From assembly GCA_029561145.1 (NCBI GenBank), contig JAKQJM010000009.1:1-42120 (forward strand): a stretch of 42,120 bases of DNA, given 5' to 3'. Shown here one piece after another: positions 1-42,120 of the stretch. The notes below the pieces were generated by a model. That model ran no database searches, was not told where the DNA came from, and worked only from the letters and a program-made list of their open reading frames with translations. Within the stretch, counting starts at the first letter, position 1. Each line of letters starts with the position of its first letter. This stretch comes from Pseudomonadota bacterium. GTDB lineage: Bacteria; Pseudomonadota; Gammaproteobacteria; Xanthomonadales; Rhodanobacteraceae. Position numbers and translations under genes: made by a program.

Positions 1-1629
1 CCACGTGCCCAATACCCTGGTAGACCAGATCCTGGCGGGGTCGACCGTGAAGATGTCCTGATCGATCAAGATGAAGTCGGCCCATTTTCCGGGTTCGAGT
101 GTGCCGAGTGTTTTCTCCTGATGCGCTGCGTACGCGGCATCGAGAGTGAACGCGCGTAGTGCTTCGGTCACGCTCATGGCCTGATCGGGATACCAGCCGC
201 CGGGCGGGTGGCCTTCGTGATCCTGGCGGGTGACTGCCGCATGCAGGCCGAAGAATGGATTGGCGGATTCGACGGGGAAATCCGAGCCTGCGGCGACACG
301 CGTGCCCTGCTTGAGGAAGCGCTGCCAGGCATAGGCACCCTTGATGCGTTCGGGGCCGACGCGATCCTCGGCCATGTTCATGTCCGACGTCGCGTGGGTC
401 GGTTGCATCGAGGCGATCAGCCCGAGCTCGACGAAGCGCGGAATGTCATCGAGCGAAACGACCTGCGCATGCTCGACGCGGTTGCGCAGCGCCCTTCCAT
501 CATGTTTCTTGTAGGCCGCCGCAAAGCTGTCGAGCGTTTCGCGATTGCCCTTGTCGCCAATCGCATGCACGCCGACCTGATAACCCTTGCCGAGCGCCTT
601 GTCGATCATCGCGGTCAGGGCGTCGGGCGTGTTGAACAGCAGCCCGGAATTCTTCGGATCATCGGAATACGGGGCGAGCATCGCCGCGCCGCGGCTGCCG
701 AGCGCGCCATCGGCATAGAGCTTCACGCTGCGCACCGTCAGAAAATCATCGCCGTATCCGACCAACGGGCCGCCCTTGCTGATCGCGTCAAAATCAGCGC
801 CCGTTCCGCCGATCATCGCGTAGATGCGCGCCGTCAGCTTGCCTTCGTCGGCGAAGCGCCTATAGAGCTTGAACGTCGACAGGTCAATACCGGCATCGTC
901 GACGCCGGTCAGGCCGACGCTGGCCATTTGTTCGAGGGCGGCGGTGAGTGCGGCACTATTCTGAGCGGCGGTCGGCGACGGAATCCTGCGCGCGATCAGA
1001 TCCATCGCGCCGTCGACAAAGATGCCGGTCGGATTGCCTTCGGCATCGCGCTCGATGCGGCCGCCTGCCGGGTCCTTCGTATTCCGCGTGATGCCGGCGC
1101 GCTTCATTGCCGCCGAACTTGCCCAGGCCGCATGTCCGTCGATGCGCTCCATCCAGGCCGGCCGATCACCGACCACCGCATCGAGTTCGCTCGCGGTCGG
1201 GAATCGGCCGAGCTTCCAGGTGACCTGATTCCAGCCGCGGCCGAGGATCCAGCCATCCTTGTGATCGGCCATGTACGACTTGAGCCTGGCCTGGGCCGCG
1301 TCGAGCGTAGGCGTACCGACCAGGTCGGCCTGCACACTCGTCGCACCGAGACCCATGACATGACCGTGCGCGTCGATCAGGCCCGGCAGCAGGGTTCGGC
1401 CCATGCCGTCGATCACCTTCGCGTCGCCGGCTGCCTGCCGCATCGTCGCGCGGCTGCCGCTCGCGACAACCTTGCCTTTGTCGATCAGCAGGGCTTCGAA
1501 TCGTTGCAGCTTGCCGGTGCCATCGAGGGTGTAGCCATTGACGTTGTCGACGAGAAGATCGGCAGCGCAAAGCGGTTGCGCAGCGAGGATGAGGGCCAGT
1601 AAAAGACCGGGGGTTGGCGTGATCGTCAT
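1..1629 (-). CDS. Exported amidohydrolase, YtcJ family (3' end cut by window edge)
   Basis: Metal-dependent amidohydrolase of the YtcJ/NfdA type, expected to hydrolyse amide or related bonds in small molecules; the substrate cannot be read from sequence. The gene runs off the left edge after about 543 residues, and only a few C-terminal codons should be missing because the last visible residues (VLGTW) belong to the family's C-terminal region. Residues 1-22 form a signal peptide (hydrophobic LLLALILAAQ, cleavage near LCA-A), so the enzyme is probably periplasmic. Visible active-site motifs, in order, are DAHGHVMG (HxH at residues 88 and 90), KLYADGALGSRGA, VHAIGDKGNR, NRVEHAQV and AAGSDFPVE. 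The start at 1629 gives the signal peptide directly and has a GGA about 9 nt upstream. No operon partner is visible. A long open frame on the other strand (208-1602) is a shadow of this gene. Confidence 0.93.
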   Translation of the reverse strand, partial: MTITPTPGLLLALILAAQPLCAADLLVDNVNGYTLDGTGKLQRFEALLIDKGKVVASGSRATMRQAAGDAKVIDGMGRTLLPGLIDAHGHVMGLGATSVQADLVGTPTLDAAQARLKSYMADHKDGWILGRGWNQVTWKLGRFPTASELDAVVGDRPAWMERIDGHAAWASSAAMKRAGITRNTKDPAGGRIERDAEGNPTGIFVDGAMDLIARRIPSPTAAQNSAALTAALEQMASVGLTGVDDAGIDLSTFKLYRRFADEGKLTARIYAMIGGTGADFDAISKGGPLVGYGDDFLTVRSVKLYADGALGSRGAAMLAPYSDDPKNSGLLFNTPDALTAMIDKALGKGYQVGVHAIGDKGNRETLDSFAAAYKKHDGRALRNRVEHAQVVSLDDIPRFVELGLIASMQPTHATSDMNMAEDRVGPERIKGAYAWQRFLKQGTRVAAGSDFPVESANPFFGLHAAVTRQDHEGHPPGGWYPDQAMSVTEALRAFTLDAAYAAHQEKTLGTLEPGKWADFILIDQDIFTVDPARIWSTRVLGTW

Positions 1630-1863
1630 GGCGTGTTTCCGGCACCGGGGGTTCAACAATACGCCACTGGCTGCAGGTGTCGAACACTCATGGCTGTTGA
1701 TCGGCCGGCCGGGCGTAAAACCTGCGGCTTCCGTCAAGACTATTTCCGCATTCCTCCGATACGCTGCTTCGGCAAAACAATTGCACGCGACGCAGCGCCT
1801 CGCACGTCGCCCCTGATCCGCTCATCGTCGCTTGGCACCTTCACGTGACTCTCGGGAGGAACG

Positions 1864-3405
1864 ATGTTCAAGTCGCTCGCTGCATGGCTGGCCGGATGCG
1901 TACTTGGCAGCGGAATCGCGGCAGCCGCCGTCCCGGGGGATTTCCTGTTCCGCAATACCGCACCCGACAACACCGGGATGCCGTATCGGATCTTCGTGCC
2001 GCCGGGCTACAACGCGACACTGACCTATCCGCTGATCGTGTTCCTGCATGGCGCGGGCGAGGCCGGCACGAACAACACCGCGCAACTCAACAACAATGCC
2101 AATGGCGCGCTGAAGCTGATCAGCGACGCCAACCTCGCGATCCAGCCGGTCTTGATGGCAGCGCCGCAGTGTCCGACCAACAGCAGTTGCTGGGGACAGG
2201 CGACGCAGCTCGTGCGCCTCAATGCGATGCTTGACCAGATCGCCGGCGAATTCCATATCGATGCCGACCGCGTACACGTGACCGGCTTGTCGATGGGCGG
2301 CAATGGAACCTGGGAGTTCGTCAGGAACCGACCGGATCGATTCGCCAGCGCGGTGCCGATGTCCGGTTATGGTGGCGGCTCGGCAACGGCGCTCAGCGGT
2401 ATCCCTTTCTGGTACTTCCATGCGATCGATGACGGCACCGTCGGCGTGGATGGTTCGCGCAGCCAGGTCAACGCGCTGCGCGACGCGAATGCACGCGTGA
2501 TCTATACCGAGTACGCGACCGGAAACCACGGCATCTGGTCGAACGCCTACGCTACACCGCTGCTGTTTCGCTGGATGATGGCGCAACGTCGCGGCCTGCC
2601 GAGCCGGGTCACGCCGCCGGTCGTGCGCATCGAGCAACCGACCGGTGAACCGACCTGGACGACCGACCTCGACCAGACTCCGCTTTCCGGCGTGGTCGAC
2701 AATGACGGTCAATCCGTCACGTCGGTTGCGTGGCTGCGGAAGAACGGCCCGAGTGGTATCGCATCCGGCACGACGATCTGGAACACGCCACCGATAGCGC
2801 TGCTGTTGGGCATCAACGACCTTCGCGTGACCGCAACAGGAACCAGCTACTACGCGCCCTATGGTGGGGCAACGACATTCAACGCGAGCCTGCGCGCGAA
2901 CCGGGTCAGCTCGATTCCCGATCCTGGCGACACGGTCATCGCAATCAACTCGGCCGGCCCGAGCTACGCCGCTGTCGATGGCACGAATTTCATCGCCGAC
3001 ACGTTGTTCGAGGGCGGCAGCACCCAGGTCTCGGCCCATACGATCGCGAATACCGCCGATGGCACGCTGTACAACACCTGGCGCTGGGGAAACTTTGCCT
3101 ATCGCATTCCCGTGGCGAATGGGCGGTATGAGGTCTACCTGCACTTCGCCGAGACCTACAACACCGCCGTCGGACAGCGGCGCTTCAATGTATCGGTGCA
3201 GGGGACTCCGCGGCTGCAGGAATTCGATATCGCTGCGGAAGCCGGTTTCGATACCGCGCTGGTCAAGCGTTATGACGTGGACGTGACAACAGGCGAGATC
3301 CTGATCGAAGTCAGCAACGGCAGCATTGGCAATGCGCGCGTCGATGCGGTGCGCGTCGTGCTGTCGGCCGATCGCATTTTCATCTCGGGCTTCGAGTCGC
3401 CATGA
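1864..3405 (+). CDS. Secreted alpha/beta-hydrolase esterase with malectin-like domain and GFE tail
   Basis: A 513-residue exported protein. Residues 1-22 are a signal peptide. Residues 35-245 resemble the esterase/PHB-depolymerase (LpqC, CE1-like) fold: oxyanion motif HGAGE at 62-66, nucleophile GLSMGG with Ser143, Asp at 189/190 in HAIDDGTV, and His222 in GNHGIW. Residues 250-345 look like an Ig-like linker. Residues 357-500 match a malectin-type carbohydrate-binding domain (INSAGPSY, HFAETY, FNVSVQG, DAVRVV). The protein ends with RIFISGFESP, a tail shared with the proteins at 11691 and 39224. The start is set by GGGAGGA 4 nt before the ATG. The combination suggests an extracellular deacylase acting on decorated polysaccharide; that role is inference, as is the substrate. 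It stands alone, with no neighbouring polysaccharide-degradation genes. Confidence 0.88.
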   Translation: MFKSLAAWLAGCVLGSGIAAAAVPGDFLFRNTAPDNTGMPYRIFVPPGYNATLTYPLIVFLHGAGEAGTNNTAQLNNNANGALKLISDANLAIQPVLMAAPQCPTNSSCWGQATQLVRLNAMLDQIAGEFHIDADRVHVTGLSMGGNGTWEFVRNRPDRFASAVPMSGYGGGSATALSGIPFWYFHAIDDGTVGVDGSRSQVNALRDANARVIYTEYATGNHGIWSNAYATPLLFRWMMAQRRGLPSRVTPPVVRIEQPTGEPTWTTDLDQTPLSGVVDNDGQSVTSVAWLRKNGPSGIASGTTIWNTPPIALLLGINDLRVTATGTSYYAPYGGATTFNASLRANRVSSIPDPGDTVIAINSAGPSYAAVDGTNFIADTLFEGGSTQVSAHTIANTADGTLYNTWRWGNFAYRIPVANGRYEVYLHFAETYNTAVGQRRFNVSVQGTPRLQEFDIAAEAGFDTALVKRYDVDVTTGEILIEVSNGSIGNARVDAVRVVLSADRIFISGFESP

Positions 3406-3613
3406 AGTAATACGGCGACTTCAACGGACGAGAATCCTCGCTGTTCGTTCCGCGCCTATTTCGCACGCGCACCGGGCGAACACGTGACAAGGAGCGTGGT
3501 TCATCCCGATCGGAAAATCCTGAATGCTTCCCCTACCGGAACCGGGTTAAATCCCCGTTGTTCAGTGTGCATACCTGCACTCCTGAGGAAACTTGCCGCC
3601 GAGTTCGCCGTCG

Positions 3614-3656
3614 CCCGCCATGCGGGTATTGCCGGCTCTCGCTCCGCATCGCGGAG
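3614..3656 (+). other. Two adjacent hairpins in the leader of the BON gene
   Basis: CCCGC-CAT-GCGGG at 3614-3626 and CTCCGC-ATC-GCGGAG at 3642-3656 are perfect short inverted repeats. The second ends 12 nt before the Shine-Dalgarno sequence of the gene at 3681. They would fold in the 5' untranslated RNA if the promoter lies upstream of 3614. A role in mRNA stability or translation is possible but not shown. Confidence 0.45.
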
Positions 3657-3680
3657 TTGAACCCCACAAGGAGAAATTTC

Positions 3681-4028
3681 ATGAAAAATGCAGCCCTCGT
3701 GTTGAATCGCGTTGTACTTGGTCTCGCGTTCGTTGTTGGCGGATCGAGCCTGGCTATTGCTGCCGAGCATCCGATGCCGGCTGAAAACGCTGCCGACATG
3801 GACTCCGAGCAACCGGTGACCGATACGTGGATCACGACCAAAGTCAAGGCCGATCTGGCCACGACGGAAGGCGTCAAGAGCACCGATATCTCGGTGACGA
3901 CGGTCAACGGTGTCGTGACCCTGATCGGTGTGCTCGACTCCAAGACCGGCGTCGAGAAGGCGATTGCCGTCACCAAGGGCATCAAGGGTGTCGTCAGTGT
4001 CGATGCCGCAGGCCTGAAGGCCAAGTAA
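3681..4028 (+). CDS. Small periplasmic BON-domain protein (OsmY-like)
   Basis: A 115-residue exported protein with a single BON domain. Residues 1-28 form a signal peptide (hydrophobic RVVLGLAFVVGGSSLAIAA, cleavage near AIA-A). Residues 47-112 carry the BON pattern: TDTWITTKVKADL, then the beta-strand core ISVTTVNGVVTLIGVLDS with the conserved glycines, then VEKAIAVTKGIKGVVSVD. OsmY-type BON proteins are periplasmic, stress-induced and thought to bind phospholipid or envelope surfaces. The ORF is open further upstream to 3558, but AAGGAG lies 7 nt before the ATG at 3681 and that start begins exactly with the signal peptide. The gene is a single transcription unit followed by a strong terminator at 4061. 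Two small hairpins precede it (3614-3656). Confidence 0.9.
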   Translation: MKNAALVLNRVVLGLAFVVGGSSLAIAAEHPMPAENAADMDSEQPVTDTWITTKVKADLATTEGVKSTDISVTTVNGVVTLIGVLDSKTGVEKAIAVTKGIKGVVSVDAAGLKAK

Positions 4029-4060
4029 TCCCGCTTCACTCTCCGCGTTTGACGTTTGAA

Positions 4061-4088
4061 GAAAGCCCCGCATTGCGGGGCTTTTCTT
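4061..4088 (+). terminator. Rho-independent terminator after the BON gene
   Basis: A perfect 10-bp stem (4062-4071 pairing with 4075-4084) closes a 3-nt loop and runs into TTTT then CTT. It lies 33 nt after the BON stop codon. The A-rich left arm means it can also work on the other strand, for the radical SAM gene ending at 4168. Confidence 0.9.
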
Positions 4089-4167
4089 CGGCTTCGTGTC
4101 GGCATGTGGACATTGCATGACGCGTCCCCGATCTTCATGCGCGCCAACCGCGCGTTGCGGCGTTCGA

Positions 4168-5697
4168 TCAGGAATGCAGGTGGCGCCGCTGTCTCGCTGG
4201 CGTCGCATCCGGTGCATGCTTGCGCGACATCGAACGTTCGACGGGTCCGGTTTCGAAGCGCAGGCGGCTCCGCCCTCCGGTCGCGCGATAGTCAGCGAGC
4301 AGTGCCTCCGTGATGTCGGTTTCATCGAGCCGGCGAATCGCGCAAAGGAATTCGTGCAACAGGTGGACGAGCCGCTCCTGGGCGAGCGCATGGGTCTGTC
4401 CGGTGGTCGCGTAGAGCCAGTCGCTGAAGGCGAGGAAATGGGCGAATGGATCATCCCCGAGCAATGCCACGAGCGTTCGCGGGTAGCGACCCGAGTTGGC
4501 GACGATGTCCCAGTAGCGCGAGAACCGCGACAGACGCTGCATCGTCGCAAAATCAATCGCATGGGTCGCAAGTATGTTGTACGGCGGATCGGGATTGAAG
4601 CGCAGCCCATGATCGACCGTATGCCGCGCGATCGGCGCGCCGCGCAAGCGCTTGAGGATGCCGAACTGGATTTCATGCGGCGCGAGGCGGACCAGCCGAT
4701 CGAATCCCGCGGCAAACCCAGCCATGTCCTCGCCGGGCAGGCCGGCAATCAGGTCGACATGCAGGTGCGCACGGGTCTCGCGGCGCAACCACTCGAGGTT
4801 TTGCGCAGCGACGTCATTCTTCTGCTTGCGCGACACGCGCGCCTGCACGACCGGATCGAAACTCTGGATGCCGATCTCGAACTGCAGCGTTCCGTCCGGG
4901 AACTGCACGATCTTTTCCTTGAGCCGCTCGGGCAGGTGATCGGGAATCAACTCGAAGTGGACGAACACCGGGTCGTCGGGCGCGCGGGCAAGCTTGTCGA
5001 GGAAGAAATCGAGGATGGCCAGCGAGGTATCGATCTTGAGATTGAAGGTGCGATCGACGAACTTGAACTGTCTCGCACCGCGCGCATGCAACGCTTCAAG
5101 ATCGGCGAGGAAGGCATCGAGTGGAAACGGCCATGCGGTCTTGTCGAGGGCCGACAGGCAGAACTCACATTTGAACGGGCAGCCGCGTGATGCTTCGACA
5201 TAGAGGTGGCGTTGGCGCACGTCCTCCTCGGTGTATTCCGCATACGGCGAAACGATCGCCGGCAAGGGCGCCTGCACGCCGACGATGACCTTGCCTTGCG
5301 GGCGCTCGCCTGCCATCAGTTGCCGGACAAGATTGGCGAAACTGACATCGCCCCATCCGGTAACGATGTAGTCGGCCAGCATGCAGATGCGCTGCTCGTC
5401 GACCTCGTAACTCACTTCGGGGCCACCGAGCACGACGATGACGTCGGGTGCGACGGCCTTGAGCTGGGCGACCAGTCGCGTGCTTTCCTCGACATTCCAG
5501 ATGTACACACCGATGCCGATCACGCGAGGATTGTCGGCTAGAAGCTTCTCGACGATTTCCTCGGTCTTCTGGCCGATCACGAATTCGCGGATCGCCGAGG
5601 ACTCGCGCCATTCACCGAGATTGGCACGCAAATAACGCAGGCCCAGGGACGCATGCGCGTAACGGGCGTTGAGGGTCGACAGCTGGATCGGGGTCAT
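4168..5697 (-). CDS. B12-binding-domain radical SAM protein (DUF4080 type)
   Basis: A 509-residue cytosolic radical SAM protein of unknown reaction. Residues 1-150 form an N-terminal cobalamin-binding-like Rossmann domain (VIGIGVYIWNVEES, VIVVLGGPEVSYE, YIVTGWGD), but I do not see the base-off DxHxxG motif, so B12 binding is uncertain. The radical SAM core follows, with the 4Fe-4S motif CPFKCEFC (CxxxCxxC) near residue 175 in EASRGCPFKCEFCLSA. The remaining core holds FKFVDRTFN, FEIGIQSF and DLIAGLPGE. The C-terminal part (about 370-480) resembles the DUF4080 extension. The gene lies 57 nt downstream of the P-loop kinase on the same strand, so the two may be cotranscribed. Open frames on the plus strand here are shadows. 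Confidence 0.9.
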   Translation of the reverse strand: MTPIQLSTLNARYAHASLGLRYLRANLGEWRESSAIREFVIGQKTEEIVEKLLADNPRVIGIGVYIWNVEESTRLVAQLKAVAPDVIVVLGGPEVSYEVDEQRICMLADYIVTGWGDVSFANLVRQLMAGERPQGKVIVGVQAPLPAIVSPYAEYTEEDVRQRHLYVEASRGCPFKCEFCLSALDKTAWPFPLDAFLADLEALHARGARQFKFVDRTFNLKIDTSLAILDFFLDKLARAPDDPVFVHFELIPDHLPERLKEKIVQFPDGTLQFEIGIQSFDPVVQARVSRKQKNDVAAQNLEWLRRETRAHLHVDLIAGLPGEDMAGFAAGFDRLVRLAPHEIQFGILKRLRGAPIARHTVDHGLRFNPDPPYNILATHAIDFATMQRLSRFSRYWDIVANSGRYPRTLVALLGDDPFAHFLAFSDWLYATTGQTHALAQERLVHLLHEFLCAIRRLDETDITEALLADYRATGGRSRLRFETGPVERSMSRKHAPDATPARQRRHLHS

Positions 5698-5754
5698 CGC
5701 GGCATTATCGCCGCCAAACCGGTCTGGATGCTGGAATTCCGCGATCGCCGCGCT

Positions 5755-6468
5755 TCACTTTCCCGCGGATGCGGCCGCGGCGATGCTCTCGCGGATCGCC
5801 GCAATCGCCGAACGGCACATCTGCGCGGCGGACAGGGTCGCGTCGACGACGAGTGTCCCTTCCGGTGGCGGATCGCGCCTGGCGAGCACGTCATTGACCG
5901 TTTCCGGCGTGCGATCGCCGGCCGTGTGCCGATTGGCCGCCATGTCGCGGGCAACGCGTTCGCGGGCAAGTTCCGGCGGGCATTCGACCAGCAACGGAAT
6001 GGTCGCGATGCCGTGCTTGTCCGCCACTTCGGCGACGCGATCCAGCTCGCTGCGCCGGGAAAACGTCATGCCGTCGATGACGCTGCCGACACGCAGCATG
6101 CAGTTGATTTCGAGCGCCAGCAGCACGCTGCGATAAGCCGCACGCTTTTCGATGAAGCTGTAGTTGCAACGCGGAAACATGGCCGCGCGGATCTGGTCGC
6201 GACAGACGCGGCGCAGCCTGAGCTGATCCTCGATCGCTCGCGCCACGATGCTCTTGCCGGCTCCCGGCAAGCCCATGACCGCGATCACGATCGGCCGCGC
6301 GGCCAGTTCGGGACCGAGCGGAAACGCCTCTCCGGCCGGCGGCGCTGGCAACGCGTTGAGCGGGGTGTGATGTGACGCCACGAGGGCTCCCTTGCGCACC
6401 AAGGATGCGCTGAGACTGCCACGAGCCAGCCCACGATGCCATGCCCTGATCCGCACATCGCGATTCAT
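5755..6468 (-). CDS. P-loop kinase/AAA_33-type ATPase
   Basis: A 237-residue P-loop protein. The Walker A motif GLPGAGKS lies at about residues 66-73 and is followed by RVCRDQIRAAMFP, a Walker-B-like VIDGMTF and the lid-type segment ECPPELARERVARD. This is the layout of small ATP-dependent kinases of the AAA_33/zeta-toxin-like class; the phosphorylated substrate is unknown. The first 55 residues are Ala/Arg/Pro-rich and not recognisable. The ATG at 6468 has only a closely spaced GAGG, so a start nearer the Walker A (for example the GTG at VASHH) is possible. It is read divergently from the DUF502 gene (100-nt gap) and lies 57 nt upstream of the radical SAM gene. No antitoxin-like partner is adjacent, so I do not call it a toxin. 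Confidence 0.8.
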   Translation of the reverse strand: MNRDVRIRAWHRGLARGSLSASLVRKGALVASHHTPLNALPAPPAGEAFPLGPELAARPIVIAVMGLPGAGKSIVARAIEDQLRLRRVCRDQIRAAMFPRCNYSFIEKRAAYRSVLLALEINCMLRVGSVIDGMTFSRRSELDRVAEVADKHGIATIPLLVECPPELARERVARDMAANRHTAGDRTPETVNDVLARRDPPPEGTLVVDATLSAAQMCRSAIAAIRESIAAAASAGK

Positions 6469-6568
6469 GCGCGCCTCGCGGTGACTGCAAATCGGTCAGA
6501 GTGAGCATCATTCGGTAGCTGGCATCGGACTTTGCCGCGATAATCCGTTACGGATCGGCGGGAACGAC

Positions 6569-7270
6569 ATGGCCAAGCGACAGCTCTACATCAAGCGTTA
6601 CCTGATTACCGGCTTGCTCACCTTCGTGCCGCTGTGGCTGACCTGGCTGGTCTTCAAGTTCGTGTTCGGCATGCTCTCGGAGGTCAGTTCACCGCTCGTC
6701 GCCGGCCTGGTGTCGGCGCTGGGCAGCACGTGGCCCGCAACGGGCGAACTGCTCGGACAGCCGTGGCTGATCTCGCTGATCGCCTTCGTGATCACGCTGG
6801 TCTCGCTGTATCTGGTCGGTTTCGCCGCGAACTTCGTCCTCGGCCGGCGCCTGATCGATGGCTTCGAGCGCCTGATCGAACGCATTCCGCTCGTGCACTC
6901 GATCTACGGGGGCACCAAGAAACTGATGGCGGTGTTGCGGAACAAACCTTCGGGTACGCAACGCGTGGTCCTGATCGAATTCCCTTCACCGGACCTCAAG
7001 TCGATCGGCTTCGTCACGCGCGTATTCCAGGATGCCAGTGGCCGCGAACTCGCTGCGGTGTACGTACCTACGACACCGAATCCGACTGGCGGCTATCTCG
7101 AGATCGTGCCGGTCGAACGCCTGACCGCGACCGACTGGAGCGTCGATCAGGCGATGGCCTTCCTGCTCTCCGCAGGCGCGGTCGGCCCGGACACCCTGCC
7201 CTTCGTCGCGCAGTGGCGGGCGCCCGACAACGCGTCAGCGACAATCGTCGGGCGCAACGATCCAGACTGA
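6569..7270 (+). CDS. DUF502 family inner-membrane protein
   Basis: A 233-residue membrane protein of the DUF502 family, whose function is not established. Two transmembrane segments are visible at about residues 10-36 and 65-92. They are followed by the conserved signature RIPLVHSIYGGTKKL (about 105-119) and a soluble domain with VVLIEFPSPDLKSIGFVT and the typical PTTPNPTGGYLEIVP. The ATG at 6569 follows GGGAACGAC, an acceptable ribosome-binding site, and the hydrophobic N terminus fits the family. It converges on the Sel1 gene, whose stop codon is only 10 nt away, and I see no terminator between them. A GATAATC -10-like element lies at 6539. Confidence 0.9.
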   Translation: MAKRQLYIKRYLITGLLTFVPLWLTWLVFKFVFGMLSEVSSPLVAGLVSALGSTWPATGELLGQPWLISLIAFVITLVSLYLVGFAANFVLGRRLIDGFERLIERIPLVHSIYGGTKKLMAVLRNKPSGTQRVVLIEFPSPDLKSIGFVTRVFQDASGRELAAVYVPTTPNPTGGYLEIVPVERLTATDWSVDQAMAFLLSAGAVGPDTLPFVAQWRAPDNASATIVGRNDPD

Positions 7271-7280
7271 TACCCGGCCA

Positions 7281-7835
7281 TCAATCCGGATCGCGGTCGT
7301 CGCAGATCCTGAGCAGCAGTCGCCTGCCTTCGCGCTGCGGCGTGCAGATGATCCGGTCGATGATGTGACCACCCTTCGACGCGTTCAGCGTGCAACTCAT
7401 GCGACTGTTGCCAAGGCTGTAGCGCGCGCTCAGGAAAGCCACCCTGGCGTCGGCGATCTCGCGTTGCTCGGGCGTCATCGCTTCTTCCAGCTGGTGCGCG
7501 ACCGACTGGTATTTCGGATAGATCACCTCGGCAGCGAGCTTGAGCCAGGCATAGCCCGTGAGATCGTCGCGCTTGACGCCCTGGCCGAGCATGTACATGC
7601 GCCCGAGCGCGGACTGGCTCTGCTTGTCGCCGGCGCAGGCGAGCCGCCTGAACTTCGCAAACGAGGCGTCATAGCGCTTCGCGCCATAGTCCGATGCCGC
7701 GTCGCGCAGCATGTCCCTGTATGCCGAGGGCGCGAGCCGCTCGAACTGGCTGAGGTCGAGTTCGGCGGCCACCACCAGCGGAGGCAGCAGAAGGCCGGAA
7801 AGGAACACCAGTAAGGAGAAGGTCAGGAATCGCAT
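7281..7835 (-). CDS. Exported Sel1-repeat protein
   Basis: A 184-residue exported protein. Residues 1-23 form a signal peptide (MRFLTFSLLVFLSGLLLPPLVVA). A single clear Sel1-like repeat lies at about 69-104 (GDKQSQSALGRMYMLGQGVKRDD then GYAWLKLAA). Sel1 repeats are TPR-like helical hairpins that mediate protein contacts, often in the envelope; no enzymatic role is suggested. The C-terminal part has four cysteines and no recognised domain. I chose the ATG at 7835 over the one at 7850 because GGAG lies 8 nt before it and the signal peptide begins there. It is convergent with the DUF502 gene and divergent from the M13 peptidase. Confidence 0.85.
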   Translation of the reverse strand: MRFLTFSLLVFLSGLLLPPLVVAAELDLSQFERLAPSAYRDMLRDAASDYGAKRYDASFAKFRRLACAGDKQSQSALGRMYMLGQGVKRDDLTGYAWLKLAAEVIYPKYQSVAHQLEEAMTPEQREIADARVAFLSARYSLGNSRMSCTLNASKGGHIIDRIICTPQREGRRLLLRICDDRDPD

Positions 7836-8139
7836 GGGCAGCTCCGGCATCAGTCATCGCGAACGCACAGGTCGGATGCTGGACTCTATCAAGCCCGACA
7901 CGCCCTGGATGCCTCGCAGATCCCAACCCCCGTCCATCGCAGGCGCTCCGCCAGCCGACTGACCGCCGCGCTCCGGGCGCAATGACCTTCGACACTGACA
8001 GGCGCTGCCCGACTCCCCTAGACTTCGCCGGTTTCAATCCCGGCTGGCCGCGCAGCAGCTCGCACCGCCAACGTCCGCGGGCCCTCATTCCCTTTCCCAT
8101 TTTTCGGCGTCCGCGCCCATGTTTCTGCAAGGAGTACAC
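7836..8139. other. 304-nt divergent intergenic region
   Basis: The gap between the Sel1 gene (minus) and the M13 peptidase gene (plus) holds a promoter candidate for the peptidase at 7995-8024 and the peptidase's Shine-Dalgarno sequence AAGGAG at 8129-8134. I see no small gene, hairpin terminator or RNA gene. Confidence 0.6.
7995..8024 (+). promoter_or_regulatory. Candidate sigma-70 promoter for the M13 peptidase gene
   Basis: CTGACA at 7995-8000 (five of six bases of the -35 consensus) is separated by 18 nt from TAGACT at 8019-8024 (four of six of the -10 consensus). Transcription would start near 8031, giving a leader of about 110 nt before the ATG at 8140. Confidence 0.45.
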
Positions 8140-10239
8140 ATGAAGATCCGTTCGCTCAAACCGCTGGCAATCGCAACAGGCATCGCGATTGCACTGGCTG
8201 CGTGCTCGCAGAAATCCGCCACGCCTGAAGCCGGCACCGAAACCGCAGCCACGCCGCCCGCCACTGTCGCGGAAGCACCGAAGCACGTCGCCTTCGATAC
8301 GAGCGAGATCGATCCCGCGGTCAACGCCTGTGCCGACTTCAACGGCTTCGTCAATGGCAAATGGATCGCCGCCAATCCGATTCCAGCCGACAAGACCCGC
8401 TGGGGTGCGTTCGACCAGTTGCGCGAAACCAGCCTGAATACCCAGCACGACATCGTTGAAGAGGCAGCGAAATCCAACGCCGCGGCAGGCTCGCTCGAGC
8501 AGAAAATCGGCGCGCTGTACAAGGCCGGCATGGATGAGGCCGCGATCGACGCGCTTGGCTACGAGCCGATCAAGCCCGAGCTCGCCCGGATCGACGCGAT
8601 CGCCTCAAGCAAGGACATCGTTGCCTACTTGAACGACAGTTTCTCGCGTGGCCAGGGATCCCTGTTCGCGTTCGGCGCTGAAACCGATTTCAAGAATTCG
8701 CAACGCAAGATCGCCTACGCGTTCCAGGACGGCCTTGGATTGCCGACGCCCGACTACTACACCAATGCCGAGCACGCCGAACTGCGCGATGCCTATCTCG
8801 CCCATATCGCCAAGGTGCTTGAACTGATCGGCGTCGATGCAGCTGCGGCGAAGGCACAGGCGGCATCGGTGCTCGCTTTTGAAACCCGACTGGCCAAGGT
8901 TTCGCTGGCTCCGGTCGAACTGCGCGTTCCCGAGAACCAATACCACTTCGTGACCGTGGCGGAAGCCAACAAGGTCACGCCGCATTTCGACTGGAGCGCA
9001 TTCTTCACCGCGCAGAAAGCCGACGTGACCGACGGCTTTTCGCTGTCTCAACCGAAGTTCTTCGCCGAAGTCGACAAGATGCTGAGCGCAACACCGGTAG
9101 CCGATTGGCAGTCCTACCTGCGCTATCACTTCGCAGATGGCGCCTCGCCGTACCTTTCAACGCCGTTCCAGCAGGAGAGTTTCGCGTTTCACAAGCAGAC
9201 CCTGAACGGCCAGAAGGAAGACGAGCCGCGCTGGAAGCGCGTGCTCGGAACGGTAAACAACCAGATCGGCATGGCCCTCGGCGAGCTCTACGTAGCCAAG
9301 GCCTTCCCGCCCGAGTCGAAGGCGCGCGCGCAGGAACTGGTCGACAACATGCAGGCGGCGCTCAAGGCCCGCATCGAGAAACTCGACTGGATGAGCGACA
9401 CCACGCGGGTCAAGGCGCTCGAGAAATGGTCGACCTTCCTGCCCAAGATCGGCTACCCGGAAAAGTGGCGCGACTGGTCCGGCCTTACCCTGAGCGGCAC
9501 GAGCTACTACGGTGACGTAGCCGCGGCGACCCAGTTCAACTACGACTACGACATCGCCAAGATCGGCAAGCCCACCGATCGCAAGGAGTGGGGCATGACG
9601 CCACAGACCGTCAATGCCTATTACAACCCGACCGACAATACCATCAACTTCCCTGCCGCCATCCTGCAGCCGCCGTTCTTCGACGCGAAGGCGGATGATG
9701 CAATCAACTACGGTGGCATCGGCGGCGTGATCGGGCACGAGGCGAGCCATGGCTTCGACGACCAGGGCAGCCAGTTCGACGCTGCGGGCAACAACACCAA
9801 CTGGTGGAGCGACGAGGACAAGAAGGCGTTCGAGGCACGCACGGCCAAGCTGGTCGAGCAGTTCAACGCCTACGAACCGCTGCCGGGCAAGCACATCAAC
9901 GGCCAGCTCACGCTCGGGGAGAACATCGCCGATCTCGGCGGCCTCGCGATTGCCTATGACGCAATGCATGTCGGTCTGGCGAAAAACCCGGCCGAAGCCG
10001 ACACGAAGATCGACGGCTACACGCCAGACCAGCGCTTCTTCCTGAGCTGGGCGCGCATCTGGCGCGGCAACACGCGGGACAAGCGCCTCGAAGTATTGCT
10101 CAACACCGATCCGCACTCTCCGACGACCTATCGCGCGATCGGCGCACCGTCGAACATGGAAACATTTGCCAGCGCGTTCGCCTGCAAACCGGGCGATGCC
10201 ATGGTGCGCAGCGGCGACACCCAGGTGAAAATCTGGTAG
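8140..10239 (+). CDS. M13 (neprilysin/PepO-like) zinc metallopeptidase, lipoprotein
   Basis: A 699-residue zinc endopeptidase of the M13 family, which cleaves oligopeptides up to a few kDa. The N terminus is a lipoprotein signal (hydrophobic LAIATGIAIALAAC, lipobox Cys at residue 22), so it is probably membrane-anchored in the periplasm. The N-terminal M13 domain starts near residue 55 (NACADFNGFVNGKW). The catalytic part has NAYYNP, then VIGHEASHGFDDQG with HExxH at 533-537, then ENIADLGGL with Glu594 as third zinc ligand. The C terminus ends in VKIW, like the family's terminal Trp. The ATG at 8140 was chosen over one 21 nt upstream because AAGGAG precedes it and the lipobox then has the usual spacing. 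A hairpin follows the gene. Confidence 0.96.
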   Translation: MKIRSLKPLAIATGIAIALAACSQKSATPEAGTETAATPPATVAEAPKHVAFDTSEIDPAVNACADFNGFVNGKWIAANPIPADKTRWGAFDQLRETSLNTQHDIVEEAAKSNAAAGSLEQKIGALYKAGMDEAAIDALGYEPIKPELARIDAIASSKDIVAYLNDSFSRGQGSLFAFGAETDFKNSQRKIAYAFQDGLGLPTPDYYTNAEHAELRDAYLAHIAKVLELIGVDAAAAKAQAASVLAFETRLAKVSLAPVELRVPENQYHFVTVAEANKVTPHFDWSAFFTAQKADVTDGFSLSQPKFFAEVDKMLSATPVADWQSYLRYHFADGASPYLSTPFQQESFAFHKQTLNGQKEDEPRWKRVLGTVNNQIGMALGELYVAKAFPPESKARAQELVDNMQAALKARIEKLDWMSDTTRVKALEKWSTFLPKIGYPEKWRDWSGLTLSGTSYYGDVAAATQFNYDYDIAKIGKPTDRKEWGMTPQTVNAYYNPTDNTINFPAAILQPPFFDAKADDAINYGGIGGVIGHEASHGFDDQGSQFDAAGNNTNWWSDEDKKAFEARTAKLVEQFNAYEPLPGKHINGQLTLGENIADLGGLAIAYDAMHVGLAKNPAEADTKIDGYTPDQRFFLSWARIWRGNTRDKRLEVLLNTDPHSPTTYRAIGAPSNMETFASAFACKPGDAMVRSGDTQVKIW

Positions 10240-10250
10240 AAATCCGCGAC

Positions 10251-10280
10251 CGCCCCATCCCGATCCGTCGGGATGGGGCG
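10251..10280 (+). terminator. GC-rich hairpin after the M13 peptidase gene
   Basis: A perfect 13-bp stem (10251-10263 pairing with 10268-10280) with a 4-nt TCCG loop lies 11 nt after the stop codon. It has no T tract, so it is either a weak or atypical terminator or an mRNA 3'-end stabiliser. Confidence 0.5.
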
Positions 10281-10402
10281 CAAGCGAGGAATCATCCGGC
10301 ACCCCTGCCTGACCTCGACGATCATTCATCGGGGCCCGTGCGGAAGCTGCCATTCGTGATGAACCTGCATCGCTCCTTCAACCGCTCGATCGCGAGGATG
10401 CG

Positions 10403-11368
10403 ATGAGCATCGATGCGGTCATTACCTGGGTCGACGGCGCAGACCCGGTTCATCGACAGAAGCTTGACGCCTGGCTGGCGCAAACCGGTAGGGCGCGCAC
10501 TCCTGCCGCGGAGCGCACGCGCTTCAACGATGCCGGCGAAGTCGACTGGTGCATCCGCTCGATCCTCCGCTTCGCACCGTGGTTCCGCACGATCCATATC
10601 GTCGTCGACGCGCAGACGCCGGCGATCATCGAGCGCCTTCGCGACTCCGAGTACGCGGAGCGATTCAACATCGTCGACCATCGCGATGTGTTCAGGGGTT
10701 TCGAGCAATATCTGCCGACCTTCAACAGCCGATCGATCATCACGATGCTCTGGCGCATCGAAGGCCTGGCCGAGAACTTCGTCTACTTCAACGACGACAT
10801 GTTCCTGTTGCGCGATGTGAAGCCCGAGGACTTCTTCCGCGACGGCAAGGTCGTGCAGCGCGGTTACTGGCGCAAGCAAGCGGGACACGGCTGGCTGGCG
10901 AAGGCGGCGAGCTGGATCAAGCGCAAGCGCGGTGTCGCCGAGACGCGGGTCGGCAACCTCGAATCGCAACAGATGAGCGCGCGACTGGTGGGCTACGACG
11001 ATCGCTACTACCGCCACTATCACAACCCCTACCCGATGCGTCGTTCGACCCTCGAGGCCTTCTTCGCGGAACATCCCGAATTGCTTGAGAAGAACGCCAG
11101 CTATCGCTTGCGATCAGGCGACCAGTTCAAGACCGAAGTCGTCGCCTCCCACCTCGAACTGCTCCACGGTCATGCGATCGTCGACAACCGCCTGCATGTG
11201 ATCCAGCTGAAACCCAGCGAGCAGTTGCCAATGCGCGTTCGCCGCAAACTGCACAAGGCCGACTCCGACCCAAATGCCGCCTTCGTCTGCGTCCAAAGCC
11301 TCGAGATGGCGCCGGAGTCGGTGCAGGAGGAAATCCTGCTCTGGCTGGACCGGCGCATCGGTACCTGA
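10403..11368 (+). CDS. Stealth family sugar-phosphate transferase
   Basis: A 321-residue protein of the Stealth family, which transfers hexose-1-phosphate (for example GlcNAc-1-P) from a nucleotide sugar onto glycans such as capsular polysaccharide. All four conserved regions can be seen: CR1 at the start (DAVITWVDGADP), CR2 from RFNDAGEVDWCIRSILRFAPW to YFNDDMFLL, CR3 around HNPYPMRRSTLEAFF, and a CR4-like end (CVQSLEMAPES). No signal peptide or membrane segment is present, so it is probably cytosolic or peripheral. The ATG at 10403 begins directly with CR1. No other glycan-synthesis gene is nearby, so its acceptor is unknown; the neighbours are an M13 peptidase and a secreted protein gene. 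Confidence 0.92.
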   Translation: MSIDAVITWVDGADPVHRQKLDAWLAQTGRARTPAAERTRFNDAGEVDWCIRSILRFAPWFRTIHIVVDAQTPAIIERLRDSEYAERFNIVDHRDVFRGFEQYLPTFNSRSIITMLWRIEGLAENFVYFNDDMFLLRDVKPEDFFRDGKVVQRGYWRKQAGHGWLAKAASWIKRKRGVAETRVGNLESQQMSARLVGYDDRYYRHYHNPYPMRRSTLEAFFAEHPELLEKNASYRLRSGDQFKTEVVASHLELLHGHAIVDNRLHVIQLKPSEQLPMRVRRKLHKADSDPNAAFVCVQSLEMAPESVQEEILLWLDRRIGT

Positions 11369-11690
11369 TCGTCGCGTTGTCGGCCCGCACTGGTCGGCCA
11401 CTATTTGCTCGTCTGCGGCTCGGTAGCCGGGTGGTCTGGGCCTGCTCCTATGACCTCGATCCGATGATGAGAGGCGTTTTCGCCTAGAGATCACTTTCCT
11501 GCGATTTAAAACCATCTCCGCACGCGGAGCGCGAAGATGCGTAATCAGGCCACCGGCGTTCCGTGCAGCGGCGTCATGTCGGATCACTCCCCCCCCGTTT
11601 GACCATTCGGTTTCGCGCTCGGCGGATCGAGTTGCCAAGGCGAGAACCGATTGCAACAATCGGACGGGTCTCGTTGTCGGAACCCTGAAC
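11369..11690. other. 322-nt intergenic region with C8 tract and inverted repeats
   Basis: No gene is seen. It contains two small hairpins (AGGCG-TTTT-CGCCT at 11472-11485 and CTCCG-CACG-CGGAG at 11516-11529), a run of eight C at 11589-11596, and a 7-bp inverted repeat CCGATTG-CAA-CAATCGG at 11647-11663, 27 nt before the GTG start of the next gene. The last could be an operator or a leader hairpin. Confidence 0.6.
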
Positions 11691-12974
11691 GTGCCCGATT
11701 CCCATCTGCCCCCTTCGTGGCGCCGGCTCGTCTTCTGCGTGATGGCTTCGGCAGCCTCCGCGCGCGCTGCAGTTCCGACTTGGCTCGACGTCGAGCTCCA
11801 GGCGCGCAGCAACCTGCTGGTCAACGACCCGGGCTGGAACCTGCCACCCGGATCATCGTTCAACAGCATTTCGGCCAGCATCAACAACGACGGCAAGGTG
11901 GCGTTTCCGGTGCAGATCGTGCCGATCGACGGCGATCAGTCGAATACCGGCGTGGGCGTGTGGTCCGGTTCGCATGGAGTCGGCGGGATCGTCGCCTTGC
12001 ATGAGCCTCCCATCGATGGCATTTCGGATCGGGTCAGCATCAATGCCAGCGGCGATGTCGCCTATTACACCTACCAGGATGGCAGCAGCTATCGACTGCG
12101 CCGGTTCGATGCGCAGACTTCGCTGTCGGCGATCGTCAGCACGCTGCCACTGACCCCGACTTCGTTCAACGGTCACGTCATCAACGATTCCGGCGTGATC
12201 GGCTATCGCGCAGGTCTTGGGTCCGGTTACGGGCTTGCCTCGACCGGCGCGGGCAGTTCGCTGCTGCACATCGTCGATACCAATGTCGAGGCCGGGCCGT
12301 ATGCCTACATCTACACGCCGGCGATGAATGCGCAGCGCCTGATCGCGAGCAAGGTCAGTATCGGCGATCTCAATCACAACGAGATCCGCAGCTTCGCCAG
12401 CAATGGAAGCTACACGACGCTTGCGGTCGACTCGGCGACCCATGCCGCATCTCCGTACAACCGCTTCGACAATGGCCTCGCCTACAACGAATCCGGACAG
12501 GTGGCGGTCGCGCTTCGCCTCGAGGCAGGCAATGTCCGCGCGATCTATCGCTTTACGCCAAACGGCGGTGGTGTCGATGCTGTCGAGATTGCGCGCGTCG
12601 AGGCCAGCGGCACGATCCGCGAGATCGATTCGTTTTCCCCTGCGATGAACAACAGCGGACTCGTCGTGTTCCGCGCAAGAGATGCCAACGGCCAGGCCAT
12701 CTACACGGGCGATGGCACTTCGCTGGCCCGCGTGATCGGCAAGGAAGATGCAGTTGTCACGGATCTCGGCGCGGGTCGCATCGGCCAGCACATCGACAAT
12801 CCATCCTCCTGGCCGATCTTCAGCGGTGCGCCCGCGGTCAACGATTCCGGTGATATCGCGTTCGTCGCGGCACTGCATCCGGATGGCAACACCCAGGTTG
12901 AATGGGGAACGGGCGTGTTCGTCGCCTATGCCGCTGGCGACGCGATCTTCGAGAATGGCTTCGACGATCCCTGA
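11691..12974 (+). CDS. Secreted beta-repeat protein with C-terminal GFD tail
   Basis: A 427-residue exported protein of unknown function. A GTG start at 11691 gives a signal peptide (basic PPSWRR, hydrophobic LVFCVMASAASARA, cleavage near ARA-A); an ATG at 11742 would remove its basic region. The mature protein is built of roughly 50-residue repeats, each with an N-x-x-G-x-(V/I)-A-(F/Y)-like signature: INNDGKVAF, INASGDVAY, INDSGVIGY, YNESGQVAV, MNNSGLVVF, VNDSGDIAF. This pattern is typical of beta-rich, propeller-like surface proteins (choice-of-anchor type). The C terminus is DAIFENGFDDP, the tail also found on the proteins at 1864 and 39224. No ribosome-binding site of good quality precedes the GTG. 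I assign no activity. Confidence 0.8.
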   Translation: MPDSHLPPSWRRLVFCVMASAASARAAVPTWLDVELQARSNLLVNDPGWNLPPGSSFNSISASINNDGKVAFPVQIVPIDGDQSNTGVGVWSGSHGVGGIVALHEPPIDGISDRVSINASGDVAYYTYQDGSSYRLRRFDAQTSLSAIVSTLPLTPTSFNGHVINDSGVIGYRAGLGSGYGLASTGAGSSLLHIVDTNVEAGPYAYIYTPAMNAQRLIASKVSIGDLNHNEIRSFASNGSYTTLAVDSATHAASPYNRFDNGLAYNESGQVAVALRLEAGNVRAIYRFTPNGGGVDAVEIARVEASGTIREIDSFSPAMNNSGLVVFRARDANGQAIYTGDGTSLARVIGKEDAVVTDLGAGRIGQHIDNPSSWPIFSGAPAVNDSGDIAFVAALHPDGNTQVEWGTGVFVAYAAGDAIFENGFDDP

Positions 12975-13127
12975 AATCAGGCGTAGCAAGGGCGCGCAGG
13001 GTTCCGGCCATGCGACCAACGCGTGTCGATGCACAGCAGGTGAATGCACGAAAACGCGCAATTCGTGTTTATGCGCGTCGCCGGAGCGTGGATAATCGGC
13101 GACCCCTCCGCAACGCACCGAATACTG

Positions 13128-15971
13128 ATGGCTTTGGTTCCAGGTCAACGCTACATCTCGAATGCCGAACCCGAACTCGGACTCGGCACCCTGATCAGGA
13201 TCGAGGGACGCAGCGTCCAGGTTCTCTACGCGACCGCAGGTGTGTTGCGCCAATACGCCGCGCACAGCGCGCCGATCGCGCGCGCGGAGTTCCGCATCGG
13301 GCAGAAGGTCGCCGGCAAGGGCATCAGTTTCACCATCGACCGGATCGACGAAGAAGAAGGCCTGCTTGTCTATCACGGTGGCAGCAAGACGCTCAACGAG
13401 GCCGAGCTCGATGACACCCAGGCGATCTCGCGCGCTGATGAACGCCTGATTTCCGGGCGCGTCGATCGTGCGGATCGTTTTGATTTCCGCCAGGAAGCCC
13501 TGCTGCGTCGTGCCCGCGCACTACGTTCGCCGGCCTGGGGACTGGAGTCGGCGCGTGTCGATCTGATCGCGCACCAGTTGCGCGTGGCCGAGATCGCTGC
13601 CGCGCGCCAGCCGCTGCGTATCCTGCTGGCCGATGAGGTGGGACTCGGCAAGACCATCGAAGCCGGCATGATCCTCGCCCGCCTGCTGGCCAGCGGACGG
13701 GCCGGCCGCGTGCTCGTCCTCCTGCCCGAAAGCCTCGTCTACCAGTGGTTCGTGGAACTGCTGCGGCGCTTCAACCTGCAATTCTCGTTGTTCGACGAGG
13801 AACGTTGCGAATCGATCGAAACCAGCGATCCGGGGCGCAATCCGTTCCAGGATGAGCAACTGATCATCGCCAGCATCGGCTTCCTCAGCGGCTCGACCAA
13901 GCGCGCGACGCAGGTGGCCGAGGCCGGCTGGGATCTGGTCATCGTCGACGAAGCGCATCATCTGGCCTGGACGCCCGACTCGGCCAGTGCCGAATATGCA
14001 CTGGTAGAAATCCTGGCAGCGCGAACTGCGGGCCTGATCCTGCTCACCGCCACACCCGAACAACTCGGTCGCAGCGGGCATTTCGCACGCCTGCGCCTGC
14101 TCGATCCAGCGCGCTATCACGATCTCGACAGCTATGTCGCCGAGGCCGATGGATATGCCGACCTGTCGGCGATCGCCGGGAGGCTCAGCGACGGCGAGAC
14201 ACTGTCGACAGGCGATGTCGAGGAGTTGTCGCGGCGCCTCGGCGAAGACCCGCAACTGGCCAGCCTGCTCGCCGGACCGATGAATGCCGCGGCGTCGAAT
14301 ACCCTGCTTGACGCACTGATCGACCGGCACGGTACCGGCCGCGTCATGTTCCGCAATCGTCGTGCCCAGGTCGGCGGTTTTCCGCATCGCGTGCCGAAAC
14401 TGGTCACGCTCGATGGCAGCGAACTCGACGATGCGCAGCGACAGCACCTGCTGGCCGAGTTTCATGCAGATCTGCAAAGCAAGGCCCCCGAGATCGAACT
14501 CCCGTATGCGAATGATCCGCGCCTGACGTGGCTGCTCGGCATGGTCGATCAGCTCGCCGCCGAGAAGTTCCTGCTGATCTGCCGCAGCCAGGCCAAGGTA
14601 CTCGCGCTGGAGGAGGTGTTGCGCACGCGAAGCGGGATCAAGGTCGCGCGCTTCCACGAAGGCATGAGCCTGCTCCAGCGCGACCGCAATGCGGCGTACT
14701 TCGCCGACGCCGACGGCGCAAGACTGTTGCTGTGCTCGGAAATCGGATCGGAAGGCCGCAATTTCCAGTTTGCCCACCATCTCGTGCTGTGGGACCTGCC
14801 GCTCGATCCCGACCTGCTCGAACAGCGAATCGGTCGTCTCGACCGCATCGGCCAGAAGCACGACATCATCGTCCACGCCTGCGCTTTTTCCGGCACCGCG
14901 CAGCATGCCCTGCTGCGCTGGTACGACATCGGCCTGGATGCGTTCCGCGGCAGTCCTTCCGATGGCCGCGAGTTGCTCAAGCGCTACGGTGAACGCCTGG
15001 TTGCGTTGGCCGAGCAGCACGCCCATGGTGGCGAAGATGCCGATTCGGAGCTCGATGCCCTGATTGGCGAGAGTCGCGCAACCCACGAGGAACTGTCGGC
15101 CCTCGTCAATGCCGGACGCGACCGCCTTCTCGAACTGGCCAGCGCGCGGCAGACCAACTCCGACCGCTTGCGCCGCGCGCTGGCCGACGCTGACGCCGAC
15201 GCCGAGAACGATGAATTCATCCTGCGCATGTTCGAACAGTTCGGCATCGAGAATGAGGAACACGCGCCGCGCACGGTCGTCCTCGATCCGGAATACCTGA
15301 GCACCGATGGTTTCCCCGGCCTCAAGGACGGCCCGCAGCAAGTCACCTTCGATCGCGGCATCGCACTGGCGCGTGAAGACCTGCCGTTGCTGCGCATGGA
15401 CCATCCGATGGTCAGCGGCGCGATCGACCTCCTGCTCGAAGGCGAGCATGGCAACGCCTCGTTTCTGGTCGATGATGGCCAGCCCGCACGCACCGCCCTG
15501 CTCGAATGCATCTTCGTGCTGACCTGCGTCGCCGATCGCAAGCTGGCCATCGAACGCTATCTGCCACCGTTGCCGCTGCGCATCGTCGTCGATACGCGTC
15601 TGCTGCCACGCCACGACTACCAACCCGGCGCGGAGTGCGTGAAGCGCTCTACCGAACGTGCGATCGAGTATTCGCGCTATCGCAAGCTGCTGACCAAGCT
15701 GGTCAAGCCGATGCTCGCACATGCCGAAACCCTGGCACGCGAACGCGCACAGATCGAGATCGGCGCGGCATTGAAATCGATCGAACGCGAACTTGGCGAT
15801 GAGCATGCGCGCCTGGTCGCGCTCGCGCGCGTCAATCCCGCGGTACGGGCAGAGGAAATCGAGGCGATCGATGCAGAGCTCGAAGCCTTGCGCACCGCAA
15901 TTCCGCAGGCCGCGCCGCGACTGGACGCGGTGCGATTCATCTGCAGCGCGGATTTTCTCAATCTGGCCTGA
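13128..15971 (+). CDS. rapA: RNA polymerase-associated ATPase RapA (SWI2/SNF2 family)
   Basis: A 947-residue Swi2/Snf2-type ATPase that binds RNA polymerase and promotes its recycling. The N-terminal Tudor-like region begins PGQRYISNAEPELGLGT, matching the start of known RapA proteins, so I set the start at the ATG at 13128 although the frame is open from 13044. Motif I is DEVGLGKTIEAG (Lys175), motif II is DEAH at 274-277, TATPEQ is motif III, and motif VI is EQRIGRLDRIGQ. The C-terminal RapA-specific domain ends near the stop. The length is close to the usual 950-970. A GATAATC element lies at 13091, 31 nt before the ATG. The gene converges on accD. A very long open frame on the opposite strand (13521-16073) is a shadow. 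Confidence 0.97.
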   Translation: MALVPGQRYISNAEPELGLGTLIRIEGRSVQVLYATAGVLRQYAAHSAPIARAEFRIGQKVAGKGISFTIDRIDEEEGLLVYHGGSKTLNEAELDDTQAISRADERLISGRVDRADRFDFRQEALLRRARALRSPAWGLESARVDLIAHQLRVAEIAAARQPLRILLADEVGLGKTIEAGMILARLLASGRAGRVLVLLPESLVYQWFVELLRRFNLQFSLFDEERCESIETSDPGRNPFQDEQLIIASIGFLSGSTKRATQVAEAGWDLVIVDEAHHLAWTPDSASAEYALVEILAARTAGLILLTATPEQLGRSGHFARLRLLDPARYHDLDSYVAEADGYADLSAIAGRLSDGETLSTGDVEELSRRLGEDPQLASLLAGPMNAAASNTLLDALIDRHGTGRVMFRNRRAQVGGFPHRVPKLVTLDGSELDDAQRQHLLAEFHADLQSKAPEIELPYANDPRLTWLLGMVDQLAAEKFLLICRSQAKVLALEEVLRTRSGIKVARFHEGMSLLQRDRNAAYFADADGARLLLCSEIGSEGRNFQFAHHLVLWDLPLDPDLLEQRIGRLDRIGQKHDIIVHACAFSGTAQHALLRWYDIGLDAFRGSPSDGRELLKRYGERLVALAEQHAHGGEDADSELDALIGESRATHEELSALVNAGRDRLLELASARQTNSDRLRRALADADADAENDEFILRMFEQFGIENEEHAPRTVVLDPEYLSTDGFPGLKDGPQQVTFDRGIALAREDLPLLRMDHPMVSGAIDLLLEGEHGNASFLVDDGQPARTALLECIFVLTCVADRKLAIERYLPPLPLRIVVDTRLLPRHDYQPGAECVKRSTERAIEYSRYRKLLTKLVKPMLAHAETLARERAQIEIGAALKSIERELGDEHARLVALARVNPAVRAEEIEAIDAELEALRTAIPQAAPRLDAVRFICSADFLNLA

Positions 15972-16138
15972 TCGGGCCGGCGTTATCGTCGAAGCAGGCT
16001 TCGGCTGCGCGACCGTTACCTCGCTTGGCTGGCGTCCGCGCAATGCCGATCGCGGCTGAAGGCGCTCAGGCAAAGTGGCGAAGTCGTCACGCCTGGCATC
16101 GCTTTGTTGCGTTTTCTACTATTTAATGGCGTGCGAAT

Positions 16139-17002
16139 TCACGCAGCCCTGGCCTGACGCATCATCAGGGCGAGCAGATCGGCAAGCTTGTCACGCATCT
16201 GACGACGGTCGACGATCATGTCGATGGCACCGTGATCAAGCAGGAATTCGGAACGCTGGAAGCCTTCGGGCAGGGTTTCGCGCACGGTCTGCTCGATCAC
16301 GCGTGCACCGGCGAATCCGATCTGCGCCTTTGGCTCGCCGATATTGATGTCGCCAAGCATCGCGAAGCTCGCCGACACGCCGCCTGTGGTCGGATCGGTC
16401 AGTACCGAAACAAAAGGCAGGCCCGCCGCACGCAGGCGACCCAGTGCAGCCGACGTCTTGGCCATCTGCATGAGCGAGTACAGACCTTCCTGCATGCGTG
16501 CTCCACCGGTCGCACTGAAGCAGACCATCGGCATGCGCTCGGCCAGGGCCAGTTCGGCGCAACGCGTGAATTTCTCGCCGACCACCGAGCCCATCGATCC
16601 ACCCATGAATGCGAAATCGAAGGCGCAGGCAACCAAAGGCCGGGTCTTGAGCAGGCCCTGCATTGCAACCAATGCATCCTTTTCGCCGGTCGATTTCTGC
16701 GACGCAACGAGACGGTCCTTGTATTTCTTCGCATCGCGGAACTTGAGCGGATCGACCGGCTCGAGATTGCCGAACACTTCCTCGGCCGATCCGGCATCAA
16801 ACAGGGCCGTGAGGCGCTTGCGCGCACGGATCTTGTGGTGATGGCTGCATTGCGGGCAAACCATCAGGTTGTTCTCGAGCTCCGGGCCATAGAGCACGGC
16901 GCCGCAGCCGTCGCATTTTTCCCACAGACCTTCCGGAACCTTGCCCTTGCCGGTACCCAGTGTGCGGATTCGCGGGGCCATCAATTTCTGCAACCAGTTC
17001 AT
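16139..17002 (-). CDS. accD: Acetyl-CoA carboxylase carboxyltransferase subunit beta
   Basis: A 287-residue carboxyltransferase beta subunit; with AccA it transfers the carboxyl group from biotin to acetyl-CoA, making malonyl-CoA for fatty acid synthesis. The N-terminal zinc ribbon has Cys30, Cys33, Cys49 and Cys52. The crotonase-like core carries [55 protein letters not shown] and [21 protein letters not shown]. It is the last gene of the truA-trpF-trpB-trpA-accD block. The 75-nt gap after trpA contains four AGGA motifs, and a fifth serves as Shine-Dalgarno (17014-17017), which may matter for translational control. No clear terminator follows. Confidence 0.97.
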
Positions 17003-17077
17003 GTGTCGGTGTCTCCTGTTTTCTGACGCTGGCGACCGCCTCGGCGATCCTCCTGCACCTGATCCTGAATATCCTGC

Positions 17078-17887
17078 CTATGATCGCGAAGCATCGAGCG
17101 CAGCGCGGATCGGGGCGAGAAAAGCGCCAGCCGCTGCAACGGCCGATTCGATGTCGCCGGTTTCGGCGAGGCACGCCACCAGCGCACTGCCGATGACGAC
17201 GGCGTCCGCACTCGCGGCGATTTCCACTGCAGTCGCCGCATCACGCACGCCGAATCCTACCGCGACCGGCATGTCGCCGCCTTGCTTGATGTGTGCGACG
17301 CGATCACGGACTGCCGCCGTATCGAGCTGACTGGCCCCGGTAATGCCGGCAAATGAGACGTAGTAGATGAATCCCTGCGCCTGCGCACGGATCGCGCTGA
17401 GCCGGCGATCGGTCGTCGTCGGGGCGACCAGGAAGATTTCGTTGATGCCGGCAGCGCGCAGGGGCGCGACGGTTTCGGCTTCCTCGACCGGCACGTCGAC
17501 AATCAGCACGCCGTCGACTCCAGCAGCGCTCGCCGCGTCGGCGAACCGGGAATATCCGAAGATCTCGATCGGGTTGAGATAACCCATCAGGACGATCGGA
17601 GTGGTCGAATCGACCTGCCTGAACTCGCTGACCCAGCCGAGGATGCGTGCGATGCCGATTCCGCGCGCAATCGCACGCTCGCTCGCATGCTGGATCGTCG
17701 GGCCGTCCGCCACCGGATCGGAATACGGCACGCCCAGCTCGATCAGATCGGCACCTGCCGCGACCAGTGCATGCATGATCGCGACCGTTGCCTCGGGCAG
17801 CGGATCTCCGGCCGTGATGAACGGGATCAGGCCCTTGCGCCCGGCTCGGCGCAAATCGCCAAAACGTCGATCGATGCGATGGCTCAC
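17078..17887 (-). CDS. trpA: Tryptophan synthase alpha chain
   Basis: A 269-residue alpha subunit that cleaves indole-3-glycerol phosphate to indole and glyceraldehyde 3-phosphate. It begins [28 protein letters not shown], with the catalytic Glu50 and Asp61 in [18 protein letters not shown], and carries the phosphate-binding GFGVRDA region. The start is a GTG at 17887 that overlaps the trpB stop as GTGA, so translation is coupled; the frame stays open 66 nt upstream but that lies inside trpB. The adjacency to trpB fits formation of the alpha2beta2 complex. accD follows after 75 nt. Confidence 0.97.
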
Positions 17888-19104
17888 AGCGCGATGCCTT
17901 CGCGCGCCGCGATCGTGTGCACGTCCTTGTCGCCGCGCCCGGAGAGATTGCACAGGATCAACCGGTCCTTAGGCAGTTCGCGCGCGAGCTTGATCGCCTG
18001 CGCGACCGCGTGGCTCGACTCGAGCGCAGCCAGGATGCCTTCGGTACGCGCCAGCTCGTGGAACGCGGCGAGCGCCTCGTCGTCGGTAATGCCGACATAA
18101 CGCGCGCGACCGCTGTCTTTGAGGAAGGCGTGCTCGGGGCCGACGCCCGGATAGTCGAGACCGGCCGAGATCGAATGCGTCTCGGTGATCTGGCCATTGT
18201 CGTCGCAGATGACGTAGGTCCGGTTGCCATGCAGGACACCGCGACGCCCCGCCGCCAGCGACGCCGCATGCCGTCCCGTTTCGATGCCCTCACCAGCCGC
18301 CTCGGCACCGACCATGGCGACGTCGGGATCGTTGAGGAAGGCATGGAACAGGCCGATTGCATTCGAGCCGCCGCCGACACAGGCGGTCAGCACATCAGGC
18401 AGGCGACCGAACTGCTCGAGCATCTGCGCGCGCGCCTCGCGACCGACCACGGCATTGAAGTCACGCACCATCATCGGATACGGATGTGGACCGGCGACCG
18501 TGCCGATGATGTAGAAGGTATCGGCGACATTCGTCACCCAGTCGCGCATCGCCTCGTTGAGCGCGTCCTTGAGTGTCTTCGACCCGGACACGACGGGCAC
18601 GACAGTCGCGCCGAGCAATTTCATGCGATAGACATTGATCTTCTGCCGCTCGATGTCGACCGCACCCATGTAGATAATGCAATCGAGTCCGAATCGTGCG
18701 CAGACCGTCGCCGTGGCAACGCCGTGCTGGCCAGCGCCGGTTTCCGCGATGATGCGACGCTTGCCCATGCGGCGTGCGACCAGGGCCTGCCCGATCGTGT
18801 TGTTGATCTTGTGCGCACCGGTGTGATTGAGATCCTCGCGCTTGAGCAGGATCTGCGCGCCGCCGAGCTTCTTCGAAAGACGCTCGGCGTGGTAGATCGG
18901 CGAAGGTCGACCGACGTAGTACTTGAGGTCACGTTCGAACTCGGCGATGAATGCGGGATCCTCACGCATCGCGAGGTAGGCTTCAGTCAGTTCCTCGAGC
19001 GGCGGCATCAGCGTTTCGGGCATGAAGATGCCGCCGTAGTCGGCGAACCGCCCGTGCGCATCCGGATACGCGTGGAAATCACTGACGGTGACGGATCTGT
19101 TCAT
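17884..19104 (-). CDS. trpB: Tryptophan synthase beta chain
   Basis: A 406-residue PLP enzyme that condenses indole with L-serine to form tryptophan. The PLP lysine is Lys99 in [10 protein letters not shown], the phosphate-binding loop is GGGSNA, and the N terminus ([18 protein letters not shown]) is characteristic. The stop overlaps the GTG of trpA (GTGA). The ATG at 19104 follows trpF by 24 nt; that short spacer is almost entirely an 11-bp tandem duplication (19105-19126), and only a weak GAG serves as ribosome-binding site. Confidence 0.98.
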
Positions 19105-19126
19105 GCTCAGTGCTTGCTCAGTGCTT
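19105..19126. repeat. 11-bp perfect tandem repeat in the trpF-trpB spacer
   Basis: GCTCAGTGCTT occurs twice in direct tandem (19105-19115 and 19116-19126), followed by a further GCT. It fills the spacer between the trpF stop and the trpB ATG. On the coding strand each unit ends in TGAGC, so the duplication also copies the GAG that may act as ribosome-binding site. Confidence 0.9.
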
Positions 19127-19128
19127 GC

Positions 19129-19755
19129 TTATGGTTCTTCGGTGCTGCGCACCGCATCGACGAAGGCACGCATGTGCCCTGCATCCTTGATTCCGGGCGC
19201 CGATTCGATTCCGCTCGACACATCCACGGCGAACGGCCTCACGCTGCGGATGGCTTCCCGCACATTGCCAGGATCGAGGCCACCCGCGAGGATCCACGGT
19301 CGGCCCGGCGGAAGCGGCCGTGACCAGTCGAAGCGCCGGCCTCGGCCTCCCGACTCACCACGGGAATGCGCGTCGAGCAGGAAACCCGCCGCGCCGTGAA
19401 AGCCGGCCGCGTAGCTTGCCACATCCGTGACCGTTGCCATCGGCACGGCCTTCAGATAAGGCAATCCGTAACCGGCGCACTCGGCCGCCGGCTCGTCTCC
19501 GTGGAATTGCAGGAGTTGCGGGCGCGCGATCGCGATGACCTGGCGGATCCATGACGGTTCATCGTCCATGAACAGGGCGACGCTGGTCATGAACGGTGGC
19601 AGGTCGCGCATGATGCGGCTTGCCGCAGCGGCCTCGACAACGCGCGCGCTGTGCCGGGTGAACACGAATCCGAGCGCGTCAACGCCGAGGCTCGACGCCA
19701 GCAGCGCGTCCTCAAGACGCGTGATCCCGCAGAACTTGATGCGGACGCGGTTCAT
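19129..19755 (-). CDS. trpF: Phosphoribosylanthranilate isomerase
   Basis: A 208-residue (beta/alpha)8 isomerase that converts N-(5-phosphoribosyl)anthranilate to the carboxyphenylamino-deoxyribulose phosphate in tryptophan synthesis. It begins [13 protein letters not shown] with the catalytic Cys9, and carries [21 protein letters not shown] and [16 protein letters not shown] (catalytic Asp). The start at 19755 overlaps the truA stop as ATGA; the frame is open upstream into truA, but the overlap and family alignment fix this start. trpB follows after 24 nt. Pathway partners trpE, trpG, trpD and trpC are not in the window. Confidence 0.97.
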
Positions 19756-20522
19756 GGCGGACAGACTTCGGCCGGCAGTCCGTGGCGTGACGGATAGACA
19801 GGCGAGACAAAGCAAAGTCCCGATGCCGATGCGGTGGGTCCGGCCAGACGGCGCTCGCGACCGGCGAGCAGTTCGGCTATCCACGATTCCGCTTGCTCGC
19901 CGCGGCCGACCGGAAGCAGCGAACCGACGATGTTGCGCACCATGTGATGGAGAAACGCATTCGCCGCGATATCGATCACGACACGATCATCGATGCGCGC
20001 GATGCGGATCGAATGAACATTCCGGAACGGTGTGCGCGCCTGGCACGCAATCGTGCGAAACGCACTGAAATCGTTCTCTCCGATCAGGGCCGCACTGGCA
20101 CGTTGCATCGCCTCGGCGTCCAGCGGCTGGCGTTCCCACGCGACGTAGCGCGCATCGAGCGCCGGACGGGCGGCGCGATTGAGGATCGAATAGCGGTAGC
20201 GTCGCCCGAGCGCAGCGTAGCGCGCATGGAAATCCGCATCCACGCGCGCGGCCCAGCGCACGGCCACCGTCGATGGCAGGCGCGAGTTGGTACCGAGCAT
20301 CCAGCCGCGCTCCGTGCGCGCAGCGTCACTATCGAAATGCACAACCTGGCAACGTGCGTGTACGCCGGCATCGGTACGCCCTGCACAGGTCACCGCGACG
20401 GGATGATCGGCGACGTAGGACAGCGCCTCTTCGACGGCGCCCTGCACGGTGGGGCCGTGCGAGAGGCGTTGCCAGCCGAGGAAATCCGTTCCGTCGTATT
20501 CAATGCCAAGCGCAATGCGCAA
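19752..20522 (-). CDS. truA: tRNA pseudouridine(38-40) synthase
   Basis: A 256-residue pseudouridine synthase that modifies positions 38-40 in the anticodon arm of many tRNAs. Landmarks are [12 protein letters not shown] near the start, the catalytic Asp51 in [18 protein letters not shown], and [14 protein letters not shown]. It is the first gene of the truA-trpF-trpB-trpA-accD block and overlaps trpF by 4 nt. Because a terminator (20627-20657) separates it from fimV, it needs its own promoter in 20523-20626; I could not identify a convincing one. Confidence 0.97.
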
Positions 20523-20626
20523 CGCGATCTCCGCGAGCAGGGGAAAAGCACGATTCTAGTGGACCGGCCCAGCGTTCGCGCGCCAGCGTTCGAAACGCAG
20601 CGGGCAAGGAGCCCGTGGCCAAAACG

Positions 20627-20657
20627 AAAAAGGCCGGGATCACTCCCGGCCTTTTTT
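20627..20657 (-). terminator. Rho-independent terminator after fimV
   Basis: A 13-bp perfect stem (20627-20639 pairing with 20644 onward) with a TCAC loop and flanking A and T runs lies 18 nt past the fimV stop. Read on the minus strand it ends in TTTTT, then CGTTTT. It separates fimV from the truA-accD unit. Confidence 0.92.
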
Positions 20658-20674
20658 GCTCAATGGGCCGCGTG

Positions 20675-23266
20675 TCAGCCGAGTTCGCTGATCAGCCTGC
20701 GTGCTTCGTCCTGCTGCGCAGGACCGCCTTCGGCAAGGACTTCCTCCAGCATCGAGCGCGCACCTTCCGGGTCGCCCATGTCGAGATAGGCCTTGGCGAG
20801 GTCGAGTTTGGTGCCGATCGCATCCTCGCCGGCGAAGAACTCCTCGTCGGACACGTCCGCGGCATGACCAGGTGCTTCGAGGTCTAGGTCGACCGATACG
20901 GGTGCGCGCGGGCTCGCTGCCGCCGGGATCGGGGGCAGGTCAAAGCTGAACGAAGTATCGGAACTGGCCGGCTGCGTATCGCGCACCTCGCCCAGGTCAA
21001 AGCCCGAGACATCGATCGCGGGCATGGCCGTGGTCGCCATGGTTGCGTCATGCGCACTGCGCTGCGAGGGCAATGCCGCTTCTTCGTCGGCAAAATCCGG
21101 AAAACCCGTCGCGTCTCCGGTGCTCGGCTCATCGAAGTGATAGCTGCCCGGAGCATCGAGGTCTGCCATGTCGCCCGCCAATGCGTTGCGATTGCTGAAC
21201 AGCGGATTGTGCGGAACCAGTTCCTCGCCCATCGCCCGCACTTCACGCCAGTCGGGCTGATTCGGATCCGCGACGTAGGCATACATGTCTTCGGCCGCGG
21301 CCTCGAACTTGCTGCTCGCGCCCTGGGCGTAATACAGGCTCAGCAGTTCGAGGTGTGCGCCGGCATTGCTCGGATCGGCCTGGACCTGCTCGATCAATGC
21401 CTGCTCTTCGGCCTCGGCATCATCGCCAAGAGCCGGGCTTCCAATCGGGGAATCGCCGAACGCATTGGCGATCGAGGTGCGTGCCGGAGCCGGAACCGGC
21501 TTGCGCTTGCGCAATCCGAACAGACCGGCCACGACCAGCAGCAGTCCTCCGATGCCGGCAGCACCCAATACCCACGGTTGCATGTACCAGGGCTCTGCCG
21601 ATACGGCGGGCTTGGTCGGAGTCGGCACGGGCTTCTTGGCCGCCGGTTTTGGCGCGGCCTTCTTGGGCTCGGCCGCAGTCGAAACGGGCTTGTCCAGTGT
21701 CGATGCCGGCGTACTGGCTGTCGGCGTGGTCAGCGTCGTCGTCGAAGCGGAATCGCCACGGGTTGCCGGCGGCGCAGTCGCCGGGGCAGTCGTGTCGCCA
21801 GCAGCAGGGCTTGCCGCAGGCGTGGTGACGGAAGGCGCGGCTGCAGGCGTTGCTGGCTTGCCGTCCGAATTGCCCCAGATATCGTCCTTGGTGATCTTTC
21901 CATCTGCCGCAGCAGCAGTCGGCGCGCTGGATTTGGCCGGCGTTTCCGGAGTCGGCGTCGCCACAATGGTTGCGTCCGCAACGGGGGCAACTGTCGCTGT
22001 CGCCTTCGGCGCGCTTGCTGCCGCAGCAGCGGCCTTCGCACCCTGGTCCTGCAGCTGCTTGAGCTTTTCGCGCATCTCGGCCAGTTCGGTGTTCTGCAGG
22101 CTGATCAGCTTCTCGTTCTTGCCCTTGATGTCCTCAAGATCCTTGAGCCGCGATTTGAGCTCGCCGGACTCCTGCTCCTTGCTGGTCAATGCCTCTTTCA
22201 CACGAGCCAGCTCGGCCTTGGTGGCCGTATTCCCCGAATCTCCGGAGCGCCCGCCGCTGGGACGATCCGCGGAATCCTGACCCGCCTTGCCTTCGCGTGG
22301 CGGAACCAGGGCAAGGCGTTCGTCGGAAGTCGCCGTCACGGTGGAGCTCGCAGCGCTACTGCGCGTGGCTGCAGGCGTCGTATCCGCGACGAGGGTCGGC
22401 GCACTGCTGACGTTTCCACGCCATTCGTCGATCTGCGCACGCACCGCTGCTGCAGCATCGCGCGCCGAACCGCTGGCCGCCACTTCATCGGCGGATGGGA
22501 TGCGCAACACCGCGCCGCGCTTCAGCGCATTGATGTTGTCCTTGAAAAACGCGTTTGGATTGCTCTTCAGCAAGGCGAGCATCATCTGGTTGATGCTGAC
22601 TTGTTCGCCCGGTCGGGTCGCCCGGGCGATTTCGCCCAGCGTCTCGCCCGCTGCCACCGGGCCATACTCGTTGCCGCCCGCCACTCGCGGAGCGGGTTCG
22701 GACTTCGGTGGAGCTGCGGGCTTGGCCGGAGCCGATGCCTTGGCCGGAGCAGCGGCAACGGCGGGCGGCGCCTTTTCAGCAGGCTTGGTCGAGGGCAGCG
22801 GTTGCGCGGCAGCGCGCTCAGGCTCCTTTGCAGCGACTGCAACCGCACTGGATCCTTTTACCGCCGGCGCCATGACCGGCGGATCGAGCAGGACCGTGTA
22901 TTCGCGCAGCAAGCGGCCTTTTGGCCAGTTGGCCTCGAGCAGCAAGCCGACGAAGGGTTCGCGGACGATCTCCTGACTGGTCACCTTGATCACCGGTTCG
23001 CCCCGGGCATTCTTGCCGAGACTGAACTGGACCGGGACACCGATACTGGCCCGGTTCATGCCGACACGCTCGAAATCGTCGTCGGAAGCGAGCTGGACGA
23101 TCAGTCCCTCGGCCTCGCCGGGCGCTGACTGGATGATCGGGATCTCGGCAACCAGAGGTTGATTCAGGCCAGACTGGACCTGGATCGCACCCAATCCGAG
23201 TGCAGACGCATCGGTCGCCCCCAACGCGAGCGCGATGGCCAGCGACAATTGCAGCGGTCGTTTCAT
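20675..23266 (-). CDS. fimV: FimV-type polar landmark/peptidoglycan-binding protein
   Basis: An 863-residue inner-membrane protein of the FimV family, which organises type IV pili, twitching motility and polar localisation. Domains in order: signal peptide 1-22; N-terminal FimV domain about 23-130 (GLGAIQVQSGLNQPL, ANWPKGRLLREYTVLLDPP); Ala/Pro linker; LysM about 200-257; coiled coil about 348-411; low-complexity Thr/Ala/Pro region 412-560; a transmembrane helix at about 565-585 followed by RKRK; cytoplasmic TPR-like region 615-670; acidic stretch; and the conserved C-terminal FimV motif 817-863 (LDLAKAYLDMGDPEGARSMLEEVL). GGGGAG precedes the ATG by about 8-10 nt. It sits between asd and truA, as in other gammaproteobacteria. 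Confidence 0.95.
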   Translation of the reverse strand: MKRPLQLSLAIALALGATDASALGLGAIQVQSGLNQPLVAEIPIIQSAPGEAEGLIVQLASDDDFERVGMNRASIGVPVQFSLGKNARGEPVIKVTSQEIVREPFVGLLLEANWPKGRLLREYTVLLDPPVMAPAVKGSSAVAVAAKEPERAAAQPLPSTKPAEKAPPAVAAAPAKASAPAKPAAPPKSEPAPRVAGGNEYGPVAAGETLGEIARATRPGEQVSINQMMLALLKSNPNAFFKDNINALKRGAVLRIPSADEVAASGSARDAAAAVRAQIDEWRGNVSSAPTLVADTTPAATRSSAASSTVTATSDERLALVPPREGKAGQDSADRPSGGRSGDSGNTATKAELARVKEALTSKEQESGELKSRLKDLEDIKGKNEKLISLQNTELAEMREKLKQLQDQGAKAAAAAASAPKATATVAPVADATIVATPTPETPAKSSAPTAAAADGKITKDDIWGNSDGKPATPAAAPSVTTPAASPAAGDTTAPATAPPATRGDSASTTTLTTPTASTPASTLDKPVSTAAEPKKAAPKPAAKKPVPTPTKPAVSAEPWYMQPWVLGAAGIGGLLLVVAGLFGLRKRKPVPAPARTSIANAFGDSPIGSPALGDDAEAEEQALIEQVQADPSNAGAHLELLSLYYAQGASSKFEAAAEDMYAYVADPNQPDWREVRAMGEELVPHNPLFSNRNALAGDMADLDAPGSYHFDEPSTGDATGFPDFADEEAALPSQRSAHDATMATTAMPAIDVSGFDLGEVRDTQPASSDTSFSFDLPPIPAAASPRAPVSVDLDLEAPGHAADVSDEEFFAGEDAIGTKLDLAKAYLDMGDPEGARSMLEEVLAEGGPAQQDEARRLISELG

Positions 23267-23368
23267 GAAAAGGGCTCCCCGAATACGATGAAGATGAGCA
23301 ATGGGCCGCCGTCTACTTTACGCCGGCCAAAGCTCGAAAATGCCTTATAACACAACCGTAACTATAGA

Positions 23369-24397
23369 TCACAGATACGTTTTCACCAATAGTTCGGCCA
23401 CCTGAACGGCATTCAGGGCGGCTCCCTTGCGAATATTGTCCGAGACAATCCACAGATTGATTCCACGCGGGTGCGAAATATCCTCGCGGATTCGGCCGAC
23501 AAAGACCGCATCCTGGCCCGCGGCATCGACGACCGGTGTCGGATAGCCGCCCGCCACGCGTTCGTCGATCACCTCGACGCCGGGGGCGCTTTGTAACAGC
23601 TCGCGGACCTGCTCTGCCGTGATCCTGTCGCGCGTTTCGAGATGCACGGCTTCGGCATGGCCGAGGAACACCGGCACGCGCACGGCGGTCGGGTTCACCT
23701 GGATCGTATCGTCGCCGAGGATCTTGCGTGTCTCCCAGACCATCTTCATTTCTTCGCGCGTGTAGCCGTTGGCCTGGAAGTCATCGATATGCGGAATCAC
23801 GTTGAAGGCAATCTGCGTGCTGAACTTGGCCGGCGAGATCGACTGGAAGTTGAGCAAGGCTGCAGTCTGTTCGCCAAGCTCCTCGATGCCCGACCGTCCT
23901 GCGCCGGAGACCGATTGATAGGTCGCCACGTTGATGCGTTCAATGCCGGCCGCGCGATGAATCGGCGCCAGTGCGACGAGCATCTGCATGGTCGAGCAGT
24001 TCGGGTTCGCGATGATGCCGCGCCGCGTATAGCCGGCCATCGCTTCGGGATTGACTTCGCTGATGACCAGAGGCACATCGGGTTGGTAACGGAATTCCGA
24101 TGTGTTGTCGATCACCACCGCGCCGGCTGCGACAGCACGCGGCGCATGCTCCCGGCTGACGCTGCCGCCGGCCGAGAAGAACGCGATGTCGACACCGGCG
24201 AAATCATGCCTGGCCAGGTCCTGCACAACGATCTCGCGATCGCCATAGCGGATTCTTCCGCCCGCGCTGCGCGGACTGGCCAGTGCGACAAATTCCGAGA
24301 CCGGGAAGTTGCGCTCGGCGAGGATGCTGATCAGCGCCTCTCCGACTGCTCCGGTAGCGCCGACCATCGCGACCTTGTAACTGCTCTTGCTGCTCAT
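23369..24397 (-). CDS. asd: Aspartate-semialdehyde dehydrogenase
   Basis: A 342-residue NADPH-dependent enzyme that reduces aspartyl phosphate to the semialdehyde, the branch point to lysine/diaminopimelate, threonine and methionine. Seen are the nucleotide-binding VAMVGATGAVGEALI at 9-23, the catalytic Cys134 in NPNCSTMQ, YQSVSGAGRSGIEEL, FNVIPHIDDF and VPVFLGHAEAVH. It lies between aroC (135-nt gap) and fimV (102-nt gap) on the same strand, and no terminator is seen on either side. Confidence 0.97.
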   Translation of the reverse strand: MSSKSSYKVAMVGATGAVGEALISILAERNFPVSEFVALASPRSAGGRIRYGDREIVVQDLARHDFAGVDIAFFSAGGSVSREHAPRAVAAGAVVIDNTSEFRYQPDVPLVISEVNPEAMAGYTRRGIIANPNCSTMQMLVALAPIHRAAGIERINVATYQSVSGAGRSGIEELGEQTAALLNFQSISPAKFSTQIAFNVIPHIDDFQANGYTREEMKMVWETRKILGDDTIQVNPTAVRVPVFLGHAEAVHLETRDRITAEQVRELLQSAPGVEVIDERVAGGYPTPVVDAAGQDAVFVGRIREDISHPRGINLWIVSDNIRKGAALNAVQVAELLVKTYL

Positions 24398-24532
24398 CTG
24401 GAAATCTCAGGAAAGGAAATGTCCGGAGATCGGATCAGCTCGCACAACGCGCGCACTGGCCGACCTTCGGAAAACGCTTGGCACCGCGACGGGTGTCGCG
24501 ATGAATGCGCGCCGCGGGATTCACGCGCGCGA

Positions 24533-25636
24533 TCACTCGTTGATCAACCCCGGGATGATCGGTTCAACCGGCTCGACATCGCCGCACTGGGCGCGATGCA
24601 GCAATGCATGATCCATCAGGACCAGCGCGACCATCGCCTCGACGATCGGCGTCGCGCGGATGCCGACACAGGGATCGTGGCGTCCTTTCGTGCGCAGCTC
24701 GACGGGCTCGCCGGCGAGATTCACGCTGCGGCCGGGAACCAGGATGCTTGAGGTCGGCTTGAAGGCCGCGCTGGCCCGTATCGCCTGCCCGCTGCTGATG
24801 CCGCCGAGGATGCCGCCGGCATGATTGCTGAGGAAACCCCGCGGGGTCATCTCGTCGCGATGCGCGGTTCCATGCTGGCCAACGACCGCGAAACCGTCGC
24901 CGATCTCGACACCCTTGACCGCGTTGATCGACATCAATGCAGCCGCGAGATCCGCATCCAGCTTGGCGTAGATCGGAGCGCCCCAGCCTGGCGGGACGCC
25001 TTCGGCAACAACCTCGACGCGCGCGCCAATCGAATCACCCGACTTGCGCAGGGCATTCATGAACTCCTCGAGTTCGCCAAGCATCGCCGGATCAGGCCAG
25101 AAGAACGGATTCAGCCCGACCGCATCCCAGTCGAATGCGCGCGGAACAAGATCCCCGATCGCAGCGAGATGGCCGCGCACGCGGATGCCGTGACGCTCGG
25201 CTAGCCATTTGCGCGCAATCACCGCGGCGGCGACGCGCATGGTCGTCTCGCGCGCGGACGAGCGCCCTCCGCCGCGCGGATCGCGGATTCCGTACTTGTG
25301 CCAGTAGGTATAGTCGGCATGACCCGGACGGAACGTGTCGACGATCTCGGCGTAGTCCCTGGGACGCTGATCGGTATTGCGGATCAGCAGCGCGATCGGC
25401 GTACCGGTAGTACGCCCTTCGAATGTGCCGGAGAGGATCTCGACCTCGTCGGCCTCATGGCGCTGCGACGTGAATCGTGATCGCCCGGTGGCGCGCCGAT
25501 CGAGATCCGCGCGGAAATCCTCGGCGGCAATGGCCAGTCCCGGCGGACAGCCATCAACCACGCAGCCGATCGCCGGACCATGGCTCTCGCCGAACGTCGT
25601 GACCGCGAACAATTTTCCGAAAGTGTTGCTCGACAT
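24533..25636 (-). CDS. aroC: Chorismate synthase
   Basis: A 367-residue FMN-dependent lyase that forms chorismate from 5-enolpyruvylshikimate 3-phosphate, the precursor of aromatic amino acids. Signatures are [19 protein letters not shown] at the start, [20 protein letters not shown], the conserved [16 protein letters not shown] and [12 protein letters not shown]. It begins 15 nt after the prmB stop, the conserved prmB-aroC arrangement, so the two are very probably cotranscribed. Confidence 0.98.
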
Positions 25637-25651
25637 GAGGTTTGCGCTACA

Positions 25652-26566
25652 TCAGCGTTGCGCAGCAGCGGCGATGACGCCACGATGCTCGACGAGGGCG
25701 TTGCGATCGATGACGAAAACGCCCATCTGGCCAACCTCGAACTCGACCCAGTTGAATGGCAACCGGGGCAGCAATTCGACGAGGGCATGCTCGCTCTCGC
25801 CAACCTCGACGATCAGCACGCCACCGTCGTTGAGATGGTCCGGTGCCTCCGCAAGTATGCGCAGGGCGAAATCGAGGCCGTCATCGCCGGCTGTCAAGCC
25901 GAGCTTCGGCTCATGCGCATACTCGCCGGGCATGGCGGAATATTCGTCCTCGGTGACATACGGCGGATTGCTGACGATCAGGTCGTAGCGCTCGCCGGCG
26001 AGACCGGCGAACAGATCCGAGGCGATCACCCGCACGCGCCCGCCGACATCCTGGTAGTCGATATTCTCGCGCGCAAGCGTCAGTGCGCTGTCGCTGATGT
26101 CGACCAGGTCCACCTGCCAGCCGGGGTTGTAGGAGGCCATCGCGATACCGATGCAGCCGGATCCGGTGCAAAGGTCCAGTGCTCGACCGACCTCGCGATC
26201 GTCCAGCCACGGCGAGAAACCATTGAGTATCATCTCGGCGATCGGTGAGCGCGGCACCAGCGCGCGGCGATCCGAGATGAACTCGAGACGGGCGAACCAG
26301 GCCTTGCCGGTCAGGTAGGCGACCGGGGTCCGTTCGATCACGCGTCGCTCGAACAACGCGAGTAGCGCAGCCTTCTCATCCGCGGTGAGTCGAGCCTGAC
26401 CATAGGCCGGTGAAAGGTCATGCGGCAGATGCAGGGTCTGCAGGACCAGATGGGTAGCCTCGTCCAGCGCATTGTCGTAACTGTGGCCGAAGGTCAGCCC
26501 GGCCGCCGTGAAGCGACTTGCGCCATGGCGGATGAAATCGATGATCGTGGCGAGCTCGGCGGTCAT
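25652..26566 (-). CDS. prmB: Ribosomal protein uL3 N5-glutamine methyltransferase
   Basis: A 304-residue SAM-dependent methyltransferase of the HemK/PrmB family. PrmB methylates a glutamine in ribosomal protein uL3. Seen are the family segment RTPVAYLTGKAWFARLEFISDRRALVPRSPI, motif I LDLCTGSGCIGIAMA, and the catalytic SNPPYVTEDEYS. The RSPI segment and N terminus favour PrmB over PrmC. The frame is open to 26665, but the ATG at 26566 starts the recognisable family N terminus. A TATACT sequence lies on this strand at 26594-26599, about 27 nt upstream of the start. aroC follows after 15 nt. Confidence 0.95.
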   Translation of the reverse strand: MTAELATIIDFIRHGASRFTAAGLTFGHSYDNALDEATHLVLQTLHLPHDLSPAYGQARLTADEKAALLALFERRVIERTPVAYLTGKAWFARLEFISDRRALVPRSPIAEMILNGFSPWLDDREVGRALDLCTGSGCIGIAMASYNPGWQVDLVDISDSALTLARENIDYQDVGGRVRVIASDLFAGLAGERYDLIVSNPPYVTEDEYSAMPGEYAHEPKLGLTAGDDGLDFALRILAEAPDHLNDGGVLIVEVGESEHALVELLPRLPFNWVEFEVGQMGVFVIDRNALVEHRGVIAAAAQR

Positions 26567-26675
26567 GGCGACAGGCGTTGAAAAAGGGGAGCGAGTATAA
26601 GCCGCCGCGCAACACGAAACCGCATGCAATCGGCCTGCGACACGCTGTCGACGAGGCATGGCCACCGACCACCGC

Positions 26676-26681
26676 TATACT
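26676..26681 (+). promoter_or_regulatory. Candidate -10 box of a leaderless transcript (SCO-psd)
   Basis: TATACT ends exactly 6 nt before the ATG of the SCO gene, so transcription would begin at or within a base or two of the start codon. No good -35 hexamer is seen at 16-18 nt upstream. Confidence 0.4.
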
Positions 26682-26687
26682 GGCGCG

Positions 26688-27326
26688 ATGAACTCCCTCC
26701 GCATCCGTGGTCGCATCGGCGCCACTTCCCTCATCGTGATTGCCGCCTTGGCTCTTGCGGTCGGCCTCTGGGCCGGTTCGCGATGGCTGGGGCCAGCCGT
26801 GCCCGCGCTGCAGACCGCCGTGATGTATCCGTCGCGCCTCGTGGTTCCCGATTTCGGCTTGCAACGTGCCGACAGCCGGGCGCTGACCCAGGCCGATCTG
26901 CACGGGCACTGGACCGTCGTCTTCTTCGGCTTCACGCATTGTCCCGATGTGTGCCCGGTGACGTTGGCAGCCTTCAAGCAGGTCTGGTCCGTGCTTTCCG
27001 CGCAAGGTGCGACGGACAAGGTCCGCTTCGCTTTCATCTCGGTCGATCCCGAGCGCGACACGCCTGAGCAGTTGGCCCGCTATGTCGAGTTCTTCAACAA
27101 GGATTTCGTCGCCGCGACCGGGACCGACGACGAGCTCACGCGGTTGACCCGTTCACTGGGACTGGTCTATGCGCGCATTCCCGACCCGACTGGCGGCTAC
27201 AGCGTCGACCATAGCGCATCGGCCGTGATCATCGATCCACAAGGTCGCCGTGCCGGCTTGTTCCGCCCCCCGTTCGAGGTCGGCCCGATCAGCGCCGACC
27301 TCCTCGCCCTGGCAGGTTCGCGCTGA
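26688..27326 (+). CDS. SCO1/SenC family copper-binding thioredoxin-fold protein
   Basis: A 212-residue protein of the SCO family, which delivers copper to the CuA centre of cytochrome c oxidase or acts as a thiol-disulfide protein. One N-terminal membrane segment spans about residues 12-30 and anchors the domain on the periplasmic side. The copper ligands are present: Cys85 and Cys89 in HCPDVCP, and His175 in YSVDHSAS. The start at 26688 gives a proper membrane anchor; the frame is open 30 nt further upstream. There is no clear Shine-Dalgarno, and the -10 box 6 nt away suggests a leaderless mRNA. The stop overlaps the psd ATG (TGATG). No oxidase genes are in the window. Confidence 0.9.
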   Translation: MNSLRIRGRIGATSLIVIAALALAVGLWAGSRWLGPAVPALQTAVMYPSRLVVPDFGLQRADSRALTQADLHGHWTVVFFGFTHCPDVCPVTLAAFKQVWSVLSAQGATDKVRFAFISVDPERDTPEQLARYVEFFNKDFVAATGTDDELTRLTRSLGLVYARIPDPTGGYSVDHSASAVIIDPQGRRAGLFRPPFEVGPISADLLALAGSR

Positions 27327-28171
27327 TGTCGCCCTCGATCCTGATTCAGCACGTACTGCCGCACCGGTTTCTTTCGCGCATCGTGTTCCACGCGACGCGC
27401 TGGAGCTGGCGACCCTGGAAAAACTTCCTGATCCGGCAGATCACGCGCCGCTACCGGGTCGACATGAGCGAAGCCGCCGACCCGGAGATCGCGCACTATG
27501 CGCATTTCAATGCATTCTTCACGCGCGAATTGAAACCCGGCGCACGTCCACAGGACGCCGATCCCGGCGTGCTTGCGTGTCCCGCGGACGGGCGCATCAG
27601 CCAGTCTGGAGCGATCGACGAGGGTCGCATCTTCCAGGCGAAGGGCCAGGGATTCAGCGTGGCTGAACTGCTGGGCGACGACGCTTCGGCGCTCGCCTAT
27701 CGGAATGGCCAGTTCATTACCGTCTATCTCTCGCCGCGCGACTACCACCGTGTGCACATGCCGCTGTCGGGCAAGCTCGTTTCCACCGTGCATGTTCCCG
27801 GCCGCCTGTTCAGCGTCGCGCCGTTCGCGGTCGCCGCGATCCCGCGCCTGTTTGCGCGCAATGAACGCCTCGTCTGCCATTTCGAGGGTGACGACGGCCC
27901 GTTTGCCGTTGTCCTGGTCGGGGCGCTGCTGGTTTCGAGCGTATCGACGGTCTGGGGCGGTCTCGAGATTCCGCCGTATGCCTCGGCGGTACACGCGACC
28001 GATTATCGCGATCGCGAGATCTCGCTGGCGCGCGGCGCCGAACTCGGGCGATTCAACATGGGCTCCACGGTCATCGTGACCCTGCCTGCGCACGGCTTGA
28101 AGCTGGATGCGGGACTTGCTCCGGAGCAGGCCGTCAAGGTTGGCCAACGCATCGGCGGACGCGGTCGTTGA
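27326..28171 (+). CDS. psd: Phosphatidylserine decarboxylase proenzyme
   Basis: A 281-residue proenzyme that self-cleaves to alpha and beta chains and forms phosphatidylethanolamine at the inner membrane. The autocleavage site is GRFNMGSTVIV, with Gly246/Ser247 giving the pyruvoyl group; this lineage has MGST where E. coli has LGST. The charge-relay Asp88 lies in CPADGRI, with His141 and His144 in DYHRVHMP. The ATG overlaps the upstream stop by 1 nt (TGATG), indicating coupling with the SCO gene. Confidence 0.97.
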   Translation: MSPSILIQHVLPHRFLSRIVFHATRWSWRPWKNFLIRQITRRYRVDMSEAADPEIAHYAHFNAFFTRELKPGARPQDADPGVLACPADGRISQSGAIDEGRIFQAKGQGFSVAELLGDDASALAYRNGQFITVYLSPRDYHRVHMPLSGKLVSTVHVPGRLFSVAPFAVAAIPRLFARNERLVCHFEGDDGPFAVVLVGALLVSSVSTVWGGLEIPPYASAVHATDYRDREISLARGAELGRFNMGSTVIVTLPAHGLKLDAGLAPEQAVKVGQRIGGRGR

Positions 28172-28205
28172 GGCATTCATCCCGCTTCAACCGGATCTCA
28201 TCAAT

Positions 28206-28225
28206 TCGTTGCAAGTCGTTGCAAG
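28206..28225. repeat. Perfect 10-bp tandem repeat upstream of the hypothetical gene
   Basis: TCGTTGCAAG occurs twice in direct tandem (28206-28215 and 28216-28225). The spacing is close to one helical turn. It lies about 40 nt upstream of a TAGAAT element (28267-28272) and 121 nt upstream of the ATG at 28346. Confidence 0.85.
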
Positions 28226-28345
28226 AAAATGTGACCCAGGCATAGCTTTACTGCCCCTCGTGCGACTAGAATTGTCAGAACATTACATTCAGCGTCACTC
28301 GCCGGGCCTTCGGACCGGGGTTTCGACGATCGAAGGGGAAATTCC

Positions 28346-28783
28346 ATGCATTTTGTCACTCGCCTGATCGCCCTTACCCGCGGCGTGCAACTGCGCCGCC
28401 AGTTCAAGGAGATCGAAAAGGCCCTCGATCAACTCAATCCGAATGCCCGGCGCCAGCTCGCGGCGCTTGCCATGCGCGAATTCTCGAACGCGACGAAGTG
28501 CGAGTACCCGCATCTGTATGCGACTCCGCCGGACGAAAAGTACTCACCCTGGGGTGGCGGCACCGCGATCGGCTATGAGCGCATGAAGTCCGACAGCCTG
28601 CAGGTGCGTCTGCGCGGCCTCGCCCTGTGGCTCACGGTCAGCTTCCACGAAACCAAGGATTCGCCGTACGCCGATCAGCGCGAACTGCACCGGCAGGTCA
28701 TGCGGACCCTGCGCACGCTCAAGGAATCCGTTCCGGCCAAGGAGATGTCGCAGTTGCTGGCAAGCCATCCTCAGGCAGCCTGA
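28346..28783 (+). CDS. Conserved hypothetical protein
   Basis: A 145-residue cytosolic protein that I do not recognise by function. It has a mostly helical composition, with a charged N-terminal helix (QLRRQFKEIEKALDQLNPNARRQLAALAMREF), a short Pro/Gly-rich middle (PHLYATPPDEKYSPWGGGTAIGY), and a helical C-terminal half (RLRGLALWLTVSFHETKDSPY, then LHRQVMRTLRTLKESVPAKEM). No signal peptide, membrane helix or catalytic motif is evident. It is a single-gene unit: GGGG precedes the ATG by 8 nt, and a strong terminator follows at 28838. A 10-bp tandem repeat and a TAGAAT element lie upstream. Confidence 0.85.
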   Translation: MHFVTRLIALTRGVQLRRQFKEIEKALDQLNPNARRQLAALAMREFSNATKCEYPHLYATPPDEKYSPWGGGTAIGYERMKSDSLQVRLRGLALWLTVSFHETKDSPYADQRELHRQVMRTLRTLKESVPAKEMSQLLASHPQAA

Positions 28784-28837
28784 GATCAGCAGGCGGGCGA
28801 GCCGGTCAGTCGTCGTGACGCGGGTGTCCGATTGAAA

Positions 28838-28868
28838 AGAAAAAGCGCAGCCCGGCTGCGCTTTTTTT
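28838..28868. terminator. Bidirectional rho-independent terminator
   Basis: A 12-bp perfect stem (28840-28851 with 28855-28866) with a CCG loop, preceded by an A run and followed by seven T. It lies between the convergent hypothetical gene and mltD and should serve both. Confidence 0.93.
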
Positions 28869-28888
28869 GTGGCCGCCGGATGCAGGCT

Positions 28889-30394
28889 TCAGCGCTTCGA
28901 ACACGAAGGAATATGCAGGCTCTGGCCTACGCGTATGCGGTACTGCGGAGCCTTGATTCCATTTTGCTCGGCGATTTCGCGCGTGGTGGCACAACCGTGC
29001 GCACGTGCGATGCGCGCAAGATTGTCGCCGTGTCGTACCTTGTAGGTCTTGTGCGCGACCGTATGGATGCTCGTGCTGCTGCGGCTCGGCCGTGTGGTTG
29101 CGCGGGTCGCGTGATTCAGGTCTTCGGCCAGTTTCATCCACGGGCCGCTTGCGCACCTGCCCGCATACGCAGCTTCGAGCTGAGCAGGAACCTCGAGGCG
29201 GGTTCCTGCAGGCAGCTGCAGTTGTGGATCGACGGCCGGATTGAGATTGCGCAGTGCACGGAACCAGCCGTCATACATGCCGCCTTCATTGCCGAAGCAG
29301 ACGGTCAACTCGGCGAGCGAGGCCGGTTCGACCAGGGCGATCGTGCCCGGGCGTCCATCGATTTTCGGGAACTCGAGGTTGTAGCGCTCCGGGTGCAGGA
29401 ACAGCCACGCCGCGGCAAGCACCATCGGCACGTAGTCGCGCGTCTCGTCGGGCAGGATCGAATAGACTTTCGGATCCCAGAAGCTCGTGCTGCCGCCGCG
29501 GGCCGCGAGGCGCCGGATGCGCCCTTCCCCGCCATTGTAGGCTGCAACGACAAGCTCGAGATTGCCGTTGAATATCGCCAGTTGCTCATTGATGTAGGCG
29601 GCATTGGCCCGCGCCGACAGGGCCGGGTCGAAGCGCTGGTCGAAACCATTGCTTGAACCGAGCCCGAAACGCAGGCCGGTCGCGTACATGAACTGCAATG
29701 GGCCGGATGCGCCGGAACGCGAGACGGCATGCACGCGTCCGCCGGATTCCTTGGCGAGCATGCCGAACAGCAAGGCTTCCGGAAGCCCGGCCTTGTGATA
29801 CTCGGGCCACATCCGATAGCGCATGAACTCGTAGTTGACGTAAGCGGTCATGAGGTTCGGACGATACTGGGTCAGCCATTGTTCGAGACCGGCCTTGACC
29901 GCATCGTTGATGGTCAGGATATCGGCCAGCTCGCGCCCCTTGAGCAAGGTGATCGTGCGTTCCATTGCCGGCAGGTTGGCAATCACGGGCGAGGCTTCTT
30001 CTGCATCGCCAGGCGCCGCTTCGACAACGGCATCCGCTTCCTCGTCGACATCGACTGCGGGCATCGCAACACCGAGGCGCAGCAAGCGGTCATAGGTCGA
30101 AACAAAACGGCTCGCGTCGCAACCCGGGATTGCATTGCAGCGGACGGCCGTCGCCTGCAGATCGTCGAGGGACGCCTTGATCTCGGCCTGCGCCTTGTCC
30201 TCGTCGCCCGTGCGCGCAAGCGCGAGGCCGGCCTCGAAGCGCTGGCTGGCCTGGTCCAGCTCGGCCGACAAGGCATTGACCGCGCTTTCATCGACCTTGC
30301 TCGAAGTCGACGGCCGACTCGCCGGCGCCGTCCCTGCGCAGGCGGTCAATGCGGCGAGTCCTGCGATGAGCGGAATGTGAAGAATCTTGGACAT
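28889..30394 (-). CDS. mltD: Membrane-bound lytic murein transglycosylase D (lipoprotein)
   Basis: A 501-residue lytic transglycosylase that cleaves peptidoglycan glycan strands, leaving 1,6-anhydroMurNAc ends. The lipobox LTAC places the lipidated Cys at residue 19. The SLT domain spans about 190-330 with catalytic Glu216 in GMLAKESGG, then SGASGPLQFMYATG and AAYNGGEGRI. A linker leads to one LysM domain at about 449-495 (YKVRHGDNLARIARAHG to IRVGQSLHIP); several MltD proteins have two or more. The N-terminal region (30-140) is helical and acidic, without a known domain. It is divergent from the HerA-like ATPase gene. Confidence 0.94.
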   Translation of the reverse strand: MSKILHIPLIAGLAALTACAGTAPASRPSTSSKVDESAVNALSAELDQASQRFEAGLALARTGDEDKAQAEIKASLDDLQATAVRCNAIPGCDASRFVSTYDRLLRLGVAMPAVDVDEEADAVVEAAPGDAEEASPVIANLPAMERTITLLKGRELADILTINDAVKAGLEQWLTQYRPNLMTAYVNYEFMRYRMWPEYHKAGLPEALLFGMLAKESGGRVHAVSRSGASGPLQFMYATGLRFGLGSSNGFDQRFDPALSARANAAYINEQLAIFNGNLELVVAAYNGGEGRIRRLAARGGSTSFWDPKVYSILPDETRDYVPMVLAAAWLFLHPERYNLEFPKIDGRPGTIALVEPASLAELTVCFGNEGGMYDGWFRALRNLNPAVDPQLQLPAGTRLEVPAQLEAAYAGRCASGPWMKLAEDLNHATRATTRPSRSSTSIHTVAHKTYKVRHGDNLARIARAHGCATTREIAEQNGIKAPQYRIRVGQSLHIPSCSKR

Positions 30395-30516
30395 CGGGCA
30401 TCAATCCGGATTGCAATCCTCGCACGGTAACCGACGCGGGCAACTCGCGGCAACGAACAGGCAGCGCCTCGACTACAATCACGCGCATCATTCCGTGTCG
30501 CAACGCAAGGAGTCCA

Positions 30517-32022
30517 GTGGTGAACGAGATCCTGATAGGCAAGAGTGACCAGGACGTCTGGCTGCACGCGAAGTACGCCAATCGCCACGGCCTGATCGCC
30601 GGCGCGACCGGCACCGGCAAGTCGGTGAGCCTGATGCTGCTGGCCGAGGGATTCTCGAAACTCGGCGTGCCGGTGTTCCTCGCCGACGTCAAGGGTGATC
30701 TCGCCGGGCTGGCCCAGGCGGGCGCAATGAACGACAAGCTCAAGGCGCGAATCGAGAAACTCGGCCTCGACTGGAGCCCGAATGCCAATCCGATCGTGTT
30801 CTGGGATATCTACGGCAAGCTCGGCCATCCGGTGCGTGCAACGATTTCAGAGATGGGCCCGCACCTGCTCGGGCGCCTGCTCGAACTCAATGACACCCAG
30901 CAAGGCGTGCTCGAAGTCGTGTTCAAGGCAGCCGACGACGAGGGTCTGCTCCTGCTCGACCTGAAGGACCTGCGCGCGATGCTGAGCTTTGCCTCGGACA
31001 ACGCCAAGGCGATCTCGCAGCACTACGGCCTGATCAGCGGCGCATCGATCGCCGCGATCCAGCGTGGCCTGCTGACATTGCAGGAGTCCGGGGCGGATCA
31101 TTTCTTCGGTGAGCCGGCGCTCGATCTGGCCGATTTCATGCGCCAGGACATGTCGGGACGCGGCATCATCAGCGTCCTCGCCGCCGATCAGCTGATCCTC
31201 AAGCCCAAGCTGTATTCGACCTTCCTGCTGTGGATGTTGTCGGAGCTGTTCGAGAACCTCCCGGAAGCCGGTGATCTCGACAAGCCCAAGCTCGTGTTCT
31301 TCTTCGACGAGGCGCATCTGCTGTTCGACGATGCTCCTCCGGCGCTGATCCAGCGCATCGAACAGGTGGTGCGCCTGATCCGCTCCAAGGGTGTTGGCGT
31401 CTATTTCTGCTCGCAGAATCCCGACGACATTCCGCAGACGATTCTCGGCCAGATGGGCAATCGCATGCAGCATGCGCTGCGTGCATTCACGCCACGCGAC
31501 CAGAAGGCCGTGCGTGCGGCGGCGGAGACTTTTCCACCGAATCCCAAGGTCAACGTGACCGAAGCGATCACCCAGCTTGCGGTCGGCGAGGCGCTGGTCA
31601 CGACCCTGCAGGACGGTGGCATTCCGTTGCCCGTGCAGCGCTGCATGATTGCATCGCCAGGCTGCCGCATCGGCACGGTCACCGATGAAGAACGCGCGAC
31701 GATCCGCTCGCGTTCGCCGATGGGTGCCAAATACGACACGATGGCCGATCGCGAATCCGCCTTCGAAAAACTGGCTGCACGCGCCGAGGAAACCGCCGCT
31801 GCAACACCAGCGGAGGCCCAGGAGGCGAAGCGCGGAAAGGCGCCGGCGGCAGAAGCGGGTGGAGGCGGCCTGCTCGACAAGGCTCGCGACATGCTGTTCG
31901 GCACGGGGCGCCGGCAAGGCATGATCGAAGCGCTGGCCAAATCGGCGGCACGCAACGCCGGCGGGCAGATCAGCCGCTCGATCATGCGAGGCGTACTCGG
32001 CGGCATCTTCAAGGGCCGCTGA
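30517..32022 (+). CDS. HerA-like (DUF853, YjgR-type) ATPase
   Basis: A 501-residue P-loop ATPase of the HerA/FtsK superfamily, DUF853 subgroup (E. coli YjgR). Its cellular role is not established. Walker A GATGTGKS lies at 29-36, Walker [10 protein letters not shown] with Asp264/Glu265, and [10 protein letters not shown] is a sensor-like motif. The C terminus has an Ala/Glu-rich linker then a basic Gly-rich segment. The start is a GTG at 30517 with AAGGAG at 30507-30512. A TACAAT -10-like element lies at 30474. greB follows after 11 nt on the same strand. Unlike defence-type HerA there is no NurA or Sir2-like partner next to it. Confidence 0.93.
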
Positions 32023-32033
32023 CCGGATCAGGC

Positions 32034-32534
32034 ATGAGCCGCTGGCGCCCGCCGGGCGAAGCTTCATCGACCCTCATCACGACCCAGGGTCTGCGCCTGC
32101 TGCAGGAAGAGCTCGATTTGCTGTGGCGCGTCCGCCGTCCCGAGGTCGTGGCGGCGTTGACCGCCGCCGCCGCCGAAGGGGATCGCTCGGAAAACGCCGA
32201 ATACATCTACCGCAAGAAGCAACTCGGCGAAATCGATCGACGTGTGCGTTATCTGAGCAGACGGATTCCGTCGCTGCGCCCCGCAACCGAGCTGCCGGGC
32301 GATCGCGGCGCGATCTATTTTGGCGCATGGTTCTCGATCGAAGACGACGAAGGCAGCCACGAGTATCGGATCGTCGGCGCAGACGAAATCGACGCCGACA
32401 AGGGCTGGATCAGCATCGACGCGCCAATGGCGCGCGCAGCGCTGAAGAGGCGCGTCGACGATGAGTTCGAGGTCGCCACGCCAAATGGCATCCGCCGCTG
32501 CTGCGTGACGGCGCTCCGCTACGAGCCGGACTGA
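32034..32534 (+). CDS. greB: Transcription elongation factor GreB
   Basis: A 166-residue Gre factor that enters the RNA polymerase secondary channel and stimulates cleavage of backtracked RNA. The N-terminal coiled coil covers about 15-85, with the tip acidic residues Asp50 and Glu53 in [21 protein letters not shown]. The C-terminal FKBP-like domain follows ([26 protein letters not shown], then [21 protein letters not shown]). [16 protein letters not shown] favours GreB over GreA. It lies 11 nt after the HerA-like gene and is followed by a terminator hairpin. Confidence 0.95.
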
Positions 32535-32590
32535 ACAAGCCTTCCACGGCCCGTTCAGGCGCACCGAGAACGCGAGGTCCGCAAATCAAG

Positions 32591-32618
32591 ACGGGCGGAC
32601 CTTTCGGCCCGCCCGTTT
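32591..32618. terminator. Hairpin terminator between greB and the SRPBCC gene
   Basis: ACGGGCGG at 32591-32598 pairs with CCGCCCGT, extended past one mismatch by CC/GG around a TTTC loop, followed by TTTC. It lies 56 nt after greB and close to the end of the convergent SRPBCC gene. Confidence 0.75.
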
Positions 32619-32645
32619 CGATGCATCAAGAGAGCGAAACGACGA

Positions 32646-33794
32646 TCAGGGTTCGACCGGCAGGTAGACCTTGTAGGTGTTCCCGCCTTCTTCACTGGTC
32701 GCCGACACTTCGTCCCAGAAGCGTCCACCATTCATTTCGCTGTACAGGTAGCCGTGGGTCTCGGCGTAGGCTTTTTCCTGCAGGCGCAGCAACGGAAGTG
32801 CGGCAGGGCTGCCGGTATACTCCGTCATCAATGCCTGTCCGGTGTAGCTGATCCTGGCGTGTACGCCATCTTCGATGACCAGGTTGCCGTCTTCATCGTG
32901 GTCACCCAGCTTCAGCACGGGGGCGGTCTCGTTGTCGGCCAGCTCTTCGACAACCTCGGAGACTACCGGAGCGGTGATTTCGTAAGTCGCGCCTTCGAGC
33001 GTGAAGCGGCTCGCGTCGACCGGGATGGCGACGTCATAGACATAGTTGTCGTCACCCCAGTTGGTCGTGATCGTGCGTACCGGTCCAGCTTGTTTGAGAC
33101 CTGCCTTCGCCATCACGGCTTCGATGCGCGCGACTGCCTGGCTGGTGGCTTCCTCGACTTCGTCGAGCGTGCGCGGGGCCTTGGTCGACAGCACCAGCAG
33201 GGGCACACCCGTCACTTCGGTGACCTGGATGTCCTGGTCCTTGTAATCGACATTCGGGAATGACGCGAGCATGGCCGACATGTTGGCCAGTGCAGTCTGC
33301 AGGGTCGCGTCGGGTTTGCCATGGATATACAAGCCGGCATAGCGCGCCTTCAGGTCCCAGCCGTAATCGACGTCGTAGGCCCAGTGGATGCGTGTGGTCT
33401 TCGCGTTTTCAGCTGGCTTGAGGGTGATCGTGTAGGTCTTGTTGGTCCCTGCAAAATCATTTGTCACGTCCATCTTGACCTGGCTGTCCTCGTCCGAGTT
33501 CACGATCTCGAGACTGCCCTTGCCAACGCTCTCGTTTCCGCTCCAGTCGACCTTGGCTCCCTTGCCGATACGCGTGCCGGAAAACTCCATATGCAGCTGC
33601 GGATCCAGGCGGCGCTCCGGCGACCATTCGGGAAAGCGGCGCAGCGTATTCACCGAGTCGAAAATCTGACGCACGGGACTGGACACTTCGACCGAGCGCT
33701 CGACATGGCCATGACTGGGCAGCAGTACGCCGACAACCACGACCAGAACGGTGACTATCAGCAGGGAAACCAGCAATTCGAGAACACGCGTCAT
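32646..33794 (-). CDS. Membrane-anchored SRPBCC/GyrI-like protein
   Basis: A 382-residue protein with an N-terminal membrane helix (about 5-25, LELLVSLLIVTVLVVVVGVL), an SRPBCC/START-like domain at about 30-175 (VERSVEVSSPVRQIFDSVNTLRRFPEWSP, TTRIHWAYDVDYG), and a C-terminal GyrI/SOUL-like effector-binding domain at about 190-382 (YVYDVAIPVD, LRLQEKAYAETHGYL). Both folds bind hydrophobic small molecules in other proteins; the ligand here is unknown. The ATG at 33794 follows GGAGAGG and starts at the membrane helix; the frame is open 30 nt further. It is downstream of the response-regulator gene on the same strand, with a 193-nt gap. Confidence 0.85.
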   Translation of the reverse strand: MTRVLELLVSLLIVTVLVVVVGVLLPSHGHVERSVEVSSPVRQIFDSVNTLRRFPEWSPERRLDPQLHMEFSGTRIGKGAKVDWSGNESVGKGSLEIVNSDEDSQVKMDVTNDFAGTNKTYTITLKPAENAKTTRIHWAYDVDYGWDLKARYAGLYIHGKPDATLQTALANMSAMLASFPNVDYKDQDIQVTEVTGVPLLVLSTKAPRTLDEVEEATSQAVARIEAVMAKAGLKQAGPVRTITTNWGDDNYVYDVAIPVDASRFTLEGATYEITAPVVSEVVEELADNETAPVLKLGDHDEDGNLVIEDGVHARISYTGQALMTEYTGSPAALPLLRLQEKAYAETHGYLYSEMNGGRFWDEVSATSEEGGNTYKVYLPVEP

Positions 33795-33987
33795 TCCGGA
33801 CCTCTCCAGGACTTGATGAACCACCGTGGCACCTGTTCAGCCCTGTCCTCGCGCTCCGGCGAGGGCGGCATGGCCCGGCGGGTTGATATTCGCAGGTGGA
33901 TCCTCCCGGACCCGCAACTATCAGACCCGGCATGGTACTTGACTCCGGGCAGCGATGGCTACGATCCGGAGAGGATTCCGGGCGTCC

Positions 33988-34629
33988 CTAGACGATACCG
34001 AGCTCGAAGGCCTTGAGGACAGCGCGGGTGCGGTCCCGCACACCGAGCTTGGAGAGGACGTTGGACACGTGATTCTTGACCGTTCCCTCGGCCACGCCGA
34101 GCGAATTGGCGATTTCCTTGTTGCTGTAGCCGCCTGCCATCAGGCGCAGGATCTCGGTTTCGCGTTCGGTCAACGGGTCCGGGCGATCGAGGCTGGTGAA
34201 ATCGTTCTGCATGCGCTCGAGGCCGGACAGCAGCCGCTGGGTAACCATCGGGGCGACCAGCGATCCACCGCCTGCGACGACCTTGACTGCATCGACAAGC
34301 TGATCCAGCGAGACATCCTTGAGCAGGTAGCCGCGGGCACCGGCCTTGAGTCCTGCCAGCACGAGTTGCTCGTCGTCGAATGTGGTCAGGATGATTGTCG
34401 GCGGCAGCTTGCCGCTGCTGCCCAGCGCATTCAGCACATCGAGGCCGGACATGCCAGGCATGCGCATGTCGAGCAGGACGACATCCGGACGCACCTCGGG
34501 AATCAATTGCACCGCTTGGGCGCCGTCGACGGCTTCGGCGATCACACGGATCGAATCGGATAGTTCGAGCAGCGAGCGGATGCCCTGGCGGACCAGGGTC
34601 TGGTCGTCAACGAGACAGACGGAAATCAT
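33988..34629 (-). CDS. NarL/FixJ-type response regulator
   Basis: A 213-residue response regulator. The receiver domain (1-120) has acidic DD at 8-9, phospho-acceptor Asp54 in VVLLDMRMPG, the Thr of LTTFDD and the Lys of GYLLKDV. The LuxR-type helix-turn-helix spans about 148-205 (LTERETEILRLMAGGYSNKEIANSLGVAEGTVKNHV). The start at 34629 overlaps the histidine kinase stop as ATGA, so the pair is translationally coupled; an ATG 24 nt upstream lies within the kinase gene. Its targets are unknown; the SRPBCC gene downstream is one candidate. Confidence 0.96.
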   Translation of the reverse strand: MISVCLVDDQTLVRQGIRSLLELSDSIRVIAEAVDGAQAVQLIPEVRPDVVLLDMRMPGMSGLDVLNALGSSGKLPPTIILTTFDDEQLVLAGLKAGARGYLLKDVSLDQLVDAVKVVAGGGSLVAPMVTQRLLSGLERMQNDFTSLDRPDPLTERETEILRLMAGGYSNKEIANSLGVAEGTVKNHVSNVLSKLGVRDRTRAVLKAFELGIV

Positions 34630-35807
34630 TGGGTCGCCTCCAGCGGCAGCCACGCATCGAGAGTGAATCCCAGGTCCCTGCCGGTGACGATATCGAGTTG
34701 TCCGCCGAACTGCGAGAGGCGTTCCTGCATGCCATTCAATCCATTGCCGGGCTTGAGCTGGATCGTGCCCCGTCCATCATCACGCGCATGGATCGCGAGC
34801 TTCCTGTCCGGCGTGCGCTCGAACGCGAGCCAGAGATTGCGCGCATTCGCGTGACGGACCGCATTGGTGATGATCTCCTGCGCGCAGCGCAACAACAGCT
34901 GTGCGCGACGTGGATCATCGATCGTGAAGCGTTCCGGGAGATCGAGATGGATGCGAATTCCAGGCACTCCTTCGATCAGGCTGTTGAGGGCCACAGTCAG
35001 GTCGATGCTGTCGTCCTCGCGCAACTGACTGACCACTTCGCGCACATCGGAGAGCAACAGGCGCGCGACCGACTGGGCCTGGCGCACATGTTCCTGGGCC
35101 TGGCCGCTGACCAGATGGCTGGCGACTTCGAGATTCAGGCTCAGTGCGGTCAGATGATGGCCGACCAGATCATGCAGTTCGCGCGAAATGCGCATGCGTT
35201 CGCCAAGCCGGCTGGATTCCGCCAGCAAGGCCCGGGTCGCACGCAATTCGGCATTGAGCCGACGCTGGTCGTCGCGCGCCTCGGCTTGCTGCTGGGCGAT
35301 CATCGAAGTGACGAATGTGGTCGTCGAAATGCCGAGATACATGGTCGCCTGCCATGCCGCCTGGGTCAGCGAATAGTTGGGCCAGCTTGCGAAAAGCGGC
35401 AGCAGCGAGAAATTCTGCAGGACCATCCAGGTCAGCCCTATGTGCAGATTGAGTATCCACGGCAGGGCCACCGAGACGACGACGAGCAGCAAGGCACACA
35501 ATCCGCTCTGGCTCAGCCAGCCGACCGCAATGGCGAGCAGGTTGAGCAGCACGAGCAGGGCGATCTGGACGAGTCGGCGCAGACCCGACGGGTTGCGCGC
35601 TCCCATGTCGTGGGTGAGGAACCAGAACACCAGGCCGAATGCGAGATAGCAGCCGAGCCAGAGATCATAGAAATACGCGGGTCGCGCGCGATCGAGCATC
35701 TCGGCAAGTACGGTGTCGTACTGCAGCAGCGGGATGCCCACGCACGCGTAGGTGAACAGGCTCGCGTAGCGCAGCAGCTGGATATGGTTGAAGGCGGGCG
35801 CGGACAT
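34626..35807 (-). CDS. DesK-like sensor histidine kinase (HisKA_3)
   Basis: A 393-residue membrane histidine kinase. Six hydrophobic segments cover about residues 10-170 (four to six membrane helices), without a recognisable periplasmic sensor domain, as in DesK-like kinases that read the membrane state. A coiled linker (about 170-200) leads to the HisKA_3 dimerisation motif ISRELHDLVGHHLTAL with His212, then a HATPase_c domain (EIITNAVRHANA, DDGRG, GNGLNGMQERL). It overlaps its response regulator by 4 nt. A -10-like TATGAT ends 6 nt before the ATG, so the mRNA may be leaderless. The signal is unknown. Confidence 0.95.
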   Translation of the reverse strand: MSAPAFNHIQLLRYASLFTYACVGIPLLQYDTVLAEMLDRARPAYFYDLWLGCYLAFGLVFWFLTHDMGARNPSGLRRLVQIALLVLLNLLAIAVGWLSQSGLCALLLVVVSVALPWILNLHIGLTWMVLQNFSLLPLFASWPNYSLTQAAWQATMYLGISTTTFVTSMIAQQQAEARDDQRRLNAELRATRALLAESSRLGERMRISRELHDLVGHHLTALSLNLEVASHLVSGQAQEHVRQAQSVARLLLSDVREVVSQLREDDSIDLTVALNSLIEGVPGIRIHLDLPERFTIDDPRRAQLLLRCAQEIITNAVRHANARNLWLAFERTPDRKLAIHARDDGRGTIQLKPGNGLNGMQERLSQFGGQLDIVTGRDLGFTLDAWLPLEATQ

Positions 35808-35813
35808 GACGCC

Positions 35814-35841
35814 ATCATAGGCGCGTCGGGCCGTCCCGCAA
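35814..35841 (-). promoter_or_regulatory. Candidate promoter of the histidine kinase operon, leaderless
   Basis: On the minus strand TTGCGG (35841-35836), a 16-nt spacer and TATGAT (35819-35814, five of six consensus bases) precede the kinase ATG at 35807 by only 6 nt, so the start site would fall at the ATG. Confidence 0.45.
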
Positions 35842-35993
35842 CCTGCCCGAAGTCACTGGCCGGAAAGACGGTCCTGCCGACCGGGCCGTGAGATACGGCA
35901 TTTTAATGGTTCGCGCCGCAGGCCCATGCGATAATCCACGCTCCGTGCCGAATGATTCGGCCATCGAAACATCCCGTTGGAGCGCCTGAACGC

Positions 35994-36608
35994 ATGACCC
36001 TTGTTATACGCGACGTGCGCGAGCACGAGCTCGATTCCGTGCTCGCCCTCAACAACGCCGTCGGCCCCCGCATCCTTGCACTCGATGCGACGAGCATGCG
36101 CTGGTTTTTCAATTGCGCGCTTTACTTCCGGGTCGCCGAGATCGACGGCGTCATCGCCGGGTTCCTGATCGCGCTGCGTGAAACCTCGAGTTATGCGAGC
36201 CCGAATTTCCTCTGGTTCCGCGAACGCTACCCGGAATTCGTGTACATCGATCGCATCGTCATCGCCGAACCGTACCGCGGCCTCGGGCTTGGCCGGGTCT
36301 TCTACTGCGATGTCACCAGCTATGCCGAGCTGCGCGTGCCGCTGCTCACCTGCGAAGTATTCCTCGAACCTCGCGACGACGTCGCGGTGCTGTTTCACGG
36401 CACCTATGGCTTCCAGGAAGTGGGCCAGCAGATGATGGAAGGCGTCGGCCGCCACGTCAGCCTGCTGGCCAAGTCGCTGTGCAGTTTCGAATTCGTGCGC
36501 GACACCTACCTGAAATCCGGCAGCGGCGAACTGCCTGACCAGCCCTGGCTCGCCGAGCGGGCCGAGATCCGGGCGACGCCGCGAATCGTGCGCGCGAGCG
36601 CAGGCTGA
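35994..36608 (+). CDS. GNAT family acetyltransferase
   Basis: A 204-residue GCN5-related N-acetyltransferase; the acceptor is not known. Motif A is VYIDRIVIAEPYRGLGLGRVFY, with the acetyl-CoA loop RGLGLG at 95-100. Beta-strands before it (FRVAEIDGVIAGFLIAL) and the following C-terminal part (CEVFLEPRDDVAVLFHGTYGFQEVG) fit the fold. The ATG at 35994 aligns with the family N terminus and has GGAG at 35979-35982; the frame is open from 35952. minC follows after 9 nt, so the gene is probably cotranscribed with minCDE. A GATAATC element lies at 35930. Confidence 0.9.
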   Translation: MTLVIRDVREHELDSVLALNNAVGPRILALDATSMRWFFNCALYFRVAEIDGVIAGFLIALRETSSYASPNFLWFRERYPEFVYIDRIVIAEPYRGLGLGRVFYCDVTSYAELRVPLLTCEVFLEPRDDVAVLFHGTYGFQEVGQQMMEGVGRHVSLLAKSLCSFEFVRDTYLKSGSGELPDQPWLAERAEIRATPRIVRASAG

Positions 36609-36617
36609 TTCCAGGCA

Positions 36618-37385
36618 ATGGTGGAGTCATCGCGAAATCTCGAACCGGCGGCCGAACTGAAGTTCGGCCAGGTCGGCATCGCCAACCTGCGCCTGAAGCG
36701 ATTCGATGCGGAGGCAATGTCGGCAGAACTTGCGCTCCGACTGAAGAGCGCGCCGCAGTTGTTCCTGCGCACGCCGGTCGTGCTGGATCTCAGTCACCTG
36801 CCCGGCCTGCCCGGCGAGAACGAGGTGCGCGACCTGTTCGCGCGCATCCGCGCGGCCGGCATGCTTCCGGTCGGCTTGTCCTACGGAACCAGCGAAAACG
36901 AGGCGCTGGCGCGAAGTCTCGATCTGCCGCTGTTCGCCAAATTCCGCGCAGCCTTCGAGCGCGCGGGCGAACCGGCGGTGGAGGTTTCGACCGCAGCGCA
37001 AGCGCCGGCGGAAACATCGACCCGCTCGACTCCGCCACCGCCAGGTCGCAACGAGGGGCAGACCCTGCATCACGACAATCCGGTGCGTTCCGGACAGCAA
37101 GTCTATGCGCGTGGCGGAGATCTCGTGCTGACCAAACTGGTCGCCAACGGCGCCGAAGTGATTGCCGACGGATCGATCCATGTCTATGGCGCCCTGCGTG
37201 GGCGTGCCCTGGCTGGAGCACAGGGCAACACGAGTGCGCGCATCTACTGTCAGGAGTTCCACGCCGAACTGGTATCGATCGCGGGCCAGTACCGTGTGTT
37301 CGAGGATCTTCCGCCCGACCTTCGCGGCAAACCCGTGCAGGCCTGGCTGGAGGGGGAAAAACTGCTGCTGGCCAGGCTCGGCTGA
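36618..37385 (+). CDS. minC: Septum site-determining protein MinC
   Basis: A 255-residue inhibitor of FtsZ ring formation. The N-terminal FtsZ-inhibiting domain spans about 10-115 (ELKFGQVGIANLRLKRFD, TPVVLDLSHLPG). A Pro/Ala/Ser-rich linker (120-155) follows. The C-terminal beta-helix domain, which dimerises and binds MinD, begins at PVRSGQQVYARGGDLVL and includes NGAEVIADGSIHVYGALRGRALAG. The gene is first of minC-minD-minE, 9 nt after the GNAT gene. Confidence 0.96.
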   Translation: MVESSRNLEPAAELKFGQVGIANLRLKRFDAEAMSAELALRLKSAPQLFLRTPVVLDLSHLPGLPGENEVRDLFARIRAAGMLPVGLSYGTSENEALARSLDLPLFAKFRAAFERAGEPAVEVSTAAQAPAETSTRSTPPPPGRNEGQTLHHDNPVRSGQQVYARGGDLVLTKLVANGAEVIADGSIHVYGALRGRALAGAQGNTSARIYCQEFHAELVSIAGQYRVFEDLPPDLRGKPVQAWLEGEKLLLARLG

Positions 37386-37417
37386 CAGCGGATCACAAGA
37401 GCCAATGGAGAATGCAG

Positions 37418-38230
37418 TTGACTGAAATCATCGTCGTCACGTCCGGCAAGGGCGGCGTGGGCAAGACCACGACCAGCGCATCGTTGGCGGTGGGTCTGGC
37501 AAAGCGCGGCAAGAAAGTCGCCGTCATCGATTTCGATGTCGGCCTGCGCAACCTCGACCTGATCATGGGTTGCGAGCGCCGCGTCGTGTACGACTTCGTC
37601 AATGTCATCAATGGCGAATGCACGCTCAAGCAGGCACTGATCAAGGACAAGCGCTACGACAGCCTGTTCGTGCTGGCCGCATCGCAGACGCGCGACAAGG
37701 ATGCGCTGACCAGGGAGGGCGTGGAAACCGTCCTCAATGGCCTGCGTGAAGACGGCTTCGATTTCGTCATCTGCGATTCCCCGGCAGGTATCGAAAAAGG
37801 CGCTGCGCTGGCCATGTATTTCGCAGACCGTGCGGTGGTGGTGGTCAACCCGGAAGTGTCGAGCGTGCGGGATTCCGATCGTATCCTCGGCCTGCTTGCG
37901 AGCAAGACGCGCCGTGCCGAGCTGGGCAATGGCGCGGTTGGACAGCATTTGCTGCTGACCCGTTACAACCCGAATCGCGTCGAGTCCGGCGACATGATGA
38001 GCATCGCCGACGTGCAGGAGATCCTCGGTATCGACGTGGTCGGCGTGATCCCCGAATCCGAAGGAGTGCTGGCAGCATCGAACGCCGGCGTTCCAGTCAT
38101 CCTTGATGAAGGCTCTAACGCCGGTCATGCCTACGAGGACGCGGTGGCCCGCCTGCTCGGCGAATCCCGGCCGCTGCGCTTCATCGAAGCCAACAAGAAA
38201 GGCCTCTTCGCACGGATTTTCGGGAGCTGA
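37418..38230 (+). CDS. minD: Septum site-determining protein MinD (TTG start proposed)
   Basis: A 270-residue membrane-binding ATPase that recruits MinC and oscillates with MinE. The deviant Walker [11 protein letters not shown] follows directly after the N terminus (Lys11 and Lys16), with Walker-like [10 protein letters not shown] and switch [13 protein letters not shown]. The amphipathic membrane-targeting helix ends the protein (GLFARIFGS). The ATG at 37412 is only 1 nt from GGAG (37407-37410), too close to be used. The in-frame TTG at 37418 has 7-nt spacing and gives [12 protein letters not shown], matching MinD of related bacteria and exactly 270 residues. The upstream gap to minC is 32 nt; minE follows after 2 nt. 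Confidence 0.93.
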
Positions 38231-38232
38231 GC

Positions 38233-38508
38233 ATGGGAATCCTCGACTTCTTCAAGACCAAACCGAAGAACACCGCCAACGTCGCCAAGGAACGCCTGCG
38301 CATCATCGTCGCCCAGGAGCGCGCCCAGCGTGGCACGCCCGATTACCTGCCGACGTTGCGACGCGAGATCCTCGAAGTAATCAAGAAATACGTGAACGTC
38401 GATCCGGACGCCGTACTGATAAATGTCGAGCGCGACGGCGACCATGAAGTCCTCGAACTGTCGGTGGCCCTGCCCGAGAAGGGTGCTGCCGCCATCGGCG
38501 AGAACTGA
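38233..38508 (+). CDS. minE: Cell division topological specificity factor MinE
   Basis: A 91-residue protein that stimulates MinD ATPase and confines MinC/MinD away from mid-cell. The N-terminal membrane-binding segment MGILDFFK is followed by the MinD-binding helix ([18 protein letters not shown]) and the C-terminal dimerisation domain ([32 protein letters not shown]-like end). It begins 2 nt after minD and its stop lies 6 nt before the next start. Confidence 0.97.
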
Positions 38509-38514
38509 GCGCGC

Positions 38515-39000
38515 TTGCTGCGGCTCGCCGACATCGATGTGGATGCGCTTGGCGAGCTGCTGCAAGGCCATGGGCTGCAGTTGCAGGTCGTCGCCGACCA
38601 TTTGCCGATTCCGGGCAGCTATTGGGGCGATCCGGAAGCCGGCCTGATCGGGTCCACGGTATTTGCGCGCACCGACACGCCGATACACTCGGTCCTGCAT
38701 GAAGCCTGTCACCTGATCGTGATGCCGGCCGAACGCCGTGCCGATGTGCACACCAACGCCACCGATTCGATCGCCGAGGAGGATGCCGCCTGCTACCTGC
38801 AGATTGTCCTTGCCGATGCATTGGCCGGTGTCGGCAGCAAGCGCCTCATGGCCGACATGGACGAATGGGGTTACACATTCCGCCTCGGCTCAACGCGCGC
38901 ATGGTTCGAATCCGATGCGATGGACGCGCGGCAATGGTTGCAGCAGCACGCGCTGATCCCGGACCACGCTGCCACGTTCGGCATCGCCGCATCCGCCTGA
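38515..39000 (+). CDS. Uncharacterised small HExxH protein in the min operon
   Basis: A 161-residue protein of no assigned function. It carries a zinc-metallopeptidase-like motif HSVLHEACHLIV (HExxH at 62-66), and acidic residues at 87-89 (SIAEEDAACYLQ) about 22 residues later could supply a third ligand as in gluzincins. There is no signal peptide or membrane segment, so it should be cytosolic. The start is a TTG at 38515 (weak GAG upstream), 6 nt after the minE stop; a GTG at 38536-38538 is an alternative start. Its spacing places it as the last gene of GNAT-minC-minD-minE. Catalysis is not shown; the motif could also be coincidental in a non-enzymatic protein. Confidence 0.8.
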   Translation: MLRLADIDVDALGELLQGHGLQLQVVADHLPIPGSYWGDPEAGLIGSTVFARTDTPIHSVLHEACHLIVMPAERRADVHTNATDSIAEEDAACYLQIVLADALAGVGSKRLMADMDEWGYTFRLGSTRAWFESDAMDARQWLQQHALIPDHAATFGIAASA

Positions 39001-39223
39001 TTCGGCTACGGTGCCTGCCTGGCCGGAATCTGCCGCCCGGCATGCGGCGCGGCACACGACCGATCGCCGACCCAAGACACCCCGCCACGGCACTGCGCTG
39101 TTCGAAACATCGACGCGCAAGGCGCCGGCATTCCTGGCGCCATCAGCGCAGCGTCGACGCAACAATTCCGAAGAAACCGGCCGCGCATGTGCAATGCCTG
39201 CGCGACCGGTGCCGGGTCACTGA

Positions 39224-41932
39224 TCAGGGCACTTCGAAACCATCCTGGAAAATGATGTCGATCGGACCGCTCGGCAATGGCCAGGCCCAGGCACCACGGC
39301 CACGCGTGAACACCGCCAGCGTCGTGAAGCCACGGTCGACCGCCATGTCCCAGATCATCACGCGCGGCAGGCCATTCTCGAAGCGATACCAGACCGGAGT
39401 GGCCGCGCTGACGTCATCGGTGTAATAGAGACCCCAGTCCGTGCCGACGAAGACCTGGTTCGGCACCAGTGGATTGACTGCCACCGCATTGGCCGGAATG
39501 TTCGGCAGATTCCCGCTGATGTCGCGCCACGTGAAGGTCGTGCAGTTGTTCTGGCAATTGAACTGGTAGACATGGCCGGGCGTGGTCGGCGTGTTCTGGT
39601 CAAAGCCTCCGAGCACGGCATAGCCGACCGCAGTCGCTGCTGGATTGGCCGCATCGCCCACGTCGACAGTCACGTCCATCACCGGTCGGTTCGGCAGCAC
39701 GGCGTTGCCATTGGTCAGGTTGACCCAGGTCGCCGAGTTGGCCACGCCCTGGTTCATTCCGTAACCGAGTTGCACATTGCCGTCATTCGTTCCGACGACG
39801 ACGACACTCGGCGTCTTGGTCGCATGCGCGAGCTGGTTGATGAACGAACGATCGGCCAGGGTGCCTTTGGTCAGGTTCGGACTGTTCGCATACCAGCTGC
39901 TGCTCGGAATGGCACCGACCAGGGTTTCCCAAACGCGGTTCGTGCCGCCGAGCATGTAGCTGCAACCGAGCGCCGTGCTGCATCCACTGCCGGCCACGTC
40001 GAGCGCGCCATAACGATAGAGCTCGACAGGCATGACGAAGCTCAGCGTATCGCCGCCCCATCCGGAGCTTGCCGAGCTGATGCCGCCATTGGGGCCCGTC
40101 TGCGATACCACGAGCGCGCCGTTCTGGCTTGAGTAGTACCAGCGCAACTCATTGACCGGCTCGATGCGCGTGTAGATGCCGTCACCTCCGTTTCGCACCG
40201 TCCATTGCACGGGTGCCGGATTCGTATTGGTCCAGCGCGCCCATTCGCTGCCATTGTCCTGCGCACCGGCGCTGGCGCCGGGCGATACCGCCGTGGCGAA
40301 GTTGGCGGTGATGTCACCGGAGTAGAGCTCGATCGAGCCGATGGTCTGGTTGAGCGAGATGAAGGTCGGCCGATTCGCGGTACTGGAGCCTCCCGAGCCG
40401 AACTGCGCATTGGCCGTGTAGAAGACGCCGCCGTCGCTGCCACTCAGGACCTTGTTGCTGTCGTAACCGCCAAGGCCGTTCGGCAGGTAGGCCCGCGCAT
40501 GGTGATCGACGTGGACGTTGCCGTTTCCGTAGCCGCAGGTGATGTCCTGGAACGTCGTGCCGCCGTTGACCGATCGATACATGTCCACGCCGCTGAGCAA
40601 CACGGTTTCAGGATTGTTCGGATCCACCGTGAGTCCGGCGTCGTACCACATCTGCGTTCCGCCATTGGCGGCGTTGCTGCAGCCACCCGCCTGGATTCCC
40701 GTATTGGTCGAACGTTGCGTCCAGGTATCGCCGCCGTTGTCGCTGCGCCATACGCCGAGCACGTTGCTGTTCGTCGCATTGGCGCCCAATGCATAGAGGG
40801 TCGCCGGCTGGCTTGGCGCCTCGGCGATCTCAAGGCGTCCGAGCAGTTTTCCTGTCGGGTTGCCGTCTCCGGTTCCGGCCGGGAAACCATTGTTGAGCAA
40901 GGTCCAGTCACCGACTGCCGGGCAGCCGCTGGCCGGCAGCGTCGCACGATAGACGCCATTCGCGCCGAGATTCGCGAGATCCGGCTGTACCGTCGTCGGC
41001 AAGCCGCGCGTGCCGACTGCCGCAAACACGCGGGTTGCGCCCGCGCCGGCGTTTTGCACGATGAGCCCGGTGATGTCCTGGCGCTGGCTGCTGAATGCAT
41101 TGGTATAGCAGGGACCCGTCCAGTCGACGCCTGCATTGTTGGAAACGAACAATCCGGTCTTGGTGCCAACGATGATCGTGTCGGTATGGTTCGGATCGGT
41201 CCTGACCTTGCCTACCGCCTGGTATTGCGGGAAGCCGAGCGTCGCTGACGGCGGATAGAACGGATTGAACACGTCCTCGCCCAGCACGGTCCAGCTCTCA
41301 CCCTTGTCGACGCTCTTGAGTACACCGGACGAACCGAACGAGAACGAGCCGTAGCGGAGATCGCCCGTGCCGAGGTAGATCACGTTCGGATTGCTCGGCT
41401 CGATGTAGATCTCGCCGATTGCCGTGCTCGAGATCGCGCGATCACCGGTCACGTTGCGCCATGTGGTACTGGCGCTGCAGCAGTTCGTCGTCTTCCACAG
41501 GCCGCCGCCATCCGAAGCGGCGAACACGGTGTGCATGCCGTTGATGTCAGGACCGGTGGGATCGACAGCGACTACATTCGTGCGACCCGAGACCACCGTA
41601 CCGCTGTTGAGCAGCGGTGACGGACCGAGGAACGTCCAGCCATCCGGCGCGAGTGTCAAAGGCGATTCGGCCGAGCGTTGGTAGCTCTTTTCACCAGCGG
41701 GTACCCGGGAAGCAATCAGCGTGTCGGTGGACTTCGCTGCCTCGTACCAGGCCGGACTGAAATTCATCGTCGGATAGGAGACGCGGTGCGCCCAGTAGTC
41801 GCCCGCAATCGGCTTGGCCCAGGGCCCGACGCTGTCCGCATCGACTTCCTCGTGCCCGGACCAGGCGAAGACCGCCGCGCCCACTGCCGCCGATACCAGA
41901 ACAAGTGATGCCGCAACGTGGCGAAACTTCAT
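39224..41932 (-). CDS. Large secreted BNR/Asp-box propeller protein with C-terminal GFE tail
   Basis: A 902-residue exported protein. The signal peptide covers residues 1-24 (FRHVAASLVLVSAAVGAAVFA). The rest is made of many sialidase-type BNR/Asp-box repeats (for example KSVDKGESWTVLG, FVSNNAGVDWTGP, WRSDNGGDTWTQRS, YRSVNGGTTFQDI) and blades of a propeller-like fold like that of exo-alpha-sialidase or sortilin-type proteins; no sialidase arginine triad is evident, so I assign no enzyme activity. It ends PIDIIFQDGFEVP, the tail shared with the proteins at 1864 and 11691. The ATG at 41932 begins the signal peptide, with GGGGA 6-10 nt upstream; the frame is open from 42112. A GAAA-capped hairpin (41949-41962) lies in its leader. 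Confidence 0.88.
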   Translation of the reverse strand: MKFRHVAASLVLVSAAVGAAVFAWSGHEEVDADSVGPWAKPIAGDYWAHRVSYPTMNFSPAWYEAAKSTDTLIASRVPAGEKSYQRSAESPLTLAPDGWTFLGPSPLLNSGTVVSGRTNVVAVDPTGPDINGMHTVFAASDGGGLWKTTNCCSASTTWRNVTGDRAISSTAIGEIYIEPSNPNVIYLGTGDLRYGSFSFGSSGVLKSVDKGESWTVLGEDVFNPFYPPSATLGFPQYQAVGKVRTDPNHTDTIIVGTKTGLFVSNNAGVDWTGPCYTNAFSSQRQDITGLIVQNAGAGATRVFAAVGTRGLPTTVQPDLANLGANGVYRATLPASGCPAVGDWTLLNNGFPAGTGDGNPTGKLLGRLEIAEAPSQPATLYALGANATNSNVLGVWRSDNGGDTWTQRSTNTGIQAGGCSNAANGGTQMWYDAGLTVDPNNPETVLLSGVDMYRSVNGGTTFQDITCGYGNGNVHVDHHARAYLPNGLGGYDSNKVLSGSDGGVFYTANAQFGSGGSSTANRPTFISLNQTIGSIELYSGDITANFATAVSPGASAGAQDNGSEWARWTNTNPAPVQWTVRNGGDGIYTRIEPVNELRWYYSSQNGALVVSQTGPNGGISSASSGWGGDTLSFVMPVELYRYGALDVAGSGCSTALGCSYMLGGTNRVWETLVGAIPSSSWYANSPNLTKGTLADRSFINQLAHATKTPSVVVVGTNDGNVQLGYGMNQGVANSATWVNLTNGNAVLPNRPVMDVTVDVGDAANPAATAVGYAVLGGFDQNTPTTPGHVYQFNCQNNCTTFTWRDISGNLPNIPANAVAVNPLVPNQVFVGTDWGLYYTDDVSAATPVWYRFENGLPRVMIWDMAVDRGFTTLAVFTRGRGAWAWPLPSGPIDIIFQDGFEVP

Positions 41933-41948
41933 TGATTGTCCCCAGGAT

Positions 41949-41962
41949 CCGCCGAAAGGCGG
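41949..41962. other. Small GAAA-capped hairpin upstream of the BNR protein gene
   Basis: CCGCC-GAAA-GGCGG is a perfect 5-bp stem with a GAAA loop on the plus strand, just before the Shine-Dalgarno region of the gene starting at 41932. It would lie in the leader RNA or be an operator-like inverted repeat. Confidence 0.35.
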
Positions 41963-42083
41963 AGTCGACGGATGGTAAAGATCTTGCGCAGATCCGTCCA
42001 TGTGACGAATGGCGGTATGTGCCACCGGCAAACCGGTACGCCGCCAGTACCGCAAACCGACAAAGGTCGGGCGATTCGTGGGC

Positions 42084-42114
42084 GGATGCCGGCAGGCAAT
42101 TCCTGCCGGCATCC
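42084..42114. terminator. Strong inverted repeat at the right edge
   Basis: A perfect 13-bp stem (42084-42096 with 42102-42114) with a CAATT loop. Neither side has a T tract, so it may be an atypical terminator for a gene beyond the edge or another structured element upstream of the BNR gene. Confidence 0.5.
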
Positions 42115-42120
42115 TGTCCG

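Follow-up and report, generated by a model that had tools for sequence, protein, structure and literature searches.

Do unrelated exported proteins that finish in the same short peptide carry a common address, and if so, what reads it? The question arises from a stretch of 42,120 nucleotides in a genome of the family Rhodanobacteraceae (contig JAKQJM010000009.1; hereafter the window, meaning the whole stretch analyzed), in which three such proteins are encoded. It bears on type II secretion, which exports folded enzymes from many Gram-negative bacteria, and for which the nature of the mark carried by the cargo is an open question. Recognition mechanisms are called unresolved, and unified signals lacking, in the accessible portion of PMC10128026, while a structural signal has been inferred from the absence of a linear universal one, according to the available text of PMC12369372.

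Three exported proteins in the window end in the same motif

A sequence-only reading of the window had placed a shared tail, D-x-I-F-x-x-G-F-[ED]-x-P, at the ends of three proteins. All three tails are located exactly where that reading put them, each running up to a stop codon:

1864-3405, forward strand: exported protein with a PHB-depolymerase-like esterase followed by a malectin domain, ending in the tail
3370-3402, forward strand: tail DRIFISGFESP of the esterase/malectin protein, stop codon directly after
11691-12974, forward strand: exported "choice-of-anchor" NxxGxxAF-repeat protein (TIGR05002 over the cut-off), ending in the tail
12939-12971, forward strand: tail DAIFENGFDDP of the NxxGxxAF-repeat protein, stop codon directly after
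39224-42112, reverse strand: exported propeller-like protein, ending in the tail
39227-39259, reverse strand: tail DIIFQDGFEVP of the propeller-like protein, stop codon directly after

The NxxGxxAF-repeat protein also resembles the MXAN_5453 MYXO-CTERM-anchored family (NF045523, 196 bits, under the cut-off of 500), and the propeller-like protein gives a 38-bit match, under the cut-off, to F510_1955 glycosylhydrolase. The true start of the latter open reading frame is probably a methionine some 60 codons inside, ahead of a hydrophobic stretch. A degenerate DNA pattern for the motif matched exactly three times in the window, even with one mismatch allowed, compared with a mean of 0 on 100 shuffles of the same sequence.

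The motif recurs at protein ends throughout the genome

Across the whole genome (3.6 Mb, 149 contigs) the pattern IF..GF[DE] gave 51 matches and its reverse none, and a profile of the tail gave 60 matches at E values up to 10, a far wider occurrence than the three proteins of the window. The match is C-terminal in 43 of the 51, the protein ending 7-21 residues from the isoleucine (itself counted); the assertion that the motif always stands at the very C terminus is thus true of the window and fails genome-wide. Aligned, the 43 C-terminal tails have the consensus D-x-I-F-x-[NDH]-G-F-[ED], with N in 15, D in 14, H in 7, and other residues in 7 at the sixth position, and E in 23 and D in 20 at the ninth. 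The aspartate at position -2 is present in 40 of the 43, although it lies outside the pattern used for searching.

Among the eight matches that are not C-terminal, two lie soon after a signal-peptide-like stretch (loci L032 and L035), two within exported proteins (a subtilase in L035, and a protein in L044), one at a contig end (L001), and three are without support as tails (L017, L031, and L036). The protein in L044 (1975-3303) has, further on from its internal copy, a hydrophobic stretch and a basic end, an arrangement resembling a tripartite anchor. Of 343 proteins, drawn largely from stretches picked for containing the motif, 39 carry [IVL]F..GF[DE] close to the end (9,261 residues), and the other 124,263 residues hold six copies. 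A census of copies returned 238 C-terminal, 6 N-terminal, and 15 other, a ratio biased by 117 loci that were fetched with a pattern containing the stop codon, the genome-wide proportion given above being the unbiased figure. The six copies that follow a signal-peptide-like stretch, as called by a hydrophobicity rule, do so at a distance of nil to about 25 residues (the two loci just named, with L051, L308, L316, and L353). Tandem copies 27-30 bases apart were found in L134 and L196, and at positions 1176939 and 1176966 of contig C1 of genome G308.

Tail proteins are mostly exported and otherwise unrelated

The sequence-only reading had described a tag common to exported proteins with unrelated domains and had called for a check of its enrichment among proteins with signal peptides; the wider set of hosts bears out both points. 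Where the start of a tail protein was complete, a crude signal-peptide test, which permits alternative starts and is generous to both groups, was passed by 31 of 35; among the other genes of these stretches the figure was 112 of 270. Pfam assigned 37 families across 38 tail proteins, none of them to more than three, and the hosts include subtilases, M14 and M28 peptidases, endonuclease I, and a malectin protein. NCBIfam matches among the same 38 (E up to 0.001) comprised rhom_dep_M36 (4), choice_anch_Q (4), choice_anch_J (2), myxo_dep_M36 (1), and MXAN_5453 (1). Several host families are therefore named for GlyGly-CTERM or MYXO-CTERM anchors, so that their relatives elsewhere are named for another signal in the place of the tail.

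The tail itself is short. All 43 C-terminal tails end 0-14 residues past the motif, a length that excludes a membrane helix, and the noted absence of a helix and a basic end, features of LPXTG, PEP-CTERM, and GlyGly-CTERM signals, extends to every one of them; on sequence (motif, helix, basic cluster) none of the 43 is of PEP-CTERM or LPXTG type. When the 43 tail peptides were compared with NCBIfam release 20 and Pfam at E values up to 10, no sorting-signal model was matched; two NCBIfam and two Pfam families each matched one or two members, in a scan where HMMER filters discard most weak matches. We found no description of the tail in the literature, as judged by titles and the beginnings of abstracts. 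In AlphaFold2 models the tail had a pLDDT below 50 and no secondary structure, both in a GSDH-type tail protein (mean pLDDT 66) and in the propeller-like protein of the window (mean pLDDT 56.5). These models, of modest quality and built from shallow alignments (7 and 4 sequences), hint that the tail may be disordered in both hosts.

The tail is almost certainly a real, recurrent, and portable tag. It probably acts in sorting.

Distribution of the tail in the class and the order

In a sample of the class, 24 of 276 genomes had any match to the pattern that includes the aspartate, and only the genome of the window had more than two. A sample of the order gave matches in 89 of 249 genomes, 61 of which had at least four (the threshold by which we call a genome tail-rich) and up to 78. 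Across these 249 genomes the presence and absence of the tail change sharply between related genera; within the family of the window (65 genomes of the sample), four genera have 16-61 matches each, and the remaining genera have none, apart from a single match in one case. When named genomes were scanned with a strict C-terminal form of the pattern, at least 117 stretches were returned. Among the 80 matches listed, 49 carry names that we take to belong to Lysobacterales: among the matches listed, Marinicella (22) and Lysobacterales (16), together with Rhodanobacteraceae, Dokdonella, Tahibacter, Pseudofulvimonas, Pseudomarimonas, Rudaea, and a Xanthomonas MAG. A further 27 of the 80 are MAGs named only as Gammaproteobacteria, as Proteobacteria/Pseudomonadota, or as Alcanivoracaceae, and 4 have other names.

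A second type II secretion system occurs in nearly all tail-rich genomes

The sequence-only reading had envisaged a gene whose presence matches that of the tail. A search for GspD in 44 chosen genomes found a shorter secretin in all 22 that bear tails (in pieces in G396), nearly always beside the usual Xps-like one, with G381 showing the short one alone. In a quick tree of 58 GspD sequences (support 94; two fragments from G396 left out), one group, hereafter clade A, consisted of 21 rows, one from each of 21 tail-bearing genomes, and the Xps-like group held rows from tail-bearing and tail-less genomes. The start rule shortened L246, L249, and L254, which are all clade-A rows, and the first two of them were left out of a larger GspD tree.

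A profile of clade-A GspD was then applied to the 249 genomes of the order sample, where it scored above 700 bits in 94 and identified 7 partial sequences with a similar score per column. Clade-A GspD was present in 59 of 61 tail-rich genomes and in 42 of 188 others (Fisher p 5.6e-27, uncorrected for kinship). Within the family of the window, it was found at 700 bits or more in all 8 tail-rich genomes and in 1 of the 57 others, with G474 and G519 below that level at 631 and 640 bits. Of the genomes of family f2, two have clade-A GspD over 800 bits (G481 and G359, 876-882 bits) and are also the two with genuine tails, and the pattern matches in G364 and G459 of that family sit within other proteins. 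Tail-rich genomes are thus confined almost wholly to those with a second type II system.

The correspondence runs in one direction, so that the expectation of a matching gene stands in part: the second secretin is nearly constant in tail-rich genomes, but it also occurs in the 42 others, which have fewer than four tails and many of which have none. The larger tree places tail-less genomes inside clade A (genus g245 of family f166, family f163, some of f164, and G501), and the clade-A system is therefore not sufficient for tails. There are exceptions on the other side as well. No clade-A GspD was found in the tail-rich MAGs G320 (90% complete) and G334 (97%), or, at 1e-50, in four genomes with one or two C-terminal tails (G328, G360, G365, and G424). 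Independent contrasts on the clade-B GspD tree numbered five, which leaves the comparison underpowered, and gave three for, one against, and one tie (p 0.625). A tendency of tail genes to lie beside the clade-A operon, suggested on inspection, was rejected, as five tail genes lay near clade-A gspD where 3.5 were expected (p 0.28; no enrichment).

Membership of a type II system was judged by gspC, gspD, gspE, and gspF. In the genome of the window (L235), gspC, gspD, and gspE lie close together and score above the NCBIfam cut-offs; no gspF was seen in this 20 kb stretch. In L250, genes C, D, E, and F stand in a row (Pfam and NCBIfam), with GspC under the NCBIfam and over the Pfam cut-off, and FtsE- and FtsX-like genes follow directly after clade-A gspF (13574-15180), with a response regulator next. 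Similar clusters are present, among the loci listed, in L247-L249, L251, L253, and L254, and the order C-D-E-F-FtsE/FtsX recurs by clustering in other families, again among the loci listed.

The GspC proteins of nine tail-bearing clade-A genomes all matched T2SSC and all matched PDZ, the latter over the Pfam cut-off in five; one further GspC, from the tail-bearing G359, has PDZ below the cut-off. Nine tail-less clade-A genomes gave both domains in 9/9, with PDZ over the cut-off in six. The five genes that occupy the gspC position beside clade-B gspD match neither domain, one of them matching XpsN weakly. As PDZ occurs in clade-A GspC with and without tails, it marks the clade-A system and not tail use, and was discarded as a discriminating feature.

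How the tag could be read

We tentatively suggest that the clade-A type II secretion system, the likeliest candidate, may be the reader of the tag. Tagged proteins would cross the inner membrane by means of their signal peptides and fold in the periplasm, where the second type II system, with its clade-A GspD and PDZ-type GspC, would pick up the folded cargo through the exposed tag, perhaps by contact with the PDZ domain of GspC, and carry it across the outer membrane. What would be recognized is the nine-residue motif near a free end, which is usually the C terminus and sometimes a site soon after the signal peptide. Put in full, the proposal is of a linear tag for type II secretion, portable and functional at either end of a folded protein, with one of the two type II systems of the cell as its reader; this is a possible rather than a probable account of the data.

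The contact point is the most doubtful element. Classical PDZ binding is to the very last residues of a protein, and both the residues that follow the motif and the near-N-terminal copies count against binding of this kind. Because tail-less clade-A genomes have the domain too, a GspC PDZ contact appears quite unlikely. Signals that depend on such a domain are known, and the available text of PMC12369372 describes two of them: the Ig fold of VesB, which acts with EpsC in Vibrio and can be grafted onto a periplasmic protein, and the Fn3 domain of PelI, which acts with OutC in Dickeya. Should the PDZ contact hold, the tail would resemble them in that cargo is recognized by the PDZ domain of GspC; those signals, as far as that text goes, are structural and found in single proteins, whereas the tail is linear and common to dozens of proteins in one genome.

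If the clade-A system is the reader, the tag would represent a kind of signal new to an established secretion machine, and if the linear-tag reading is true, a genome sequence would directly give the cargo list of that system. As one genome has 43 C-terminal copies, and most of these organisms have a further type II system of another type to serve as an internal control, the cargo question becomes testable.

Alternative explanations and relation to known signals

The tag could instead be a site recognized by an enzyme that acts as sortases, exosortase, or rhombosortase do, either removing the tag or coupling it to a surface molecule, but here with no membrane helix. A close known system is that of GlyGly-CTERM and rhombosortase, where, in the portions of PMC3237569 and PMC13393428 available, many exported proteins are likewise alike in little but the C terminus, and the signal acts in concert with type II secretion in Vibrio. 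Some cargo families are also in common by NCBIfam name. GlyGly-CTERM, however, is described there as a motif followed by a transmembrane helix and a basic end, and the tail has neither of the last two; the accessible text of PMC13393428 adds that GlyGly-CTERM is not itself a type II signal and that a second signal is required. An enzyme of this kind would suit the anchor names borne by some host families elsewhere, as well as the short distance, a few residues in most tails, from the motif to the end. The copies near signal peptides and those inside proteins are hard to fit to it, and a motif that is tolerated at either end is more in keeping with recognition of a folded protein than with a cut-and-attach enzyme. 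Rhombosortase (TIGR03902) exceeded its cut-off of 84 in 3 of 44 genomes (G474, G147, and G325), all tail-less, and in 1 of 28 (G474). It fell just under in the tail-rich G381 (82.1 bits) and G418 (80.1), and was set aside as a partner, none being above the cut-off in the tail-rich genomes tested. We consider the enzymatic explanation somewhat unlikely.

In G474, a tail-less genome from the family of the window, gspD (contig C47, L284, 19990-21810) and the rhombosortase gene (22879-23331, 131.6 bits) are about 1 kb apart. The GspD of this genome is sister to clade-A GspD; it looks as if this lineage may pair a clade-A-like system with GlyGly-CTERM.

The CTD of type IX secretion is a folded domain of some 70-100 residues, known from Bacteroidota. 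It resembles the tail, as read here, in that proteins exported by signal peptides bear, at the C terminus, a signal that is not a membrane segment, with a machine of the outer membrane as reader (PMC12618676, from the part of the text available). In contrast to it, the tail has nine residues, is predicted to be disordered, occurs in Lysobacterales, and is sometimes near the N terminus; no CTD model appeared among the families listed for the tails, or among those listed for the hosts (the best 25 of 37 and 25 of 30).

Another explanation, which we regard as unlikely, is a retention or docking motif that would bind a surface component (a protein, LPS, or polysaccharide, perhaps through Ca2+) after exit by any route. 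It would suit a binding motif to have acidic and aromatic residues, to occur at either end, and to be doubled in tandem, as in L134 and L196; docking leaves unexplained the near-confinement of tail-rich genomes to those with a second secretion system. Even with a reader other than the clade-A system, a helix-free sorting tag that is absent from NCBIfam and Pfam would hint at the destination of many proteins so far annotated only as "choice-of-anchor".

It is very improbable that the hosts inherited the tail with a C-terminal domain common to them, of which it would form the closing structural cap. Such a cap would agree with the 4 of 38 hosts that match choice-of-anchor Q and with others that match beta-helix families, but not with the subtilases, peptidases, endonuclease I, and malectin protein that also carry the tail, with its predicted disorder in two hosts, or with the copies near signal peptides. 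A DNA or RNA element at gene ends, rather than a peptide, is scarcely credible: in its favor, the motif glycine is encoded by GGC in 8/43 cases compared with 197/445 for glycines that precede phenylalanine elsewhere in these genes (p 0.001), a residual bias, but all four glycine, three isoleucine, and both phenylalanine codons occur in the motif, no common sequence was evident by eye in the DNA flanking the 43 C-terminal tails, and genomes with AT-rich matches encode the same residues.

Possible regulators beside tail genes

The most widespread neighbors of tail genes, other than further tail genes, are a Ser/Thr kinase (11 loci: L059, L103, L106, L116, L152, L154, L196, L214, L222, L228, and L229) and an ECF-type sigma factor (8 loci: L106, L116, L133, L152, L196, L214, L228, and L229), both labels being read from sequence and not from a family search. 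They were considered as readers of the tag and put down to regulation instead; the recurrent kinase and sigma factor are possibly regulators. Similar kinase and sigma-factor genes are found near clade-A gspD in L236, L240, L241, L249, and L250.
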